From Prauserella alba (GTDB lineage Bacteria; Actinomycetota; Actinomycetes; Mycobacteriales; Pseudonocardiaceae): a DNA stretch of 64,000 bases. Of the stretch, positions 1 through 64,000 are shown one piece after another; the first letter of the stretch is position 1, and each line of letters starts with the position of its first letter. The notes under the pieces were generated by a model, which did no database searches, was not told the DNA's origin, and worked only from the letters and a program-made list of their open reading frames with translations. Location: positions 744,001 through 808,000 of the forward strand of contig NZ_JAMTCH010000004.1 in assembly GCF_024171735.1 (NCBI RefSeq). Reading direction: 5' to 3'. The translations under genes and the position numbers were made by a program.

Positions 1-1367
1 GGACCGCCGTACCCACCGGGCTGCCCCGGTGGCGGACCCTGCGGCGGCTGGCCGGGAGCACCGAAACCACCCGACTGCGGGTTGGGACCGCCGGGCTGAC
101 CGAAGCCACCCGACGGCGGGTTCTGGCCTCCGGGCTGACCGAAGCCACCGGACGGCGGGCCGTAACCACCCGGCTGACCGGGCTGCTGCGGCGGCTGGCC
201 GAACCCACCGGGCTGGCCGTGCGGCGGCTGCCCGAAACCACCCGGCTGCCCACCGAAACCACCGGGGCCACCCGGACCACCGAAGCCGCCAGGGCCACCG
301 GGGCCGGCATTGCCGAGCCCGACGAACTGGGCTGCCTGCGGGATCAGACCGACGACACCGACGGCGAGCACCAGAATGCCGAAGATCAACTCGAAAACGA
401 TTCTCGCCGACGATCCCGCACCCTCGGCGAGAAACAGGATGGCGAACAGCAGGAGCAGGAACCCGCCGACCGCCTCGGCGATCGGCGCGATCTTCTTGAG
501 CATCGGGTTCATCATCGCCAGGGCGTGCATCGCGCCGCCTGCCAGCGCTCCGAGCCCGCCGAGCAGCAACATCCAGCAGTAGAACGTGATGTAGCCGACG
601 TAGCCGGCCACCTCGGACAGCAGCGTGATCGCCATGATCGTGCCGATGAGCCCGAGAAGCGCGACCGCACCCCCGGCGATCCACGCGAACAGCTGCGGGT
701 TGCCGCCGCCCTGCTGGCCGCCGAAGCCGGGCTGGCCGCCGAACTGCCCGGGAGGCGGACCGCCGAAGCCGCCAGGCTGGCCGGGAGGCGGTCCGTAACC
801 CTGCGGCGGTTGGCCGGGAGGCTGACCGTAACCACCCTGCGGCGGCTGACCCGGCGCGCCGAAGCCCGGCTGCCCCTGCGACGGGTCGAACCCGCCGGGC
901 TGGCCCGGCGCGCCGAAGCCCGGCTGGCCCTGTGACGGGTCGAAACCCTGCTGCCCCTGCGGAGCACCGTAGCCCTGGGGGTTCACCGCAGCCGGGTTGT
1001 CGGCCGCACTCGGCGGCGGGGCGTACGGAATCGACGGCTGCGGCTGCATGTCGGGCGACACCAGCTGCGTCGACTCGGAGCCGCCCTGCGGCGGCTGCTG
1101 CTGGCCGGACTGCGCAGGCTGGACGACCTGCGTCGCCTCCCCACCCTGGTCAGCAGGCTGCTGCGGCGGCTGGGCCGCGTCGCCTCCCTGATCGGCAGGC
1201 TGCTGCGGCATCTGGCCGCCCTGATCCGACTGGCCGGGCTGCACGACCTGCGTCGGCTCGGCCGACTCGAACGGGCCGTCCTGGGCAGGCTGGGAACCAC
1301 TCGGCGGCCCCTGCGGCGGCTGCTGCTCGCCACCCCCGGGCTGGTTCGGTGGCTGCGGAGCACTCAT
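1..1367 (-). CDS. Pro/Gly/Gln-rich membrane protein, 34-kDa-antigen-like (3' end cut by window)
   Basis: The minus frame stays open from ATG at 1367 to the window edge. Residues 1-210 or so are low-complexity and rich in Pro, Gln and Gly, with recurring GQPGFGAPGQPGG-like units. A compact hydrophobic core follows (about 719 down to 310), with roughly four membrane segments beginning LFAWIAGGAVALLGLIGTI. Then comes a second Gly/Pro/Gln tail with GGFGQPGG repeats. This build resembles mycobacterial 34-kDa antigenic proteins (DUF5336 type); the family call is inference. An AAGGGAG element lies 11 bases before the start. It follows cbs on the same strand, as the proline-rich antigen gene pra follows cbs in M. 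tuberculosis, but no RDD-domain signature was recognised. Confidence 0.75.
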   Translation of the reverse strand, partial: MSAPQPPNQPGGGEQQPPQGPPSGSQPAQDGPFESAEPTQVVQPGQSDQGGQMPQQPADQGGDAAQPPQQPADQGGEATQVVQPAQSGQQQPPQGGSESTQLVSPDMQPQPSIPYAPPPSAADNPAAVNPQGYGAPQGQQGFDPSQGQPGFGAPGQPGGFDPSQGQPGFGAPGQPPQGGYGQPPGQPPQGYGPPPGQPGGFGGPPPGQFGGQPGFGGQQGGGNPQLFAWIAGGAVALLGLIGTIMAITLLSEVAGYVGYITFYCWMLLLGGLGALAGGAMHALAMMNPMLKKIAPIAEAVGGFLLLLFAILFLAEGAGSSARIVFELIFGILVLAVGVVGLIPQAAQFVGLGNAGPGGPGGFGGPGGPGGFGGQPGGFGQPPHGQPGGFGQPPQQPGQPGGYGPPSGGFGQPGGQNPPSGGFGQPGGPNPQSGGFGAPGQPPQGPPPGQPGGYGG

Positions 1368-1484
1368 GTGGGCTTGAACTCCCTTGACGAGGACCTTCTT
1401 GTCTCTAGCTCGGGCACACGCTAGCGGATACACCTAATCGTGACCCGGAACGCCCCGCTGGCAGCGAGCGAAAACGAGCTGTCC

Positions 1485-2858
1485 TCACTCGCGCCCGGAG
1501 ATGAACGCCAGCAGGTCCTGCCGGGTGACGACCCCCGCGGGTTTGCCACCCTCCAGCACCAGTGCACCATCGGCCGAGGTCAGCGCGTTGATGGCGGCGG
1601 TGATGGACATGCCGGCGCCGATCGTGGGCAGCGGCGGGGACATGTGGGTCTGCAACATGTCGGCGAGCGCGGCCTCACCGCCGAACAGCTTGTCGAGCAG
1701 GTCACGTTCGTTCACGGCGCCGACGACCTCAGCAGCCATCACGGGCGGCTCGGCACTGACGACCGGCATCTGGCTCACGCCGAACTCACGCATGATCGCC
1801 ACGGCCTCGGTCACGGTCTCGTGCGGATGGGTGTGGACGAGGTCGGGCAGGGTGCCGTCCTTGCGCCGCAGCACGTCGCCGACGGTGGCGTCCGTCGAAT
1901 CGGGCGGGAGGAAACCGTACGCGCCCATCCACGAGTCGTTGAAGACCTTGCCGAGGTACCCGCGGCCGCCGTCCGGCAGCAACACGACGATGACGGAGTC
2001 GGGGTCGCACCGCTTGGCCAGCTCCACCGCGGCGGCAACGGCCATGCCGCACGACCCGCCGACGAGCAGGCCCTCCTCGGAGGCGAGGCGGCGCGTCATG
2101 ATGAACGAATCCGCGTCGGAGATCGCGATGATCTCGTCGGCGACGTCGCGGTCGTAGGTCTCCGGCCAGAAGTCCTCACCGACACCTTCGACGAGGTAGG
2201 GCCGGCCTGCTCCGCCCGAGTACACCGAACCCTCGGGGTCGGCGCCGACGATCTTGACCTTGCCCTCGGAGGCGTCCTTGAGGTACCGGCCGGTGCCGGA
2301 GATCGTGCCGCCGGTCCCGACTCCCGCGACGAAGTGGGTGATCTTGCCTTCGGTCTGCTGCCACAGTTCGGGGCCGGTCGAGTGGTAGTGGCTCTCGGGG
2401 TTGCTCGGGTTGGCGTACTGGTTGGGCTTCCACGCGCCGTCGATCTCGGTGACGAGCCGGTCGGAGACGCTGTAGTACGACTCGGGGTGCTCGGGCGGCA
2501 CGGCGGTGGGGCAGACGACGACCCGCGCGCCGTAGGCCTCGAGGACGTTGCGCTTGTCCTCACTGACCTTGTCCGGGCAGACGAACACGCAGTGGTACCC
2601 CTTGCGCTGCGCGACCATCGCGAGGCCGATACCGGTGTTGCCCGAGGTCGGTTCGACGATCGTGCCGCCCGGCTTGAGCTCTCCGGACGCCTCGGCGGCC
2701 TCGACCATCCGCAGCGCGATGCGGTCCTTCACGCTGCCACCGGGGTTGACGTACTCGACCTTGGCGAGCACGAGCGGGCCTGCTCCGTCGGTCACGGAGT
2801 TCAGCTTGACCAACGGGGTGTCTCCCACGAGGTCGATGACGTGTTCGGCGTATTCCAT
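1485..2858 (-). CDS. cbs: cystathionine beta-synthase (PLP fold plus C-terminal CBS pair)
   Basis: Predicted 457 residues. Condenses serine and homocysteine to cystathionine in cytoplasmic transsulfuration. The PLP lysine is K44 in NPGGSVKDRIA; the phosphate/substrate loop is TSGNTG at 71-76, and a GTGGTISGTG loop lies near 180-190. The last 120 or so residues form two CBS repeats, the regulatory module expected in bacterial and human enzymes. The open frame extends upstream to 2921, but the start at 2858 (MEYAEHVIDL) is chosen because family members begin there and the upstream 21 residues look non-coding. It is divergent from the 5'-nucleotidase-like gene and followed by the Pro-rich membrane protein gene. 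Confidence 0.95.
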   Translation of the reverse strand: MEYAEHVIDLVGDTPLVKLNSVTDGAGPLVLAKVEYVNPGGSVKDRIALRMVEAAEASGELKPGGTIVEPTSGNTGIGLAMVAQRKGYHCVFVCPDKVSEDKRNVLEAYGARVVVCPTAVPPEHPESYYSVSDRLVTEIDGAWKPNQYANPSNPESHYHSTGPELWQQTEGKITHFVAGVGTGGTISGTGRYLKDASEGKVKIVGADPEGSVYSGGAGRPYLVEGVGEDFWPETYDRDVADEIIAISDADSFIMTRRLASEEGLLVGGSCGMAVAAAVELAKRCDPDSVIVVLLPDGGRGYLGKVFNDSWMGAYGFLPPDSTDATVGDVLRRKDGTLPDLVHTHPHETVTEAVAIMREFGVSQMPVVSAEPPVMAAEVVGAVNERDLLDKLFGGEAALADMLQTHMSPPLPTIGAGMSITAAINALTSADGALVLEGGKPAGVVTRQDLLAFISGRE

Positions 2859-2992
2859 GCCGCCAGAGTAATCAGCCGATGACCGTTGCACATCGTTAGT
2901 CGGGGTTCTTTTCGATTTCATTGTCCGAAAAGGACCACTGTGATTAGCTCACGGCGTTTCGACCGTCAAGTCCGTACCAAGGAGTCCCCGCC

Positions 2993-4870
2993 GTGAAAGC
3001 CCTGCCGAGACGGCACAAGCGGGTGGCGCGAGCTGCCACCGCCACCGCCCTCGCGAGCGCGTTGCTGACGACGTCCGGTGGCGTCGCAGGAGCCGCACCG
3101 AACGCGAAGGCGTTCGGCTTCTTCGACGACGTGCCCGCGTTCACCCTCAACGTCCTGTTCGCCAACGACATGGAATCCGCGCTGCTCGGCGTGTCCGGGG
3201 ACGGCACCGACGAGGGCGAGATCGTCGACGGTGGGCAGCAGCCCTACGGCAGCCCGTCGCGCATGGCGACCGTGATGGACGACCTGCGCAAGGACGCCGT
3301 GACGGGCTGGCCGGAGCCGGGCCAGGCGCTGTGGCGCGGCGAGGTCGCCGTATCCGGCGGCGACAACTTCCTGGCCGGTCCGGAATTCTCGGCCAGCCAG
3401 GAGGACGGCGCCCCGTTCTACGACGCACGCGCGGTCGACGAGATCGGCTTCGACGCCACCACTATCGGCAACCACGAGTTCGACTTCGGCCCCGAGGCGT
3501 TCGCCGACTTCATCTCGGCGTTCGACGGTTCGCTGGAGTTCGTGAGCACGAACGTGGACGTCTCCGGTGAGCCGACGCTCGACGCCCACGCCAAGGACGG
3601 CACGATCCTCAAGAGCAAGGTCCTGCGCTCGCGCGGCCAGCGCGTCGGCATGATCGGGCTGACGACTCCGGAACTGCCGTCGCTGTCGAGCCCGCGCAAC
3701 GTCGAGGTCGACGCCGAGATGGCGAAGCTGACCAACGCGCTGGCGTCCGACTTCGCCGACCGCGGTATCGACAAGGTGCTGCTCGTCTCGCACCTGCAGG
3801 ACATCGACAACGAGCTCGAGCTGGTGCCGCAGCTGAAGGGCGTGGACGCGGTCGTCGGCGCGGGCGGCGGCGAGATCCTCGCCGGCGACGACGACAGGCT
3901 CATCCCCGGCGACGAGGCCGAGCGCGGCTTCCCGCTGTACGCCGACGACGCCGACGGCAACCGCGTTCCCGTCGTCACCACGACCGGCGACTACAAGTAC
4001 GTCGGCAGGCTCGTGCTGAACTTCAACTGGCGCGGCGAGGTCATCGACGTCGACGAGGCCGAGACCGGACCGGTGCGCGTGTCCGGCGTCGGCCCCGACG
4101 CGGTACACGGCGACGAGAAGATCCGGTCCGAGGTCGAAGAGCCCGTGGCACAGCACCTCGACGAACTGGCCGAGACCACGGTCGCGACCAGCGAGGTGCC
4201 GCTGAACGGCGTCCGGGGCGACGTGCGCTCGAAGGAGACGAACCTCGGCAACCTGGTCGCCGACGGCCTGCGCTGGACGGGCGAGCAGAAGGCCGAGGAG
4301 TACGGAGTGACGCCGCCGCAGGTCGGCATCCAGAACGGCGGCGGCATCCGCAACGACTCGACGCTGCCCGCGGGCGACATCAGTGCGCTCGACACCTACG
4401 ACGTCGCACCGTTCTCCAACTTCGTCGCGGTCGTGCCCGAGGTGCCGCGTCAGGTGTTCCGCCAGCTGCTCGAACGCGGCGTGGCGGCCTCCCCCGACGC
4501 CGCGGGCGCGTTCATGCAGGTCTCCGGGGTGAAGTTCACCTACGACCCGAACGGCAAGGCGCAGGTCGTCGACGAGAACAGCGGTGAGGTGCTGGAACCG
4601 GGCGAGCGCGTACAGGACGTGACGCTCGACGACGGCACGGTCGTCGTCGAGGACGGGCGGGTCGTGGAGGGTGCGCCGATCTCGGTCGCCACCAACGACT
4701 TCTCCGCCCGAGGCGGCGACGGCTACCCGTTCGGCGATCTGGACTTCACCTCGGTCGGCACGACCTACCAGCAGGCCGTCGAGGGCTACCTCACCGACGG
4801 GCTGAGCGGTTCCGTCACCGCCGAGCAGTACCCGGAGGGCGGCAACGGCCGCATCACCACAACCGGTTGA
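2993..4870 (+). CDS. secreted 5'-nucleotidase / metallophosphatase family protein with altered metal motifs
   Basis: Predicted 625 residues with a GTG start and AAGGAG eight bases upstream (2979-2984). An N-terminal Sec signal (KRVARAATATALASALLTTS then AGA) implies export. The metallophosphatase domain shows GGDN (122-125) and GNHEFDFG (159-166). The C-terminal 5'-nucleotidase domain shows TNLGNLVADGLRW, NGGGIRND, APFSN and TNDFSARGGDGYPF. Two canonical motifs are changed: the usual NDxHG reads NDMES (58-62), and the GHxH loop reads GAGGGE. The metal site may therefore differ from UshA-type enzymes. Likely role is release of phosphate or nucleosides outside the membrane. A strong terminator follows directly. 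Confidence 0.9.
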   Translation: MKALPRRHKRVARAATATALASALLTTSGGVAGAAPNAKAFGFFDDVPAFTLNVLFANDMESALLGVSGDGTDEGEIVDGGQQPYGSPSRMATVMDDLRKDAVTGWPEPGQALWRGEVAVSGGDNFLAGPEFSASQEDGAPFYDARAVDEIGFDATTIGNHEFDFGPEAFADFISAFDGSLEFVSTNVDVSGEPTLDAHAKDGTILKSKVLRSRGQRVGMIGLTTPELPSLSSPRNVEVDAEMAKLTNALASDFADRGIDKVLLVSHLQDIDNELELVPQLKGVDAVVGAGGGEILAGDDDRLIPGDEAERGFPLYADDADGNRVPVVTTTGDYKYVGRLVLNFNWRGEVIDVDEAETGPVRVSGVGPDAVHGDEKIRSEVEEPVAQHLDELAETTVATSEVPLNGVRGDVRSKETNLGNLVADGLRWTGEQKAEEYGVTPPQVGIQNGGGIRNDSTLPAGDISALDTYDVAPFSNFVAVVPEVPRQVFRQLLERGVAASPDAAGAFMQVSGVKFTYDPNGKAQVVDENSGEVLEPGERVQDVTLDDGTVVVEDGRVVEGAPISVATNDFSARGGDGYPFGDLDFTSVGTTYQQAVEGYLTDGLSGSVTAEQYPEGGNGRITTTG

Positions 4871-4878
4871 TGAGCCAC

Positions 4879-4918
4879 GGGGCGGCGCGGGGAGCCGGCG
4901 GGCTTCCCGCGCCGCCCC
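4879..4918 (+). terminator. terminator hairpin after the 5'-nucleotidase-like gene
   Basis: A perfect 13-bp stem (4879-4891 with 4906-4918) encloses a 14-base loop, starting 8 bases past the stop codon. There is no T-tract, as is common in actinobacteria. Confidence 0.75.
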
Positions 4919-5107
4919 GCCGTCACCAAACCACGGATCGACACCGGAAGTCCGCCGGCCACGACCGCGCGCCCCGCAGGCTCACCACCCCAGGTGGCAC
5001 CGAGCCGATCCCGGTGCCGCGCGGCGTCGACGCCCCACCCGGCACGCTGCCCATGACACGCATCGGTCCTCTCCTTTCCGGTGTCGAAGGCCTTGCTCGC
5101 GGACTGT

Positions 5108-5149
5108 GTTCACTACTCGGGAGTTCATTACTCGGACGGTGTTCACTAC
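5108..5149. repeat. three spaced copies of GTTCAYTAC
   Basis: GTTCACTAC (5108-5116), GTTCATTAC (5123-5131) and GTTCACTAC (5141-5149) lie in the same orientation, each of the first two followed by TCGG. They sit 3' of the pentapeptide-repeat gene, ending where its stop codon begins. The array is less GC-rich than its surroundings. Function unknown; it could be a binding-site cluster or decayed short repeat. Confidence 0.6.
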
Positions 5150-6072
5150 GACGCGCCGAGTGACCCACCGGTTTCGACCTGCCGCAGGTCGGCCCATGCT
5201 GGATCGCCCTCCGATTCGCGCGCTTCCCATCCCGGCGGCCAGTTGCGCCCCGCTCCGGTCCTGGTCATCGCGCCTGCGAGATTCGCGGTGGTGTGCTCGC
5301 CGAACCGCACCGGCCCCTCGAAACGCGCGCCGCGGAACCGGCTTCCGTTCCGGCCGAAGTCCACGTTGCGGAAGTCCGCGTCATCGAGGAAGCACGCTTC
5401 GACGAAATCGGCCTTGGATCCGAATTCGGATCCGCGGAACGTGGCGAGCTCCGTGAACACCGCCCCGCGGCAGTTCAGCGAGCGGATCCGGCAGCGCGAG
5501 AAGTTGAACCACGGCAACCGCGCTCCGGAGAGGTCGAGATCGATGTCGCCCCAGAAGGCGTCCTCGACGTCGGGCCGCAGGTGCAACTGCAGGATCCGCT
5601 GCACCGCGAGGCGGACCTGCCGTTCCTCTGCGGAATCGTCGAACGGCATGCGCAGATAGGCACAAAGCACGTTGACGATCGTCTGGCGTTGCGGCCGGTG
5701 GTCGGCGGCCAGCCGTTCCAGCGCATACATGCCCGCCAGCCGGACCGCGGCGCTCTCGTGGCCGAGCTGTTCGGCCGCTTGGCCGTACAGCTCGGTGATG
5801 CGGCGTTCGGTTGCGTCGTGGTCACGCTGTTGGAGGTCGAGCTCGTTGGACCGCTGCCGCCGTGCCGCCAGCAGCAGCGCGGCGCCGCCGCCCGTCCCGA
5901 TGACCAGGCTCGATGCGGTACGCAGGGCGTCCAGCCTGGCGCGGTCCTCGGGCCGGCCACCGCCGAGCAGCGACAGCATCGTGGTGGCGGCGGCGGTGGC
6001 GACCAGCAACAGTCCGACGGCCCACATCGCGATCGTCCGTGGCCGTAACGCTGCGCTCCGGGTATTCGACAC
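5146..6072 (-). CDS. membrane-anchored pentapeptide-repeat protein
   Basis: Predicted 308 residues from the GTG at 6072; the open frame runs further upstream to 6300 but would overlap the thiolase gene. Two membrane segments (IAMWAVGLLLVATAAATTML and a second at SLVIGTGGGAALLLAA) precede a charged helical linker (ELDLQQRDHDATERRITELY). The C-terminal half has A(D/N)LxF-like pentapeptide repeats: FWGDIDLDLSGARLPWFNF, FRGSEFGSKADFVEACFLDD, ADFRNVDF, FRGARFEG. Such proteins are widespread in actinobacteria; their biochemical role is unknown. It is divergent from the thiolase gene, which begins 114 bases away. Confidence 0.85.
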   Translation of the reverse strand: MSNTRSAALRPRTIAMWAVGLLLVATAAATTMLSLLGGGRPEDRARLDALRTASSLVIGTGGGAALLLAARRQRSNELDLQQRDHDATERRITELYGQAAEQLGHESAAVRLAGMYALERLAADHRPQRQTIVNVLCAYLRMPFDDSAEERQVRLAVQRILQLHLRPDVEDAFWGDIDLDLSGARLPWFNFSRCRIRSLNCRGAVFTELATFRGSEFGSKADFVEACFLDDADFRNVDFGRNGSRFRGARFEGPVRFGEHTTANLAGAMTRTGAGRNWPPGWEARESEGDPAWADLRQVETGGSLGAS

Positions 6073-6185
6073 GGCGTGATGATGCCAGTGACGTGACGTG
6101 CGATTAACACCACTGGCCAGGGCGGGCACCGGCAGGCAGGATGTACGTAAGCATCCGCTTAGGTCGATCCGAAGGAGTGTCCACC

Positions 6186-7406
6186 ATGCCCGAAGCCGTG
6201 ATCGTGTCCGCAGCCCGTTCGCCCATCGGCAGGGCAGGCAAGGGCTCACTGGTGGACAAGCGCCCCGACGACCTCGCCGCGGAGATGGTGCGCGCTGCAC
6301 TCGACAAGGTGCCCCAGCTCGACCCGGCCGAGATCGACGACCTGATGCTCGGATGCGGTCTGCCGGGCGGCGAGTCCGGCTTCAACATGGGCCGCGTCGT
6401 GGCGACCCTGCTCGGCTACGACCACCTGCCCGGCTGCACCATCACCCGGTACTGCTCCTCCAGCCTGCAGACCACGCGCATGGCCATGCACGCGATCAAG
6501 GCGGGCGAGGGCGACGTGTTCATCTCCGCGGGCGTCGAGGCCGTGTCACGGTTCGCCAAGGGCAACTCCGACTCACTGCCGGACACCCACAACCCGCTCT
6601 TCGCCGACGCCGAGGCCCGCACCGCCGCCACCGCCGAGCAGGCCACCGACAGCTGGACCGACCCGCGGGAGAACGGCCAGCTGCCGGACGTCTACATCGC
6701 CATGGGCCAGACCGCCGAGAATCTCGCCCGGATGAAGGGCATCTCGCGCGAAGAGATGGACGAGTTCGGTGTGCGCTCGCAGAATCTCGCCGAGAAGGCC
6801 ATCGCCGACGGCTTCTGGGCCAAGGACATCACCCCCGTGACCCTGCCCGACGGCACCGTCGTTGACGCCGATGACGGCCCACGCGCAGGCGTGACGATCG
6901 AAGGCGTGTCCGGCCTCAAGCCGGTGTTCCGCCCCGACGGCCGCGTCACCGCCGCCAACGCCTGTCCCCTCAACGACGGCGCCGCCGCACTGGTGATCAT
7001 GAGCGACACCAAGGCCAAGCAGCTCGGCCTCACCCCGCTGGCCCGCGTCGTGTCCACCGGCGTGTCCGGCCTCTCGCCCGAGATCATGGGCTACGGCCCG
7101 GTCGAGGCGTCGAAGCAGGCCCTCTCCCGCGCCGGCATGTCCGTCGGCGACATGGACCTGGTCGAGATCAACGAGGCTTTCGCCGCGCAGGTCATCCCGT
7201 CCTACCGCGACCTCGGAATCGACCTCGACAAGCTGAACGTCAACGGCGGTGCCATCGCCGTCGGCCATCCGTTCGGCATGACCGGCGCCCGGATCACCTC
7301 GACGCTGATCAACTCGCTGCAGCACCACGACAAGCAGTTCGGCCTCGAGACGATGTGCGTGGGCGGCGGCCAAGGCATGGCCATGGTCCTCGAACGCCTC
7401 AGCTGA
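6186..7406 (+). CDS. fadA3: acetyl-CoA acetyltransferase (thiolase), FadA3-like
   Basis: Predicted 406 residues. Thiolases cleave or form 3-ketoacyl-CoA in beta-oxidation. The nucleophilic cysteine is C90 in [15 protein letters not shown]. The C-terminal catalytic elements are present: [25 protein letters not shown] and [17 protein letters not shown] at 6186 is preceded by AAGGAG (6172-6177) with good spacing; the frame upstream of it is not needed. The sequence closely resembles mycobacterial FadA3 as I recall it, and fadA3 also lies near cbs in M. tuberculosis. Monocistronic; a long inverted repeat follows. Confidence 0.95.
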
Positions 7407-7446
7407 CAACGAGAACTTGCTGCCCGGCTTGCCCGGCGGTGCGCGA

Positions 7447-7495
7447 ACCTGCTCCTGCACGCACTGCGTGTGGTCGCGTGTGTGCAGGAGCAGGT
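7447..7495 (+). terminator. hairpin downstream of the thiolase gene
   Basis: ACCTGCTCCTGCAC (7447-7460) and its exact complement (7482-7495) form a 14-bp stem with a 21-base loop, 40 bases after the thiolase stop. No T-run. Confidence 0.6.
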
Positions 7496-7571
7496 GACGG
7501 TTGGGTAACGTCTTCCGGTGAGCTCCGCCGAGGACTACCGGCGGGAGGCGGCGCTGTCCTAATGTCTCGCC

Positions 7572-7892
7572 ATGTCCACGTCGGTCTTCGTCACGGGCGA
7601 GGCCAAAGCACCCTCGAACAACCCGATCACCAGTCAGTACGGGCTGTTCTTCATCGCCTTCGAGATCGACCCGGACACGCACCGGATCCTTGATGCCGAG
7701 TGCTCGGCGACGTTGGCCCTGACGAACAGGTTCGTCAAAGGCTTGTTCGCCCGAGAGCGCATCACGGACGAAGGTCTTCTTACGGAGCGCATCTCCGCGC
7801 GCTATCACGGTTCGTCCCAACGAGCCTTGATCGCGGCACTGCACCACGCCGCGACCAAGTACCGGACCGCGGTGGGCATCACCGCGGGCTGA
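7572..7892 (+). CDS. DUF3870 domain protein
   Basis: Predicted 106 residues, soluble, no signal peptide or membrane segment. The sequence begins MSTSVFVTGEAKAPSNNPIT and carries the conserved FIAFEIDPDTHRILDAECSATLALT and GSSQRALIAALHHAA segments of the DUF3870 family, whose function is not established. The start is the ATG at 7572; the preceding frame is closed just upstream and no clear ribosome-binding site is visible. An intrinsic terminator follows 50 bases after the stop and separates it from the DUF819 operon. The family often sits beside metabolic or transport genes, so a link to the next operon is possible but unproved. Confidence 0.8.
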   Translation: MSTSVFVTGEAKAPSNNPITSQYGLFFIAFEIDPDTHRILDAECSATLALTNRFVKGLFARERITDEGLLTERISARYHGSSQRALIAALHHAATKYRTAVGITAG

Positions 7893-7941
7893 CGCCTCCG
7901 TAGGACCCAGCGATTGCCTGGCCCCTGACCGGGCCGGACCC

Positions 7942-7997
7942 AGTCGGAAACACGTACCACGACCACCTCGGTCGGGTGCGCGTTTCCGACTTTTTTT
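7942..7997 (+). terminator. intrinsic terminator or attenuator with T7 tail
   Basis: An outer 10-bp stem (7942-7951 with 7982-7991), an inner paired segment (7953-7958 with 7975-7980) and CGACC/GGTCG at the tip (7960-7964 with 7970-7974) lead straight into seven T residues (7991-7997). This is a textbook rho-independent shape in a genome where most terminators lack T-runs. It ends DUF3870 and lies 36 bases before the DUF819 start. Confidence 0.85.
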
Positions 7998-8032
7998 GTG
8001 TGTGAGGAAGAAAGGACGGCGGCGACGCGAAC

Positions 8033-9178
8033 ATGATTACGGACGGGTTCCTCTATCTCGGTGTGCTGCTGGGGCTGGCCGCGGTCATCGTCTACGTCAC
8101 CCAGCGCAGGCAGTACCGGTTCCTCAAGTACGTGCCCGGTTTCGTGCTGCTCTACCTCGGAGCGGCACTGCTGAACACGCTCGGCGTGTTCGGTGAGTCC
8201 GATTCGGTCGAGGCGACCGGCGACGCGGTGAAGGATGCGCTGCTGCCGGCGATGATCCTGCTGCTGTTGTTCAAATGCGACATCCGCAAGATCATCAAAC
8301 TCGGCCCGAAGCTCCTGCTGACGTTCGTGATCTCGGCGCTCAGCATCGCGGTGGGCTTCGTCGTCGCGTTCCTGATCTTCCAGGCGACCCTGGAGGGCGA
8401 GGCGTACAAGGCGCTCGGTGCACTCGCCGCGTCGTGGACCGGCGGCTCGGCCAACCTGGTCGCGGTGCAGTCCATCGTGGACGCACCGGAGACGCTGATC
8501 GGCTACGTGCTGATCGTCGACACGGTGCTCTACTCGCTGTGGCTGCTCGTGATGTTCAGCTCCGTCGGCGTCGCCGACCGGTTCAACCGGTGGACCAAGG
8601 CGAAGGCGATCAACTTCGACGGGCACGCGGCCGACGAGCGGGAACACTCGATAGACCTGACCTCACTGATGACACTGATCGGCTTCAGCCTGCTCGTGTC
8701 CGCGGCCGCGACCTGGGTCGGCGGCCTGCTGCCGGAACTGGGCGACGTCGTCACCGGAACCACGTGGACGATCCTCATCGTCAGCGTGCTCGGCCTGGTC
8801 ATCGCCTCCACCCGATTCGGCAGGACCGCGGGCTCGTCCGAACTCGCGATGGTGATGCTGTACGTGATCATCGGCATCATCGCCTCCGGCTCCGACTTCT
8901 CCTCGCTGGCCGAAGCGCCGCTGTACCTGCTGATGGGCGTGATCGCGTTGATGGCGCACGCGACCATCATGGTCGTCTACGCCAAGCTCACGAAGTCCGA
9001 GCTGTCGAGCCTGGCGGTGGCCAGCACGGCCAACCTCGGCGGCATGGCCTCGGCACCGGTCGTGGCCAGCGCGTTCCACCGGCAGATGGTGCCCGTGGGT
9101 GTGCTGTTCGCCCTGATCGGTGCGTTCTCGGGCACGTTCATCGGGCTGGCGACGGTGAACGTGCTGGGGGTGATCTGA
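8033..9178 (+). CDS. DUF819 family membrane protein (putative transporter)
   Basis: Predicted 381 residues, almost wholly hydrophobic with about ten or eleven membrane helices. DUF819 proteins (for example B. subtilis YjcL) have no proven substrate. The signature-like segments SWTGGSANLVAVQ (about 128-140) and STANLGGMASAPVVASAFH (about 332-350) are two similar motifs in the two halves, suggesting an inverted-repeat transporter fold. A purine-rich AGGAAGAAAGGACGG lies at 8004-8018 upstream of ATG 8033. It is followed after one base by the dipeptide epimerase gene and then a secreted NlpC/P60 peptidase gene. I therefore infer it imports murein-derived peptides. Confidence 0.85.
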   Translation: MITDGFLYLGVLLGLAAVIVYVTQRRQYRFLKYVPGFVLLYLGAALLNTLGVFGESDSVEATGDAVKDALLPAMILLLLFKCDIRKIIKLGPKLLLTFVISALSIAVGFVVAFLIFQATLEGEAYKALGALAASWTGGSANLVAVQSIVDAPETLIGYVLIVDTVLYSLWLLVMFSSVGVADRFNRWTKAKAINFDGHAADEREHSIDLTSLMTLIGFSLLVSAAATWVGGLLPELGDVVTGTTWTILIVSVLGLVIASTRFGRTAGSSELAMVMLYVIIGIIASGSDFSSLAEAPLYLLMGVIALMAHATIMVVYAKLTKSELSSLAVASTANLGGMASAPVVASAFHRQMVPVGVLFALIGAFSGTFIGLATVNVLGVI

Positions 9179-9179
9179 G

Positions 9180-10274
9180 GTGCTGCCCGCCGTCGCGGAC
9201 CTGCGGGCACGGCCCTACTCGGCGCCACTGGCGCGCCCGTTCATCACGGCTCGTCGACGTGTCGACACGATGCTCGGCGTGCTCGTGGAGATCGAGCTGG
9301 CCGACGGCACCGTCGGCCACGGCTCGGCGGGCCAGTCCTTCGGTGTCACGGGCGAGTCCGTCGATTCGGTACTGGCAGTGCTGAACGGGCCGGTGAAACA
9401 GGCCCTGGCCGACCGGTCCGGCGCGGGGCGACGTGGGATCGCGGCGGGCATCGCCGACTCCTGCGTCGGGAACTTCGCAGCCAAGGCTGCGGTCGACGTC
9501 GCGCTGCACGACGCCTGGGCACGCACACTCGGCGTGCCGCTGGCCGAGGCCCTCGGCGGGGATGCCGCGACGGTGCTGCGCACCGACATGACCGTCAGCC
9601 TCGACACGCCGCAGCGCATGGCCGACGCCGCTGTCGAGGCGGTCGGCGACGGCTTCGACGTGCTGAAGATCAAACTCGGCAACGACTGGCGCGCGGACCT
9701 GGACCGGCTCCGCGCGGTCCGGGAGGCCGCGCAGGACGTGCGGTTCCGGCTCGATGCCAACCAGGGCTGGGACGTGAAGTCGGCGATCCGCGTGATCCGG
9801 GCCATCGAGGACGCCGGGATCCCCCTCGAACTGGTCGAGCAGCCCGTCGCCGGCCGCGACCTGGCGGGCATGGCCGCCGTGACGGCCGCGGTCGACGTGC
9901 CGATCATGGCGGACGAATCGGTGTCCTCACCGCACAGCGCGCTGGAGATCGTGCAGCGGCGGGCTGCGGACCTGCTCAACATCAAGCTGGCCAAGTGCGG
10001 CGGGATCGGCGAGGCGCTGGCCATCGCCGACATCGCGCACGCGGCCGGGATCGAATGCATGGTCGGCGCGATGATGGAGCCGAGGATCTCCATCGCGGCG
10101 GCCGCCCACCTCGCAGCCGCTCACCCCGCGGTCACCCTCGTCGACCTCGATTCCGCCGAGTGGATCGACGACCCGGACCTCACCGGCGGCTACCGCCTGC
10201 GCGGCAGCGAGATGCATCTCCATCCCGGCCCGGGAATCGGTTTTGCTCCATGGGTGAAAGGAGAAAAGGTATGA
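9180..10274 (+). CDS. dipeptide epimerase (L-Ala-D/L-Glu epimerase type, enolase superfamily)
   Basis: Predicted 364 residues, GTG start one base after the DUF819 stop. The muconate-lactonizing-enzyme barrel residues are all visible: acid/base lysines in LKIKLG (K163/K165), metal ligands D192 (LDANQGW), E220 (LVEQP) and D245 (MADES), and the opposite-face lysine near 269 (NIKLAK). This pattern, together with a C-terminal VDLDSAEW segment, fits dipeptide epimerases that convert L-Ala-D-Glu to L-Ala-L-Glu during murein peptide recycling. Substrate is inferred from the neighbouring peptidase. Its 3' end overlaps the next start by four bases (ATGA), so translation is probably coupled. Confidence 0.9.
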   Translation: MLPAVADLRARPYSAPLARPFITARRRVDTMLGVLVEIELADGTVGHGSAGQSFGVTGESVDSVLAVLNGPVKQALADRSGAGRRGIAAGIADSCVGNFAAKAAVDVALHDAWARTLGVPLAEALGGDAATVLRTDMTVSLDTPQRMADAAVEAVGDGFDVLKIKLGNDWRADLDRLRAVREAAQDVRFRLDANQGWDVKSAIRVIRAIEDAGIPLELVEQPVAGRDLAGMAAVTAAVDVPIMADESVSSPHSALEIVQRRAADLLNIKLAKCGGIGEALAIADIAHAAGIECMVGAMMEPRISIAAAAHLAAAHPAVTLVDLDSAEWIDDPDLTGGYRLRGSEMHLHPGPGIGFAPWVKGEKV

Positions 10275-11302
10275 ACCTCCGCAGAACGACGGTCGCGCTG
10301 CTGGCCACGGGGCTGGTCGGCGCGAGTGCCGGCGCGGCAGCGGCCGCACCGCACGAGGCCGCGCAGGGCCACGGGATCGAAGCGGGTGACCACGCGTTCG
10401 TCGACGTGACCACCGCGACGTTGTGGGTCGAGCCAGGGCTGGACCGGCCGATCGACGCGCCGTCGCTGACCAACCCCGTCGATCTGGACCGGTGGAACCG
10501 GAACCTGGCCGACACCGAGACGCGGCGCTGGCTCACCGGCAAGCTCGAGACGCAGGCCGTGCTCGGTTCCGAGGTCGAGGTCACCGAGGTGGCCGGCGAG
10601 TGGGCCCACGTCGTGGTCGAGGGGCAGGACACCCCGCGTGACGATCGCGGCTACCCCGGTTGGCTGCCCGTCGACCAGCTCGTCGAGAGCGACCGGTTCG
10701 ACACCCTGACCGAAACCCGCCCGTGGGCGCAGGTCACCGACGAGCGGACGTGGCTGACGGCCACCCCCACCGGCAGCCGGCCGCTGTCGGAGATCAGCTT
10801 CAACACGCGGCTTCCCGTGCTCGCCGAGACACCGCAGGCGGTGCGGGTCGCACTGCCGGACGGCTCCGGAGCATGGCTCGCGCAGGACGCGGTCGACGTG
10901 TACGACCAGGGTGAACAACCCGCTGCGCCCACCGGTGAGGACCTGGTCGCCACGGGGAAGCAGTTCCTGGGCCTGCGCTACCTGTGGGCCGGCGTGTCCG
11001 CGTACGGGTTCGACTGCTCGGGCTTCACCTACAGCGTCCACCGCGCCCACGGCGTGTCGATCCCGCGGGACTCGTCGGCGCAGGCCGAGCACGGCCAGGA
11101 CGTCGCCATCGAGGATCTGCAGCCCGGTGATCTGTTGTTCTTCGCCCAGCCCGGCGGAGTCGGCCACGTGCACCACGTAGGCATGTACATCGGGAACGGG
11201 AAAATGATCCACGCGCCCAACGCATCCGAATCGGTGTCGATCGTCGACTGGCAGGACTGGGACACCGACGACGAGTTCTCCGGCGCCAAGCGCATGATCT
11301 GA
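10271..11302 (+). CDS. secreted NlpC/P60 cell-wall peptidase with SH3-like domains
   Basis: Predicted 343 residues. It begins with a Sec signal (MNLRRTTVALLATGLVGASA, cleavage after AAAAA). Residues 40-215 look like tandem bacterial SH3 domains (WVEPGLDR, GYPGWLPVDQL, TWLTATPTG). The C-terminal NlpC/P60 domain has catalytic Cys249 in GFDCSGF, His near 301 in GHVHHVGMYIG and a third polar residue at H314 (IHAPN). The layout matches YkfC-type gamma-D-Glu-diamino-acid endopeptidases, which release L-Ala-D-Glu. AAAGGAG (10257-10263) lies inside the epimerase gene. Last gene of the operon; a terminator follows. Confidence 0.9.
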   Translation: MNLRRTTVALLATGLVGASAGAAAAAPHEAAQGHGIEAGDHAFVDVTTATLWVEPGLDRPIDAPSLTNPVDLDRWNRNLADTETRRWLTGKLETQAVLGSEVEVTEVAGEWAHVVVEGQDTPRDDRGYPGWLPVDQLVESDRFDTLTETRPWAQVTDERTWLTATPTGSRPLSEISFNTRLPVLAETPQAVRVALPDGSGAWLAQDAVDVYDQGEQPAAPTGEDLVATGKQFLGLRYLWAGVSAYGFDCSGFTYSVHRAHGVSIPRDSSAQAEHGQDVAIEDLQPGDLLFFAQPGGVGHVHHVGMYIGNGKMIHAPNASESVSIVDWQDWDTDDEFSGAKRMI

Positions 11303-11388
11303 GGGGCACTGCGCCACTGACACTGCACCGCTGACACTGCACGACCGGGCCTGCGCCGCTCGAGCATTGGCACGGTTCGAACAGCATC

Positions 11389-11436
11389 GAGAAGCGGCTC
11401 CCGGGTGACGGTCACGCCACCCGGGGGCCGCTTCTC
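11389..11436 (+). terminator. hairpin ending the murein-peptide operon
   Basis: GAGAAGCGGC (11389-11398) pairs with GCCGCTTCTC (11427-11436); inside it CCGGGTG pairs with CACCCGG (11401-11407 with 11418-11424). Confidence 0.7.
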
Positions 11437-11667
11437 GTCACGGTCCTGGTTCGCCTCGGACCTGCCTGTGCGTCTCGGACGGAGGCGGATCGACCGGGTC
11501 GGTTCGTCGGGCGCGCACCCCGAGCCACGCGCACTCACTCGACCGGATGCCGACCTTCGTCGACGGCCACCCCGGTGGTCCTCGCCTGCGTACTCACCGG
11601 CCCGCCGGGGCCGCGCCGCGCTCGGCCGAGGACAGGGCAGCCGAGGACCGGGACGTCCCCTGAACAA

Positions 11668-11704
11668 CGGCAGCCGCCCGGCCGAATGGGCCGGGCGGCT
11701 GCCG
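11668..11704 (-). terminator. hairpin after the Bax inhibitor-1 gene
   Basis: A perfect 16-bp stem (11668-11683 with 11689-11704) and 5-base loop, 24 bases beyond the stop codon at 11728 on the minus strand. Confidence 0.8.
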
Positions 11705-11727
11705 CAGGAGGTGTAGCGCGGAGAGTC

Positions 11728-12549
11728 TTATTCGCCGCCCTGCAGGTAGGTCAGCAGGCGCAGGATCTCCAGGTACAGCCAGACCAGCGTCGTCATCAGG
11801 CCGAACGCCACGTACCAGGCGAACTTGTTGGGCACGCCCTGGCGGATCGCCTGGTCGGCCATGTCAAAGTCCAGCAGGAAGCTGAACGCGGCCACGCCGA
11901 TGCACACGATGCTGAAGATGATGGCCAGGGTGCCCCCGTCGCGCAGGCCGACGTTGACGCCGAACAGGCTCATCACGAGGTTGAACAGCATCAGGACGGC
12001 GACACCGCCGATGGCACCGATCATCCACTTGCGGAACTTCGGCGTGACCTTCACGGCGCCGGTCTTGTAGACGACCAGCATCACGACGAACACCGCGGCG
12101 GTGCCGACGACGGCCTGCAGCGCGACACCCTCGACGATCATCTCGAACACGCCGCTGATCGCACCGAGGAACACACCCTCGGCGGCGGAGTAGGCGAGAG
12201 TCATCGGCGCGCTGGCCATCTGCTTGAAGATGATCACCAGGGCCAGGATCAGGCCGACGATCATGCCGCCGATCATGGCGCCGGTGACGGCACCCATGGA
12301 CCCGGCCATGATCTGCCCCTGAGCCCAGATCGCGGTGATGATGCCGATGACCAGCGTCACGCCGAGGCTTGCGCCGGTCTTCATGACGACGTCGTCGACG
12401 GTCATCGGGCGGTCGGCCTCACCCGAGGGCGCCTGCGGGGTCCCGTAACCGGGGACGCCGCCCTGCGGCTGCTGGAAACCCGCGTACGACGCCTGACCGG
12501 CCGCACCGTGCGGCAGGTTGCGGAAGGCTGGGTTACTTGAGGTTCGCAC
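11728..12549 (-). CDS. Bax inhibitor-1/YccA family membrane protein
   Basis: Predicted 273 residues, with about seven membrane helices after a Gly/Gln/Pro-rich N-terminus. It starts at GTG 12549 (VRTSSNPAFRNLP), with AGGAGG seven or so bases upstream; the open frame extends to 12702 but without a better start. The opening RTSSNPxFRNL is characteristic of actinobacterial members. Family proteins are pH- or calcium-responsive channels in some bacteria; in actinobacteria the role is unknown. It stands alone, with a strong hairpin downstream and a long divergent intergenic region upstream. Confidence 0.92.
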   Translation of the reverse strand: MRTSSNPAFRNLPHGAAGQASYAGFQQPQGGVPGYGTPQAPSGEADRPMTVDDVVMKTGASLGVTLVIGIITAIWAQGQIMAGSMGAVTGAMIGGMIVGLILALVIIFKQMASAPMTLAYSAAEGVFLGAISGVFEMIVEGVALQAVVGTAAVFVVMLVVYKTGAVKVTPKFRKWMIGAIGGVAVLMLFNLVMSLFGVNVGLRDGGTLAIIFSIVCIGVAAFSFLLDFDMADQAIRQGVPNKFAWYVAFGLMTTLVWLYLEILRLLTYLQGGE

Positions 12550-12934
12550 TGATCCTCCTGGATCTACTGGCCTTGCACCGGTACAACGACCGGACGCGCC
12601 GGCCGGTTCCCGTAGGTCGGTAAACCCGACTTTACCCACGATCCCCGGGGCGGGTGGCACGGACGTGGGAAACATCGTGTACCGCGACCGAACCAGGTCC
12701 ACTCAAGTGGCCGATTGCCGGTGACGCGGCGGGCAGCGAGTATCACCAGCCGTATCCGACCGACTACCGAACGCGGGCCCGCCGTAGCACCGGAGCAGCT
12801 GTACCACCCGCGTAACCGTGCCACCCGAGCAGTCAGCCGGGGTCGCCCCGACGAGCCCCGGCCGATGACGTTCGGCCGCCTCTGGGGGTGTGGAGCACCG
12901 CGGGCGCCGCATTCGTGACCTTAGGGGGACTCCC
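12550..12934. other. 385-base divergent intergenic region
   Basis: It separates the Bax inhibitor gene (minus) from the surface-protein gene (plus). A small dyad GGTAAA-6 bases-TTTACC lies at 12619-12636, about 70 bases upstream of the Bax inhibitor start; it could be an operator. The rest shows no recognisable gene. Confidence 0.5.
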
Positions 12935-14428
12935 GTGGCGCCTACCCTGCGCCCTTCCCGCATCCGGGGCGCTGCCGCCTCCGCCGGCGCGCAGCGCACC
13001 CTGAGCACTCCGTTTTCACCCACCGCGTTTTCACCAGCCGTGGCCCTGCGACTGCTCGTGGCGGTCGCGCTGGCCGCGTTCTCACTGGTCGTCGTCGCGC
13101 CCGTGGCCTCGGCCGAGGTGAAGGAGGGCAACGGTCACCGCACCACGCCCGGCCAGCCCTACGGCGGACAGAACCGCGAGAGCGACTGGCACGGCTCCTA
13201 CGTCGTCGGCGGCAAGCAGGTGTTCTGTGTGCAGTTCGCTCTGAAGGCACCCGATTCGGGCGAGCAGTACCGGCCCGGCGACGAGCTGCTGACCAAGTGG
13301 GGCGAGAAGATTCCGGAGGACACGGCCGCGAACATCTCGTACCTGCTGCTGCGCTACGGCGACACGCAGAACGACGACGAGGCCGCCGCGCTCGCCCATC
13401 TCCTGCATTCGTGGACTGCTGCCCCGCGCACGCCGGCGGACCTCGACCGCAACCTGCCGTTCGACCGGATCGCCTACAACGTCGACGGGCAGTTCGCGAA
13501 GTTGCCGCAGGGTGCGAAGAACGCGGTGAAGCGGCTGCGCAGCGACGCCAACGCCAACCGCGGCCCGTGGACGGCCGACGTCACCGCTCCCGAGCAGAAG
13601 CAGACCATCGGCGAGGCGGACGAATGGTCCGTGTCGGTGACCAACGCCGCGGGCAAGGGCGTTCCGGGCGTTCCGGTGACCCTGTCCGCCGAGGGTGCGC
13701 AGGTCGGCGGCGAGCGGGCGAACGTGACGACGGGCGAGGACGGCACCGCCACTTTCCCGGTCACACCGCAGGCCGAGAAGCCGTCGGTGACGGCCACCAT
13801 GTCGGCCCCTGCCGCGCGACCGTACGTCCAGGACCCGGTCACCGCCGACACCCAGCGGGTGGTCTCGACCGGAGGTGAGCAGGAGCTGACGGCATCGGCG
13901 ACCGGGGCGGCGAAGAACGCTCCCGGCGGCGTGAAGGTCACGAAGATCGACGCCGAGTCGGAGAAGGGCATCGCCGGTGTCCCGCTGCGCGTCACCGCGG
14001 GCGACGAGGAGTCGCCTGCCAAGGGCGACGACGGCAAGCCCGTGGTCGGCGAGGACGGCAAGCCCGCCGTGGTGACGACGGAGGGCGACGGCGGAGTGGC
14101 CACGGTGGACGGGCTGCGCGCGCCGCAACGGATCTGCATCATCGAGGTCAGCCCGCCGAACGGCTATGCCGACGCGTTCGATCCCGACAATCCGCCATCG
14201 GCGTGCGGAAAGGTACAACCCGGCGGCACGCTCGAACTGACGATCAGCAACAAGGCCGATCAGGTGCCGACCGTGATTCCCGCCGGTGAGCAGGGCCAGC
14301 CGATGGCACAGAGCCCGACGACGACGTCGACGCCGACCGGCGCGCTCTTCGGCATGGGCGGCCTGGCACTCGCCGTCGCGGTCGCGTCCGGGCTAGTGGT
14401 CCGTCGCCGGCAGCTGTCCGGAGACTGA
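12935..14428 (+). CDS. cell-surface protein with SpaA-type domain, likely sortase substrate
   Basis: Predicted 497 residues from GTG 12935, with AGGGGGA at 12923-12929. A long signal peptide ends near ASA (58-60). Residues 61-235 form a domain containing FCVQF (C98) and AAALAHLLHSW, resembling the Cys half of surface thioester domains but without an obvious Gln partner. Residues about 235-320 look like an Ig-like repeat (PGVPVTLSAEGAQ). About 330-440 is a SpaA/Cna-B-type fold (GVKVTKIDAESEKGIAGVPL, then IEVSPPNGY). The C-terminus has STPTG, a hydrophobic helix (GMGGLALAVAVASGLVV) and RRR, a sorting-signal layout without a canonical LPXTG. The sortase gene follows one base after the stop. Confidence 0.85.
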   Translation: MAPTLRPSRIRGAAASAGAQRTLSTPFSPTAFSPAVALRLLVAVALAAFSLVVVAPVASAEVKEGNGHRTTPGQPYGGQNRESDWHGSYVVGGKQVFCVQFALKAPDSGEQYRPGDELLTKWGEKIPEDTAANISYLLLRYGDTQNDDEAAALAHLLHSWTAAPRTPADLDRNLPFDRIAYNVDGQFAKLPQGAKNAVKRLRSDANANRGPWTADVTAPEQKQTIGEADEWSVSVTNAAGKGVPGVPVTLSAEGAQVGGERANVTTGEDGTATFPVTPQAEKPSVTATMSAPAARPYVQDPVTADTQRVVSTGGEQELTASATGAAKNAPGGVKVTKIDAESEKGIAGVPLRVTAGDEESPAKGDDGKPVVGEDGKPAVVTTEGDGGVATVDGLRAPQRICIIEVSPPNGYADAFDPDNPPSACGKVQPGGTLELTISNKADQVPTVIPAGEQGQPMAQSPTTTSTPTGALFGMGGLALAVAVASGLVVRRRQLSGD

Positions 14429-14429
14429 C

Positions 14430-15155
14430 GTGGCCAGGCGTGACCGGGTCGCCGGCTATCTGCTGGGAGCGGCTTCGGTGTTGGCGGCTCAGGCGTTGGT
14501 GGGCGCGGCGGTGCTGATGCCGCCCACCGACGCCGTCGCCGGAACGGCCGAGCCCGCTGCCGACAGGCAGACCTCCCGGCAGCACACCGCGGCCGAGCAA
14601 CCCGAACCGACGACCTCGGAGAAGGCCGGCGATCCGACGCGCTCCCATCAGGAGTCGGAGTCCGGCGAGCAGCCGGAACACGGCAGCGAACCGGAGGTCG
14701 CCCCCGCACCGAGTGGGCAGCGGCCGGGCACGATCCGGCTGCCCGACGGCGGGTCGGCGGCCCTCGTACGCCGCGATCTCGGTCCGGACGCTGTACTGCC
14801 CGTTCCGGAGAACCTCGGCGAGGCGACGTGGTGGGGCGCCGGGCTCGGCGCCCCCAGCGGCGCCAGCGTCTTCGCGGGTCATGTCAATTGGCAGGGCCGG
14901 GAAGGCCCGTTCGCCGAGCTGTGGCAGGTGCGGGTCGGTGAGCGCGTCACGATCGCCGACGACAACGGGAAGAAGTTCCGCTACGAAGTCTCGCGGATTC
15001 TGACGCTGGACAAGGACGAGGTGCCGGCGCGGGCGAGCGAACTGTTCGGGCAGAGCGGCAGGCACCGCGCCGTACTGGTCACCTGTGGCGGCCGGTGGCA
15101 GGGCGGTACGACCGGCTACTCGGAGAACCGCGTCGTGATCGCCGAGCCCGGCTGA
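14430..15155 (+). CDS. class F-type sortase
   Basis: Predicted 241 residues, GTG start one base after the surface-protein stop; GGAG (14420-14423) provides the ribosome site. One N-terminal membrane anchor (LLGAASVLAAQALVGAAVLM) is followed by a Glu/Ser-rich linker to about residue 95 and a compact sortase domain. The catalytic triad is visible: H151 in FAGHVNW, C219 in VLVTCGG and R234 in SENRVV. A transpeptidase of this kind joins surface proteins to peptidoglycan. Its pairing with one substrate-like gene suggests a dedicated sortase. Conserved Cys, His and Arg make the family call firm; class F is inferred from the short single-anchor layout. Confidence 0.92.
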   Translation: MARRDRVAGYLLGAASVLAAQALVGAAVLMPPTDAVAGTAEPAADRQTSRQHTAAEQPEPTTSEKAGDPTRSHQESESGEQPEHGSEPEVAPAPSGQRPGTIRLPDGGSAALVRRDLGPDAVLPVPENLGEATWWGAGLGAPSGASVFAGHVNWQGREGPFAELWQVRVGERVTIADDNGKKFRYEVSRILTLDKDEVPARASELFGQSGRHRAVLVTCGGRWQGGTTGYSENRVVIAEPG

Positions 15156-15256
15156 GCCCTCGTGGCCGGCGGCCCGTGGCCGGGTCGCCGGCCGCGAGGA
15201 ACCGGGCCAGGCGTCCTGTCACCACAGCCGGCGCTCGCAAAGGTACGGTCTTGAGT

Positions 15257-16594
15257 ATGGCTTCCGAGCACGACAACCGACTGCTGCCGCTGCGGCGGGA
15301 ATTCAGCCAGGCGTGGCACGGGTTCGACCGTGCCCAGGTTCTGCAGTACGTCGAGCACCTCGAGGCTCAGGTGCAGCGGATCGTGGCCGACCGCGACAAC
15401 GCGAACGCGCGGCTCACGACGCTGTCCCGCGAACTCGAGAACGCCCGCCGGGAGGTGACCCGGCTGCAGAACCGGGTCGAGGAGCTGAAGAAGCCACCGG
15501 AGCGTCCCGAGGATCTCGACGAGCGCATGCAGCGTTCCGTCGATCTCGCGAACACGCGGGCGGAAGAGGTCGTCACTCGCGCGGAGGAAGCGGCCACGAA
15601 GACGTGGGCCGAGAGCGGCGAGGTCTCGAAGAAGCTGCACGAGCGCTACATGAAGCTGGTCGAGACCCTCGACCAGCACGCGGAGGAGCTGCAGCGCGAG
15701 CACACCGACGCGCTGGCGTCGACGAAGGCCGACGTGCAGAAGATGACCACCGAGGCAGCCGAGCGGCAGGAGCGGCTCGACCGCGAGGCCGAGGAGAAGC
15801 GCCGGACCATCGAGCGTGAGTTCGACAAGAAGATGGCCGCGGAGAAGGCCTCGCTCGAGAAGCACGTCGCCGACACCAAGGAAGCCAGCAAGAACGCGGC
15901 GGAACGCCGAATCGCCGAAGCGACCACCGAGGCCAAGCGCATGGTGGACGAGGCCTCGGCGAAGGCGAAGAAGCTCGTCGACGACGCGACGGCGGACGCC
16001 GAGCGCCGGACGGCCGAGGCCAACGGGGTCGTCGAACGGCTCACCAAGATCCGCAACGAGGCGCGTGCCCGGCTCAAGGCAGCCGAGGATGCGCTGCACG
16101 CGGGCGAGTCGGCGCTGGACCCGGTGGACGACGAGGACACCGAGCTGTCGGAACTGCCGGAGTCGCTGAGCACGCCGTTCGACGCGGCCAAGACCGCCAA
16201 CGCCGTGCAGCTCTCCCACGTAACCGGCAACGGTTCCGCGGGCGATTCGGCGTCCGGTTCGCAGGACGGTTCGGGTGACGCCGAAGCCACCCGCCCTGCG
16301 CAGCGGCCCGTGAAAGCCGGGACGAACAGCGCGACGTCCGGCGGCGACACGGCGAGCTCCGGCGACGCCGCGGGTTCCGACAGCGCAGCGGGTTCCGGCA
16401 GTGCAGCGGGTTCCGGCAGTGCAGCGGGTTCCGGCAGTGCAGCGGGTTCCGGCAGTGCAGCGGGTTCCGGCAGTGCGAGCGCGGAGTCGGCAGGCGCCGC
16501 ATCGGGCAGCGGGGACTCGGCCGCCGAGACGACGACGCCGAGCACGCCGGCGCAGCGGCCCTCGCCGACTCCCAAGGACTCCTCTTCGGAGTGA
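15257..16594 (+). CDS. DivIVA-like long coiled-coil protein with Ser/Gly/Ala tail
   Basis: Predicted 445 residues from ATG 15257. The N-terminus (REFSQAWHGFDRAQVLQYVEHLEAQV) matches the pattern of DivIVA/Wag31 membrane-curvature domains, with the hydrophobic FD..QV..Y core. Residues 25-315 are an unbroken heptad-rich coiled coil with many Ala, Glu, Lys and Arg. After an acidic patch (PVDDEDTELSELPESL) the tail is Ser/Gly/Ala/Thr-rich, including tandem GSAAGS repeats encoded by an 18-bp DNA repeat. A role in polar growth or cytoskeletal scaffolding is inferred from build, not proved. The open frame extends upstream to 15095, but those codons look unlike the family. Confidence 0.8.
   Translation: MASEHDNRLLPLRREFSQAWHGFDRAQVLQYVEHLEAQVQRIVADRDNANARLTTLSRELENARREVTRLQNRVEELKKPPERPEDLDERMQRSVDLANTRAEEVVTRAEEAATKTWAESGEVSKKLHERYMKLVETLDQHAEELQREHTDALASTKADVQKMTTEAAERQERLDREAEEKRRTIEREFDKKMAAEKASLEKHVADTKEASKNAAERRIAEATTEAKRMVDEASAKAKKLVDDATADAERRTAEANGVVERLTKIRNEARARLKAAEDALHAGESALDPVDDEDTELSELPESLSTPFDAAKTANAVQLSHVTGNGSAGDSASGSQDGSGDAEATRPAQRPVKAGTNSATSGGDTASSGDAAGSDSAAGSGSAAGSGSAAGSGSAAGSGSAAGSGSASAESAGAASGSGDSAAETTTPSTPAQRPSPTPKDSSSE
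16385..16474 (+). repeat. five perfect 18-bp tandem repeats inside the DivIVA-like gene
   Basis: GCAGCGGGTTCCGGCAGT is repeated five times without a mismatch (units begin 16385, 16403, 16421, 16439, 16457). Being a multiple of three, the array encodes a repeated Ala-Ala-Gly-Ser-Gly-Ser unit and can change length without frameshift. Confidence 0.95.
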
Positions 16595-16675
16595 GAGCCG
16601 GACGACCGGGACCAGCTCGGCCGGCAGTGGCCATCACCGGCGTGATGCCGCCGTCGTCGTTGGTGGTGTCGCCGC

Positions 16676-16708
16676 GTGGTGGGCCCGCCGAGGCGGCGAA
16701 CCCACCAC
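16676..16708. terminator. bidirectional hairpin between DivIVA-like and siderophore-binding genes
   Basis: GTGGTGGG (16676-16683) pairs with CCCACCAC (16701-16708), and CCGCC (16685-16689) pairs with GGCGG (16692-16696). It lies between two convergent stop codons. Confidence 0.6.
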
Positions 16709-16717
16709 ACCGGCGGG

Positions 16718-17740
16718 TCACACGACCTTGCGTGCGCCTTCGAGGTTCTCGGCGAGGCGGTTGATCGTGGCGGCCTGCGCGACGTAGTCCATCGCGCTGA
16801 ACTCCCACGGGTAGACCTGGTTCGCCTCGGCGGCGGGCAGGTTCGCGAACGTCGGCTGCTTGAGCATTTCGTCGCCGCTCATCGCGCGCAGCGAGTACAG
16901 CACGACGTCGGTGCGGAAGTCGGTGATGTTCTCCCACGCCACCTGACGCCAGTAGTAGTCGCCGCCGCCCGGGTCGGGGTATTTCACGCCGAGTTCGGTG
17001 TAGCTGCGCAGCGCCGGGTCGTCCGCGGCCTTGGCGATGTGGACGCCGTCGGTCTCGTACGCCGCGACGGCCATGACTGTCAGGCCGGACGAGGAGGCCT
17101 CGCGGAGGCGGCTGCGTGCGGAGTCGTACTCGCGCTTCTTCTCGGTGAGGAGCTTGCGGTCGGCACCGAGCGATCTCGCGAACTCGGTGGTGCGCTCCAC
17201 GACCTCGTCGGCGGAGCCGGTCATCGACAGCGCCACGATCGGCGCGATCTTCGCGGCGTCCTCCTGCTGCTTGAGGTCCTTGAATCCGTACAGCGGCTTC
17301 TTCGGGTCGACCTTGCCGGAGGAGTCCTCGGGGTAGGCGTGCGTGATGATCAGGTCGGGTTTCTGCGCTTCGAGGCGCACCAGGTTGATCTCGCCGTACG
17401 TGGCTCCGACCTCGGTGACCTTGGAGGTGTCCTTGCCGTCGAAGTTCACGTCGGCGTCGAGGCCGGTGTAGCCGAACGACGCGACCGGAACGATGCCGTA
17501 GTTCCACAGGGAGGCGATGGCGTCGTTGAGGCCCGCGATACGGGTGGGCGTGCGGTCGAGGGTGACCTTCTCGCCGCGGTCGTCGGTGAACGACCACCCG
17601 CCCGAACCGCCACCGGCGTCCTCGTCGTTCGAGGTGTTGGGGCCACAGGCGGACAGGAAGCCGGTTGCGGCGAGAGCGGCGGCACCGGTGAGCAGGCCGC
17701 GGCGGGACATCCGGTAGGGACCGGGCAGTGTTCCAGACAT
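16718..17740 (-). CDS. iron-siderophore ABC transporter substrate-binding lipoprotein
   Basis: Predicted 340 residues. The N-terminus combines a twin-arginine stretch (MSRRGLLTGAAAL) with a lipobox (GFLSAC, C32), so the mature protein is probably Tat-exported and lipid-anchored. The periplasmic-binding fold of the FhuD/FecB type is seen in DRTPTRIAGLNDAIASLW, RLEAQKPDLIITHAY and SVSRSI-free C-terminal helices ending NRLAENLEG. A DtxR/IdeR-like palindrome lies 12 bases before ATG 17740, supporting iron repression. No permease or ATPase genes adjoin it, so it must work with a transporter elsewhere. ATG 17710 is an alternative start that would still retain the Arg pair. Confidence 0.88.
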   Translation of the reverse strand: MSGTLPGPYRMSRRGLLTGAAALAATGFLSACGPNTSNDEDAGGGSGGWSFTDDRGEKVTLDRTPTRIAGLNDAIASLWNYGIVPVASFGYTGLDADVNFDGKDTSKVTEVGATYGEINLVRLEAQKPDLIITHAYPEDSSGKVDPKKPLYGFKDLKQQEDAAKIAPIVALSMTGSADEVVERTTEFARSLGADRKLLTEKKREYDSARSRLREASSSGLTVMAVAAYETDGVHIAKAADDPALRSYTELGVKYPDPGGGDYYWRQVAWENITDFRTDVVLYSLRAMSGDEMLKQPTFANLPAAEANQVYPWEFSAMDYVAQAATINRLAENLEGARKVV

Positions 17741-17747
17741 GCCGACC

Positions 17748-17767
17748 AAGATAGGCAAGCCTAAGTT
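17748..17767 (-). promoter_or_regulatory. DtxR/IdeR-type iron box
   Basis: TAGGCAAGCCTA (17752-17763) is a perfect 5-2-5 palindrome; read on the minus strand it gives AACTTAGGCTTGCCTATCTT, close to actinobacterial iron boxes (TTAGG...CCTAA). It sits immediately upstream of the siderophore-binding lipoprotein gene. Confidence 0.7.
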
Positions 17768-17853
17768 AAAAACCTAGCCCCTGTGACGAACCTCGACACG
17801 GCGGCCCGGACGTCGCATACCCGACACCCCCACGCCCACCGGCAGCCGGCACA

Positions 17854-19281
17854 TCACGGGACGTCAGGCCGGGCCGGGCCGAGCCAGCGGCACAGCAGCA
17901 GGCAGACGTCGTCGTCGTGATCGGTGCCGCCGAGCATCTCGTGCAGCACGTTGTCGGTGCGCTCGGCGACCTTGCCGTCGCCGCACCGCTCGAACGCCGT
18001 CGCGAGACGTGCCATCCCGGCATCGAGGTCGCTCCTGCGGCGTTCGATCAGCCCGTCGGTGTACAGCGCGACGGACGAGTCCGGGGTGAGGCTGCGGCGG
18101 TGCTCGGGTATCGACGGCGTCAGATCGATACCGAGCATCGGACCGTGCTCGGCGTCGAGGTACACGACGTCACCGGAGGCGTCCTGCACCAGCGGCGGCG
18201 GATGCCCCGCACTCGCCCACCGGATCATGCCGCTGCGCAGCTGCACCTCGACGACCACGGCCGTGGCGTAGAGCGAGCCCCGGCTCTCCCTCAGCAGTTC
18301 GTGCACGAGCCGCAACGACGACGCGGGGCCGTGCCCCTCCAGCGCGTAGGCACGCAGCGCGTTCTGCAGCTGCCCCATCACGACGGCCGCGTCGAGCCCG
18401 TGCCCGGTGACGTCGCCGACGGTGAGCACGACCGTGCCGTCGGAACGGCTGAACGCGTCGTACCAGTCACCGCCGATGTGGACACCGCGCGTCGACGAGC
18501 GATACCGCGCGGCGATGTCGAATTCGTCCAATTCGACCAGTGCAGGCAGCATCGCGTGTTGCAGCCGCTGAGCGAGTTCGTGCTCCCGCTCGTACTCGTA
18601 GGCATTGCGCAGGCCGAGCGCGGTACGCCCCGCGACGGCGTGCGCCAGCGAGACGTCGTCGGCGGTGAAGCCGCGGTGCCTGCGCTCCAGATCCAGCACC
18701 CCGAGGGCGTGACGTCCCGCCAGCAACGGCACACTCAGCCTGCTCGACCCGGTGCGGACGGACCGGCGCGTGATCAGCGCCTGCTGGGCGGTCAGGTCGG
18801 GACGCACGTCGCCGGACGACGGCGTTGCACACCGCAGACCGTCGTCGGTCGAGCGCCACACGCGCGTGACGTCGGCCAGCTGGTGCGATTGGACGAGTGC
18901 CGAGACCTGCGAGAGCATCTCGGCGCTGTTGAGGGACGTCGCGGAGGCGCGGCTGACTTCGTCGAGGAAGGCCGTGCGGTCGATGTCGTCACGCGACGGC
19001 GACCCCACGACGGGCTTGTCGGTCAGCCGCCACCGAAGATCCCGGTCGCGGCTGCCGCGGGCGGGAGTGCGCACCTCCTGGGAGGGCAACTCTGTCTCAC
19101 CCAGTTGGCCGGGCACGATGTCGGTCAACGACTCCACGACGTGCCCTACGGGCGTCGCCGGGTCCAGGCTCTCGAGAACCTCGGCCAGCACTGCCCAGGC
19201 GTCGGCAGGCAGTCGCCCCGCGCGCACAGCCCTGGCAAGTTCAGCGCTGAGCGGGCCGCTCAACTCACGCTCGACACTCAC
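17854..19281 (-). CDS. GAF domain PP2C-type (SpoIIE/RsbU) serine phosphatase
   Basis: Predicted 475 residues, GTG start with CCTCC (minus GGAGG) nine bases upstream. Residues 1-100 resemble no named domain. Residues about 105-235 form a GAF-like sensor (SQVSALVQSHQLADVTRVW, LLAGRHALGVLDLERRHRGF). The SpoIIE phosphatase follows, with the metal-binding motifs GGDWYDAF, VGDVTGHGLDAAVVM, WASAGHPPPL, LYTDGLIERR and DDDVCLLLCR. Such enzymes dephosphorylate anti-anti-sigma factors in partner-switching stress pathways. It is divergent from an RsbW-like kinase gene, a natural partner. No anti-anti-sigma or sigma gene is adjacent. Confidence 0.92.
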   Translation of the reverse strand: MSVERELSGPLSAELARAVRAGRLPADAWAVLAEVLESLDPATPVGHVVESLTDIVPGQLGETELPSQEVRTPARGSRDRDLRWRLTDKPVVGSPSRDDIDRTAFLDEVSRASATSLNSAEMLSQVSALVQSHQLADVTRVWRSTDDGLRCATPSSGDVRPDLTAQQALITRRSVRTGSSRLSVPLLAGRHALGVLDLERRHRGFTADDVSLAHAVAGRTALGLRNAYEYEREHELAQRLQHAMLPALVELDEFDIAARYRSSTRGVHIGGDWYDAFSRSDGTVVLTVGDVTGHGLDAAVVMGQLQNALRAYALEGHGPASSLRLVHELLRESRGSLYATAVVVEVQLRSGMIRWASAGHPPPLVQDASGDVVYLDAEHGPMLGIDLTPSIPEHRRSLTPDSSVALYTDGLIERRRSDLDAGMARLATAFERCGDGKVAERTDNVLHEMLGGTDHDDDVCLLLCRWLGPARPDVP

Positions 19282-19552
19282 CGGGACTCACCTCCGCACA
19301 AGCTGGGCCTCCACTATGCCCGCTGCCAGCGAAGATGTCTCGTGACAGCCGCGTGAGTGTCACCCAAGAAGCGCAACGCGAGAAGTTCGTCCGGATGCGT
19401 GTACCGACCCACGACAGAGGGCACACGGAGGTTGTGAACGATCCCGCGGTCGACGCCCGATCGGCGGAGTCCCCGGAAACCGGGCGTTCCACAGCCCACC
19501 GGCCGACTCTGCCACATCGACGGCGACAACCGCCGAGCCGACGGGGCTGACG

Positions 19553-20017
19553 ATGATGATTGAGCAGAGCCGTGTCGCGGCCGACACCCTCGTAGTCGAC
19601 ATCGCGCTGGACATGACGCCGTGCAGTCCCACCGATGCCCGCCACACCGTGGACGCCGCGCTCGGCATCGGTGACGAGTCCTTGCGCCAGAACGTGTTGC
19701 TGCTGGTCACCGAGCTGGCGACCAATGCCGTCGTCCACGGGAGCCCGCCGTGCAGGTTGCGCGTGCGCGCCCGTCCGGAGCGGCTGCGCATCGAGGTGTC
19801 CGACACCGACCCCCGGCAGCCCGTCGTGCTGCACCCCGGACCCGACGTCGACCACGGTCGTGGCCTACTGCTGGTGGCGGCACTCGCCGACGACTGGGGT
19901 GTCGACCAGGCCCACGGCGCATCGAACCGGGACGCCAAGGTCGTGTGGGCGGAGCTGCCGTTCACGCCGCTGACATCGCCCGAACGAGGGGTTTCGCAGC
20001 CGGCGCTCCGGCCCTGA
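19553..20017 (+). CDS. RsbW-like HATPase (anti-sigma factor-type kinase)
   Basis: Predicted 154 residues, soluble. The GHKL ATP-binding elements are the N box LLVTELATNAVVHG (about 50-63), the G1-like segment EVSDTDPRQPVV and the G2 segment HGRGLLLVAALADDWGV. Such single-domain kinases phosphorylate anti-anti-sigma proteins and bind alternative sigma factors. The start is one of two adjacent ATGs at 19553/19556. It is divergent from the SpoIIE phosphatase gene, with a 271-base shared upstream region. The C-terminal 20 residues (LTSPERGVSQPALRP) are probably disordered. Confidence 0.88.
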   Translation: MMIEQSRVAADTLVVDIALDMTPCSPTDARHTVDAALGIGDESLRQNVLLLVTELATNAVVHGSPPCRLRVRARPERLRIEVSDTDPRQPVVLHPGPDVDHGRGLLLVAALADDWGVDQAHGASNRDAKVVWAELPFTPLTSPERGVSQPALRP

Positions 20018-20144
20018 GGGTCCCGCTCCCGGAGGCGTCCCGCGTCCGAGGGGACGGCCTGCGCTGCAGGTGAGCGCCCCGGCGAGGGAGCCGCGAGGGG
20101 TACCCACGCCGACATCCACCTTCGGGCGGACCCACAATGGGTGA

Positions 20145-20513
20145 ATGACGACCTGGGCACGACTCGTACCGGCACTGCTGCTGCCTGCCGTCGTGCTGGC
20201 CGGGGCAGCCGCGTGCACCGACGACCCGAACCCCGCACCCACGTCCACGACCTCCGCGTCCGCGGCACCGCCGTCCGGGTCGGTGCCCTACTCGCAGCCG
20301 ACGTCTCCGGGAAACCCGTCGGCCAGGACCGGCGGCGCGGACACCGGACCGGGCTGTGGGGAGCGAGCCCTCGAGGCGGGCGAGTTCAACCCGGACTGCA
20401 AGGAGTATCAGGGCCATCTCGACCCCGGCGGACGAGGCCGCGGCGACACGGCAGGCGAAGCGCAGCTCGAATACGCCTGCGAGCAGGGCTACGTCCCCAA
20501 GGAGAAGTGCTGA
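20145..20513 (+). CDS. small secreted lipoprotein of unknown function
   Basis: Predicted 122 residues. The signal MTTWARLVPALLLPAVVL leads to a lipobox-like LAGAAAC (C24). The mature part begins with a Thr/Ser/Pro-rich linker (NPAPTSTTSASAAPPSGS), then a small domain with four cysteines (GPGCGE, NPDCKE, YACEQ and the last residue Cys), which may form two disulfides. No family was recognised. It stands alone between the RsbW-like gene and a convergent CBS-BON gene; a dispersed hairpin repeat lies just after the stop. Confidence 0.75.
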   Translation: MTTWARLVPALLLPAVVLAGAAACTDDPNPAPTSTTSASAAPPSGSVPYSQPTSPGNPSARTGGADTGPGCGERALEAGEFNPDCKEYQGHLDPGGRGRGDTAGEAQLEYACEQGYVPKEKC

Positions 20514-20518
20514 GTCAC

Positions 20519-20543
20519 GTCCCGCGTGTCCTGCACCCGGGAC
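20519..20543. repeat. dispersed hairpin element, copy 1
   Basis: GTCCCG (20519-20524) and CGGGAC (20538-20543) flank a loop holding CGTGTCCTGCAC. The same loop word recurs twice near 33.9 kb. It lies 5 bases after the lipoprotein stop. Confidence 0.55.
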
Positions 20544-20723
20544 CGGCCAGTCGGGCAGGAGCGCCCGGTGCGGTTTCCGGTGCGCCTCGGCCGCTGCCCG
20601 GCTCCCCGGTCGTTCCGGCACCCCGGCGACCGTCAGGATGCGCTGCGAGCAACGGGTGAACCGGGACTCCTGGCAGGCCGGCGACGGCCTCGGCCTGCCC
20701 GGAGGAATCGGTGACCGCGCCCC

Positions 20724-21320
20724 TCAGCCCCAGGACGACGATCGCTGCTGGGGAATCAGCGCGGCGACGTCGGTGCTCGTCACGCCCGGCACGGTGCGCG
20801 CCAGCGCGTCGACCACCCTGCGTTCGGCGAGATCGGCGAACTCACCCCGGATGGTGGCTGTGCCGCCGACCACGTCCACCGCCCAGCGCCGCCCGTGGCC
20901 CGAGTAGTCGGCCAGCGTGCGGCGCAACTGCGCCGCGACGGCGTCGTCCTGACGCACGAGCGGCCCCAGCAGATCGCGACGGCTGATCACCCCGACCAGC
21001 ACACCGTCGTACACGACGGGGACGCACCGCCACCGGTCCGCCAACAGTTTCGTCGCCACCCGGAGAACATCGGTGTCGGCGTCGACGACCTCGGCCGGAC
21101 TGGTCATCGCGTCGCCGACGGTCACGCCCGTGGGAAGCGGGCCTGCGCCGGCAGCGCGCAGCGCGTCGGCCTCGGTGAAGACACCGATCACCCGTTCTCC
21201 CTCGTCGACGACGGGCAGCCCGGCGAAACCGTGGTGCAGCAACAGCGAGATGCCGTCACGAATCGGAGTGTCGGGGCCCGTCGACACGACCGGCCTGGTC
21301 ATGAGGTCTCGTGCTTTCAT
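20724..21320 (-). CDS. CBS-pair protein with C-terminal BON domain
   Basis: Predicted 198 residues, from ATG 21320 with GGGAG upstream. Two CBS repeats span about 1-60 (MTRPVVSTGPDTPIRDG, GLPVVDEGERVIGVFTEADAL) and 68-122 (DAMTSPAEVVDADTDVL, CVPVVYDGVLVGVISRRDLL). A BON-like domain occupies about 128-195 (VVGGTATIRGEFADLAERRVV, VPGVTSTDV). CBS pairs bind adenosyl ligands; BON domains bind lipids or membranes. Proteins of this build are common in actinobacterial dormancy or stress sets, but no function can be assigned here. It ends convergently toward the small lipoprotein. Confidence 0.88.
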   Translation of the reverse strand: MKARDLMTRPVVSTGPDTPIRDGISLLLHHGFAGLPVVDEGERVIGVFTEADALRAAGAGPLPTGVTVGDAMTSPAEVVDADTDVLRVATKLLADRWRCVPVVYDGVLVGVISRRDLLGPLVRQDDAVAAQLRRTLADYSGHGRRWAVDVVGGTATIRGEFADLAERRVVDALARTVPGVTSTDVAALIPQQRSSSWG

Positions 21321-21443
21321 CGGCGCACTCCCAAACATCGCCGCGCCCGGCGAACACCGTGCCGAGGCTTGTTCCCGACGCTACGAGCGCTCACGTGCCG
21401 CGACTGCCTGCCTTTGTCACCGATCCGTTGGGACTTCGGTCCC

Positions 21444-22784
21444 TCAGCCGTTCCGGGCGGACAGGAAACGCTGCCTGCCCTCCGCGAGGTCGGCGACCGG
21501 GTCCGGGTAGTCCAGCGCCCGGCGCTCGCACGAAGGGAGTCGCCACGGTTCATGCACCGCAGCCCCTGGAATGCCGCGCAACTCCGGGACGTACCGGCGC
21601 ACGTAATCGCCCGCCGGGTCGTACCGCATCGCCTGCCGGAGCGGGTTGAGCACACGATTCGGCCGGGTGTCGGCACCCGTACCCGCGACCCATTGCCAGT
21701 TCAGCTGGTTGTTGGCCACATCGGCGTCGACGAGGTGCCACTGGAAGTGCCGCGCTCCTTCCCGCCAGTCCACGTACAGGGTCTTGGTCAGGAAGCTCGC
21801 CGTGATCATGCGGGCACGGTTGTGCATCCAGCCTTCCCTGAGCAGCTGGCGCATCCCGGCGTCGACGATCGGATAGCCGGTGCGGCCCTCGCGCCACGCC
21901 GCCAGTTCCTCGGGCGCGTCCCGCCAGTCGTCGCCGCGGGGGCGGTAGTCCTGCCTCGCCGTCGCCGGCCGGGCGGCCAGCATCTGATGGTGGAAGTCCC
22001 GCCAGGCGAGCTGCCTGCCGAACTCCCACGCTCCCTGTGATCCTCCGCCCGCGCGGTGCAGCACTTCCACCGGCGAGAGGGTGCCGAAATGCAGGTGCGG
22101 AGAAAGCCGCGACGTGCGATCGCCCGCCAGGTCGTCACGCCCTTCGGCGTAGCCGGTCACGGCGTTGGCGGCCCATTCGGCCAACAATGCGCGGCCGGCT
22201 CGCTCCCCACCGTCGGCGAGCTCCGGAGCGCGGAGCCCGTCTCCCTGTGCGACGTCGCGCGGCTCCGCCGAATCGGCTTCCGGCGTCGTGATCCGGGGTG
22301 GCGGCGGCAGCGGTGTCCGTCTCGCCGCTGCCTGCCACCGCCGCAGATACGGAGTGAAGACGGCGAAGTGATCGCCTCCGCCGGTGGGTGTGATCTCACC
22401 GGGCGCCGCGGCGGTGGTGACCGTGTCGTGGACGTGTACGGCGACGCCGGGGATCTCCTCCAGCCGTTCCTGCCTGCGCTGGGCGTAGCCACTGACGTCC
22501 GCCGAGACATGCACGTCCGACACGTCGTTCTCGGCGATCAACCGGGAAACCGCCGTGACGGGGTCGCCCCGCCGGATGATCAGCGCCCCGCCGAGGTCCT
22601 GGAGCGCGGCGTCCAGGTCGGCAAGGCACCTGTGGAGAAACGCGGCGCGGTTCGGCGGGGCGGGAAGCCCCGGGTCGAGCACGAACAGCGGTACGACCCT
22701 GTCGGCACCGACCGCAGCCGCGTACAGCATCGGGTTGTCGTTGATCCGCAGATCTCGCGTGAACAGCGCGATCGAGGTCCGCAT
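21444..22784 (-). CDS. phr: deoxyribodipyrimidine photolyase
   Basis: Predicted 446 residues from ATG 22784. It repairs UV-induced cyclobutane pyrimidine dimers using FAD and blue light. The N-terminal photolyase domain begins ALFTRDLRINDNPML. The FAD and DNA-binding C-terminal half contains SRLSPHLHFGTLSP, WREGRTGYPIVDAGMRQL, EGWMHNRARMITASFL and NQLNWQWVAGTGADT, all hallmarks of class I CPD photolyases. It lies 20 bases after rskA and is probably the last gene of the sigK operon, so UV/light repair would be under SigK control. The open frame runs on to 23453 within rskA but is only an overlap artefact. Confidence 0.93.
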   Translation of the reverse strand: MRTSIALFTRDLRINDNPMLYAAAVGADRVVPLFVLDPGLPAPPNRAAFLHRCLADLDAALQDLGGALIIRRGDPVTAVSRLIAENDVSDVHVSADVSGYAQRRQERLEEIPGVAVHVHDTVTTAAAPGEITPTGGGDHFAVFTPYLRRWQAAARRTPLPPPPRITTPEADSAEPRDVAQGDGLRAPELADGGERAGRALLAEWAANAVTGYAEGRDDLAGDRTSRLSPHLHFGTLSPVEVLHRAGGGSQGAWEFGRQLAWRDFHHQMLAARPATARQDYRPRGDDWRDAPEELAAWREGRTGYPIVDAGMRQLLREGWMHNRARMITASFLTKTLYVDWREGARHFQWHLVDADVANNQLNWQWVAGTGADTRPNRVLNPLRQAMRYDPAGDYVRRYVPELRGIPGAAVHEPWRLPSCERRALDYPDPVADLAEGRQRFLSARNG

Positions 22785-22804
22785 CGGGGATAGGCCTTTC
22801 CGGG

Positions 22805-23554
22805 TCAGGCGCGCAGGGACAGCAACATGAACGGGTCGGTGGTCGGCTGTTGCGACCCTCCCGCCGGTTCGGTCGTCACGCCGAGCTTCGTGGTGTCGCC
22901 GGGCATGTCCGCCGTGACCGGTACGTCGCCGCCGGTGAGTACCCCCATCGAGGTGGCTCCCTGCTCGTTGATGGCCCAGAGCTGGTGCACCTTGTCCTCC
23001 GGTGCGGCCGGCATGTGTTCGCTCATGAACACGACCTTGCCGAGTTCGGCCGAGACGATCGCGGTCGCCACGGCACCTCCCTCGGAGGCATGCATGATCC
23101 TGGCGTCCGGGGCGTGCAGCAGGCGGGCCATCTCGGCTCCCCGCTCGCCCGCCTGCTCGATCCGCTGCTGTGCCTGGTCGAGTTCCTGCTGTGACTGCCA
23201 TGCGGCGACACCGAACACGGCGGCCAGACCGATCCCGACGACCGAGGCGGCAACGGCGAGGCGCGTGGCCAACCGGGACGTCGCTCGCGCCTTCCGTGTC
23301 CCGATCGGCACCGGTTGAGCCGTCGGCGGCTCCTGCCGGGTGTGTGCGATCTCGTGCAGTACACGGCCCTTGAGCTCGGCGGGCGGTTCCTCGGCGGCGG
23401 CGACGCCGAGCATACCCGCCGCTTCCCGCAGCTCCCGCACTTCCTGCGCGCACTCACCGCATTCGGCGAGGTGATGCTCGAACTCGGCGCGTTCCGGTCC
23501 CGTGAGCGCGTCCACCGCGTAGGCGCCGGTGAGACCTGCCATCTCGTTGCTCAT
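22805..23554 (-). CDS. rskA: anti-sigma-K factor RskA
   Basis: Predicted 249 residues. The cytoplasmic N-terminal anti-sigma domain (about 1-75) has AVDALTGPERAEFEHHLAEC with the His and Cys residues of the zinc anti-sigma type (HHLAECGEC). One membrane helix (LAVAASVVGIGLAAVFGVAA) lies near 95-115, then an external coiled segment and an RskA C-terminal domain (DKVHQLWAINEQGA, MGVLTGGD). It holds SigK inactive until cut by membrane proteolysis in the mycobacterial system. Its ATG shares the A of the sigK stop codon (TGATG), so the two are translationally coupled. Confidence 0.93.
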   Translation of the reverse strand: MSNEMAGLTGAYAVDALTGPERAEFEHHLAECGECAQEVRELREAAGMLGVAAAEEPPAELKGRVLHEIAHTRQEPPTAQPVPIGTRKARATSRLATRLAVAASVVGIGLAAVFGVAAWQSQQELDQAQQRIEQAGERGAEMARLLHAPDARIMHASEGGAVATAIVSAELGKVVFMSEHMPAAPEDKVHQLWAINEQGATSMGVLTGGDVPVTADMPGDTTKLGVTTEPAGGSQQPTTDPFMLLSLRA

Positions 23555-24156
23555 CAGCCCACCCCCAGGCAATCGCGCAGGCGGATCAGCCCGTCCCGCA
23601 GGCGGGTCTTCACCGTGGCCGTCGGCGAGCCCACCAACTCGGCCGCCTCTCGGTAGGTGTAACCGCGGTAATAGGTCAGCAGCACCGATTCCCGCTGCAG
23701 TTCGGTCAATGTGGACATACACCGGCGCACCTGGCGCTGTTCCAGGCGACCGAGCACGGACTCACTGACCTCGTCGAACGCGCGGGCTCCTGAGCGGGAA
23801 CCCACCTTGGCCTCACGGTCGGCCGCGGACTGCTCGGCCCGCACCCGGTCCACCGCGCGCCGGTGCGCGAGGGTCAGTACCCAGGTCATGGCGCCGCCCT
23901 TCTCGGGCCGATAGTGCGTCGCGGTGCGCCACACCTCGACGAGCACCTCCTGGGTGACCTCTTCGGACTGCGCGGCGTCCCGGAGCAAGCGGCGCACGAG
24001 CCCGAAGACAGGCCTGACGATCAACTCGTAGAGCTGTTCGAAGGCTGCTTCATTCCCCTTGGCGACCTCCACCAACAGGGCACGCGCGTCCGGAGCGGGC
24101 TGCGGCTGCCCAGCCCATCCCAGCGGCGGCTCGGCAGACTGCGGACCGTCATCCAC
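23554..24156 (-). CDS. sigK: ECF RNA polymerase sigma factor SigK
   Basis: Predicted 200 residues from GTG 24156 (spacing 9 from GGGAG); a TTG at 24165 is the alternative. Region 2 shows AAFEQLYELIVRPVFGLVRR and SEEVTQEVLVEVWRTATHY; region 4 shows TELQRESVLLTYYRGYTYREA followed by VKTRLRDGLIRLRD, the helix-turn-helix for the -35 element. Followed by rskA with a one-base overlap. The gene order amine oxidase, DUF1365, CFA methyltransferase, sigK, rskA matches the M. tuberculosis Rv0449c-Rv0444c block as I recall it, with photolyase in place of later genes. Confidence 0.94.
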   Translation of the reverse strand: MDDGPQSAEPPLGWAGQPQPAPDARALLVEVAKGNEAAFEQLYELIVRPVFGLVRRLLRDAAQSEEVTQEVLVEVWRTATHYRPEKGGAMTWVLTLAHRRAVDRVRAEQSAADREAKVGSRSGARAFDEVSESVLGRLEQRQVRRCMSTLTELQRESVLLTYYRGYTYREAAELVGSPTATVKTRLRDGLIRLRDCLGVG

Positions 24157-24206
24157 ACCAATCAACTCCCTCCCCTGCGACGCCTACCGCGCCGCCCCGA
24201 CATTCT

Positions 24207-25490
24207 TCAGCGACGAGCGGTTTTGTGCAGACCGAACTGCCAGACGTCGAGATAGCCGGAGCGGAATCCCGCTTCGCTGTATGCCAGGTAGAACTCCCAC
24301 ACCCGCGGCAGTGTTCGGCCCAGACCGAGCTCGGCGACGGCGGAGTGTCGCTCGGCCAGTCGCTCCCGCCAGCGCCGCAGTGTTTCCGCGTAGCCGGGTC
24401 CGAAGCCGCGCCGTTCGGCCAGCGCCATACCGGTGTTGACCTCGACGTTGCGTTCCACGACGCGTACCGACGGGAGCAGCCCGCCGGGAAAGACGTACTT
24501 GTGGATCCAGGTGTACGAGTCGCGGGTGGCCAGCAGCCGGTCGTGCGGCATCGTTATGGCCTGGATACTCGCCCGGCCGCCGTCCACCAGGAGTCGGTCC
24601 AGTGTTGCGAAGTAGGACGGCCAGTACTCCCAGCCGACCGCCTCGATCATCTCGATGCTGACCACCGCGTCGTAGCGGCCCTCGACCTCCCGGTAGTCGC
24701 GGAGCTGCACGTCGACCACGTCGTCCAACCCGGCGGCCCGTACCCGCTCGACGGCTAGTCTCCGCTGCTGCTCGGACAACGTGACGGTCGTGACGGAGGC
24801 GCCGCGTCGCGCGGCACGTATCGCCAATGATCCCCACCCAGTGCCGATCTCCAGCATCCGCGTTCCCGACCGCACTCCGGCCAGGTCGAGCATCGAGTCC
24901 AGTTTGGATAGTTGCGCGGCCTCGAGATCGTCGCCCGGCCTCAACGGCGCGCCCGAGTAGGTCATCGTCTCGTCGAGAAAAGCGGCGAAGAACTCGTTGG
25001 ACAGGTCGTAATGCCGGTGAATGTTGCGACGTGCGCCCGACGTGGTGTTACGTTCCGACCCCGGCTGGGTGGCGTCGACCCAACGGCGCAGGACCTGTAG
25101 CGGCGCCGGGACCAGGCTGGGCAGCTGCGCCGCGAATCGGGTCAGCAGTTCCGCGAGGTCGGGACTCGACCAGTCACCGGCCAGATAGGCCTCCCCGAAA
25201 CCGATCTTGCCGTCCGCTCCGAGCCGGTGGAAGAAGTCCCCCGGCCGCTCGATCCGCATCAGGGGCGCCTCGGGGCCACCGGCGCCGAGGCGTTCCCCGC
25301 CCGCGACCGCGACGCGCACCGGCAGCCGGCGGACCGCGTGCCGGAAGAGCCTGCCGGCCGCCGCGGCACGCAACGGCGAGTGTGGTGCGCCGGGGACGTC
25401 CTGCCCTGGCAATGGCGGTCCAGCGGCGATCGCGTTGGCGGACGCCTCGTGGAATCCGGCGTGGTGCAGGCCGGCGTCGGTGGTACTCAT
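24207..25490 (-). CDS. cyclopropane-fatty-acid-synthase-type SAM methyltransferase (UfaA1-like)
   Basis: Predicted 427 residues. AGGAG lies just before ATG 25490, which overlaps the DUF1365 stop by four bases. The N-terminal third is the mainly lipid-binding region of CFA synthases (PGDFFHRLGADGKIGFGEAY). The SAM-binding loop is LEIGTGWGSLAIRAA, followed by VTTVTLSEQQ, EMIEAVGWEYW and GGRASIQAITM. It transfers a methyl or methylene group to unsaturated phospholipid acyl chains. Position between DUF1365 and sigK equals that of ufaA1 in mycobacteria. In Rhodobacter related genes belong to the singlet-oxygen response; the product here is unknown (cyclopropane, methyl-branched or furan-type). Confidence 0.92.
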   Translation of the reverse strand: MSTTDAGLHHAGFHEASANAIAAGPPLPGQDVPGAPHSPLRAAAAGRLFRHAVRRLPVRVAVAGGERLGAGGPEAPLMRIERPGDFFHRLGADGKIGFGEAYLAGDWSSPDLAELLTRFAAQLPSLVPAPLQVLRRWVDATQPGSERNTTSGARRNIHRHYDLSNEFFAAFLDETMTYSGAPLRPGDDLEAAQLSKLDSMLDLAGVRSGTRMLEIGTGWGSLAIRAARRGASVTTVTLSEQQRRLAVERVRAAGLDDVVDVQLRDYREVEGRYDAVVSIEMIEAVGWEYWPSYFATLDRLLVDGGRASIQAITMPHDRLLATRDSYTWIHKYVFPGGLLPSVRVVERNVEVNTGMALAERRGFGPGYAETLRRWRERLAERHSAVAELGLGRTLPRVWEFYLAYSEAGFRSGYLDVWQFGLHKTARR

Positions 25491-26200
25491 CGATTCTCCT
25501 GACGGCGCGGGGTGATCGGAACTCTCCGCAGCCACAGCGCAACGCCGTGACGGCGGATCGAGGCGGAAACCCGTTGTGGCACGAACGGCCTGCGCAGCAG
25601 CATGCGCACGAGTGCACGGTTGGTCGCGGGCTCGCGGGTACCGGTCATGGTGGCGCTGAGCAGCTGCTTCCCGTCGTCGCCGAGCTGGACCCGAACGGCC
25701 AGCCGCTCGGCCGGTCGCGGCAACCGCATGCGGTATCGGCCGTGACCGGGCAGGAACGGCGACACGTAGAGCTGTTTGTCCGCTTCGGCTCGGCCGTCCG
25801 GGTCCGGCGACAGCAGATAGCGATGCTGCTGCCCGTACGTGTTGTGCACTTCCGCGACGACGCAGGCCTGCCGACCGTCGCGAAAATGGCACCAGTAGAC
25901 GGTGATCGGGTTGAACACGTACCCCAGTACGCGGGCGTGTGCCAGCATCAGTATCCGGCCGCCGTCCAGCCGCACGCCGCGAGCGGCGAGCCACCGATCG
26001 AGATTGCGGCGGATGGGCTCGTCTTTCGCCCCGAGGTGGTCACGCGCGTCGAAGCCGGCGAAGGGACGCAACCACCACGGCAGTCGAGGCAGCCGGTCCA
26101 GGTCGACGAGCCAGGTGTAGAGGTGGTTGCGGAAGGACCGGGCGAGGCCGACGTGGCGGGTGTGTGTCACCACGACGTCGTAGAGCGCGGGCGCGGTCAC
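25487..26200 (-). CDS. DUF1365 domain protein
   Basis: Predicted 237 residues, GTG start overlapping the amine-oxidase stop by four bases (GTGA). DUF1365 signatures are plain: HTRHVGLARSFRNHLYTWLVDLD, the central VLGYVFNPITVYWCHFRDG, and VHNTYGQQHRYLL, then DKQLYVSPFLP. No membrane segment is obvious. The family is almost always next to a flavin amine oxidase and a CFA-type methyltransferase, implying one step of the same acyl-chain modification, possibly substrate handling. The biochemical role is not established. Third from the end of the sigK operon upstream part. Confidence 0.92.
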   Translation of the reverse strand: MTAPALYDVVVTHTRHVGLARSFRNHLYTWLVDLDRLPRLPWWLRPFAGFDARDHLGAKDEPIRRNLDRWLAARGVRLDGGRILMLAHARVLGYVFNPITVYWCHFRDGRQACVVAEVHNTYGQQHRYLLSPDPDGRAEADKQLYVSPFLPGHGRYRMRLPRPAERLAVRVQLGDDGKQLLSATMTGTREPATNRALVRMLLRRPFVPQRVSASIRRHGVALWLRRVPITPRRQENR

Positions 26201-27468
26201 CGCGACCCCCAGCCCGCACCGAGGTTCTCGGCGACCCGCACCCCGGAGGCACAGCCGTCCTCGTGGAACCCCCAGCCGTGGTACGCACCCGCGAAACTGA
26301 CCCGATCGTCGGCGAGCTCGTGCAGTCTGCGCTGCGCAGCGACAGATTCAGGGGTATAAATCGGGTGTCGGTAAGTGGGTGCGGCGATCACCTTCCGCGG
26401 ATCGACCCGACCGACATCACCGAGGGTGACGATGTAGTCCTCGGGCTCGGCCAGCCGCATCAGCCTGTTCATGTCGTAGCTGACCCGGACCTCGTCCGTC
26501 CCCGCTGCGCATGCAGGCTTCCAGTAGTTCCACGACGCCCGTGCGCGCCGACCCGCCGGGACGAGCCGGGCATCGGTGTGCAGCACGGCCTCGTTCCGTG
26601 AATACGTGAAGGCGCCGAGGATCTCGCGCTCGGCAGCGGTCGGCGCTGCCAACATGTGAAGCGCATCGTCGGCGTGAGTGGCGACCACCGCGTGGTCGGC
26701 CACGTGCACCGTATCGTCGTCGCCACGGATCTCGACCCCCTCCGGACGGCGCAGCACGGAACGGACCGGGGCGGACACGCGCACCACGTGAAGCTGTTTG
26801 CCGATGCGATCGACATAACTCCGGGAACCACCGACGACGGTGCGCCAGGCGGGCGATCCACCGACCGACAGCATGCCGTGGTTGCGCAGGAACTCGAACA
26901 GGTAGCGAGCCGGATACCGCAGACTGATCTCCGGTCCGGCCGACCACACCGCCGACACCAGCGGAACCGCGAAGTGGTCGACGAAGAACTGTGAGTAGCG
27001 GCCGTCGGCGAGGAATGCGCCGAGTGTCGAGTGGTCGTCCGTTCCCACGTCGAGCAGCTCGTTGGCACTACGGTGGAATCGGCGCACCTGCGCGAGCAGG
27101 CGCAGATACGCCGGCCGGGCAAGACTCGCCGGCTCGGCGAACAGACCGGTCAGGCCCTTCGCACCGGCATACGTCAAGCCACATTCCGCACAGCGGACGC
27201 TCATGGACATCTCGGTGTCCTGCGTAGCCACACCGAGTTCGTCGAACAGGCGCATCAGGTTGGGGTAGGTGCGCTCGTTGTGCACGATGAACCCGCTGTC
27301 CACTGCGATCGCCCTGCCGTCGGACGTGACGACGTCGTGAGTATGGGCGTGCCCTCCGAGCCGGTCGTCGGCGTCGAAGAGCGTCACCCGGTAGCGTCGG
27401 CTCAGCAGATACGCTGCGGTCAGCCCGGATACTCCGGCACCGATCACAGCCACCGTGGGTTCGGTCAT
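26197..27468 (-). CDS. FAD-dependent amine-oxidase-family oxidoreductase
   Basis: Predicted 423 residues; ATG 27468 has AGGAGG with spacing about 6. The dinucleotide-binding motif is VAVIGAGVSGLTAAYLL (residues 6-22), followed by FDADDRLGGHAHT, and a C-terminal flavin motif VSFAGAYHGWGFHEDG. Long relatives act as fatty-acyl or carotenoid desaturases; this lineage (Rv0449c type) sits with DUF1365 and CFA methyltransferase genes and is thought to desaturate a methylated acyl chain in Rhodobacter furan-fatty-acid synthesis. First gene of the presumed six-gene sigK operon, with a candidate SigK promoter about 140 bases upstream. Confidence 0.92.
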   Translation of the reverse strand: MTEPTVAVIGAGVSGLTAAYLLSRRYRVTLFDADDRLGGHAHTHDVVTSDGRAIAVDSGFIVHNERTYPNLMRLFDELGVATQDTEMSMSVRCAECGLTYAGAKGLTGLFAEPASLARPAYLRLLAQVRRFHRSANELLDVGTDDHSTLGAFLADGRYSQFFVDHFAVPLVSAVWSAGPEISLRYPARYLFEFLRNHGMLSVGGSPAWRTVVGGSRSYVDRIGKQLHVVRVSAPVRSVLRRPEGVEIRGDDDTVHVADHAVVATHADDALHMLAAPTAAEREILGAFTYSRNEAVLHTDARLVPAGRRARASWNYWKPACAAGTDEVRVSYDMNRLMRLAEPEDYIVTLGDVGRVDPRKVIAAPTYRHPIYTPESVAAQRRLHELADDRVSFAGAYHGWGFHEDGCASGVRVAENLGAGWGSR

Positions 27469-27874
27469 GCCCCCTCCTGTTCATCGGCCCGGCCGGTCAC
27501 CGACCGCGCACCCGGCCCGCGTGGACGCGCCGAACCGGTGACTCCCGCCGCGACGCCGTTGCACGCCGAACACCTGGCCGCAGGTTCCGCGATTCGCATA
27601 CCCGCTATTCGGATCCGGTTGCCGAAACGATTGCCCATGTGATGGCAGACACACGCGCGTGTGTGGGCGAGCGCGCACGCAATCGGCTCCGAATGCGCGG
27701 TATGCGCACCGGGAAGGCAACGGGACGGGGACGGGGACTTGCACGCGCATGCGTGCCCGGTGACCTCGACGTTCGGCGACCTCACCGACGAGCTCCGGCG
27801 CAGCCGAGGCCTGGCGAACGCACACCGGGCGCGGCCGCAACCGCAGGCATGACCGGGATTCGAGGGGAGCGCGG
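27469..27874. other. 406-base divergent region between the amine-oxidase and DUF1295 genes
   Basis: It holds the candidate SigK promoter for the minus-strand operon (27607-27634) and a second CCGAAT word on the plus strand (27689-27694) without a matching -35. It is somewhat richer in alternating purine-pyrimidine runs such as CACACGCGCGTGTG (27651-27664), which could form an unusual helix. No gene was recognised. Confidence 0.6.
27607..27634 (-). promoter_or_regulatory. candidate SigK promoter for the amine-oxidase/sigK operon
   Basis: On the minus strand GCAATC (27634-27629), 16 bases, then CCGAAT (27612-27607). The -10-like word CCGAAT equals the one I recall for mycobacterial SigK promoters. 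The predicted start would leave a leader of roughly 130 bases. Confidence 0.55.
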
Positions 27875-28654
27875 ATGAGCCTTCCTGCCGCCGCGGCACT
27901 CGCGCTCGGTGTTGCGTTGCTCGTCGTCGTGATCACGTTCGGTGTCGCACGGTTGCGGGGCCGCTACGACACGATCGACACCGCATGGGGTGCCGGGTTC
28001 GCCACGATCGCGGCAGTCGGCTTCGCCGCAGAACCGAACGGGTCGGGCGGTGCGCTGCTGGCGACCGCCCTGGTCATCGTGTGGGGTATTCGACTGTCGG
28101 TGCACCTCCACCTGCGCAATGCCAGGCAGGGCGAGGATCACCGCTACCGGGCGATGTCGGCCAGGGCCACGTCGCGTCCGGCGGTTCGGATGTTCGTCCG
28201 CACCTACCTGGCCCAGGCGGGGGTGATGTGGTTCGTCTCGCTCCCCGTGGTCCTTGCCCAGCAGCGACCGAGCGAGATGGGTGTTCTCGGCGTCGCCGGC
28301 GTGCTGGTGTGGTGCGTCGGATTCACCTTCGAGGCGATCGGCGACGAGCAGCTGCGCCGGTTCGCCGCGGATCCGGCGAACGCGGGCCGCGTGCTCGACC
28401 GGGGGCTGTGGCGTTACACCCGGCATCCCAATTACTTCGGTGACGCCTGCGTGTGGTGGGGGCTGTACCTGATCGCCGCCCAGCAGCTATCAGGTGCCGC
28501 TACGGTGCTCTCCCCGATACTCATGACCTGGTTGCTCGCCCGCGGCACCGGAAAGCCGCTGACGGAACGCCGGCTGCGGGAAACGCGGCCCGGCTACGCC
28601 GACTACGTCGCGCGGACAAGCGGCTTCCTGCCGATGCCGCCCAAGAACCACTGA
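27875..28654 (+). CDS. DUF1295 membrane protein (steroid 5-alpha-reductase-like fold)
   Basis: Predicted 259 residues with six or seven membrane helices. ATG 27875 has GAGGGGAG seven bases upstream. The conserved C-terminal signature is RGLWRYTRHPNYFGDACVWWG (about 180-200) with later ETRPGYADYVARTSGFLP, the NADPH-binding and active region of DUF1295/isoprenylcysteine-methyltransferase-like proteins. A homologue (Rv0446c) lies in the mycobacterial sigK block between ufaA1 and sigK; here it is on the opposite strand, facing the operon. Likely acts on the same lipid as the amine oxidase, DUF1365 and CFA proteins. Confidence 0.9.
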   Translation: MSLPAAAALALGVALLVVVITFGVARLRGRYDTIDTAWGAGFATIAAVGFAAEPNGSGGALLATALVIVWGIRLSVHLHLRNARQGEDHRYRAMSARATSRPAVRMFVRTYLAQAGVMWFVSLPVVLAQQRPSEMGVLGVAGVLVWCVGFTFEAIGDEQLRRFAADPANAGRVLDRGLWRYTRHPNYFGDACVWWGLYLIAAQQLSGAATVLSPILMTWLLARGTGKPLTERRLRETRPGYADYVARTSGFLPMPPKNH

Positions 28655-28661
28655 CCCGCGA

Positions 28662-28689
28662 CCAAGCGGAGGCCTCGGCGGCGCCGAAT
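28662..28689 (+). promoter_or_regulatory. candidate SigK promoter for the Mo-oxidoreductase gene
   Basis: CCAAGC (28662-28667), 16 bases, CCGAAT (28684-28689). Seven bases further lies ATG 28697, so the transcript would begin at or next to the start codon (leaderless). Confidence 0.6.
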
Positions 28690-28696
28690 CATCGAT

Positions 28697-30310
28697 ATGT
28701 CAACTCCAGCGGCCGCTCCTGCCCCCGGTGCGCTCCGTGCGATGTTCGCGAGTTTCGCCTCTGTGGCGTTCGCCCTCGGCGCCGGGCACCTGGCGTCGGG
28801 ATTCACCTCGCCGAACGCGTCGCCGTACCTCGCCGTCGGCAACACCGCGATCGACTTCACTCCGGAACCGGTGAAACAGTTCGCCATCCGGCAGTTCGGC
28901 GAGTCGGACAAGCTCGTCCTGCTCGGCGGCATGGGGTTGGTGATCCTGCTGCTCGCGGTGATCGCCGGACTGCTCTCGCGGCGCACCGCCACACCCGGTC
29001 TCGTGATCATCGGAGCGTTCGGCGTGATCGGGGTGATCGCGGCGTTGTTCCGCCGCGACCTCGCCGTCCCCGACGCCCTTCCGGCCGCGGTGGCGCTGGT
29101 GTCCGGCCTCGGAGTGTTCGGGTGGCTCCACCGGCTCGCGTCGCGCCCCGCGACCGCACACCGCCCCGACGGCAACACGGTCACGGCAGGCGACGCCGGT
29201 TCCGGCGAGACCGGAGGGGATGACACCGCGACAGCGGCCACGTCGTCGACCGCCTCGCGGCGCACCTTCGTGCTCGCCGCCGCCGGGGTCACGGTTGTCG
29301 CAGGCGGAGCCGCGGCCGGCGGGCGGCTTCTCACGAACCGGTCCGGAGTGGACGCGGCCCGCACCGAGGTCGGACGGATCGTTCCGGCCAATCCGCCGGT
29401 TCCGCGCGGGGCGGACTTCGCTTCCCAAGGAACGCCGTCGTTCATCACCCCCAACAAGGACTTCTACCGCGTCGACACCGCACTGTCCGTGCCGAGGATC
29501 CGACTGGACGATTGGCGGCTGCGCATCCACGGGATGGTCGACAAGGAGTTGACGCTCGGTTTCGACGACTTGATCACCCGGAGGGTCGAGCAGCGGACGG
29601 TCACGATGACCTGCGTGTCCAATCAGGTCGGTGGCGACTACGTCTCGACCGCGACCTTCACCGGCGTCCCGATCAGGGACCTGCTCGACGAGGTCGGCGT
29701 CCGGAGCGGCGCCGAGCAGGTGTTCAGCACCAGCGTGGACGGCTACACCGCAGGAACCCCGCTGGACGTGCTGCGCGAGGCCGACCGCGGCGCCCTCCTC
29801 GCCTACGGCATGAACGGCGAAGCGCTACCCGCCGAACACGGCTTCCCGGTACGCATGGTCACGCCTGGCCTCTACGGCTACCTGTCGGCGACGAAATGGC
29901 TAGCCGACATGGAACTGACGACCTTCGACAAGCAGACCTACTGGGAGGAGCGCGGCTGGGCCGAACGTGCGCCGATCAAGACGCAGTCCCGGATCGACCG
30001 TCCTCAGCCCTTCCAGAAGTTCCCCGCCGGCAAGTTCACCGTCGCCGGTGTCGCATGGGCACAGCCGACCGGCATCGAACGGGTCGAGGTGCGCGTGGAC
30101 GGCGGCCCGTGGCAGCAGGCCGACCTCGCCACGGAGGTCAACGAACAGACCTGGCGAATGTGGCGGGCCGAGATCGAATTCCCTCCGGGCGGCCACGACA
30201 TCGAGTGCCGAGCGACCGACAAATCCGGCTACACCCAACAGGCTCGCCGTGTCCCGCCGGTCCCGGACGGCGCCACGGGATGGCACTCCATCTTCTGCAC
30301 CGCCACGTAG
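28697..30310 (+). CDS. membrane-anchored molybdopterin-dependent oxidoreductase (sulfite-oxidase family)
   Basis: Predicted 537 residues. Three or four membrane helices fill 10-150 (FASFASVAFALGAGHLASG, LVLLGGMGLVILLLAVIAGL, and others), followed by a Ser/Thr-rich hinge and another helix after SRRTFVLAAAGVTVVAGGAA (a twin-Arg-like pair). The extracellular molybdopterin domain has the metal cysteine C306 in TMTCVSNQVGGDY. The C-terminal 110 residues are the Ig-like sulfite-oxidase dimer domain (VRVDGGPWQQADLA, WHSIFCTAT). Substrate unknown. A SigK-like promoter immediately precedes the start, and an MPT83-like fasciclin gene follows, which supports joint regulation. Confidence 0.9.
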   Translation: MSTPAAAPAPGALRAMFASFASVAFALGAGHLASGFTSPNASPYLAVGNTAIDFTPEPVKQFAIRQFGESDKLVLLGGMGLVILLLAVIAGLLSRRTATPGLVIIGAFGVIGVIAALFRRDLAVPDALPAAVALVSGLGVFGWLHRLASRPATAHRPDGNTVTAGDAGSGETGGDDTATAATSSTASRRTFVLAAAGVTVVAGGAAAGGRLLTNRSGVDAARTEVGRIVPANPPVPRGADFASQGTPSFITPNKDFYRVDTALSVPRIRLDDWRLRIHGMVDKELTLGFDDLITRRVEQRTVTMTCVSNQVGGDYVSTATFTGVPIRDLLDEVGVRSGAEQVFSTSVDGYTAGTPLDVLREADRGALLAYGMNGEALPAEHGFPVRMVTPGLYGYLSATKWLADMELTTFDKQTYWEERGWAERAPIKTQSRIDRPQPFQKFPAGKFTVAGVAWAQPTGIERVEVRVDGGPWQQADLATEVNEQTWRMWRAEIEFPPGGHDIECRATDKSGYTQQARRVPPVPDGATGWHSIFCTAT

Positions 30311-30340
30311 CCCGCGTTTCCGAGATTTCCACTTCGGACA

Positions 30341-30368
30341 CCAATCGATGCGGCCCACGGTGCCGAAT
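30341..30368 (+). promoter_or_regulatory. candidate SigK promoter for the fasciclin lipoprotein gene
   Basis: CCAATC (30341-30346), 16 bases, CCGAAT (30363-30368); predicted start near 30375, 42 bases before ATG 30417. M. tuberculosis mpt70/mpt83, the orthologous-type targets, are the best-known SigK-dependent genes. Confidence 0.6.
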
Positions 30369-30416
30369 GCCTGAAAGAACCCGAACTACGTAGACAGAAC
30401 GAGGAGTTGATTCCGG

Positions 30417-31112
30417 ATGAGGACCATTCGTCGGCATGCCGCGGTAACGGGTGCGGTCGCCGCACTCGCACTCGGGCTGAGCGCATGCGGTGGCGGCGAC
30501 ACCGCTGCCGAGGGTAACCAGGGCGATCAGGGCGGTGGTCAGGACCAGGCATCGTCGTCGGCTCCGCCGAGCTCGTCGGGTAACGGAGGCATGAACGACG
30601 GCATGACCACTGCCGACGACGTCTTCGGACCCGGCTGTTCACAGGTGCCCACGGACCCGAACAACGAGGGTTCCGTACAGGGCATGGTCGACGACCCGGT
30701 CGGTACCGCGGCCAGCAACAACCCGCTGCTGAAGAAGCTCACCGCCGCGGTGAAATCCGCCGGACTGGTCGACACGCTGAACAAGCAGGACGCAAACTAC
30801 ACCGTGTTCGCGCCCGCTGACCCCGCGTTCGACGAGATCCCGGCCGATCAGCTCGACGCGCTGCTCAACGACCCGGAGATGAAGGAAGATCTGACCAAGA
30901 CACTGACTTTCCACGTCGTGCCGGAGCGCATGGACGCGGCGGGCCTCGTCGACGCAGGATCGGTGGAGACCGTCCAGGGTGGCGAAGTGGAGATCGGCGG
31001 CAGCGCCGACGCTCCGACGGTCAACGGGGCGAAGGTGCTGTGCGGCAACGTGCCGACGGCCAACGCGACCGTCTTCGTCATCGACAAGGTCCTGCAGCCC
31101 GGCAAACAGTGA
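30417..31112 (+). CDS. fasciclin-domain surface lipoprotein, MPT83/MPT70-like
   Basis: Predicted 231 residues, GAGGAG 10 bases before ATG 30417. The lipobox is LGLSAC (C24), followed by a Gly/Ser/Gln-rich stalk to about residue 68. The remaining part aligns by eye with MPT70/MPT83: GPGCSQVP, then SVQGMVDDPVGTAASNNPLL, LVDTLNKQDANYTVFAPADPAF, LTFHVVP, and NVPTANATVFVIDKVL. Two cysteines (GPGC and VLCGN) correspond to the MPT70 disulfide pair. Fasciclin domains mediate adhesion or protein binding at the surface. Placed in the SigK locus here, unlike in M. tuberculosis where it is distant. Confidence 0.94.
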   Translation: MRTIRRHAAVTGAVAALALGLSACGGGDTAAEGNQGDQGGGQDQASSSAPPSSSGNGGMNDGMTTADDVFGPGCSQVPTDPNNEGSVQGMVDDPVGTAASNNPLLKKLTAAVKSAGLVDTLNKQDANYTVFAPADPAFDEIPADQLDALLNDPEMKEDLTKTLTFHVVPERMDAAGLVDAGSVETVQGGEVEIGGSADAPTVNGAKVLCGNVPTANATVFVIDKVLQPGKQ

Positions 31113-31165
31113 CCGAGCAGACACAGTGATCAGGCGGAAGCAGTGACCGGGCGGACCGCATCACG

Positions 31166-31194
31166 GGGCGGCGGGTATGAATTACCCGCCGCCC
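31166..31194. terminator. hairpin between fasciclin and marR-type genes
   Basis: A perfect 12-bp stem (31166-31177 with 31183-31194) and 5-base loop between convergent genes; serves either strand. Confidence 0.75.
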
Positions 31195-31249
31195 TCGGCC
31201 GTCGTGTCCGCGCCGGCGAGCAGGCCGCCGGGTGTCTGCCTGCCCGCGA

Positions 31250-31753
31250 TCACTCGTCGTCCTCCAGCAATCGCGTTCGGACGGTCGTGGTCGCCCGAAT
31301 GCTGACCGTGAGGAATCGGACGATGGTGTCGCGCTCCGCGGCATCGAACGACGACCACACCGTCCCCAGCTCTGCTCCGAGCGGCCGGAACAGTTCTTCA
31401 CCGAGCCGCAGTGTCGCCTCCGGAAGCCGGAGTTCCGTTCGCCGTCCGTCGCTGGCGCTCCGGCAACGTTCGACGTGCCCGGCGTTCGCCAAGCGGTCGA
31501 GTACCGCCGTGGTGGCCGAAGGGCTCAGCTGCAGCGCCTGGGCCAGTTCCCCCGGCGAGATCGCATCGTCGCGGTGCATCGCATCCATGATCACGACAAG
31601 CGCGTTGAGGTCGGTTCGATACAAGCCGTGCGCCTCACCGAACATCTCCGCGAACCGGTCGGTCTCCACGTTCAGTTGCCGCAACAGGCGAATCAGCACG
31701 GCGTCCGAATCGTCGGGGTTCGGTCGGCCAAGTGCGACTTCCTCCCCTGCCAT
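31250..31753 (-). CDS. MarR family transcriptional regulator
   Basis: Predicted 167 residues; ATG 31753 with AAGGAGG twelve bases upstream. The winged helix spans about 55-125: HGLYRTDLNALVVIMDAMH, AISPGELAQALQLSPSATTAVLDRL, then wing ERCRSASDGRRTELRLPEA. Divergent from an MmpL-type exporter with an 87-base gap that contains a TAGTTTGA-3-TCGAAATA dyad. It most likely represses both genes and releases on binding a phenolic or lipid-like ligand, as usual for the family. Confidence 0.92.
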   Translation of the reverse strand: MAGEEVALGRPNPDDSDAVLIRLLRQLNVETDRFAEMFGEAHGLYRTDLNALVVIMDAMHRDDAISPGELAQALQLSPSATTAVLDRLANAGHVERCRSASDGRRTELRLPEATLRLGEELFRPLGAELGTVWSSFDAAERDTIVRFLTVSIRATTTVRTRLLEDDE

Positions 31754-31793
31754 GCACTACCACCTCCTTGCTGCCGGTACCGCTCCTCGCATG

Positions 31794-31812
31794 TAGTTTG
31801 ACAATCGAAATA
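31794..31812. promoter_or_regulatory. MarR-type operator in the divergent promoter region
   Basis: TAGTTTGA (31794-31801), CAA, TCGAAATA (31805-31812): an imperfect 8-3-8 dyad (six of eight positions match). It is AT-rich relative to the surroundings and lies 29 bases before the exporter start. Confidence 0.6.
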
Positions 31813-31840
31813 CTTTGGGCGAGGTGACCGGAGCGTGAGG

Positions 31841-33916
31841 ATGAACCCTACTGGCACGGCACGTCGACGTGGTGTCCTGCGGTGGCTGCTTCCGGCTCTG
31901 CTGATCGTCGGCTGGCTCGTCGTGGGCGGCGTGGGCGGGCCGTTCGCGGGCAAGCTCAGCGAGGTCGCCGAGAACGACAACTCCGCTTTCCTGCCCGAGA
32001 CGGCCGAGTCGACCAATGTGGCCGAACTCGAGCGCATGTTCACCGACGACGAGTTCGTGCCCGCCATCGTCGTCGCCGAACGAACCGCCGATGTGACGGC
32101 GGCCGACCGACGGTTCCTCGCGGAGAAGTCGGCGCAGCTGGCCGAGGTCCCCGGTGTGCCGGGTGAACTGCCGCCGCCCATGCCCTCGGACGACGGCCGG
32201 GCGCTGCAACTCGTGGTACCGATCGCCGCCGGCACCGCTCCCGACACGGCCGTCGAGGAGATCCGCGAGACCTTGGCCTCCGACCGACCCGGCGGCCTGA
32301 CGGTGCTCGTCACGGGGCCCGCGGCCTTCGGTGCCGACCTGGGCGAGGCGTTCGGCGGCATCGACGGGCTCCTGCTACTCGTCGCAGGCTCGGTCGTCGC
32401 GGTCATCCTGGTCCTCGTCTACCGCAGCCCGCTCCTTCCGGTCCTGGTGCTGCTGTCGGGCGTGTTCGCGCTCGGACTGGCGAGTCTGGTCGTCTACCTG
32501 CTCACCGACCAGGGGGTCATCGACCTCAACGGGCAGAGCCAGGGCATTCTGTTCATCCTGGTGTTCGGCGCTGCGACCGACTACGCACTACTGCTGGTGT
32601 CGCGCTACCGGGAGCAGTTGCGGGACTCCGACGACAGACTCTCGGCCATGGCTGCCGCGTGGAAGGCGACCATCGAGCCGATCGCGGCATCGGCGGGCAC
32701 CGTGATCCTCGGTGTGCTCTGTCTGCTCTTCAGTGATCTCCGTTCCAACCAGGGCCTCGGTCCGGTGGCCGCGATCGGCATCGGCTCCGCGCTGGTCGCG
32801 GCGACGACGTTCCTCCCGGCCGTGCTCGCCGTGTTCGGCCGAGCCGCGTTCTGGCCGTACCGGCCGAAGCTTGGCTCACCACATCCCGAGGAGAGCGGCG
32901 TCTGGCGGCGGATCGCGACCCGCGTCGGCTCGTCACCGAGGCTGATCTGGGTGGGCACCACCGTGGTGCTGCTCGTGGGCGCGGCGTTCCTCCCACAGCT
33001 GCGCGCTTCCGGCACCGCCGAGTCCGACATCTTCCTCAGCGAGGTGGACTCGGTCGCCGGTCAGGAGGTCCTGAGCGAACACTTCGTCGCCGGTTCCGGG
33101 AGTCCCGCGACGATCATCACCGACGCGGGCCGAGTCGACGACGTAGCGGCCGCGGCGCAGGTCGACGGCGTTGCCGAGGTGTCGGTCACGACCGGCCCGA
33201 ACGGTGAGCCCCGGACCGAGAACGGATTGGCCCGCATCGAGGCGGTCCTCTCCGATCCGGCCGACTCGGAATCGGCCGTCGCCACCGTGGAACGGCTGCG
33301 CGACGCCGTGCACGCGGTGCCGGCCGCCGACGCGAAGGTCGGCGGCCGCACCGCGACCCTGCTCGACACGCAGGACATCTCGGAGCGAGATCGCAATCTG
33401 ATCGTTCCCATCGTGCTCGTGGTGATCTTCGCGGTGCTCGCGCTACTGCTGCGCTCATTGCTGGCGCCGCTGCTGTTGATCGCGACGGTCGTGCTGTCGT
33501 TCGCCGCGACCATGGGCGTTTCCGCTCTCGTGTTCAACCACGTGCTGGACTTCCCCGGCGCCGATCCCGTCGTGCCGCTGTTCGGGTTCGTCTTCCTCGT
33601 CGCGCTCGGTATCGACTACAACATCTTCCTCATGACCAGGGTTCGCGAGGAGACGATCCGGCAGGGAACCCGGGCCGGCGTGCTGCGCGGCCTGACGGTC
33701 ACCGGTGGCGTCATCACCTCGGCGGGGGTCGTCCTCGCCGCGACGTTCGCGGCACTGGCCGTGCTGCCGATCCTGTTCCTCGCGCAGATCGCGTTCATCG
33801 TCGCGTTCGGGGTGCTGCTCGACACGTTGATCGTGCGGTCCCTCCTCGTGCCGGCTCTGGCCATCGACATCGGCAGGCACATCTGGTGGCCGTCGCGACT
33901 ACGGGAACGCGGCTGA
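31841..33916 (+). CDS. MmpL-family RND transporter
   Basis: Predicted 691 residues from ATG 31841 (GGAG seven bases upstream; GTG 31835 is the alternative). The MMPL architecture is duplicated: one helix, a large extracellular loop (AENDNSAFLPETAESTNVAEL), then a five-helix block with GVIDLNGQSQGILFILVFGAATDYALLLVSRYRE; the second half repeats this with DFPGADPVVPLFGFVFLVALGIDYNIFLMTRVRE. The paired TDYALLLVSR and IDYNIFLMTR segments carry the proton-relay Asp-Tyr dyads of MmpL3. It exports a hydrophobic substrate, unknown here. Controlled by the divergent MarR gene. Confidence 0.93.
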   Translation: MNPTGTARRRGVLRWLLPALLIVGWLVVGGVGGPFAGKLSEVAENDNSAFLPETAESTNVAELERMFTDDEFVPAIVVAERTADVTAADRRFLAEKSAQLAEVPGVPGELPPPMPSDDGRALQLVVPIAAGTAPDTAVEEIRETLASDRPGGLTVLVTGPAAFGADLGEAFGGIDGLLLLVAGSVVAVILVLVYRSPLLPVLVLLSGVFALGLASLVVYLLTDQGVIDLNGQSQGILFILVFGAATDYALLLVSRYREQLRDSDDRLSAMAAAWKATIEPIAASAGTVILGVLCLLFSDLRSNQGLGPVAAIGIGSALVAATTFLPAVLAVFGRAAFWPYRPKLGSPHPEESGVWRRIATRVGSSPRLIWVGTTVVLLVGAAFLPQLRASGTAESDIFLSEVDSVAGQEVLSEHFVAGSGSPATIITDAGRVDDVAAAAQVDGVAEVSVTTGPNGEPRTENGLARIEAVLSDPADSESAVATVERLRDAVHAVPAADAKVGGRTATLLDTQDISERDRNLIVPIVLVVIFAVLALLLRSLLAPLLLIATVVLSFAATMGVSALVFNHVLDFPGADPVVPLFGFVFLVALGIDYNIFLMTRVREETIRQGTRAGVLRGLTVTGGVITSAGVVLAATFAALAVLPILFLAQIAFIVAFGVLLDTLIVRSLLVPALAIDIGRHIWWPSRLRERG

Positions 33917-33930
33917 GACGAACACTCACT

Positions 33931-33976
33931 CCGCGTGTCCTGCACTCAGCATGGCGTGTCTTGCATTCGGGACGCC
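33931..33976. repeat. dispersed hairpin element, copies 2 and 3
   Basis: CGCGTGTCCTGCACTC (33932-33947) and GGCGTGTCTTGCATTC (33953-33968), the second closed by GGGACGCC into a hairpin. The loop word GTGTCYTGCAYYC matches the copy at 20.5 kb. They sit between the convergent MmpL and MFS genes. Confidence 0.55.
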
Positions 33977-33983
33977 CGCCGGG

Positions 33984-35432
33984 CTACGTCAGGACGGCCT
34001 CCGCCGGTGCGTCCCCCGAGGCCCGGCGGGCGGGGGCGAGCAGCGTGCCGACCGTCACCGCACCGAGTGCGGTCAGGGCCGCGACTGCCCAGAGGATGGT
34101 GTGCCAGGCGTCGGTCAGGTACGCGGCCTGCTCTCCGTTCGTGAGCGCCCCCGTGGCGACCGCGCCGGCACGGCCGCCGACCGCCGTGCCGCTCAGCAGT
34201 GTGATGAGCAACGAGCCGAACAGCGCCATCACCAACGTCTGCGTTCCACCTCTGACGGTGTTGACGAGCCCGGCGGCCATGCCGGTGCGGGACTGCTCGA
34301 CCTGGTTCATCGCCTGGGCGTCGATGAGACCGGTGGCCAGGCCGATCCCGACGCCGATCGTCAACAGCGGGCCCAGCAGCTCCCAGCCGGTGATCTCGGG
34401 ATGCAGCCGGGTGAGCCAGGCGTTGCCCGCCGAGATCAGCAACAGGCCCGTCGTGATCAGCAGCCGTGGCGGGACGCCCCGGTTGACCATGCGGCCGGTG
34501 AGCACGGGCAGCAGCAGTGTCGGGACGGTCGACATCATCGTCATCAACCCCGAGTCCCGCGCCGACATCCCGACAGCGCCCTGGAGGTAGGTCGGCAGGT
34601 ACGAGAGCATCCCGCCGAAGCCCACCACCATCACCACACCGGCGAGCAGCCAGCCGACGAAGCGGCGGTTGCGCAACAGCGACAGGTCCAGCACCGGATT
34701 CGCGTTGTGCCGCTGGCCGAGGACGAACGCCGTGAGCAGTGCAGCGCCACTCGCTAGCAGCCCGAGCACCAGCGGGCTCGTCCACCCGGCTCGGGAACTC
34801 TGCGTGATGGCGAACATGACCGCGGCGATGCCGGCGATGAAGGTCACCGCACCCACCCAGTCCACGCGGGTGCGCCGCTCGGCGCGGTACTCGGCCATCG
34901 CGAGCGTGCCCACCAGCAGCATTGCGCCCGCCGCCGCGAACGTGCCGAAGGTGGCGCGCCAGCCGAGTGTGCCGACCAGCCAGCCGGCCAGCGTCGGGCC
35001 GATTGCCATGCCGACACCCGCGACGGTTCCCATCGCCGCGAAGGCCTTGGTGCGCTCGTTGCCGGTGAACGTCGAGGCCAGGATCGCGCCGCCACCCGCC
35101 ATCACGCCGGCGGCGCCGACACCGGTGACCGTGCGGGCCACGTCGAGCAGCACGATGTTCGGGGTGAGGGCGGCCACCAGGTTGCCGAGCCCGTAGATCA
35201 CCGCTCCGATGCGGTAGATCCGTCGCTTGCCGAACACGTCGGCGGTCGACCCGGCGACGAGCATGAACGACGACGCGGTCAGGAAGTAGCCCGTCACCAC
35301 CCACTGCAGGAGGCTTCCCGACGCGTCGAGTGATGTGCCGATGCCGGGCAACGCCACCGTCGCCCCGGACATCGACATCGGCAGCGTGAGGTAGCCGAGC
35401 AGCACGACCGCCAGGGTCAGCTTGTTCTTCAC
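33984..35432 (-). CDS. MFS drug transporter, DHA2 (14-helix) family
   Basis: Predicted 482 residues with about fourteen helices. GGAGG lies nine bases before GTG 35432; GTG 35456 (overlapping the reductase stop) is the alternative. Motif A is seen in GSTADVFGKRRIYRIG after helix 2, and motif C in GTVAGVGMAIGPTLAGWLVG. It is EmrB/QacA-like and likely exports a toxic compound by proton antiport. Follows the flavin reductase gene within one operon and is presumably controlled by the TetR repressor whose palindrome lies upstream of the reductase. Confidence 0.92.
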   Translation of the reverse strand: MKNKLTLAVVLLGYLTLPMSMSGATVALPGIGTSLDASGSLLQWVVTGYFLTASSFMLVAGSTADVFGKRRIYRIGAVIYGLGNLVAALTPNIVLLDVARTVTGVGAAGVMAGGGAILASTFTGNERTKAFAAMGTVAGVGMAIGPTLAGWLVGTLGWRATFGTFAAAGAMLLVGTLAMAEYRAERRTRVDWVGAVTFIAGIAAVMFAITQSSRAGWTSPLVLGLLASGAALLTAFVLGQRHNANPVLDLSLLRNRRFVGWLLAGVVMVVGFGGMLSYLPTYLQGAVGMSARDSGLMTMMSTVPTLLLPVLTGRMVNRGVPPRLLITTGLLLISAGNAWLTRLHPEITGWELLGPLLTIGVGIGLATGLIDAQAMNQVEQSRTGMAAGLVNTVRGGTQTLVMALFGSLLITLLSGTAVGGRAGAVATGALTNGEQAAYLTDAWHTILWAVAALTALGAVTVGTLLAPARRASGDAPAEAVLT

Positions 35433-35452
35433 CGGTCCGGACCTCCGCTCCG

Positions 35453-36022
35453 TCACGCCGCGTACGGCTCGACGGCACGCGCGTTGCGCAGCGCACGCGC
35501 CCACCAGGTCAGCTGGCCGAGCATGCCCTTCGCTGCGGCGTTGCAGCCCTCGTCGAGCGGAGCACCGGACTCGTCGAAGTGATTCCACGCGTTGTGGAAG
35601 CTGACGGAGTCACGCACGGTCGTCGCGTGCAGCTCGGCGAAGACCAGGCGCAGCTGCTCGACGGCACGCAGGCCGCCGCCCATGCCGCCGTAGGAGACGA
35701 AGCCGACCGGTTTGGCCTGCCACTGGGTGCGGTACAGGTCGATCAGGTTCTTCAGCGGCGCGGGGAAGCTGTGGTTGTACTCGGGCGTGACGACGACGTA
35801 GGCGTCGGCGGCAGCCAGGCGTTCGCCGAGTGCGGTCACGTGCGGGTCGGGTGCCGCGCCGAAGTCGATGACCGTCGGCAGCGGGATGGCGGCCACGTCG
35901 ATGACGTCGACGTCGATTCCCTCGAAGCCGGCGGCCTGTTCGGCGAACCAGTCGGCCACGGTCGGACCGAAGCGGCCCTCGCGGTTGCTTCCGACGATGA
36001 CGGCGATGCGCAGTGCGGACAT
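35453..36022 (-). CDS. NADPH-dependent FMN reductase family protein
   Basis: Predicted 189 residues; AGGAG eight or so bases before ATG 36022. A flavodoxin-like fold: RIAVIVGSNREGRFGPTVADWF (phosphate loop GSNREGR, about 10-16), VVTPEYNHSFPAPLKNLID and VSYGGMGGGLRAV, the typical FMN-binding loops. It reduces FMN, quinones or azo/nitro compounds. It heads a two-gene operon with the MFS exporter, a common detoxification pairing, and shares a large palindromic operator with the divergent tetR gene. Confidence 0.92.
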   Translation of the reverse strand: MSALRIAVIVGSNREGRFGPTVADWFAEQAAGFEGIDVDVIDVAAIPLPTVIDFGAAPDPHVTALGERLAAADAYVVVTPEYNHSFPAPLKNLIDLYRTQWQAKPVGFVSYGGMGGGLRAVEQLRLVFAELHATTVRDSVSFHNAWNHFDESGAPLDEGCNAAAKGMLGQLTWWARALRNARAVEPYAA

Positions 36023-36065
36023 GGACACTCCTGGATGTCGAGGTGCGGGAAGCTGACAACTGGTA

Positions 36066-36108
36066 AAGTACAACATGTATTGCACTAAGTGCAATAGACG
36101 TTGTACTT
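36066..36108. promoter_or_regulatory. 43-bp composite palindromic operator of the TetR/flavin-reductase divergent promoters
   Basis: Two dyads share one centre at 36087: AAGTACAAC/GTTGTACTT (36066-36074 with 36100-36108) and TATTGCACT/AGTGCAATA (36078-36086 with 36088-36096). TTGCAC appears on both strands at promoter-like distance from TACTTA/TACTTT, so the operator overlaps both promoters. The length suits two TetR dimers or one extended site. Confidence 0.85.
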
Positions 36109-36126
36109 ATTCGATGGGAGTGTGCT

Positions 36127-36762
36127 TTGAGCAGGGAGAACGATTCGCAGCGGGGAGCCGCGAAGCGGCAGGCCATCCTCGACGGGGCCCGCCAGGTGTT
36201 CGGACGTGACGGTTACAGCCGCGCCAGCATCGGCGCCATCGCGAGCGAGGCCGAAGTGTCGACCCGCACCATCTACAACCACTTCACCGACAAGAAGGAG
36301 TTGTTCCGCGCGGTCATCCTGGAAAGCGCGGAGCAGGTCCGGGAGGTGCAACTGGCCGATCTCGACCGGCACCTGGGCAAGATCGTCGACCTGGAATCCG
36401 ATCTGACCGCACTCGGCCACGCCTTCACGACCGTGATGCCGCGGTTCGGAGCGCACTTCGCTCTGGTGCGGCAGATTCAGGCCGAGATCGGGCACGTCCC
36501 GGACGACGTGCTGCGGTCGTGGCAGGAGACGGGGCCGGGGCCCGTGCAGGGAGACCTCGCGCGCAGGCTGGCCGAATTGGGCGCACGCGGTCTGCTGGAG
36601 ATCGGCGACGCCAACCGCGCGGCACTGCACTTCGTCGCGCTGGTCGGGAGTGAGATACAGGGCCGGACCTACTACGGCGCCCTGCCCATCGACGAAGCCG
36701 AACGCGACGCGATCGTCGCGGCCGGAGTGAAGGTGTTCCTGCGTGCCTACCGGCCCCGGTAG
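36127..36762 (+). CDS. TetR/AcrR family transcriptional repressor
   Basis: Predicted 211 residues, TTG start with GGGAG six bases upstream. The N-terminal HTH is AILDGARQVFGRDGYSRASIGAIASEAEVSTRTIYNHFTDKKELF (about 16-60), followed by an all-helical ligand domain with C-terminal DEAERDAIVAAGVKVFLRAY. Divergent from the reductase-MFS operon across a near-perfect 43-bp palindrome, so it is a local autorepressor with a compound-sensing role. Confidence 0.93.
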   Translation: MSRENDSQRGAAKRQAILDGARQVFGRDGYSRASIGAIASEAEVSTRTIYNHFTDKKELFRAVILESAEQVREVQLADLDRHLGKIVDLESDLTALGHAFTTVMPRFGAHFALVRQIQAEIGHVPDDVLRSWQETGPGPVQGDLARRLAELGARGLLEIGDANRAALHFVALVGSEIQGRTYYGALPIDEAERDAIVAAGVKVFLRAYRPR

Positions 36763-36774
36763 GCACGCAGGAAC
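36735..36774 (+). terminator. 19-bp perfect hairpin overlapping the tetR stop
   Basis: GTTCCTGCGTGCCTACCGG (36735-36753) is exactly complementary to 36756-36774 with only two bases between arms. The left arm encodes the last TetR residues; the whole could also act as a cruciform. Confidence 0.7.
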
Positions 36775-36882
36775 GTCGGACACGAGCACCGCGCGCCGCG
36801 CATGCGCGGCCACCGCGCGCGGCCGTGGGCCGACGCGGTCACGCCGTCGATCCGGGCCCCGGACTGCCGGGTCCCGCCGTCG

Positions 36883-37275
36883 TCAGAGCGGGTCGATGCG
36901 CGCCTTGAGCAGGCAGAACGTGTTGCCCTCCGGGTCGGCGAGCACGTTCCACGGCTCCCCGCCGGTCTGGCCGATGTCGGCCTGCCGCGCGCCGAGCTGC
37001 CGGAGCCGTTCGAGTTCGTCCTCCGGGGCGCGGTCGGTGGGGTTGAGGTCGATGTGCAAATTGGACTTCGCCTCGGCAGGTTCGCCGGTGCGGAGGATGA
37101 TCGTCGGTTGCGGCCCGCCGAACCCTTCACGCGGGCCGATCTCGATGGCGTAACCGTCGACACCCTCGGGATACTCGCGCCCGAGTTCGACGAAGTCGAG
37201 GACCTCGCACCAGAACCGCGCCAGCACCTCGGGGTCGCGGCAATCGAGTACGAGTTCACCCATACGACACGCCAT
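36883..37275 (-). CDS. VOC (glyoxalase-fold) family protein
   Basis: Predicted 130 residues, from ATG 37275 with AGCAGG upstream. The glyoxalase beta-alpha-beta pattern: GELVLDCRDPEVLARFWCEVL at the start, LHIDLNP near the middle (candidate metal His) and VLADPEGNTFCLL at the end, with the expected Glu replaced by Asn-Thr context. Length fits the single-module actinobacterial proteins. Substrate unknown. Followed by the terminator region of tetR in convergent orientation. Confidence 0.88.
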   Translation of the reverse strand: MACRMGELVLDCRDPEVLARFWCEVLDFVELGREYPEGVDGYAIEIGPREGFGGPQPTIILRTGEPAEAKSNLHIDLNPTDRAPEDELERLRQLGARQADIGQTGGEPWNVLADPEGNTFCLLKARIDPL

Positions 37276-37419
37276 GAACGAAACCTGCTTTCATCGTGGG
37301 ATCAGCGGACGGCCGCCGCGACGGACCCCGGGCCCGGCGGCAACGATGGAGGACCGTACCCCGGCGAGGCGGCCCGTGCGAGGCGTTTTCCGGAGCGCGG
37401 CCCGGTGTCCGTGACGACC

Positions 37420-40305
37420 TCACTCCTCGACCTCGACCAGCCGCACCGGGCCGAGCAACCCGGACGGCTGCACGTCCCACTCCGCAGGCGGCGTGGTCCG
37501 CCAGCTCATGAAGTAGTTGTCGGGCAACGTCCCGCCCCGCGCCAGCGCCCGGACGCGGTTCGCCGCGAGGTTCGTCACCTCGATCTCCAACACGTTGTGG
37601 CCGGGCCGGAGCGCATCGTCCACCGGAATCCGGAAGGGAATCGCCCACACGGCACCCAGTCCCTCACCGTTCACCGTCACCCTGGCCGTCTCCCGCACGG
37701 CGCCGAGGTCCAGCACCCACGCACGTTTCGCGTCCTCGGGCGCCAGCGTGAACGTCAGCGAGTACCGTGCAGTCCCCGAGAACGCCGCTTCCGGTGTGCC
37801 CAGCTCGGTCCAGGACACGAGCGTGTCCAGACTTCGCCCGGGCGGAAGGTGCGGACCACCGTCCAGGAATTCCAGCGTCCAGCGGCCGCGGACGTCGTGG
37901 CGCCTGCCGGTGGGCGTCGATGTCCGGTGACCGGGCGCGCTGATGTGCTCCCGTTCGAACGCGCGCAGGACGATGCTCTCTCCCGGGTCGAGCGCCAGCC
38001 GCACCTGGCTTCCCCGGCCCGCACGCCGGTGCCGGGCACGGCCGCGCTCGTCCCGCAACGGATCGAGCGCCGCGACCGACGCGGCCGCTGTTCCCAAGGC
38101 ATGCCAGCCGTCGACCGGTTGGCCGGTCAGGTTGGCCACGAAATAGTCCGCGCCGTCGTCGTGGAAACGGCGCAACACGTTCAGTCCCGCATCGGCGAGC
38201 GGCTCGCGCACCGCCCCGGCACCGGTCAGCGCGTCGTTCACACCATCGTCGCGATCGACGATCACGACGTGACCGGCGCCGACCCGATGTGTCCGGCCCG
38301 TGACGCCGTTCTCCGCGGTCAGCTTTCCGGTCAGGTCTCGCAACCTACGCCGCCGGGCGTCGAGCCGTCCCAGGCCGGGGACGTCACCGGGCAGCCCACC
38401 CACGAAGATCACCGTGGCTCCGGCTGCGGCGAGCTCGTGGAGCTTGACGAGTGTGCGCACCGGCATCAGCTCCGCGCCGGGGACGACGACGGCCGCGTAG
38501 TCCGACCGTCCATTGGAGACAACGCCGTTGCGCTCGTGGAACTCAGCGAGCTGCCGGTCGGACACCCAGTCGAACTGCCAGCCCCTGCGCTCCAGACCGC
38601 CGGCGACCTTGTCTGCACCGCTCGGATGCGGATACATCCAGCCTTCGCCGTCCCAGTGGTAGTCCGGGGTCAGCTCGCCGTCCTGTTCCCGCATGCCGCC
38701 ACCGTCGGGCGTGGCCCACACGTCGTGCTGCGGCCAATACACGAGCACGTCGTTGCCGTGCCGGCCGTGCTGCAGGATCGACTGACACCGCGTGATGTAT
38801 CCGGTCAGCTCGGAAACATACCGCCACCAGGGATTCTCCGGTCGCAGCTGGGTGGCCGCGTAGAAGTTGACGCCCGGCCACACGGCGTCCTGCGGCGAGT
38901 AGGTCGTGCCGTGGAACACCACGTGGTTGATCCCGGCGGCGAACAGGACGTCCACCGCAGGTTTCAGCTGCGACAACGCCACGTGGTAGTGCTCGTCTCG
39001 CCAGGTGGCCGTCTCCGCCCCGACGAGTTTTCCGCCGGCAAGGTGGGCGGCCGAGGACGCCATCCGCCATACCAGCGGCACCGGGTCCTGGGGACCGGCG
39101 CCGTGCCGCAGCCCGGGAATCGGGATGTTCTCACCGCCGGTGTACTCGGTCTCCGGAATGTCGGCCGCGCCGTAGACGTCGAGCAGGTTCGCGGGCGATC
39201 CGTGTGCCTGGTTCCGGGTGAGCCAGCCGCGTTCCCCGCTGTACTCGGTGAACGGCTGCGCGAAACATTCGAGGAACAGATCGGAGAAGGTCTCGCGGAC
39301 GTCCGACAGCAGCCGAGTCCGCATCTCGGAGGCCGCGTGCTCGCCGAAGAGCTCCGGCAGGTGCGGCGTGAGGTCGTATCCGCGTAGCCGGGTGAAGTCA
39401 CGGAAGATCGTCGGCGTCCAGTCGATTCCGCCCAGTTCGAACGAGTCGTGGAACAGCGCGCGAATCCCCCGCCGCCCGCCGACGGCGTCGCCGAAGTGGT
39501 CGAGGTGATGCCGGATCGCGCTCTCATCGAAGTAGTCCGCCATCAGGCCCTTGCCACCGGGGCCTGCTCGTTCGACCCGCTTGAGGACCCAGCCGTTGAA
39601 CACACCGGTGAGCCGCCAACGGCCGGGCGGGGCGGTCCAGTCCAGCTTCCGGTGTGCGTTCACCCGCGTGGTGAGGTCCACGGTGTCGCCGGTGTCCACC
39701 TCGCGGGCCACCAGCGCGGCCAGTTCGGGTTCGGGGATCGTCGGCATCGGTGGGCGCAGGTCCGGCCGCGACAACCGCTCCTCGTCCACCAGGTCCGGAT
39801 GGGGCGGATGAATCGTTTTCACCCGGTCTTCGAGACGCTGCCCTCCCTGCAGTTCCCAATGTTCGACCAGGGCACGGCCGGCACTCTGGCGCACGTCCAG
39901 CCACGGGCCACCGAAAGTCCAACCGGACCCCGACGTCAGGTCGACACCCAGGTCACGCTCCCCCGCCGACCGGAGCGCAGTGTCGAGCGCGGTGAACCAT
40001 TCGCGGCTCAGGTACCACCGGATCCGATCCTCGTCGCGCTGGGATTCGTAAATGGGCTGGATCTCGACCCCGCCGAACCCATTGTCCGCGAGTTGGTCGA
40101 GTTCCTCTCGAAGACCGTCCTCCGTGACCGCACTGCCCAGCCACCACCAGCGGGTCCACGGCCGCGTTTCCCGATCGAACGAGGGCCACCGGATCGGGTT
40201 CGGCACGGGGCCCGGTCTCGTCGCCCGCGCCGGCAGCGTCATACCGCCGACCACCGCGAGCCCTGCCAATGCTCCGCCGTACATGAACCGCCTGCGATCG
40301 AGCAT
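37420..40305 (-). CDS. GH106-type alpha-L-rhamnosidase-like glycoside hydrolase (secreted)
   Basis: Predicted 961 residues from ATG 40305, after which MLDRRRFMYGGALAGLAVVGGM is a twin-Arg-like signal, so export is likely. The body follows the GH106 pattern: WPSFDRETRPWTRWWWLGSAV, LADNGFGGVEIQP, LGVDLTSGSGWTFGGPW, ALFHDSFELGG, LLDVYGAADIPETEY and AGINHVVFHGTTYSP; the C-terminus has a galactose-binding-like domain (ARVTVNGEGLGAVW) and NYFMSWRTTPPAEWDV. Substrate is presumably a rhamnosylated plant glycan or glycoside. It stands alone with a LacI-type palindrome 17 bases upstream; no transporter or repressor gene is next to it. Confidence 0.88.
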   Translation of the reverse strand: MLDRRRFMYGGALAGLAVVGGMTLPARATRPGPVPNPIRWPSFDRETRPWTRWWWLGSAVTEDGLREELDQLADNGFGGVEIQPIYESQRDEDRIRWYLSREWFTALDTALRSAGERDLGVDLTSGSGWTFGGPWLDVRQSAGRALVEHWELQGGQRLEDRVKTIHPPHPDLVDEERLSRPDLRPPMPTIPEPELAALVAREVDTGDTVDLTTRVNAHRKLDWTAPPGRWRLTGVFNGWVLKRVERAGPGGKGLMADYFDESAIRHHLDHFGDAVGGRRGIRALFHDSFELGGIDWTPTIFRDFTRLRGYDLTPHLPELFGEHAASEMRTRLLSDVRETFSDLFLECFAQPFTEYSGERGWLTRNQAHGSPANLLDVYGAADIPETEYTGGENIPIPGLRHGAGPQDPVPLVWRMASSAAHLAGGKLVGAETATWRDEHYHVALSQLKPAVDVLFAAGINHVVFHGTTYSPQDAVWPGVNFYAATQLRPENPWWRYVSELTGYITRCQSILQHGRHGNDVLVYWPQHDVWATPDGGGMREQDGELTPDYHWDGEGWMYPHPSGADKVAGGLERRGWQFDWVSDRQLAEFHERNGVVSNGRSDYAAVVVPGAELMPVRTLVKLHELAAAGATVIFVGGLPGDVPGLGRLDARRRRLRDLTGKLTAENGVTGRTHRVGAGHVVIVDRDDGVNDALTGAGAVREPLADAGLNVLRRFHDDGADYFVANLTGQPVDGWHALGTAAASVAALDPLRDERGRARHRRAGRGSQVRLALDPGESIVLRAFEREHISAPGHRTSTPTGRRHDVRGRWTLEFLDGGPHLPPGRSLDTLVSWTELGTPEAAFSGTARYSLTFTLAPEDAKRAWVLDLGAVRETARVTVNGEGLGAVWAIPFRIPVDDALRPGHNVLEIEVTNLAANRVRALARGGTLPDNYFMSWRTTPPAEWDVQPSGLLGPVRLVEVEE

Positions 40306-40321
40306 TCCACCCGCCTCATTG

Positions 40322-40335
40322 TTGAAACGTTTCAA
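40322..40335 (-). promoter_or_regulatory. LacI-family operator before the GH106-type gene
   Basis: TTGAAACGTTTCAA is a perfect 14-bp palindrome with the GAAACGTTTC core of LacI/CcpA-type sites. It lies 17 bases upstream of the start codon. Confidence 0.75.
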
Positions 40336-40456
40336 AGAAGCTAGACGTTCGCGAATCGAGCAGTCAACCACCGCGCCACCGGCCGATCGAGGCATATCTG
40401 CCGCAGCGATCGACACGGGCGTACCACCACACGTCGCCCCAGATTCACGGCTGTCA

Positions 40457-40489
40457 GCCGATATCATGCATTTATATGTACATATCGGC
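40457..40489. promoter_or_regulatory. AT-rich inverted repeat before the Lrp-type gene
   Basis: GCCGATAT (40457-40464) and ATATCGGC (40482-40489) flank a 17-base AT-rich centre. It is a possible autoregulatory Lrp site and promoter, 82 bases before the TTG start. Confidence 0.5.
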
Positions 40490-40570
40490 CTCCATCTCGT
40501 AGTCTCGTGGTAACTAAGCCTGAATCACCCATGTGACGACGTTGGAAGTACGCCCGCGGAGGAATGCACC

Positions 40571-41530
40571 TTGCCGGAGCTCAGCGACCTCGACCGCCGT
40601 ATCGTCGCGGCGCTGCAACTGGATGGCCGCAGCTCGTGGTCCGACATCGCGAAACTGGCGGGCACCACAGAGAGCACAGCGTCGCGCCGTGGCAGCCGGT
40701 TGCTCGACGACGGCACCGTGCACGTCGTCGGCGTCACGGATCCGCTCGTGTGCGGCCTTGGGCAACCCGTGCTGGTGCAGCTCGACTGCGCCCCCGACTC
40801 GGTGCGGAGCGTCGTCGACACGCTCGCCGAACGCACCGACACGCGGTTCCTCACCATCACGACCGGCGACTGGGACGTCGTGACCGAACTGATCGTGCCG
40901 TCCCAGCACCAGCTGGTCACGACGCTGACGGACGAGCTCGGAGCACTACCCGGGGTCCACCGCTCCTCGTCAGCGCTGATCACCAAGAACTTCACGATGC
41001 GCCACGACTGGAGTCGCGCTCTGCTCGGCGACGTCGATTACCCACCGGAGCCGTGCACCACAGACACCCCGACCGAAGTGGAGCTCGACGACGTCGACCG
41101 TCGCCTCCTCGCGGTGCTCGCAGAGGACGGCAGACGCCCGTATCGCGACATCGCGAAGACGCTCACACTCGGCGAGACCGGCGTACGCAGGCGCGTGGAA
41201 CGGCTCGTGGCCACGCACGCCCTCGTGTTCAGCACGCTCGTCTCGCCAACGACGCTCGGTTTCCGCACCGAATTGTTGCTCTGGCTCCGCGTGGCCGCCG
41301 ACTCTCTCGACGAGGTCGCCCGACTCGTGGCGGCCCGGCCCGAGGTGCGGTATGTGTCCGCAACCGCAGGCTCGGCAGATCTCGTATGCGAGGTCATCCT
41401 CCCTCAGCCTGCCGAGATCTACACCTTCACCACGCGCGTACTGGGCGCACTGCCTGGCATTCGCTCCATCGATGTGGCGCTCGAACTGGAGAACCACAAG
41501 CGCGCCTACCGGCCGTTCACGCTCGAATGA
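40571..41530 (+). CDS. double-module Lrp/AsnC family transcriptional regulator
   Basis: Predicted 319 residues; TTG start with GGAGG eight bases upstream. Two complete Lrp modules in tandem: HTH 1 LDRRIVAALQLDGRSSWSDI (7-26) with RAM-like domain to about 145, and HTH 2 DDVDRRLLAVLAEDGRRPYR (about 176-195) with a second effector domain (YVSATAGSADLVCEVILPQP). Standard Lrp proteins have one. It heads an operon for racemase, transport and dipeptidase functions, so it probably senses an amino acid or dipeptide and controls these genes. Confidence 0.92.
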   Translation: MPELSDLDRRIVAALQLDGRSSWSDIAKLAGTTESTASRRGSRLLDDGTVHVVGVTDPLVCGLGQPVLVQLDCAPDSVRSVVDTLAERTDTRFLTITTGDWDVVTELIVPSQHQLVTTLTDELGALPGVHRSSSALITKNFTMRHDWSRALLGDVDYPPEPCTTDTPTEVELDDVDRRLLAVLAEDGRRPYRDIAKTLTLGETGVRRRVERLVATHALVFSTLVSPTTLGFRTELLLWLRVAADSLDEVARLVAARPEVRYVSATAGSADLVCEVILPQPAEIYTFTTRVLGALPGIRSIDVALELENHKRAYRPFTLE

Positions 41531-41565
41531 GCCGGTCCAAACCACTCGACCTGTCCGGAGGTCCG

Positions 41566-42348
41566 ATGCAGCTGACCTATCTGCTCCCGGCACCGATGCA
41601 TGTGACACCGCTCGGCGAAGCCGAGATGCGGCGCCGCGCCGGCCTGCTCAAGCAGTGGGCAGGCGATGACACTCGCATCACCGTCACCGCCGTGGACCGG
41701 GGTCCGGCCTCGGTCGAGTCCGCGTACGAGGAATACCTGGCCGTTCCGGCGATGGGCACCGCACTGCGACGAGCGGAACAGGGCGGGGCCGATGCTGTCG
41801 TACTGGGCTGTTTCGGCGATCCCGGACTCGACGGACTACGTGAGATCGCCGACTCGCCGGTGGTCGGGCCCGCCGCCGCGGCAATGTCGTTGGCTTGCAC
41901 GCTGGGCCACCGGTTCTCGATCGTCACAGTCGCCGACGGTGTCCGCCCACTCCTGCGCCGGATCGCGTGGGAGACGGGCGTCCTCGACGCGCTCCACGAA
42001 GTTCGCTCCGTTGAGTTGTCGGTCCTCGCCATCAACTCCGACCACGATGCGGCCTACGAGGCGTTGCGAGCGGAATGCGCGAACGCTCTCGCCACCGGCG
42101 AGGCCGACACCCTGGTACTCGGCTGTATGAGTATGGGCTTCCTCGGCGCGGCCGAGCGGCTCACGGCGGAGCTCGGCGTGCCCGTGATCAACCCGATCCG
42201 CGCCGCGGTGCACCACGCGCAAACGCTGCACCGCATGGGGCTTTCCCACAGCAGACACGCCTACCCCCTCCCACCCGCGCTCGCCGACGACGTCGTCGAC
42301 ACCGGTCTGCTGCGCGAAGCGGAACACTCCATGGAGGTCACCGCATGA
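41566..42348 (+). CDS. aspartate/glutamate (hydantoin-type) racemase family protein
   Basis: Predicted 260 residues from ATG 41566 (GGAGG four bases before); ATG 41527, overlapping the Lrp stop, is the alternative. The two catalytic cysteines of the family are present: C82 in VVLGCFGDPGL and C187 in LVLGCMSMGF. PLP-independent racemases of this group invert amino acids or hydantoins via a Cys pair. The M19 dipeptidase and symporter downstream suggest it serves breakdown of D-amino-acid-containing dipeptides. Its stop overlaps the next ATG by four bases. Confidence 0.9.
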   Translation: MQLTYLLPAPMHVTPLGEAEMRRRAGLLKQWAGDDTRITVTAVDRGPASVESAYEEYLAVPAMGTALRRAEQGGADAVVLGCFGDPGLDGLREIADSPVVGPAAAAMSLACTLGHRFSIVTVADGVRPLLRRIAWETGVLDALHEVRSVELSVLAINSDHDAAYEALRAECANALATGEADTLVLGCMSMGFLGAAERLTAELGVPVINPIRAAVHHAQTLHRMGLSHSRHAYPLPPALADDVVDTGLLREAEHSMEVTA

Positions 42349-43025
42349 CGAGAAGAATCGTCATACCCATCGTGTTGGCGACCGGCGCGATGCTTGGCAT
42401 CGCTTCACCGGCGGCCGCACAGGAGGAACCCGCGCCGACCACCCTTACGCGTGCGGACGTCTCGGTCACGATGAACGCCGGCGCCACCGATGTCCTGCGC
42501 GCGACCTACAGGCTCGTCGAACCGACCGCTGAGACGACACCGATCGAGCTGCTCGTACTCCCCCGCGACAACGCCGAAGTCACGGAACTCACCGCAGTGA
42601 GCGGGTTGACCGATCTCGGTCCCATGAACGGGATCCGTGCCGAGGCCACGCTGCCCGCGGGAACCTCGGAGTACACAGTGGAACAGCACGTACGGCGCGT
42701 GGACGGTACACACGGCCTACCACTGGCAATCCCTGACATCGCGACCGCCCGCACCGCGAGCGTGAACATCGAGATCACGCTGCCACCGGGAATGCGACTG
42801 ACCGGCGATTCCATGCCGTCGTACCACGTCGAAACCTCCGATGACGATCGGACCGTGCTGCACCACCGCGGCCATTCGCTCCCGTCCGTGCTGGTCGCTG
42901 AGTACGGGAACACCTCACGGACCTCGATCGGGTTCTGGTCGTCGACGGTCGGCCTCGTGCTCGTCACCGTCGTCATCATCGCCTGGGCGTACCACAGCTT
43001 CCGAAAGGAGCGTGTTCGCAGATGA
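42345..43025 (+). CDS. signal-peptide protein with C-terminal membrane anchor, unknown function
   Basis: Predicted 226 residues. A Sec signal (IVIPIVLATGAMLGIASPAAA) is followed by a beta-rich external domain (TLTRADVSVTMNAGATDVLR, ITLPPGMRLTGDSMPSYHVE) and a C-terminal helix (TVGLVLVTVVIIAWAYHSF) with positive tail, so it is a type I membrane protein with the domain outside. ATGA overlap with the racemase and with the next small gene shows tight coupling. No family was recognised; a role as accessory or sensor for the symporter is possible. Confidence 0.75.
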   Translation: MTRRIVIPIVLATGAMLGIASPAAAQEEPAPTTLTRADVSVTMNAGATDVLRATYRLVEPTAETTPIELLVLPRDNAEVTELTAVSGLTDLGPMNGIRAEATLPAGTSEYTVEQHVRRVDGTHGLPLAIPDIATARTASVNIEITLPPGMRLTGDSMPSYHVETSDDDRTVLHHRGHSLPSVLVAEYGNTSRTSIGFWSSTVGLVLVTVVIIAWAYHSFRKERVRR

Positions 43026-43171
43026 GCCCCCTCGCATCCGCAACCCTAGTCACCCCGTTCGGCGTGCCGTTCGACACGGCCGTCGTCGCCGGCATCGTAC
43101 TCACGATCCTCAGCGTTGCGCTCGCCGGCCGGAGATCCCGGAGAACAGCCGATGACGGCGGTGAGCAGTGA
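43022..43171 (+). CDS. 49-residue single-helix membrane peptide
   Basis: ATG 43022 overlaps the preceding stop by four bases and its TGA (43169-43171) overlaps the symporter ATG by one. The peptide has a short polar N-terminus, one hydrophobic helix (TAVVAGIVLTILSVALA) and a basic-then-acidic tail (GRRSRRTADDGGEQ). Double overlap is strong evidence of translation. It resembles in layout the small partner subunits found before some sodium:solute symporters, but no named family was recognised. Confidence 0.7.
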   Translation: MSPLASATLVTPFGVPFDTAVVAGIVLTILSVALAGRRSRRTADDGGEQ

Positions 43172-44640
43172 TGGATTTCCGCACCGCTTTTCTCGTGCTG
43201 CTGGCCGGCTTTCTCCTCGTGCTCGTGTTCGAAGGCTGGCGGTCGTATCGCGCCAGCAGTGGTGAGGAGGACTACTTCGTCGCGGGCCGCAAGGTCGGCG
43301 CGTGGGCCGGTGGCGCCAGTATCGCCGCCACCCAGATGAGCGCCGGCACCTTCGTCGGCACCGTCGGAATCCATTACCTCACCGGCGCGTCCTTCATGTG
43401 GGGCTGGGCTGGTATCTGGGTCGCATTCCTGATCGCTGCGTACATCATCGCGCCACGGCTGCGGCGGTACGCGCACGAACGCAACGCCCTCACGTTCCCG
43501 GACTTCATCGCCGATCGGTTCGGCGGCAAGATACCGCGCGCGGTGATCTCCGTGCTGCTCGTCCTCTCATACCTCGTGTTCATGTCGGCGCAGTATCAGG
43601 CAGGCGGCGTCATCCTCGAGACCGCGTTCGGCATCCCCTTCTATTGGGGTGCGGTGATCCTGATGATTCTCGTCGTCGCATACACGGTGATCGGCGGCAT
43701 GACCGCGGTGATCCGCACCGACTTCCTGCAGCAGATCATGATGGCCATCGGCATCGTCGTCGGCCTGCCATTGCTCATCAGCCACGCCGGCGGGTTCTCG
43801 GCGCTCACGGAATCCCTGCCCGCGATCGCCCCTGACTTCATCGGCTGGAGCTTCGGCTGGAGGGAGATCGGCGGCTTCTGGCTGGGATTCGGGTTGGCCG
43901 CACTGTGCGCCCCGTACCTGCTGCTGCGGTTCTACGCGATGCCCGACGACCGCACATGCCGTCGAGCATCCGGGGTCGCACTGTTCTTCGTGTTGCTCAC
44001 CGGGATCTGCATCGGCGTCGCAGGCATGGTCATGCGGGTGCTGTACCCCAACCTTTCGATCGCCGATGCGGCGTCAACGGTGCTGTCGTCCGAGGTGCTC
44101 CCCCCATTCGTCGGGGCGCTGCTGCTGACGGCCGTCGTCATGGCCGTGCTGAGCACGGTGGATTCGGTGCTGCTCGTGGCGGGACCCGCGATCTCCCACG
44201 ACATCTACACGGCCCTGATCCGGCCGGGCACCTCCGAACGGGAGCGGACTCGCATCAACAGGTGGGCGACGCTCGTGATCGGTGCCCTCCCGGTGCTACT
44301 CACGCTTCAGGAACTCGACATCGTTCAGTTCGTCGTTCTCAGCTACGCCGCTCTGCTCGGCAGCACCGTCACAGCCCCGATCCTGCTGGGCCTGTACTGG
44401 CGACGGGCCACCCGTGCCGGTGCCGTCTGCGCGATGATCGCGGGCTTCGGGGCGTGCCTGACCTGGTACGTGCTCGGCAGTCCCGTCGTCGAACCGATCG
44501 TTCCCGGCGTGGCCGCCGGCTTCGCCGGCATGATCGCCGGCTCGCTCGCAAGCAAGCCGATGCGCCCTGACGACCTCGCGCTCTTCTTCGACCACCCCAC
44601 CCGGCACACCGAGGACCACGACGCCGTCACCACCAGCTGA
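43171..44640 (+). CDS. sodium:solute symporter (SSS) family transporter
   Basis: Predicted 489 residues (ATG 43171; GTG 43168 is also possible) with about thirteen helices. The family features are EEDYFVAGRKVGAWAGGASIAATQMSAGTF (helix 1 unwinding region with sodium ligands), AVISVLLVLSYLVFMSAQY and the later AVVMAVLSTVDSVLLVAGPAISHD, close to the SSS signature. Substrate is unknown; flanking racemase and M19 dipeptidase genes suggest an amino acid or dipeptide. The tail DHPTRHTEDHDAVTTS is polar. Confidence 0.93.
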   Translation: MDFRTAFLVLLAGFLLVLVFEGWRSYRASSGEEDYFVAGRKVGAWAGGASIAATQMSAGTFVGTVGIHYLTGASFMWGWAGIWVAFLIAAYIIAPRLRRYAHERNALTFPDFIADRFGGKIPRAVISVLLVLSYLVFMSAQYQAGGVILETAFGIPFYWGAVILMILVVAYTVIGGMTAVIRTDFLQQIMMAIGIVVGLPLLISHAGGFSALTESLPAIAPDFIGWSFGWREIGGFWLGFGLAALCAPYLLLRFYAMPDDRTCRRASGVALFFVLLTGICIGVAGMVMRVLYPNLSIADAASTVLSSEVLPPFVGALLLTAVVMAVLSTVDSVLLVAGPAISHDIYTALIRPGTSERERTRINRWATLVIGALPVLLTLQELDIVQFVVLSYAALLGSTVTAPILLGLYWRRATRAGAVCAMIAGFGACLTWYVLGSPVVEPIVPGVAAGFAGMIAGSLASKPMRPDDLALFFDHPTRHTEDHDAVTTS

Positions 44641-44671
44641 ACGGTCTACCTCTGGAAAGGAGAACATCCAC

Positions 44672-45886
44672 ATGTCCCAGAAGAGCGGGGCACAGCCCTT
44701 GCGCTATGAAGGCTACCGATCCTTCGACCACCTCACCCCCGGTGAGGACTATCGCGAGTTCACCCTGGCAAAGGAGATCGGCCGAGTTCCCTCACGGGGA
44801 CCCGACCTCTCCGACGCCCAGCGGAGCCGGGTCGCACGGTTGCTGGCCGACAACACCGTGATCTCGCTGCACGACCACACCAGCGTGTTCCCCGAGGACA
44901 TCACCGAGACCTTCGACTACAACCGCACCGGCAGGCACCACACCGGTTACGAGGGTCTTTCGATATCCGGCATCGATGCCGTCTTCGAGAACTTCATGGA
45001 CGGCACCTGCTGCATCACCTCGCAGATGGGCTGGAAATGGGAGGACGTGCTCGTCGACCTGGGCATGCGCTACTCCGACATCGCGAAGCAGGACTTCGTC
45101 ATCCGCGCCGAGCGCGTCAGCGACATCACCGCCGCCCGCGAGAACGGACAGATCGCGCTCGTACCCGCGCTCGAGGCAGCCACGCCGATCCAGAACGAGG
45201 TCGACCGGCTCGACGTCCTTTACGGATTCGGCGTGCGTCAGTCAGGCATCGCCTACAGTGAATCCAACACCCTGGGCACCGGGTTGCGGGAACGCCACGA
45301 CGGCGGGCTCACCTATTTCGGTGAGAAGGCCGTGCAGCGCATGAACAAGCTCGGCATCGCGATCGACGTGTCGCACTCCGGGGACCGCACGAGCATGGAC
45401 ACGATCAAGACCTCGAAGGCGCCGATCTTCATCACGCATGCCGGTGCTCGGTCGGTGTGGCCCACCAAGCGCATGAAGCCCGACGACGTGATCATCGCCT
45501 GTGCGGAGCGCGGTGGCGTGATCGGCATCGAGGCGGCGCCGCACACCACCATGAGCACCAATCATCCGGCCCACAACCTCGATGCGTTCATGGAGCACTT
45601 CACCTACTGTGTCGACCTCGTCGGCATCGACCACGTGGCGTTCGGGCCGGACACACTGTTCGGCGATCACGTCGGCCTCCACGACACGTTCGCCAAGCAC
45701 CTGTCGATCTCCGCGGCGCACGATGGCCCCGAGTTCGACAAGGTCGAGTACGTCGACGGTGTCGAGAACCCCGCCGAGGAGTTCCACCACATCACCGGGT
45801 GGCTCGTCGCGCACGACTTCTCGGACGACGAGATCTCGAAGGTGCTCGGCGGCAACATCCTGAGGGTGCTCAACCAGGTGTGGTGA
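44672..45886 (+). CDS. M19 (renal-type) dipeptidase family protein
   Basis: Predicted 404 residues; AAAGGAG (44656-44662) nine bases before ATG. TIM-barrel dizinc fold: LHDHT (67-70, where relatives have HxD, here H-D-H), VPALEA, GIAIDVSHSGDRTSMD, APIFITHAGARSVWP and the C-terminal HVAFGPDTLFGDHVG. M19 enzymes cleave dipeptides, including those with D-residues. The variant first metal motif may change metal use. Lacks a signal peptide, so it acts in the cytoplasm on material brought in by the symporter. A terminator hairpin follows. Confidence 0.9.
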   Translation: MSQKSGAQPLRYEGYRSFDHLTPGEDYREFTLAKEIGRVPSRGPDLSDAQRSRVARLLADNTVISLHDHTSVFPEDITETFDYNRTGRHHTGYEGLSISGIDAVFENFMDGTCCITSQMGWKWEDVLVDLGMRYSDIAKQDFVIRAERVSDITAARENGQIALVPALEAATPIQNEVDRLDVLYGFGVRQSGIAYSESNTLGTGLRERHDGGLTYFGEKAVQRMNKLGIAIDVSHSGDRTSMDTIKTSKAPIFITHAGARSVWPTKRMKPDDVIIACAERGGVIGIEAAPHTTMSTNHPAHNLDAFMEHFTYCVDLVGIDHVAFGPDTLFGDHVGLHDTFAKHLSISAAHDGPEFDKVEYVDGVENPAEEFHHITGWLVAHDFSDDEISKVLGGNILRVLNQVW

Positions 45887-46188
45887 CAGCGCCGGTCGTG
45901 AGTGTTTCGGGGTCTTCGTCACCACTCGGAACACTCACGACCGCGCCCGAGAACAGATCGTCGCGGCCCACCGTGCGGAATGGGCCGATCATCACGACAG
46001 CACCGGGCCCGGCGCGGTGGGCACGAGTCGTGACAACGCCCCGATTCGTCGCCAACCGCTCGACGCCGCCTACATCTCCTGGCACCGCCTTGCCGCGACG
46101 CCAGGCCGCGCAGGTGCGATTCAGGCGCGCCGCGAGGCTGTTCCCTCGTGCTGCGGAACAAATCCCGCCGCGGCGCGTTGCACCGGGA
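45887..46188. other. 302-base region after the M19 gene
   Basis: Contains the terminator hairpin at 45894-45942; the remaining 240 bases show no recognised gene or site. The frame of the following LLM gene is open across it, but no better start was found. Confidence 0.5.
45894..45942 (+). terminator. hairpin ending the Lrp-dipeptidase operon
   Basis: GGTCGTGAGTGTT (45894-45906) pairs perfectly with 45930-45942, extended by a wobble and two pairs; 23-base loop, 7 bases after the stop. Confidence 0.75.
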
Positions 46189-47211
46189 GTGAAGAAGATC
46201 GGGTTCCTGTCCTTCGGCCACTGGTCCGACGCGCCGCACTCGCAGACGCGCTCGGCCTCGGACGCGTTGCTTCAGGCGGTCGAACTCGCCGTCGCGGCGG
46301 AGGAACTCGGGGCCGACGGTGCCTACTTCCGCGTCCACCACTTCGCGAGGCAGCACTCGTCGCCGTTTCCACTGCTCGCCGCGATCGGCGCGCGCACGAA
46401 CCGCATCGAGATCGGCACCGGCGTGATCGACATGCGCTACGAGAATCCGCTCTACACAGCCGAGGACGCGGGCTCCGCCGACCTCATCGCGGGCGGACGG
46501 CTCCAACTCGGCATCAGCCGCGGCTCACCCGAGCAGGTCGTCGACGGCTGGCGCTACTTCGGCTTCGAGCCGCGAGAGGGCGCGAGCGACGCGGACATGG
46601 CCCGCGAGCACACCGAGACGCTGCTCTCGACCCTCGACGGTAAAGGCTTCGCGCGACCACACCCGCGCCCCATGTTCCCCAACCCACCCGGTCTGCTGCG
46701 CGTCGAACCACATTCCGACGGCCTGCGCGAGCGCATCTGGTGGGGCTCTGGCTCCAACACCACGGCGCAGTGGGCGGCACGGCTCGGCATGAACCTGCAG
46801 AGCTCGACGCTCAAGGACGACGAGAGCGGCGAGCCGCTGCACGTCCAGCAACGCAAGCAGATCGAGGCCTACCGCGAGGCGTGGCACGCGGCAGGACACG
46901 CACGCACCCCGCGAGTCTCGGTCAGCCGCAGCATCTTCCCCATCGTCAGCGAACTCGACGACATGTACTTCGGCGACGCAGGCAAGTCCGAGGACCAGGT
47001 CGGCTACCTCGATGCGGGCACCCGCGCCGTCTTCGGACGCTCGTACGCCGGTGAGCCGGACGTGCTCGTCAAACGGCTGGCCGAGGACGAGGCGATCGCT
47101 GCCGCCGACACGCTGCTCGTCACCGTGCCCAACCAGCTCGGGGTCGACTACAACGCGCACATCCTCGACAGCATCCTCACCCACGTGGCACCGGCACTCG
47201 GCTGGCGTTGA
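46189..47211 (+). CDS. LLM-class flavin-dependent oxidoreductase
   Basis: Predicted 340 residues from GTG 46189 (VKKIGFLSFGHWSDAP). Bacterial luciferase-like TIM barrel: LAVAAEELGADGAYFRVHHF, IEIGTGVIDMRYENPLYTAEDAG, GGRLQLGISRGSPEQVVDGW and WWGSGSNTTAQWAARLG. These bind FMN or F420 and reduce or oxygenate varied substrates; the cofactor cannot be told from sequence alone. The GTG has only a weak GGGAG-like lead, so the start is less certain. Monocistronic. Confidence 0.9.
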   Translation: MKKIGFLSFGHWSDAPHSQTRSASDALLQAVELAVAAEELGADGAYFRVHHFARQHSSPFPLLAAIGARTNRIEIGTGVIDMRYENPLYTAEDAGSADLIAGGRLQLGISRGSPEQVVDGWRYFGFEPREGASDADMAREHTETLLSTLDGKGFARPHPRPMFPNPPGLLRVEPHSDGLRERIWWGSGSNTTAQWAARLGMNLQSSTLKDDESGEPLHVQQRKQIEAYREAWHAAGHARTPRVSVSRSIFPIVSELDDMYFGDAGKSEDQVGYLDAGTRAVFGRSYAGEPDVLVKRLAEDEAIAAADTLLVTVPNQLGVDYNAHILDSILTHVAPALGWR

Positions 47212-47285
47212 CCGCGGAGCGACAGGCGTAGCACGTAGCCTCCGGCGAGTGGAGGCGTCGGTGGCGGTCGAAGGGAGCTGATCGG

Positions 47286-48137
47286 GTGGCACGTCTTCGT
47301 GTGGGCTGTGCGATGTGGGCACACCAGGCCTGGCAGGGACGGTTCGTGCCGCCGTCGTTGCCGGCTGCGCGACGCGTGCGCGCCTACGCCGGCTTGTGCA
47401 ACGCGGTCGAGGGCAACACCACCTTCTACGCCACGCCCACGCGCGACACCGTCGCGGGCTGGGCGGCCCAGACCGACCCCGAGTTCCGGTTCGTACTGAA
47501 ACTGCCGAGAATCGCCACGCACGAGCGCCGGTTCGCCGGCGTCGAGGCCGAGATGCGCGCGTTCCTCGACGCGATCGAACCGCTCGGCGAGCGCGCGGTG
47601 CTGTGGGCACAGCTGCCGCGGTCGTTCGGCCCGCCTGCGCTCGACGCGCTCGGCCGGTTCCTGCGCAGGCTTCCGCCCGACCTCCCGCGTGCGGTCGAGG
47701 TGCGGGATCCCGTGTTCTTCGCCGACGCCGACGCGGCCTCCCGGCTCGAGGCCACGCTCGCGGGCGCGAACGCCGAATGGGTTCCCTTCGACACGACCCT
47801 GCTGTTCGGCAGCCCGCCGACCAGTGACGCCGAACAGGAAGCGTGGCGACAGAAACCACGGCTGCCGCGGCGAACACGCGCGCTGACCGACCGGCCGATC
47901 GTGCGCTACCTCGGCAGGGACTCGGTCGACGAGACGATCGCGGGCTGGGAGCCGTGGACCACGGTGGTGGCCGAGTGGCTGCGCGAAGGCCGCTCGCCGA
48001 CGGTCTTCCTGCACACTCCCGACAACCGCGACGCGCCCATGCTGGCCCGCCGATTCCACCACGACGTCCGAACCCTGGTGCCCGACCTCGACCCGTTGCC
48101 GGAGCCGGAGCCGGCCGAACCGGCGACCCTGTTCTGA
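47286..48137 (+). CDS. DUF72 family protein
   Basis: Predicted 283 residues; GTG 47286 with GGGAG upstream. DUF72 signature elements: RVGCAMWAHQAWQGRFVP at the start, NAVEGNTTFYATPTRDTVAGW, FRFVLKLPRIATHERRF and PRAVEVRDPVFF. The fold is a TIM-barrel; the function is unknown, possibly nucleic-acid related. The C-terminus (PLPEPEPAEPATLF) is Pro/Glu-rich and likely disordered. Confidence 0.92.
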   Translation: MARLRVGCAMWAHQAWQGRFVPPSLPAARRVRAYAGLCNAVEGNTTFYATPTRDTVAGWAAQTDPEFRFVLKLPRIATHERRFAGVEAEMRAFLDAIEPLGERAVLWAQLPRSFGPPALDALGRFLRRLPPDLPRAVEVRDPVFFADADAASRLEATLAGANAEWVPFDTTLLFGSPPTSDAEQEAWRQKPRLPRRTRALTDRPIVRYLGRDSVDETIAGWEPWTTVVAEWLREGRSPTVFLHTPDNRDAPMLARRFHHDVRTLVPDLDPLPEPEPAEPATLF

Positions 48138-48197
48138 CACCCTGCGACCGTCGGATCACGGTTCGCCGCCGCGCATCTCGTCCGCGAATCCTCGGAG

Positions 48198-48271
48198 TGC
48201 CCCCGACGGGGTTCGAACCCGCACTGGATCGGTTTTAAGCCGACTGCCTCTGCCGGTTGGGCTACGGGGGC
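48198..48271 (-). tRNA. tRNA with UAA anticodon (nominally tRNA-Leu), short variable loop
   Basis: Reading the minus strand from 48271: acceptor GCCCCCG pairs with CGGGGGC; D-arm contains AACCGGCAGA; anticodon stem GTCGG/CCGAT encloses loop CTTAAAA, giving anticodon UAA; variable loop is only CCAGT; T-arm GCGGG-TTCGAAC-CCCGT; discriminator A. CCA is not encoded. UUA is decoded as leucine, yet leucine tRNAs normally carry a long variable arm, which is absent here. Confidence 0.85.
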
Positions 48272-48331
48272 ACCTAGCAGCTTAAGGCCCTGCGCACCCG
48301 CAACGGCCGTGAACCCCCACCCCCGGAACAA

Positions 48332-48372
48332 CGAATGCGGCCCCGAGGCCGTTCACCTCGGGGCCGCATTCG
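48332..48372 (-). terminator. hairpin after ndh
   Basis: A perfect 17-bp stem (48332-48348 with 48356-48372) and 7-base loop, 24 bases beyond the ndh stop on the minus strand; followed by A/T-richer sequence. Confidence 0.85.
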
Positions 48373-48396
48373 AAATTCACACGGTGCGCAGCGCGG

Positions 48397-49719
48397 TCAG
48401 GACTTGGATGCCCGGTTGAACTCTTCCTTCGGGTTGTTGATCTGCCCGAGCGAGATCGTCTCGCGCTTGAACAGCCCGCCGAGTGCCCAGTCCAGCATGA
48501 TGCGGACCTTGCGGTTGAAGGTCGGCATCGCGTGGACGTGGTAGGCGCGGTGGAACAGCCAGGCGGGGAAGCCCTTGATCTTCATCTTCATCGCGTCGGC
48601 CACACCCTTGTGCAGTCCGAGACCGGCCACGGCGCCCAGGTTCTTGTGGTAGTAGTCCGTCGGCTTGCCACCGCGCAGCGAGGCGACGATGTTCTTCGCC
48701 AGGTGGCGGGCCTGCCGCACGGCGTGCTGGGCGTTCGGCGGGCAGGTGGCCGTCGGATCCTCCTCGGTGCGCGAGAGGTCCGGCACCGCGGAGACGTCAC
48801 CCGAGGTCCAGACGTCCGGGTGGCCGACCACGTTCAGCGCCGCGGTCGCCTCGAGCCTGCCGCGCTTGTCGGTCGGCAGGTCGGACTCGGCGACCACCGG
48901 GTTGGCCTTCACACCCGCGGTCCAGATGATGGTGTCGCTGTCGAACTCGGTGCCGTCGGAGAGCACGACGTGGCCGTTCTCGAACGACTTCGCCGCCGTC
49001 GACAGGTACACCTCGATGCCGCGCTTCTCGAGCTGCTCGACCGTCCACACCCCGAGCGTGTCGCGCACCTCCGGCAGGATCCGCCCCGCGGCCTCGACGA
49101 GCACCCAGCGGATGTCGTCGGGGTCGATGTTCTCGTAGTACGTCGAGGCGTCGCGCGTCATGTCCTCCAGCTCGGCCAGCGCCTCGATACCGGCGAATCC
49201 GCCGCCGACGACCGTGAATGTCAGCAGGCGTTTACGCAGGTCGGGGTCGAGCGTGCTGGACGCCTCGTCCAGCTTGGTCAAGACGTGGTTGCGCAGGTAG
49301 ATGGCCTCGCCGACCGTCTTGATGCCGATGCCCTGCTCGGCGAGACCGGGGATCGGCAGCAGGCGCGGCACGGAGCCGAGCGCCACGACGAGCACGTCGT
49401 AGCCGAGCTGCTCGATGTGGCCGTCCGCGGCTTCGACCGTGACGGTCTTGCGCTCGTGCTCGATCTTGTTCACGCGCGCGGTGAGCACGTGGCAGCGTCG
49501 GAGCACCCGGCGCAGCGGCACCACCACATGCCGAGGCTCGATCGACCCGGCGGCCGCTTCCGGAAGGAAGGGCTGGTAGGTCATGTGCGGCTGCGGATCG
49601 ACGATCGTCACGGACGCCTCGTTGGCCCTGAGCTTCTTCTGGAGGCCCAGCGCCGTGTAGAGGCCGACGTATCCGCCGCCGAGGATGAGGATCCTCGTCG
49701 GTTCCGACTTGACTGCCAT
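48397..49719 (-). CDS. ndh: type II NADH dehydrogenase
   Basis: Predicted 440 residues. Non-proton-pumping NADH:menaquinone oxidoreductase bound to the inner face of the membrane. Two Rossmann motifs: ILILGGGYVGLYTALGL for FAD (9-25) and FTVVGGGFAGIEALAEL for NADH (about 170-186), plus DSDTIIWTAGVKANPV and DVWTSGDVSAVPD. The C-terminal amphipathic part (WLFHRAYHVHAMPTFNRKVR) is the membrane anchor. ATG 49719 has only a weak ribosome site. Monocistronic, with a strong hairpin downstream; the tRNA gene lies beyond it on the same strand. Confidence 0.95.
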   Translation of the reverse strand: MAVKSEPTRILILGGGYVGLYTALGLQKKLRANEASVTIVDPQPHMTYQPFLPEAAAGSIEPRHVVVPLRRVLRRCHVLTARVNKIEHERKTVTVEAADGHIEQLGYDVLVVALGSVPRLLPIPGLAEQGIGIKTVGEAIYLRNHVLTKLDEASSTLDPDLRKRLLTFTVVGGGFAGIEALAELEDMTRDASTYYENIDPDDIRWVLVEAAGRILPEVRDTLGVWTVEQLEKRGIEVYLSTAAKSFENGHVVLSDGTEFDSDTIIWTAGVKANPVVAESDLPTDKRGRLEATAALNVVGHPDVWTSGDVSAVPDLSRTEEDPTATCPPNAQHAVRQARHLAKNIVASLRGGKPTDYYHKNLGAVAGLGLHKGVADAMKMKIKGFPAWLFHRAYHVHAMPTFNRKVRIMLDWALGGLFKRETISLGQINNPKEEFNRASKS

Positions 49720-49806
49720 GTGCTCAGTTTCCCACTAACCGCCAGTCCCCACTAACGGGGTTGGCCAGGTGTGATCGGTGTCGCCGCCTTCACGCAAACG
49801 ATTCAG

Positions 49807-49835
49807 TTGACATGAGCTTTACACCGTTCTATGCG
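49807..49835 (+). promoter_or_regulatory. consensus-like housekeeping promoter on the plus strand with no sense gene
   Basis: TTGACA (49807-49812), 17 bases, TATGCG (49830-49835). It points into the 3' end of the minus-strand GNAT gene, so a transcript would be antisense or a small RNA. Confidence 0.4.
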
Positions 49836-49878
49836 GCGAACGCAAGGCCTCGGCAGGCGTTCTCGTCCGTTCTCGTGG

Positions 49879-50373
49879 TCACCGGCCGCGGGCCAGGTCC
49901 AGTACCGCGTCGACCCGGTCGCCGTGAACGGAGAGCACGGCTCCCCGGTCACTCAGCAGCCGCCGAGCGGCGACGTTCGCGACGGTGGTGCTCGCGACCA
50001 CGCGCCGTGCCGCCGTCGCACGTGCCGCCGTCAGCAGCTCCGCCAGCACCGTGCGGCCGAGGTCCCTGCCGCGGTGCGACCGCCCGAGCCACAGCCCGAT
50101 CTCGACGTCTCGGCCGACCGGTTCGAGGCGCGCCGCTCCGACCACCCGCTCGCCGACCACCACCACGTACGTGGTCTCCACCGGCTGCTCCGCCTCGATC
50201 GACCTGGCCAGGTGGAACGCGCGGAACGCCCGGCGTCGAGCCTCGTTCCAGCCCGGCTCCCCGGCCACCGGCGGCATGACCTCGAGCGGGTCGGTCTCGG
50301 CGACCGCCACCGCGAGCAGGTCGGACAGATTGGCCGCATCGAGCGGGCGCAACTCGCACCGCGGGACCGTCAT
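49879..50373 (-). CDS. GNAT family N-acetyltransferase
   Basis: Predicted 164 residues from ATG 50373, eleven bases after GGAGG; the frame upstream to 50478 is not needed. GNAT elements: CELRPLDAANLSDLLAVAV, TYVVVVGERVVGAARL, VEIGLWLGRSHRGRDLGRTVLAELL (acetyl-CoA loop RGRDLG) and VVASTTVANVAARRLLSDRG. It resembles Rim/small-molecule acetyltransferases acting on amino groups; substrate unknown. Convergent spacing with ndh region suggests a single-gene unit. Confidence 0.92.
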   Translation of the reverse strand: MTVPRCELRPLDAANLSDLLAVAVAETDPLEVMPPVAGEPGWNEARRRAFRAFHLARSIEAEQPVETTYVVVVGERVVGAARLEPVGRDVEIGLWLGRSHRGRDLGRTVLAELLTAARATAARRVVASTTVANVAARRLLSDRGAVLSVHGDRVDAVLDLARGR

Positions 50374-50499
50374 CTCGGATCGCACCTCCAGAGTCCGGGT
50401 GTAACGCCGACGGCCGATCGACTCCGGCCGGGTACACGCTTCGGCGCACCGGAACACAACAGGGCCGGACGGCAACACTTCAGTGCGGGGAAAGAGCCT

Positions 50500-50901
50500 T
50501 CAACGCTGCGCGACCAGTTCCACTCGACAATGCCCCATCGCCGCGCGCGCAAGCCGCGCATCCGCGGTCACGAGCGGAATACCGCGCGCCTCCGCCAATG
50601 CGACGTACGCCGCGTCGCACCCGCTGACGGCGTCGCGCAACTGCCACATCCGGACGAGGAACTCGTCCAGTGAAACGGTCTCGACACCGAGCAACGGGAT
50701 CCGCTTCACGGTTCGAGCGGCCTGCCCTTCCTTGATCTTGCCGCCGAGCGTGAGCCCTCTGGCAACCGAGAAGACCTCCGCCTTCCAGTGTTCGGGTGCC
50801 ACCCACTCGACGTCTCGCGCCAACACGGCCCGTGCGCCCCGTCCGCGACCGTCCGCGTACAGCAGCATGTTCGCCAGGACCGAGGCGTCGACGACGATCA
50901 C
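50500..50901 (-). CDS. vapC: PIN-domain toxin (VapC-type ribonuclease)
   Basis: Predicted 133 residues; GTG 50901 overlaps the antitoxin stop by four bases. PIN acidic residues are visible: D5 in VVDASVL, E in EHWKAEVF, D in GCDAAYVALAE and D in TADARL. Such toxins cut tRNA or rRNA when freed from the antitoxin. The gene order antitoxin-toxin with overlap fits the classic module. Confidence 0.93.
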   Translation of the reverse strand: MIVVDASVLANMLLYADGRGRGARAVLARDVEWVAPEHWKAEVFSVARGLTLGGKIKEGQAARTVKRIPLLGVETVSLDEFLVRMWQLRDAVSGCDAAYVALAEARGIPLVTADARLARAAMGHCRVELVAQR

Positions 50902-51182
50902 CCGGCGCCACCCGCGCCCGGGTTCCCGACTCCGCCGCCCCGCCCCTCCGGCCTTGCCTGCTCCAGGAGGTCCGCGGCGTCCGGAGCGTCGCCCTCGGCT
51001 CCACCACCTTCGCTCAGCTCCCGTTCGATCTCCGAGAGCAGCTGCCGATTACCACCGAACGCAGCCTGCCGTTGCAGCACGCTCAACAGGAAGGCCTGCA
51101 GCGACTGCCCGCGCTCCCGCGCGTCGTGGGCCAACGCGTCCCTGACGTCGTCCGGCACGTCCCGAATGGTCAACACCGCCAT
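50898..51182 (-). CDS. vapB: VapB/FitA-type ribbon-helix-helix antitoxin
   Basis: Predicted 94 residues. The RHH part MAVLTIRDVPDDVRDALAHDARERGQS binds DNA, followed by LQAFLLSVLQRQ and a toxin-wrapping C-terminus that is Gly-rich (GGGAEGDAPDAADLLEQARP). The ATG lies inside a 13-bp-arm palindrome, implying autoregulation and possibly leaderless translation. Confidence 0.92.
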   Translation of the reverse strand: MAVLTIRDVPDDVRDALAHDARERGQSLQAFLLSVLQRQAAFGGNRQLLSEIERELSEGGGAEGDAPDAADLLEQARPEGRGGGVGNPGAGGAG

Positions 51183-51205
51183 GACTGCATTTTGCAGTCA
51201 TGGCG
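51177..51205. promoter_or_regulatory. vapBC autoregulatory palindrome over the start codon
   Basis: CGCCATGACTGCA (51177-51189) and its exact complement (51193-51205) with three T between. The vapB ATG is in the left arm; the same ATG-containing word appears on the other strand. Confidence 0.85.
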
Positions 51206-51219
51206 CAGCTACCGTCAAG

Positions 51220-51933
51220 TCATCCCTCGTCGAGGCCGGCCAGCCCCTTCGCACGGCCCAGCACCTCCCGCAGCATCGCCGGAGTGAGCCGTCCGGTGAA
51301 GGTGTTCTGCTGGCTGACGTGGTAGCACCCGACCAGGTGCAGCGGCGCCGGACCGGCCAGCTCGACGTGGACGTCGTGGCCGAACGACGGCCGCGGCCGC
51401 GGCACCTCCCACCCCGCCCGCGCGAGCACCGGCAGCAACGCCTGCCAGCCGAACGCGCCCAGCACGACGACGGCCCGCACGGTCGGTGCGAGCAGGTCGA
51501 GCTCCGCGGCGAGCCAGCCGCCACAGGTGTCGCGCTCCGCCGGCGTCGGCTTGTTGGCCGGCGGCGCGCAGTGCACCGGCGACGTGATCCGGGTGCCGTA
51601 CAGCTCGAGGCCGTCACGGGCATGGGTCGCGGTCGGCTGTGACGCGAGACCGACGTCGTACAACGCCTGGTACAGCACGTCTCCGGAGCGGTCCCCGGTG
51701 AACATGCGCCCCGTCCGGTTGGCGCCGTGCGCCGCGGGCGCCAACCCGACGATCACGAGCGCGGCGTCGGCGGGGCCGAACCCCGGGACCGGCCTCCCCC
51801 AGTAGGTCTCATCGGCGTAGGCGGCACGTTTGGTCTCGGCGACGTGCTCCCGCCATTCGACCAGCCGCGGGCACGCTCGGCATTCGGTCAGGTCGGCGTC
51901 CAGTTCGGCCAGCGTCCGTCCCACAACCGCCAT
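51220..51933 (-). CDS. family 5 uracil-DNA glycosylase (UdgB type)
   Basis: Predicted 237 residues. It removes uracil (and in this family other deaminated bases) from DNA. Motif 1 is GLAPAAHGANRTGRMF (about 63-78) and motif 3 is HVSQQNTFTGRLT near the C-terminus. Cysteines for an iron-sulfur cluster are seen in CRACPRLVEW (18-27) and in HCAPPANKPTPAERDTC. The Ala-His in motif 1 without the family 4 Glu fits family 5. Confidence 0.93.
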   Translation of the reverse strand: MAVVGRTLAELDADLTECRACPRLVEWREHVAETKRAAYADETYWGRPVPGFGPADAALVIVGLAPAAHGANRTGRMFTGDRSGDVLYQALYDVGLASQPTATHARDGLELYGTRITSPVHCAPPANKPTPAERDTCGGWLAAELDLLAPTVRAVVVLGAFGWQALLPVLARAGWEVPRPRPSFGHDVHVELAGPAPLHLVGCYHVSQQNTFTGRLTPAMLREVLGRAKGLAGLDEG

Positions 51934-51975
51934 TCTCCCCCTCGCCCGCGTTCCTCCGACGACGACGCCTCCTCG

Positions 51976-53115
51976 TCAGCGGCGCGCGCACAGTCGTTCC
52001 ACCGCGTCGGCCGCCCTGTCGATGCCGCCGCCCGCACGCACCTCCGCCCTGAGCTCGCGCGCGCGGCCGGCCTTGTCGCGGGCTGCGTCCACAGCGCTGC
52101 GCAGGGTCGCGGCGTCCCACGGCTCCTCGGGCAGCACTCCTGCGCCGACCTCGGCGAGCATGCCCGCGTTCGCGGACTGGTCGACGGCCTGCGGCACGAG
52201 CACCGTGGGCACTCCGAACCACAGCGACTCGGCCGCGCTGCCCATCCCCGCGTGGCTCACGAACACCGACGCGTGTTCCAGCACGTCCAACTGCGGCTGG
52301 GTGCGAGCGGCCGTCACGCCGGGCGGCAACTCACCGAGGCCGGCGGGGTCGACCTTGCCCGTGGCGAGCACGACGCGGTGGTCGCCGGCCAGCCCGTCGA
52401 CGCATGCCCGGTAGATGTCGGGCCGTTCGGTGTAGCTCGTACCCAGCGCGACGTACACGAGCGGCCGGTCGTCCCCCGGTTCGGGCGTCCATCCGGTGCG
52501 CCGGGCAGGGTCGACGCACGGACCGGCGAACACGTACCGGTCGGCCACGCGCTCGACGTTCGGCTGCAGCACCCGTGGGATCAGCACCACGCACGACGGC
52601 GGTGTTCCGGTGAACTCGTCGGCCTCGATGTCCATGCCGTTCTCGTCGAGCCACGCACGCAACGTCGCGTAGTACTTCTCTCCCGACGGCGACGTCCTCA
52701 GTGCCTCGTTGAACTCCGCCATCTCCTCGGCCATGCCCTCCCACGCGACGTAGGCGGTGGACAGCTGAACCGCGGGCACACCCCACCGGTGAGCGGCAAC
52801 CCGGCCTGCGAACCCGCCGATGTCGTACAGCACGGCGTCGGGCCGGTCGATGCCGCCTGCGACGGGCAGCGCCGTGATCGCGTCGTCGAGAAAGACCTGC
52901 ATCGCCGCGCCCATGTCCTCGGGCCAGTGCTCGTCGGCCGCGGGCATGATCGACTCGTGTGTGACGACCTCGGCGCCCGTCGGGGCGACCAGGTCGGCCA
53001 GCCGGTCGCCGACGACGTACGTCACCCGGTGCCCCCGCTCGACGAGTTCGGCGATCAGTCCGAGACCGGGATAAACGTGACTCGGCGCGGTGACGCCGAC
53101 CATGACGAGATGCAT
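51976..53115 (-). CDS. MGT-type (macrolide-like) GT1 glycosyltransferase
   Basis: Predicted 379 residues from ATG 53115. The N-terminal acceptor domain starts MVGVTAPSHVYPGLGLIAELVERGHRVTYVV. The C-terminal nucleotide-sugar domain has PLVYVALGTSYTERP and the HAGMGSAAESLWFGVPTVLVPQAVDQ motif (the PSPG-equivalent with His and Asp/Gln). It resembles OleD/OleI-like enzymes that glycosylate macrolides and other hydrophobic acceptors. No polyketide cluster surrounds it, so it is probably a resistance or detoxification enzyme rather than a biosynthetic one. Confidence 0.9.
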   Translation of the reverse strand: MHLVMVGVTAPSHVYPGLGLIAELVERGHRVTYVVGDRLADLVAPTGAEVVTHESIMPAADEHWPEDMGAAMQVFLDDAITALPVAGGIDRPDAVLYDIGGFAGRVAAHRWGVPAVQLSTAYVAWEGMAEEMAEFNEALRTSPSGEKYYATLRAWLDENGMDIEADEFTGTPPSCVVLIPRVLQPNVERVADRYVFAGPCVDPARRTGWTPEPGDDRPLVYVALGTSYTERPDIYRACVDGLAGDHRVVLATGKVDPAGLGELPPGVTAARTQPQLDVLEHASVFVSHAGMGSAAESLWFGVPTVLVPQAVDQSANAGMLAEVGAGVLPEEPWDAATLRSAVDAARDKAGRARELRAEVRAGGGIDRAADAVERLCARR

Positions 53116-53198
53116 ACCGGGGATCCTTGCAGCACCGGCGACATCGGGCACAGCGAATTTCGGAGCGCCCGGCCGCGGTGAACACATAGGTTGGAGAC

Positions 53199-54698
53199 AT
53201 GCCAGAAACCTCTGACACCGACGCGAAGAGCACCGCCGAGACCGACACCGCCCCGCCGGAATCGCAGGCCGAGCCGACCGACGATCTCGTCACCACCCGG
53301 CACTCGATCACCGTCAAACGCCGCAAGCTCGCCTACACGGCGCAGACCGGGCGGATCGTGCTGCGCAAGGAAGTCCTCGACGACGGGACGTTCGACGGGC
53401 ACAAGCCGAAGGCCGAGGTCTACGTGACCGCCTACACGCTCGACGGCGCGGACCCGACGACGCGGCCCGTGACGTTCGCCTTCAACGGCGGTCCCGGCTC
53501 GTCGAGCATCTGGCTGCACCTCGGTGTACTCGGCCCGCGGCGCGCCGTGGCAGGCGACGTGAACGACCCCGAGCCGCCGCCGTACGGCCTCGCCGACAAC
53601 CCCGACACGCTGCTGGCCCACAGCGACCTGGTGTTCATCGACCCGGTGTCGACGGGCTATTCGCGTGCGGTGGACGGGGAGAAGCCCGGCGACTACCACG
53701 GCTTCACCCCCGACGTGGAATCCGTCGGCGAGGTGATCCGGCTGTGGACCTCGCGCAACCAGCGGTGGCTGTCGCCGAAGTTCGTCGCGGGCGAGTCGTA
53801 CGGCACGCTGCGCGCGGCCGCGCTCGCCGCCCACCTGCAGAGCCGTCACGGCCTGTACCTGAACGGACTGCTGCTCATCTCGTCCGTGCTCGACATGGGC
53901 ACGATCCGGTTCACCGAGGGCAACGAACTGCCGTACTCGCTGTTCGTGCCCACCTACGCCGCCATCGCGCACTACCACGGCAAACACGGCGACCGCGAGC
54001 TCGCCGACGTGCTGGCCGAGGCCGAGGAGTTCGCCTCCCGCGACCTGCCGTGGGCGCTGCAGCGCGGCGCCCGGCTCGACGCCGACGAGCGCGCGGAGGT
54101 CGTGGCGAAGCTGGCCGAGCTGACCGGGCTGTCGGAGGACTACGTCGACCGGGTCAACCTGCGCATCGAGCACGTACGGTTCTTCACCGAGCTGCTGCGC
54201 GACGAAGGACTCGTCACCGGGCGCATGGACGGCCGGTTCACCACCTGGGAACCCGACGGCGGCCGCGAGCACATGAGCGACGACGCGTCGGTGTCGCGGA
54301 TCATCGGGGCCTACTCAGCCGCGTTCAACCACTACGTGCGAGCAGAACTGCAGTACGAGAGCGATCTGCCGTACGAGATCCTGTCCATGGACGTGAACCG
54401 GGCGTGGTCCTATTCGGACTTCGAAGGCCGCGCCGTGTCGGTGGTCGACTCGCTCAGCGGGGCCATGCGCGAGAATCCGCATCTGAAGGTGCACGTCGCG
54501 CTCGGCCACTACGACGGCGCCACGCCCTACTACGCCGCCGAGCACGTGATCGCCCAGCTGCGGATCCCGCAGGAGCTGCACGCGAACGTCGAGACGGCGT
54601 ACTACCCGGCAGGCCACATGATGTACGTCCGGCCGGAATCGCGGGTGCAGCAGGGCAAGGACCTGGCCGCCTTCGTCAAGTCCGCGTCCAACCGCTGA
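53199..54698 (+). CDS. S10 family serine carboxypeptidase-like protein
   Basis: Predicted 499 residues; no signal peptide, so intracellular. The oxyanion element is FNGGPGSSSIW, the nucleophile Ser200 in VAGESYGTLRA, the acid Asp in GHYDGATPYY and the His in YYPAGHMMYV. The first 35 residues are low-complexity acidic (AESTDTAPPESQAEP-like). Relatives are annotated as peptidase S10 or carboxypeptidase; substrate unknown. Divergent from the glycosyltransferase gene. Confidence 0.92.
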   Translation: MPETSDTDAKSTAETDTAPPESQAEPTDDLVTTRHSITVKRRKLAYTAQTGRIVLRKEVLDDGTFDGHKPKAEVYVTAYTLDGADPTTRPVTFAFNGGPGSSSIWLHLGVLGPRRAVAGDVNDPEPPPYGLADNPDTLLAHSDLVFIDPVSTGYSRAVDGEKPGDYHGFTPDVESVGEVIRLWTSRNQRWLSPKFVAGESYGTLRAAALAAHLQSRHGLYLNGLLLISSVLDMGTIRFTEGNELPYSLFVPTYAAIAHYHGKHGDRELADVLAEAEEFASRDLPWALQRGARLDADERAEVVAKLAELTGLSEDYVDRVNLRIEHVRFFTELLRDEGLVTGRMDGRFTTWEPDGGREHMSDDASVSRIIGAYSAAFNHYVRAELQYESDLPYEILSMDVNRAWSYSDFEGRAVSVVDSLSGAMRENPHLKVHVALGHYDGATPYYAAEHVIAQLRIPQELHANVETAYYPAGHMMYVRPESRVQQGKDLAAFVKSASNR

Positions 54699-54946
54699 TC
54701 CGACGACACCGCCCGTGGCGCCTCCCGGGGCGCCGCCGTTCCTGCAGAGCTGCGGAAACTGCTCCGCCGGACACGGGGAAGGGCTCCGCGCGCACCGACG
54801 CCCACGGGCGGGTGCTCGCGGAGCCCGTTCCACCGCCGTGCGGCGATCGCGCGCGTGCATCGCGGACCGCTTCCGGCCAGGTCGGGCTCGTCGAGGTATC
54901 ACTCGCCGCGGAGCATGCGCTCCTTCTGATCACCCACGGCCCGTTC

Positions 54947-55900
54947 TCAGGCCAGCGACAGCGCGATGCCGTCGAGGATGTCGTGCTCGCTGACCAGCAG
55001 AGAATCGGGGCCGCCGCGGGCCTGCAGCTCCTCGGCGAGCGTCTGCACGACGAGCGATCCAGCTCCGATGACGTCGACCCGGCCCGGGTGGATGACCTTC
55101 CTGGCCGCGCGGGCGTCGTGGTCGGCGGCCAGCAGCTCGGCGGTGATCCTGTCGATCGTGGCGTGCGACAACAGTGACAGGTGCGTGGCCTGCGAATCGT
55201 ACTCCGGCAGGTCCTGAGCGAGCGCCGAGAGCGTGGTGATCGTTCCCGCCACGCCGATCCACGTCTTCGCCTTCGCGACGTCGACCAGGTCGAAAGCCTC
55301 GGCCAGCACCTCGCGCGCGACCCCGCGGGCGGTGTCGACGTCCTCGGCGGTCGGCGGATCGTTCGGCAACGCCCGCTCGGTGAGGCGCACGCACCCGATG
55401 TCGACGGACTTGGCGGCCAGGATCTCGGCCTGTGCACCGTCCCAGGTGCCCAGCACGAGTTCGGTCGACCCGCCACCGACGTCCACGACGAGGAACGGCC
55501 CGTCGTCCGGGTCCTGCTCACCCACCGCACCGGTGAACGACAGGCGCGCCTCCTCGTCCCCGGTGATGACCTCGGCCTCCACTCCGAGCACCTCGCGGGT
55601 CATGGCGAAGAACTCGTCGCGGTTGCTCGCGTCGCGCGTCGCCGACGTGGCGACCATGCGCACCTTCTCGGCGCCTTTCCGGCGCGCCGCGACCGTGTAC
55701 GAGGCCAACGCCTCCCTGGTGCGTTCCAGCGCTTCGGGCGCCAGCCTGCCGGTGGCGTCCACGCCCTGACCGAGCCGCACCACCTTCATCTCCCGGTGCA
55801 GGTCACGCAGGTCGACACTGCCGTCGTGGCGGTGTGTCAGCTCCGCGACCAGCAGGCGGATCGAGTTGGTCCCACAGTCGATGGCGGCTACACGAGGCAT
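54947..55900 (-). CDS. ppx: exopolyphosphatase / guanosine pentaphosphate phosphohydrolase (Ppx/GppA)
   Basis: Predicted 317 residues. ASKHA-fold ATPase relative that removes phosphate from polyphosphate or pppGpp. The phosphate loop is VAAIDCGTNSIRLLVAE (4-20), second loop FLVVDVGGGSTELVLG (about 132-147) and the adenosine-like ITTLSAL and GRVDVIGAGSLVV. Typical of the eno-ftsB-DUF501-ppx cluster of actinobacteria, here with a transglycosylase gene between ppx and DUF501. Confidence 0.94.
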   Translation of the reverse strand: MPRVAAIDCGTNSIRLLVAELTHRHDGSVDLRDLHREMKVVRLGQGVDATGRLAPEALERTREALASYTVAARRKGAEKVRMVATSATRDASNRDEFFAMTREVLGVEAEVITGDEEARLSFTGAVGEQDPDDGPFLVVDVGGGSTELVLGTWDGAQAEILAAKSVDIGCVRLTERALPNDPPTAEDVDTARGVAREVLAEAFDLVDVAKAKTWIGVAGTITTLSALAQDLPEYDSQATHLSLLSHATIDRITAELLAADHDARAARKVIHPGRVDVIGAGSLVVQTLAEELQARGGPDSLLVSEHDILDGIALSLA

Positions 55901-55960
55901 GCGCCAACACTAAACGCTCCCCGCCACCGGCCCGCAGCACCCGCTGCGGACCACGACGGC

Positions 55961-57715
55961 TCACCGGCCTTCCGGCCGCGCCGAGGGCGATGCCGGCACC
56001 TCCGGGCGCGGTCGTGGTTCACCGGGCGGCCACTCGCACTCGTCGGGCGGCAGCACCTCGTCGTCGTCGGGTGTCTTCGGATCGCCGGGGCACAGGCACC
56101 ACCTCGGTGGTTGCTCGCCCTTCTTCGCCATCGTCTCCAGTTCCTCCGGTGTCGGACACTCCTCCGGCGGAGGCGAAGGTGACGTCGACGGTTCCGAAGG
56201 CGACGGATCCGGAGCGGTGGGCGTGGTCGGTGTCGTCGGCCCGGTCGGCTTCGGCCCGGTCGGCTTCGGCCCGGTCGGCTTCGGCCCGGTCGGCTTCGGC
56301 TCGGTCGGCTTCGGCTCGGTCGGCTTCGGCTCGGTCGGCTTCGGCTCGGTCGGTTTCGGCGGCTGCGGCACGTCGGGTGGTGTCGTCGTCGGCTTGTCGC
56401 CCGGTCCGTCACCATGGCCGTCGCCGGGTTCGTCGCCGTCGCCGCCCTCGCCGGGTTCATCGCCGCCGGGTTCGTCGCCGTCATCGCCGCCGTTGCCGTC
56501 GCCGGGTTTGTCGCCGTCGCCCTCGCCGGGTCCGCCGTCGCCGCCGTCGCCCTCGCCGGGTCCGCCGTCGCCGCCGTTGCCTGGCCGGCCACCGTTGCCC
56601 GGCCGATCACCATTGCCCGGCCGATCACCGTGCCCGGGTCCGCCGCTGTTCCCGTCGCCGCTGTCACCGGCGCCGCTGTTCCCCTCGCCGCTGTTCCCCT
56701 CGCCGCTGTTCCCGTCGCCGTGGCCGGACCCGTTCGGCGGACGTGGCGGTGCTGGTTTCGTCACCGTGATCCGGCCGCCCCCGCTGCCGGGCCTGCCGGC
56801 ATCGCCCGAACCGCCGGGGCGATGCTCGGGGCCCGGCGCGGCGAGCACGTCCGGGGGCGGCTGCTGCTCGGGATACGGCTGCGGCCTGCCGGGTTCGGCC
56901 AGGATTTCCGGAGGCGCGCCGAGCGGCACGTCGCTGTCGGGGATCGGCAGCACACCGTCGCGGTAGGCCTGCGCCCAGCGGATCACGGTCTCGACGTACG
57001 AACGCGAATCGTTGTAGCGGTGCAGCGAAGCCCGCAGCTGACCGTCCGACCGCAGGTTCATCCCTCCCGAGCACAGATACCGTCCTGCGGCGAGCGTCGC
57101 ATCGTGCACGTTGTTCGGATCGGCCCGGCCGTTGCCGTTGCCGTCCGCGCCGTACTTGCGCCACGTGCCTGGCACGAACTGCATCGGGCCTACCGCGCGG
57201 TCCCACGTCGTGTCGCCGTCGAGCGCACCGCCGTCGGTGTCGCGGATCGTGGCGACACCGGGGCCTCCGTTCAGCGGCGGACCGGTGATCCGTTCCCGCG
57301 TGGTGCCCTCGGCGTCGACGAACCCGCCCCGCGCGTGGTTCGACTCCGACCGGCCGATGCTGGCCAGTAACGCCCAGTCGGCGCCGCAGTCCGGCCGTTC
57401 GGCGCCCAGCGAACGCGCGCCCTTCCGGTACGCCTCGAGCATGCTGCCCGGAATCCCCAGCGGTCCCGGCGCAGGCATCTCGATCATCAGCTTCCCGGGC
57501 GTGGGCGGGGACGGCAGAGTGCCGTCGACCCCGACACGATTCCTGCTCTCGGTACTGCCTGCGCCGTCGCCGGGTTCCGCCGCCGTCGGATCCGTCCAGC
57601 CGTAGGCGAGTTCCGCCCTGTCACTCAGCAACGCCGCAGGCACTACCGCAAGCAATCCCGCCAACACGATGGCAGCTGATTTCTCCCGGAATCGGGCTCT
57701 TCGCGGTCTGTCCAC
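55961..57715 (-). CDS. secreted lytic transglycosylase with very long low-complexity tail
   Basis: Predicted 584 residues from GTG 57715, six bases after AGGAGG; the frame upstream to 57784 is not needed. A signal anchor (AAIVLAGLLAVVPAALL) precedes a soluble lysozyme-like domain with catalytic Glu124 in IGRSESNHARG and the paired WDRAVGPMQFVPGTWRKYG and DPNNVHDATLAAGRYLC. From about residue 290 the protein is Gly/Asp/Pro-rich (GEGNSGEGNS, RPGNGDRPGN), then Pro-Lys-Pro-Thr repeats, and ends with a short Cys-containing segment (EECPTPEEL, RWCLCPGD). The tail likely spans the wall. Confidence 0.9.
   Translation of the reverse strand: MDRPRRARFREKSAAIVLAGLLAVVPAALLSDRAELAYGWTDPTAAEPGDGAGSTESRNRVGVDGTLPSPPTPGKLMIEMPAPGPLGIPGSMLEAYRKGARSLGAERPDCGADWALLASIGRSESNHARGGFVDAEGTTRERITGPPLNGGPGVATIRDTDGGALDGDTTWDRAVGPMQFVPGTWRKYGADGNGNGRADPNNVHDATLAAGRYLCSGGMNLRSDGQLRASLHRYNDSRSYVETVIRWAQAYRDGVLPIPDSDVPLGAPPEILAEPGRPQPYPEQQPPPDVLAAPGPEHRPGGSGDAGRPGSGGGRITVTKPAPPRPPNGSGHGDGNSGEGNSGEGNSGAGDSGDGNSGGPGHGDRPGNGDRPGNGGRPGNGGDGGPGEGDGGDGGPGEGDGDKPGDGNGGDDGDEPGGDEPGEGGDGDEPGDGHGDGPGDKPTTTPPDVPQPPKPTEPKPTEPKPTEPKPTEPKPTGPKPTGPKPTGPKPTGPTTPTTPTAPDPSPSEPSTSPSPPPEECPTPEELETMAKKGEQPPRWCLCPGDPKTPDDDEVLPPDECEWPPGEPRPRPEVPASPSARPEGR
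56241..56360 (-). repeat. eight 15-bp tandem repeats encoding Pro-Lys-Pro-Thr-Glu/Gly
   Basis: CCGGTCGGCTTCGGC occurs four times from 56241, then TCGGTCGGCTTCGGC three times and a variant once, to 56360 (plus strand). On the minus strand they encode PKPTG and PKPTE units in the transglycosylase tail. Confidence 0.95.
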
Positions 57716-57859
57716 GCCCCCTCCTCGCGTGCGCCGGCGACGCTCGTATCCGCCGGAGGAATGCCCAACGGACACTGCTCCCACACGCGCAGGCGTTGCT
57801 ACTCGCGAGGTTGGTCCGGTCGGGTTATCGACGGCGACCGGACGTTGCAGGGGTCGGAG

Positions 57860-58366
57860 TCAGGACCGGGCGGCGCAGTCGCCGTTCGGCCAGTCGAGTT
57901 CGTGCAGGAGGCGCAGCGTCTCGTCGCCGAACGGATTCACGCCCTCGCCGCGCGCGAGCGTGTGCGCGAGGTGGACGTGCAGGCACTTGACCCGCTTCGG
58001 CATGCCTCCCGCGGTGACCTCGTGGCCGAGCGGATCGATCGCGTCGCGTTCGGCCAGATATGCCTCATGGGCCCGGAGATACGCCGCGGCGAGGTCCTCG
58101 TCGGAGTCGAGCCGGTCGGTCATCTCCCGCATCACGCCGCGTGCCTCGAGCCCGCCGACGAGCGAGTTCAGGTTCGGGCAGGTCAGGTAGTACAACGTCG
58201 GGAAGGGCGTGCCGTCCTCCAGCCGCGGACTGGTCTGGACAACGCAGGGGTGGCCGCTGTCGCAGCGCGCCGCGATCGCGCGCAGCGCCCTGGGCGGCCT
58301 GCCCAGCTGCTCCGCGATGATCTCCCGGTCCGCCTCGGTCACCGGTTCGAAATCGGTCTTATTCAC
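57860..58366 (-). CDS. DUF501 domain protein
   Basis: Predicted 168 residues; GTG 58366 overlaps the ftsB-like stop by 8 bases. Soluble. DUF501 hallmarks: VTEADREIIAEQLGRPPRALR at the start, CPCVVQTSPRLEDGTPFPTLYYLTCP-like centre (GHPCVVQTSP, TLYYLTCP), and VKCLHVHLAHTLARGEGVNPFGDE. It is a conserved companion of ftsB in actinobacteria; function unknown. Cys and His residues in the centre could bind a metal. Confidence 0.93.
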   Translation of the reverse strand: MNKTDFEPVTEADREIIAEQLGRPPRALRAIAARCDSGHPCVVQTSPRLEDGTPFPTLYYLTCPNLNSLVGGLEARGVMREMTDRLDSDEDLAAAYLRAHEAYLAERDAIDPLGHEVTAGGMPKRVKCLHVHLAHTLARGEGVNPFGDETLRLLHELDWPNGDCAARS

Positions 58367-58898
58367 CTTCGGTCACGCCATCCCACAGTTGCTCGTACCA
58401 GGCTCCGTGACGCGCAGGCGAGTCGTCTCCCCGTGCGGGTTCCGGTTCGGCCGCCGCATCCTCCGGAAGCTGCACGATGTACGGCGTCTCGCCCGGCATC
58501 ACATACCGAAGTCTGCGCCTCGCCTCGGCCTCGACCTGCGCCGGGTCGGACAACTCGGCCTTCCGCTGCTCGAGGCGTTCGACCTGCTGCTGCAGCTGCT
58601 CCTGCCGGGCCTCCTGTTCGGCGACCTCCGCACGCTGCGACAGGTACGTGCGCAGCGGCACGGCGATCGTGAAGGCCAGCGCGCACACCACGATCGCCAC
58701 GACGGCGGCGCGACGCGTCGTGGACATCCCCAGTACCTTGGCGGCGCTCGCCGCACGTTTCGCAGCCGCGGGGCGGCGCAGGGCCGACCTGCGGTCGCCA
58801 GAACGCCGAGTGCGTTGCGACGACCGCAGGTCGCGGGGGGCCGAGCCGCGTGCTCGGCCCCCGCCGCGCCTGGTCCGTGTTCTCCCCCGGTCGGCCAC
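58359..58898 (-). CDS. FtsB/DivIC-type septum formation initiator protein
   Basis: Predicted 179 residues. GTG 58898 starts 7 bases after the enolase stop, with its ribosome site (GGAGAG) inside eno. A basic cytoplasmic tail (RTRTRRGGGRARG) leads to one membrane helix (AVVAIVVCALAFTIAVPL) and a coiled coil (QRAEVAEQEARQEQLQQQVE), then RRRLRYVMPGETPYIV, typical of FtsB in the divisome. The open frame further upstream lies within eno and is not used. Confidence 0.93.
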   Translation of the reverse strand: MADRGRTRTRRGGGRARGSAPRDLRSSQRTRRSGDRRSALRRPAAAKRAASAAKVLGMSTTRRAAVVAIVVCALAFTIAVPLRTYLSQRAEVAEQEARQEQLQQQVERLEQRKAELSDPAQVEAEARRRLRYVMPGETPYIVQLPEDAAAEPEPARGDDSPARHGAWYEQLWDGVTEGE

Positions 58899-58905
58899 GG
58901 TCGCG

Positions 58906-60201
<1,296 letters not shown>

Positions 60202-60348
60202 TCACCCGGTTGTGCCGTTCTGACGGCACTCAACGTAGTCGCCTCGAAGGGAGCGTATCGGGCGTCGTAGGTCACCCGTTGGAGGCACGCGCACGCCGAC
60301 GTGCACAGATGGCGATTCGCACGGCGAGTGGTGAACATCTCAGCACCC

Positions 60349-60383
60349 GATCAGGTCAGCCTGTGGATCGGGTCAGCCTGTGG
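60349..60383. repeat. tandem 17-bp duplication at the 3' end of the VOC gene
   Basis: GATCAGGTCAGCCTGTGG (60349-60366) is followed by the near-identical GATCGGGTCAGCCTGTGG (60366-60383), one mismatch. It spans the VOC stop codon. Confidence 0.7.
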
Positions 60384-60972
60384 TCTGCTCACCGATCCCG
60401 TCGGCACGGTCGGGCTCGCCGCGGTCCGCGTCCTCTCCGCCGTCGGCTCCGCCTGCGGGTTCGGCGCCCGCGTCGTGGAGACCGTCGGCACCGCGGGTGA
60501 CCGTCTCGCCCTGGCGGATCTCCCGCCAGCCCGCCGGCAGGTCGGCCGTGTCCGAGATGTGCTGCCAGAACGTCCAGCTGTTGCCGCCGACGTCCTGCAC
60601 GGTGAACAGCCGCGCCCCGTAGGGCTGGTCCTGCGGGCGCGACACCTGGACACCGTCACCGACGGCCTCGTCGACCCGCTCGAACTGGACGTCGACGTCG
60701 TCGACGTACACCACGTTCAGCTGGCCGACCGGACCGTCGACGCCCTTCGCGGGCCAGTAGTCGTCACCGACACCGGCGAGGTGGATGTCGGAACCGCCCG
60801 CGCTCAGCGTCGCCTGGAAGACCTCGCCGGCCGCGTCGACGTAGCGGACCTTCTCGGTGAACCCGAACACGCGGGTGAGCCACTCCACCGCCTCGGTGGC
60901 GTCCGTGTAGTAGAGGTACGGCGCGATGCCGAGATATCTCGGGTCGTCGCCTGTCATCGCGGGGTCGCTCAT
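60373..60972 (-). CDS. VOC family protein with acidic C-terminal tail
   Basis: Predicted 199 residues. The glyoxalase-type module (IAPYLYYTDATEAVEWLTRVFGF, then YGARLFTVQDVGGNSWTFWQH) covers 10-145. The last 50 residues (GEDADRGEPDRADG) are acidic and unlike the family, ending at the 17-bp duplication. Substrate unknown. PhnB-like arrangement with possible metal residues His/Glu not clearly placed. Lies convergent to no close gene; 180 bases from eno. Confidence 0.85.
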   Translation of the reverse strand: MSDPAMTGDDPRYLGIAPYLYYTDATEAVEWLTRVFGFTEKVRYVDAAGEVFQATLSAGGSDIHLAGVGDDYWPAKGVDGPVGQLNVVYVDDVDVQFERVDEAVGDGVQVSRPQDQPYGARLFTVQDVGGNSWTFWQHISDTADLPAGWREIRQGETVTRGADGLHDAGAEPAGGADGGEDADRGEPDRADGIGEQTTG

Positions 60973-61126
60973 GGCGGGCTAGTCCACCACACGGATGATC
61001 GCCACTTATCATGCCCCCGGGGCCTCAGCGCACCCCGGCACACACTCCGCCACCAGGTTGATCATCGGACGGGCGGCCGGTCAAGGTCTCGAAATGCGTC
61101 TCCGACGCGGGTACCGTCGCTGAACC

Positions 61127-61579
61127 ATGGGTGAATCGACGCCACCGAATCCACCTCCGGCCGGGCCTCCGAGTTCTGCCGGCCGGCAGGCGGCGCACAC
61201 CGGCGACTCTCCCGTGCACGCATTCCGGAAAGCCGAAGCCCTCGTGAAACGGCGTCGCCCGCTCGACGCACTCAAGGCGCTCCGGCCCGTGCTCGAAGCC
61301 GAACCCGACAAGCCGAGCGTCCAACTGCTCGCGGGGCGCGCCTACTTCCACTCCGCGCAGCTGCGGCGAGCCGAACACGCCCTGCGCAAGGTCATCGAAC
61401 ACGACCCGTCCGACCACTACGCCCGATTCGTTCTCGGCAAGACACTGCAACGGCTCGGCCGGTTCGCCGAGGCCCTCGGCCAGCTGCGGATGGCTTCGGC
61501 CATGCACCCGCAGGCCGAGTACCAGGACGCGATCGGCGAGGTGTCGGCCCGCCTCGCACTCGGCGGCAGCGGAACCTGA
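61127..61579 (+). CDS. tetratricopeptide-repeat protein
   Basis: Predicted 150 residues, from ATG 61127. After a Pro-rich N-terminus (ESTPPNPPPAGPPSSAG), residues about 28-125 hold two or three TPR units: AFRKAEALVKRRRPLDALKALRPVLEAEP, AGRAYFHSAQLRRAEHALRKVIEHDP and FVLGKTLQRLGRFAEALGQLRMASAMHP. TPRs mediate protein contacts; partner unknown. Confidence 0.9.
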   Translation: MGESTPPNPPPAGPPSSAGRQAAHTGDSPVHAFRKAEALVKRRRPLDALKALRPVLEAEPDKPSVQLLAGRAYFHSAQLRRAEHALRKVIEHDPSDHYARFVLGKTLQRLGRFAEALGQLRMASAMHPQAEYQDAIGEVSARLALGGSGT

Positions 61580-61691
61580 AGCGGGGCGCGACCGGCGCGA
61601 GGCTGACACCGCCCTGGGCCGAGCCGGCCGCGCTGCGGACACGGGCCGGCGACGCACGTTGCCGGTGCGGGCTCACCGTGTCCCCGTGCCG

Positions 61692-62552
61692 TCAGCCCGA
61701 AGCCTGACCCGCGTACACCTCGGCCTGGTCGGCGATCCGGCCCGCGTACTCGTCGGCGCCGCCGGACGTGACCGGGCCGCGGAAGCCGCCGACCGCCTTC
61801 CACCAGCCCTTCGCCGTCGCCAGATCCCGGTCCTCGGCGCAGAGCAGCCGCGCCGCCGTGAGCGCCGCGTCGTCGATGTCCTGCGGATCGGCGGCACGCC
61901 CGTCCCCGGTCGCCCGTTTCCCCCAGCGCTGCCACTGTGCCGGCAGGAACCGCATCGGCCCGACGGCCCGATCCCAGGTCGCGTCCCCGTCGACCTCGCC
62001 GCGGTCGGTGTCCCTCACCTGGGCACGCCCCCGTGACCCGTCCAACGGTGGGCCGATGATCGGCGTGGCCGGCACGCCGTCGACACCGATCCCCGGTTCA
62101 CCACCCGCGGCACCGTGCCGCGACTCGACCTGGCCGATCGCCGCGAGCGTGCTCCACGACAGATGGCACTCCGGCCGGTCGCCGCGCAACCACATCTCCG
62201 CGCGCCCGTAGGCCGCCGCGGCCCGTGCCGGGATCCCGGTCGCGTGTTCGATCTTCCGGGACCATTCGTCGAGCTCGTCCTCGTCCGATTGCGACGGCCG
62301 GTCGACCGGCGCCGGCGTGGCCTGGGCGGGCACGGTCGGCTGTGGGCGTGACCGTGACGTCGGCTGGGGCGGCGGCGCAGCGCCCTCGGCGTTCGGTTCC
62401 TCGTCGCGGTTCGTGCCGACGGTGAACACCAGGATCAGGCCGGTCGCGACAAGAGCCAGGGTGAGAGCGATGCGCGAAAGCGCCGGACCGGGCAGCGGCC
62501 ACGACGGCCCACCATCGCCACGGGGTGTCGAGGACGAAGGGCGTTCGCTCAC
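61692..62552 (-). CDS. lytic transglycosylase, short paralogue of the one at 56-57.7 kb
   Basis: Predicted 286 residues; GTG 62552. One membrane segment (LTLALVATGLILVFTVGT), a Pro/Gln/Thr linker, and a lysozyme-like domain with Glu143 in IGQVESRHG, PIIGPPLDGSRG, DGDATWDRAVGPMRFLPAQWQRWG and DPQDIDDAALTAARLLC. These segments align with those of the longer transglycosylase, without the Gly/Pro tail. It probably trims peptidoglycan. Ten bases separate it from mazG. Confidence 0.92.
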   Translation of the reverse strand: MSERPSSSTPRGDGGPSWPLPGPALSRIALTLALVATGLILVFTVGTNRDEEPNAEGAAPPPQPTSRSRPQPTVPAQATPAPVDRPSQSDEDELDEWSRKIEHATGIPARAAAAYGRAEMWLRGDRPECHLSWSTLAAIGQVESRHGAAGGEPGIGVDGVPATPIIGPPLDGSRGRAQVRDTDRGEVDGDATWDRAVGPMRFLPAQWQRWGKRATGDGRAADPQDIDDAALTAARLLCAEDRDLATAKGWWKAVGGFRGPVTSGGADEYAGRIADQAEVYAGQASG

Positions 62553-62561
62553 CCGGCCAGG

Positions 62562-63527
62562 CTACGCGGATGACACCGGCCAGAACTCCCGCCATCCGTC
62601 GGCATCGAGCTCGGCCGGTTCGCGGCCCGCGGCCCGCGCGGCACGTTCGGCATCCCTGACGCGTGCGGCGAACTCCTTGGCGACTCCGCGCAGCGAGCCT
62701 TCGGCGTCGGTGCCGGTACGTGCGGCCGCCGCCGCGATCCGGAACAACCGCGACCCGTCGTCCGCGCCCGGCGGCATCAGATCGAACGGTACCCCCGCCC
62801 GGCCGGTCCGCTGGCCGAGCTTGCCCGCGAGCGCGGCTGCCGGTTGTCCCAGCGCCACTCCGTCCACGAGCGACTCGCGCTGTTTCTCCTGCTGTTTCAG
62901 CTCTTCCCAGGCGATCTGCTGCTGCTCGGCCGAATCCACCCGGCCCGCGGCGGTGAACAGATACGGGTGCCTTCCGACCAACTTCGCCACCAGCTGGGTC
63001 GCGACCTCGTCGATGTCGAACGCATCGGATTCGTGTTCGACCGCGACGCGGGCGTGAAACAGCACCTGCAACAGCACGTCGCCGAGTTCCTCACGCAGCG
63101 CGGTCCGGTCGCCGTCCTCGATCGCCTCGAGCAACTCGTAGGTCTCCTCGACGAGATACCGGCGCAGCGACTCATGCGTCTGGCTCCCGTCCCACGGACA
63201 ACCACCGGGAGATCGGAGCCGGTCCATGACTTCGACGGCCCGTTCCAGCGGGGGCGCAGGAGACTCGATCACGGTGGCACCCTCGGCGATGAGTTCCGCC
63301 GCACCGGGGTCACCGGCGTCGGAGGCCACGAGCACGACACCGCTCTGCCGCGTCAGCTCCTCGGGATGCGGAGCCGGTTTCGCATCCAGCGCCGCGCGCA
63401 GCGTGTCCGGCAGCCCCACGGCCGCGTAGACGTGTTCCGCCCCGCGGACCACACTCAGCGCGGCAGCGGGCACATGATCCGGCAGCGCCGGACTGCACAG
63501 CACCACCGTCGGCGATCGCCAGGTCAT
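62562..63527 (-). CDS. mazG: nucleoside triphosphate pyrophosphohydrolase MazG
   Basis: Predicted 321 residues; ATG 63527 overlaps the preceding stop. The MazG fold begins VMDRLRSPGGCPWDGSQTHESL and has EETYELLEAIEDGDRTALREELGDVLLQVLFHA, with the metal-binding EExxE and ExxD residues. The N-terminal 90 residues (SPTVVLCSPALPDHVPAAAL) are the actinobacterial extension. It hydrolyses NTPs and helps control (p)ppGpp-related nucleotide quality. Operon with the SurA-like gene upstream. Confidence 0.95.
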   Translation of the reverse strand: MTWRSPTVVLCSPALPDHVPAAALSVVRGAEHVYAAVGLPDTLRAALDAKPAPHPEELTRQSGVVLVASDAGDPGAAELIAEGATVIESPAPPLERAVEVMDRLRSPGGCPWDGSQTHESLRRYLVEETYELLEAIEDGDRTALREELGDVLLQVLFHARVAVEHESDAFDIDEVATQLVAKLVGRHPYLFTAAGRVDSAEQQQIAWEELKQQEKQRESLVDGVALGQPAAALAGKLGQRTGRAGVPFDLMPPGADDGSRLFRIAAAAARTGTDAEGSLRGVAKEFAARVRDAERAARAAGREPAELDADGWREFWPVSSA

Positions 63528-64000
63528 GAGTTCACGGTACGTGACCGCAACAGCCTTCCGGTCAACTCGTCCTCGTTCGGGGCCGGCGCCAACGCCGCTT
63601 CGTCCCACACGCCGTAGCGCGGGTTGATCCGCACGCCGACCTCCTCCGCGATCGGCTGCAGCATGCGCAGGCCCGCGAAGTAGAGATACTCCGGGTTCAC
63701 CTGTGGCTCGGCCGCCTCCGCGTCCGCCTGCTCGGCGGTCCGGCGTTCGGTCACGAGTCCGACCAACCAGCCCGCCCGCTGCCGGCTTGGCTGGACGACC
63801 ACCACGGTGCCCTGCTGGGAACCGAACACCGCGGTCGTCGCCAGTTCCGGGTCGTTCTGGAGCGTTTCCGCGAAGTCGAGCTCCTCGTCGACCAACTGAT
63901 GGCCCGTTTGCCGGACCGTTGCCCGTGCCCGGTCCGGATCGTCCGCGATCCGCCTGCCGAGCGCGGTCGCCTTCTCCTTGGCGCTGTTGCCGGGTTCGTC
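63524..64000 (-). CDS. SurA-like secreted chaperone/lipoprotein, C-terminal part only
   Basis: The minus frame is open from the window end to the stop at 63524, giving at least 158 residues. The C-terminus (YLYFAGLRMLQPIAEEVGVRINPRYGVWDEAALAP) matches the actinobacterial SurA N-terminal-domain protein that typically precedes mazG. The N-terminal lipobox and domain lie outside the window. Confidence 0.8.
   Translation of the reverse strand, partial: DEPGNSAKEKATALGRRIADDPDRARATVRQTGHQLVDEELDFAETLQNDPELATTAVFGSQQGTVVVVQPSRQRAGWLVGLVTERRTAEQADAEAAEPQVNPEYLYFAGLRMLQPIAEEVGVRINPRYGVWDEAALAPAPNEDELTGRLLRSRTVNS

Follow-up and report, generated by a model that had tools for sequence, protein, structure and literature searches.

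A locus of Prauserella alba carries three copies of one promoter pattern, CAANC followed by a 16-base spacer and CCGAAT, each at the head of an operon or gene, and judging from the sequence, these three sites, together with a weaker fourth, are very probably promoters read by RNA polymerase bearing the ECF sigma factor SigK. The locus lies in a 64,000-nucleotide stretch of DNA that was analysed as a whole (the window), and the sites are as follows.

27607..27633, minus strand: CAATC-N16-CCGAAT, predicted SigK-type promoter ahead of the minus-strand operon; 5' end expected about 27599
28663..28689, plus strand: CAAGC-N16-CCGAAT, predicted SigK-type promoter ahead of the Mo oxidoreductase gene; 5' end expected at its ATG, 28697
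30342..30368, plus strand: CAATC-N16-CCGAAT, predicted SigK-type promoter ahead of the fasciclin (MPT83-like) lipoprotein gene; 5' end expected about 30376
27668..27694, plus strand: candidate weaker fourth SigK-type site CGAGC-N16-CCGAAT, toward the DUF1295 gene; ATG at +7

The window contains exactly three matches to CAANC-N16-CCGAAT, located at the start sites that an earlier sequence-only reading had named, and 100 dinucleotide shuffles of the window gave a mean of 0.03 matches and a maximum of 1. That reading had put random CCGAAT at 15-20 per window, which proved too low: the word by itself has 32 occurrences, against 22.8 on average in shuffles (sd 5.0). Its three sites stand as named, but the count was incomplete, since the site at 27668..27694, despite its poor -35, is probably a fourth and weaker one of SigK type; its aligned counterpart in another of the compared loci (L009) reads CGATC-N16-CCGAAT and likewise has an ATG at +7. 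The earlier reading took CCGAAT for the -10 word of mycobacterial SigK; in the literature searched, CCGAAT and SigK were not found together.

A scan of the whole 5.6 Mb genome for CAANC-N16/17-CCGAAT, which the earlier reading had proposed as a check, returned 7 matches, 3 of them at this locus, and none for the reversed control pattern. Judged from mechanical ORF lists without gene calling, three of the four outside matches (L001, L002, L007) fall within or antisense to long reading frames, and the fourth (L006), at the head of a 121-codon frame, is a weak regulon candidate; a larger regulon in this genome was rejected, as the four look accidental or unassigned. Such matches speak for the sites at the locus being themselves chance occurrences in GC-rich intergenic DNA, picked out by selective reading. 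We give that explanation almost no weight: the shuffle expectation is far below the three sites seen, as the earlier reading had anticipated, and the restriction to a 16-base spacer and the cross-genus conservation described below exclude chance for the set.

The sigma factor and the genes of the locus

The gene assignments of the sequence-only reading were correct by family, with the FAD oxidase, DUF1365, CMAS, sigK and rskA genes running along the minus strand and the molybdopterin oxidoreductase and fasciclin genes lying on the plus strand.

26197..27468, minus strand: FAD oxidase/desaturase-like protein (UfaD-type by family only); Pfam Amino_oxidase, solved relative LkcE
25487..26200, minus strand: DUF1365 protein (UfaO-type by family only); Pfam DUF1365, 4.9e-66
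24207..25427, minus strand: SAM methyltransferase of CMAS/CFA type (by family only, UfaM-type), start codon provisional; Pfam CMAS, 5e-79
23554..24165, minus strand: sigK, ECF sigma factor, TTG start; NCBIfam NF007228
22805..23554, minus strand: rskA, membrane anti-sigma-K factor; Pfam RskA_C, its ATG overlapping the sigK stop
21444..22784, minus strand: DNA photolyase, next after rskA; above cut-off for Pfam FAD_binding_7 and for Pfam DNA_photolyase
27875..28654, plus strand: DUF1295 membrane protein
28697..30310, plus strand: sulfite-oxidase-fold molybdopterin oxidoreductase with an N-terminal membrane part and an internal twin-arginine motif (by eye)
30417..31112, plus strand: fasciclin-domain lipoprotein (MPT70/MPT83-like); 1nyo (MPT70) 2.4e-31, lipobox by eye

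The sigK product scores above the threshold of the curated SigK model (NF007228, 264.7 bits, cut-off 226), and its best solved relative is M. tuberculosis SigK (4nqw), with whose cysteines Cys149 and Cys199 align; both residues are present in 30 of 33 relatives. M. tuberculosis SigK has two redox cysteines, 133/183 (PMC7509140). The rskA product matches RskA_C at 87.1 bits (cut-off 29.4) and RskA_N at 26.9 bits, just below the cut-off of 27. The photolyase, which scores under cut-off with the NCBIfam photolyase models, keeps its position in loci L147 and L149, and a Xanthobacter comparator for DUF1365 gave no match.

In the proposed mechanism, SigK, encoded 3-6 kb from the sites, would be held by the membrane anti-sigma factor RskA until released, and would then transcribe the minus-strand operon, comprising a short leaderless ORF, the FAD oxidase, DUF1365 and CMAS genes, sigK, rskA and probably the photolyase gene; with sigK inside its own target operon, this would form a positive feedback loop. 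On the plus strand, SigK would yield the Mo oxidoreductase message as a leaderless mRNA, its first base at or next to the ATG, and a fasciclin lipoprotein mRNA with a leader of about 40 bases, the ATG of the latter lying 48 bases downstream of the -10.

Could another ECF sigma factor of similar preference serve these sites, with SigK nearby by coincidence? The genome does hold other such factors, 14 matches to the SigK query among those listed, but only one is close (7.6e-131 for sigK itself, 2.9e-13 for the next among the matches listed). Site density that follows the presence of SigK, and fasciclin genes that are unlinked to sigK and yet retain the site in three SigK-positive genomes, also speak against such a factor, and we regard its involvement as improbable.

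Conservation of the sites across genomes

Across 110 loci (1.77 Mb), a spacer of 16 gave 40 exact matches, 34 of them a short way ahead of genes homologous to those of the locus, versus 36 matches combined (0-4 each) for 25 other spacers, although many of these loci are kin (11 pairs with at least 400 common 60-mers) and the counts are not independent. With exactly this spacer, the motif marks the same genes in several genera. The operon promoter at 27607..27633 has a counterpart in loci L008/L146 and L009/L147 and, with 1 mismatch, in L149. A PWM, trained on 33 of the same sites that it scored, exceeded the 99% random level upstream of 24 of 74 Mo oxidoreductase, 21 of 37 fasciclin, 16 of 47 sigK and 6 of 11 FAD-oxidase genes, and of none of 10 rskA genes; 48 of the 74 Mo oxidoreductase upstream regions had no match near that level.

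Site density was compared between SigK-positive and SigK-negative Pseudonocardiaceae: 108 sites in 127.8 Mb (0.85 per Mb) for the 20 positive genomes versus 38 in 117.2 Mb (0.32 per Mb) for the 16 negative ones (p=0.0014), the reversed control being equal at 14 and 13. Because the forward pattern exceeds this control even where SigK is absent (38 versus 13), part of the matches must be background. FAS1 domains occur in 16/20 SigK-positive versus 7/16 SigK-negative genomes (p=0.028); a strict co-occurrence of DUF1365 with SigK was rejected as not significant (13/20 versus 6/16, p=0.096). In the three SigK-positive genomes with unlinked fasciclin genes (G013, G015, G026), the site precedes the FAS1 domain of those genes by 315-362 bases.

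The named genomes nearest to the host are those of Prauserella isguenensis and P. salsuginis, and a mycobacterial origin was rejected. Within the genus, the SigK ortholog and its linked fasciclin and Mo-enzyme partners occur either all together (4 of 4) or not at all (3 of 3). The SigK-linked Mo oxidoreductase genes have the site in all four cases (0-1 mismatches), and no site was found at the four paralogs examined, of five found. We read the sites as SigK promoters because of the spacer-16 spectrum, the density with SigK and this joint presence or absence; together with the identity of the sigma factor, these results support the tie that the sequence-only reading had drawn between the genes and SigK.

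Start-codon offsets and short ORFs

At 17 of 26 Mo oxidoreductase sites the start codon lies exactly 7 nt past the -10, as against 1 of 22 fasciclin and 0 of 16 sigK sites, which suggests a leaderless mRNA for the Mo enzyme. Promoters of one sigma factor may feed leaderless mRNAs for some targets and leadered ones for others. The short ORFs that also begin at this offset are the following.

27465..27599, minus strand: candidate leaderless ORF of 44 codons, with its start 7 nt past the -10 and its stop overlapping the FAD oxidase ATG (ATGA)
27702..27878, plus strand: ORF of 58 codons, with its start 7 nt past the fourth-site -10 and its stop overlapping the ATG of DUF1295

The promoters might be real and the transcripts nonetheless begin further downstream, in which case the Mo-enzyme mRNA and the short minus-strand ORF would both have leaders. 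Of the 13 Mo oxidoreductase sites whose words are exact, 5 start at +7; the other 8 (5, 13, 55, 57) all come from Paeniglutamicibacter, Arthrobacter or a Micrococcaceae MAG, and 12 of the 17 sites with the +7 start bear 1-2 mismatches; the minus-strand ORF, moreover, lacks a clear third-position excess of changes. Set against this are the concentration of the offset at the Mo enzyme and the fact that 28697 is the first ATG/GTG/TTG past the upstream in-frame stop, and we consider a downstream start unlikely.

Order-wide, 13 of the 33 matches with an ATG 3-11 nt on have it at 7. Of the 12 offset-7 loci, 2 lead into a Mo oxidoreductase, 2 into a peroxiredoxin, 3 into the short Prauserella ORF, 4 into no more than 8-35 codons and 1 into a long unassigned frame; as a clean regulon list this set was rejected, part of it being due to chance. 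The minus-strand ORF has 44, 45, 45 and 44 codons across four genomes, its frame and ends kept and its codons not conserved; a coding function was rejected on this ground, and we therefore claim no protein function for it. The 58-codon ORF is not conserved in L009, where its counterpart has 41 codons and ends before DUF1295.

Related regulons and the possible signal

Rv0449c is presumably the counterpart of the FAD oxidase. The mpt83-sigK-rskA cassette of mycobacteria (Charlet 2005, Said-Salim 2006 and Veyrier 2008, as cited in PMC7509140) is autoregulated through the Rv0449c promoter, with a SigK site conserved beyond mycobacteria (PMC7509140), and it agrees with our locus in orthologous sigma and anti-sigma factors, a fasciclin target, autoregulation and the conserved site. 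In mycobacteria the antigens MPT70 and MPT83 are under SigK control, and the stimuli of SigK-RskA are described as obscure (PMC9861118). The locus differs in its host, a member of the Pseudonocardiaceae and not a mycobacterium, in a Mo enzyme of sulfite-oxidase fold that has a SigK-type promoter to itself and a start codon at a fixed offset, and in the photolyase behind rskA and the divergent DUF1295 gene, part of which may already stand in Veyrier 2008. Sco3746-type proteins, which the Mo enzyme resembles by description, are Sec/Tat dual-inserted MoCo membrane proteins with heme-binding histidines in TMD2-4 (PMC5449189). Both share an N-terminal membrane domain, an internal twin-arginine motif (by eye here) and a C-terminal MoCo domain, whereas the TMD2-4 histidines were not found by eye in our protein.

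ChrR-type anti-sigma factors carry a cupin domain; Pfam gives RskA_C, zf-HC2 and a weak RskA_N only for the anti-sigma factor here, which is not ChrR-type by this measure. The targets of the singlet-oxygen system RpoE-ChrR (ECF11) of Rhodobacter sphaeroides include the sigma/anti-sigma pair, cfaS (a CFA-type methyltransferase), UfaD (RSP_1091, FAD desaturase), UfaO (RSP_1090, DUF1365 oxygenase), the phrA photolyase and a beta-Ig-H3/fasciclin protein (PMC7074977, PMC7380195). By family only, our locus matches this set, with UfaD-, UfaO- and UfaM-type enzymes, photolyase, fasciclin and a sigma/anti-sigma pair, although the sigma and anti-sigma types are distinct and no Mo enzyme stands among the Table 1 rows examined (PMC7074977). 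One Prauserella locus unites, behind promoters that can be read from the sequence, the sigma and anti-sigma factors, three enzymes from furan-fatty-acid-making families, a photolyase, a fasciclin protein and a Mo enzyme, and makes the question of the SigK signal testable without any pathogen.

This match of gene families suggests that the signal may be photo-oxidative. By analogy, SigK-RskA could be the actinobacterial counterpart of RpoE-ChrR, sensing singlet oxygen or its lipid peroxides; furan fatty acids, made by the operon, would scavenge it and exert feedback on RskA, and the fasciclin lipoprotein and the leaderless-mRNA SUOX-fold Mo enzyme would form an envelope arm (possibly methionine-sulfoxide repair). 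We hold this only tentatively, at somewhat below even chances, and rate it lower because R. capsulatus RpoE/ChrR, although nearer to SigK/RskA, comes without RSP_1090, RSP_1091 and fasciclin homologs (PMC7074977). Among the listed papers that name both SigK and singlet oxygen, PMC7074977 alone concerns bacteria. In the part of the literature searched, no proposal of a SigK-singlet oxygen link for actinobacteria was found, nor, in the part searched for it, a furan term alongside SigK. If true, this photo-oxidative reading would account both for the mild light induction of MPT83/MPT70 homologs in M. kansasii (PMC9861118) and for the response of the SigK-like rpoE of R. capsulatus to singlet oxygen (PMC7074977).

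SigK-type promoters and genes of the locus

The sequence-only reading had placed one promoter pattern, CAANC-N16-CCGAAT, at three start sites of the SigK locus. SigK is an ECF sigma factor, with RskA as its membrane anti-sigma factor. The pattern was found at those positions and occurs exactly three times in the window:

21444-22784, minus strand: photolyase, last in the minus-strand run, after rskA
27607-27633, minus strand: SigK-type site
27668-27694, plus strand: probable fourth, weaker site, CGAGC-N16-CCGAAT, directed toward DUF1295
28663-28689, plus strand: SigK-type site
28697, plus strand: ATG of the SUOX-fold molybdopterin (Mo) oxidoreductase
30342-30368, plus strand: SigK-type site
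30417-31112, plus strand: fasciclin lipoprotein (MPT70/MPT83-like)

From 27468 the minus strand carries, in order, an FAD oxidase, DUF1365, a CMAS-type methyltransferase, sigK, rskA and the photolyase, and the plus strand carries DUF1295, the Mo enzyme and the fasciclin lipoprotein. Among named genomes, Prauserella isguenensis and P. salsuginis stand nearest (87% and 81% identity over the best segment of the Mo enzyme), which places the host in Pseudonocardiaceae rather than in Mycobacterium. Alignment with P. salsuginis gives the fourth site a counterpart, CGATC-N16-CCGAAT. The window sigma factor scores over the curated SigK model, and its best solved relative is 4nqw. Both redox cysteines are present in it and in 30 of the 33 relatives examined; both are absent from three (L172, L173 and L178; 45-50% identity).

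As had been estimated, three sites are unlikely by chance: dinucleotide shuffles average 0.03 and never exceed 1. CCGAAT by itself is only mildly frequent (32 in the window, shuffle mean 22.8), so pairing and spacing carry the signal. Over the whole genome, CAANC-N16/N17-CCGAAT gives 7 matches and the reversed pattern 0. Judged from mechanically listed ORFs, three of the matches beyond the window lie within or antisense to long frames, and the fourth, in locus L006, stands at the head of an unassigned 121-codon frame.

Recurrence of the site across genomes

Conservation of SigK sites outside mycobacteria and an mpt83-sigK-rskA cassette are already described in PMC7509140. The set compared here comprised the window, 31 SigK neighbourhoods and 78 named loci retrieved through the Mo enzyme, 110 loci in all, with L146 and L147 left out as duplicates and L179 unused; no sampled 60-mer is common to any SigK neighbourhood and any named locus, yet in 11 pairs the loci are closely related. 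At spacer 16, the -35 and -10 words in exact form gave 40 matches, 34 of them upstream of a locus-gene homolog, versus 36 for 25 other spacers (range 5-30) combined, none above 4. Two of the six matches missed by the homolog-upstream rule (L008, L151) are operon promoters whose first gene lies beyond the rule. Recurrence of the site across genomes exceeds chance.

Additionally, we searched upstream of starts with the spacer fixed at 16 and at most 2 mismatches, a rule under which 110 of 4400 random stretches hold a site, true sites counted in. Sites preceded the Mo enzyme (26/75), fasciclin (22/37), sigK (16/47), FAD-oxidase (7/11), DUF1365 (2/9), CMAS (2/13) and rskA (1/10) genes. The logo of 33 distinct sites reads (C)CAATC(C/G)...G-N2-CCGAAT; since sites were picked by their core words, only non-core letters are informative, among them a G three bases 5' of the -10 word (30/33).

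Among 36 Pseudonocardiaceae genomes, the 20 SigK-positive ones (best E < 1e-60; two incomplete, at 74% and 86%) hold 108 sites in 127.8 Mb, against 38 in 117.2 Mb for the 16 SigK-negative ones (best E 2.3e-33 or weaker; p=0.0014, Mann-Whitney), while the reversed pattern gives 14 and 13. Within the genus, each of the four genomes with SigK carries both linked genes, the Mo enzyme at 70-100% identity and the fasciclin gene at 76-100%, and all four SigK-linked Mo-enzyme genes have the site with 0-1 mismatches; in the three genomes without SigK no fasciclin domain was found and the Mo enzyme is absent or a 51-56% paralog only. The site is absent from all four Mo-enzyme paralogs examined, of five in the genus. 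Fasciclin genes unlinked to sigK (genomes G013, G015, G026) have it 315-362 bases before the FAS1 domain (361 in the window).

Start codons seven nucleotides past the -10 word

At 17 of the 26 Mo-enzyme sites the first in-frame start falls exactly 7 nt past the -10 word, in Prauserella, Streptomyces, Kribbella, Aeromicrobium and Nocardioides among others; this spacing is scarcely seen at fasciclin (1/22) or sigK (0/16) sites. Exact-word Mo-enzyme sites have it in 5 of 13, the remaining eight (offsets 5, 13, 55, 57) all belonging to Paeniglutamicibacter, Arthrobacter or a Micrococcaceae MAG. Because 28697 is the earliest ATG/GTG/TTG following the in-frame stop, a working promoter would be expected to start the Mo-enzyme mRNA on the ATG or right next to it, as a leaderless message. 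Within the parts of the literature searched, a Mo enzyme that recurs among SigK-type targets, its start fixed at +7, is new.

Across the order (298 genomes), 33 sites have an ATG 3-11 nt on, at 7 in 13 (three in Prauserella). Loci were fetched for 12 of these 13. The gene that begins at the +7 ATG is the Mo enzyme at two, an AhpC/TSA peroxiredoxin at two and a short Prauserella ORF at three; at four the frame runs for only 8-35 codons, and at one it is unassigned. The peroxiredoxin loci (L198, Pfam-confirmed as AhpC/TSA, and L199) come from two genomes of one genus, and would possibly extend the regulon to peroxide removal. In L208, from another family of the order, a plastocyanin/azurin-family lipoprotein has its ATG 8 nt past CAATC-N16-CCGAAT.

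On the window's minus strand, the +7 ATG (27599) begins a 44-codon ORF whose stop overlaps the FAD-oxidase ATG. Counterparts in three relatives (45, 45 and 44 codons) share this overlap, and codon comparison with them found no conservation. The short ORF, likewise new as far as the searched literature extends, may serve as a ribosome entry coupling translation into the operon. The FAD oxidase itself begins at a +7 GTG in L158, and a 224-codon alpha/beta hydrolase at a +7 ATG in L151.

Possible likeness to the singlet-oxygen regulon

By analogy, SigK-RskA might be the actinobacterial counterpart of the photo-oxidative RpoE-ChrR system of Rhodobacter sphaeroides, a reading we regard as possible but rather doubtful; the parallel is new for actinobacteria within the sources consulted. 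Table 1 of PMC7074977 places RSP_1090, RSP_1091, cfaS, photolyase phrA, fasciclin protein RSP_1409 and rpoE-chrR in the RpoE regulon, 13 of whose 15 genes are induced by singlet oxygen according to the paper's text. The window gathers the same families in one place, with the Mo enzyme extra. According to PMC7380195, furan fatty acids of R. sphaeroides are made by UfaM (SAM methyltransferase), UfaD (FAD, RSP_1091) and UfaO (DUF1365, RSP_1090), genes that a review (PMC6852236) calls core regulon members required for ChrR turnover. DUF1365 lies within ~5 kb of SigK in 11 of 13 Pseudonocardiaceae genomes having both. Against the reading, presence of DUF1365 does not differ significantly with SigK (13/20 positive, 6/16 negative; p=0.096). 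Assignment of the window FAD oxidase, DUF1365 and CMAS by family only also counts against it, as does the photolyase, found in only four distinct relatives (L009/L147, L149, L029, L036) among 111 loci searched and absent from L146.

PMC7074977 reports R. capsulatus RpoE/ChrR as closer to M. tuberculosis SigK/RskA (34%, 25%) and, in a table, rpoE and chrR as singlet-oxygen-induced; against the reading, it gives that species no homologs of RSP_1090, RSP_1091 or RSP_1409. In PMC9861118, which terms SigK stimuli obscure, light induces M. kansasii MPT83 and MPT70 homologs 6- and 3-fold; the small effect and uninduced dipZ speak against it, as does the reported release of M. tuberculosis SigK by reduction rather than oxidation (PMC7509140).

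L146 (genome G033; it shares a record with P. isguenensis L008) has a natural deletion sparing promoter, sigK and rskA, with FAD oxidase, DUF1365 and CMAS mostly gone from between the SigK-type promoter and sigK, at ~8568-8951. The FAD-oxidase match at L149 5758-7020 is split into four segments, perhaps through a disrupted frame or a fault in sequencing. In L149, L150, L151, L153, L156 and L165 a further CMAS-like gene, at 32-35% to the window CMAS, adjoins DUF1295 beside the FAD-oxidase operon. Adjoining the fasciclin gene, a MarR-type regulator is divergent from an MMPL transporter (window 31250-33916); the M. kansasii light-induced loci in PMC9861118 include a MarR regulator and MmpL genes.
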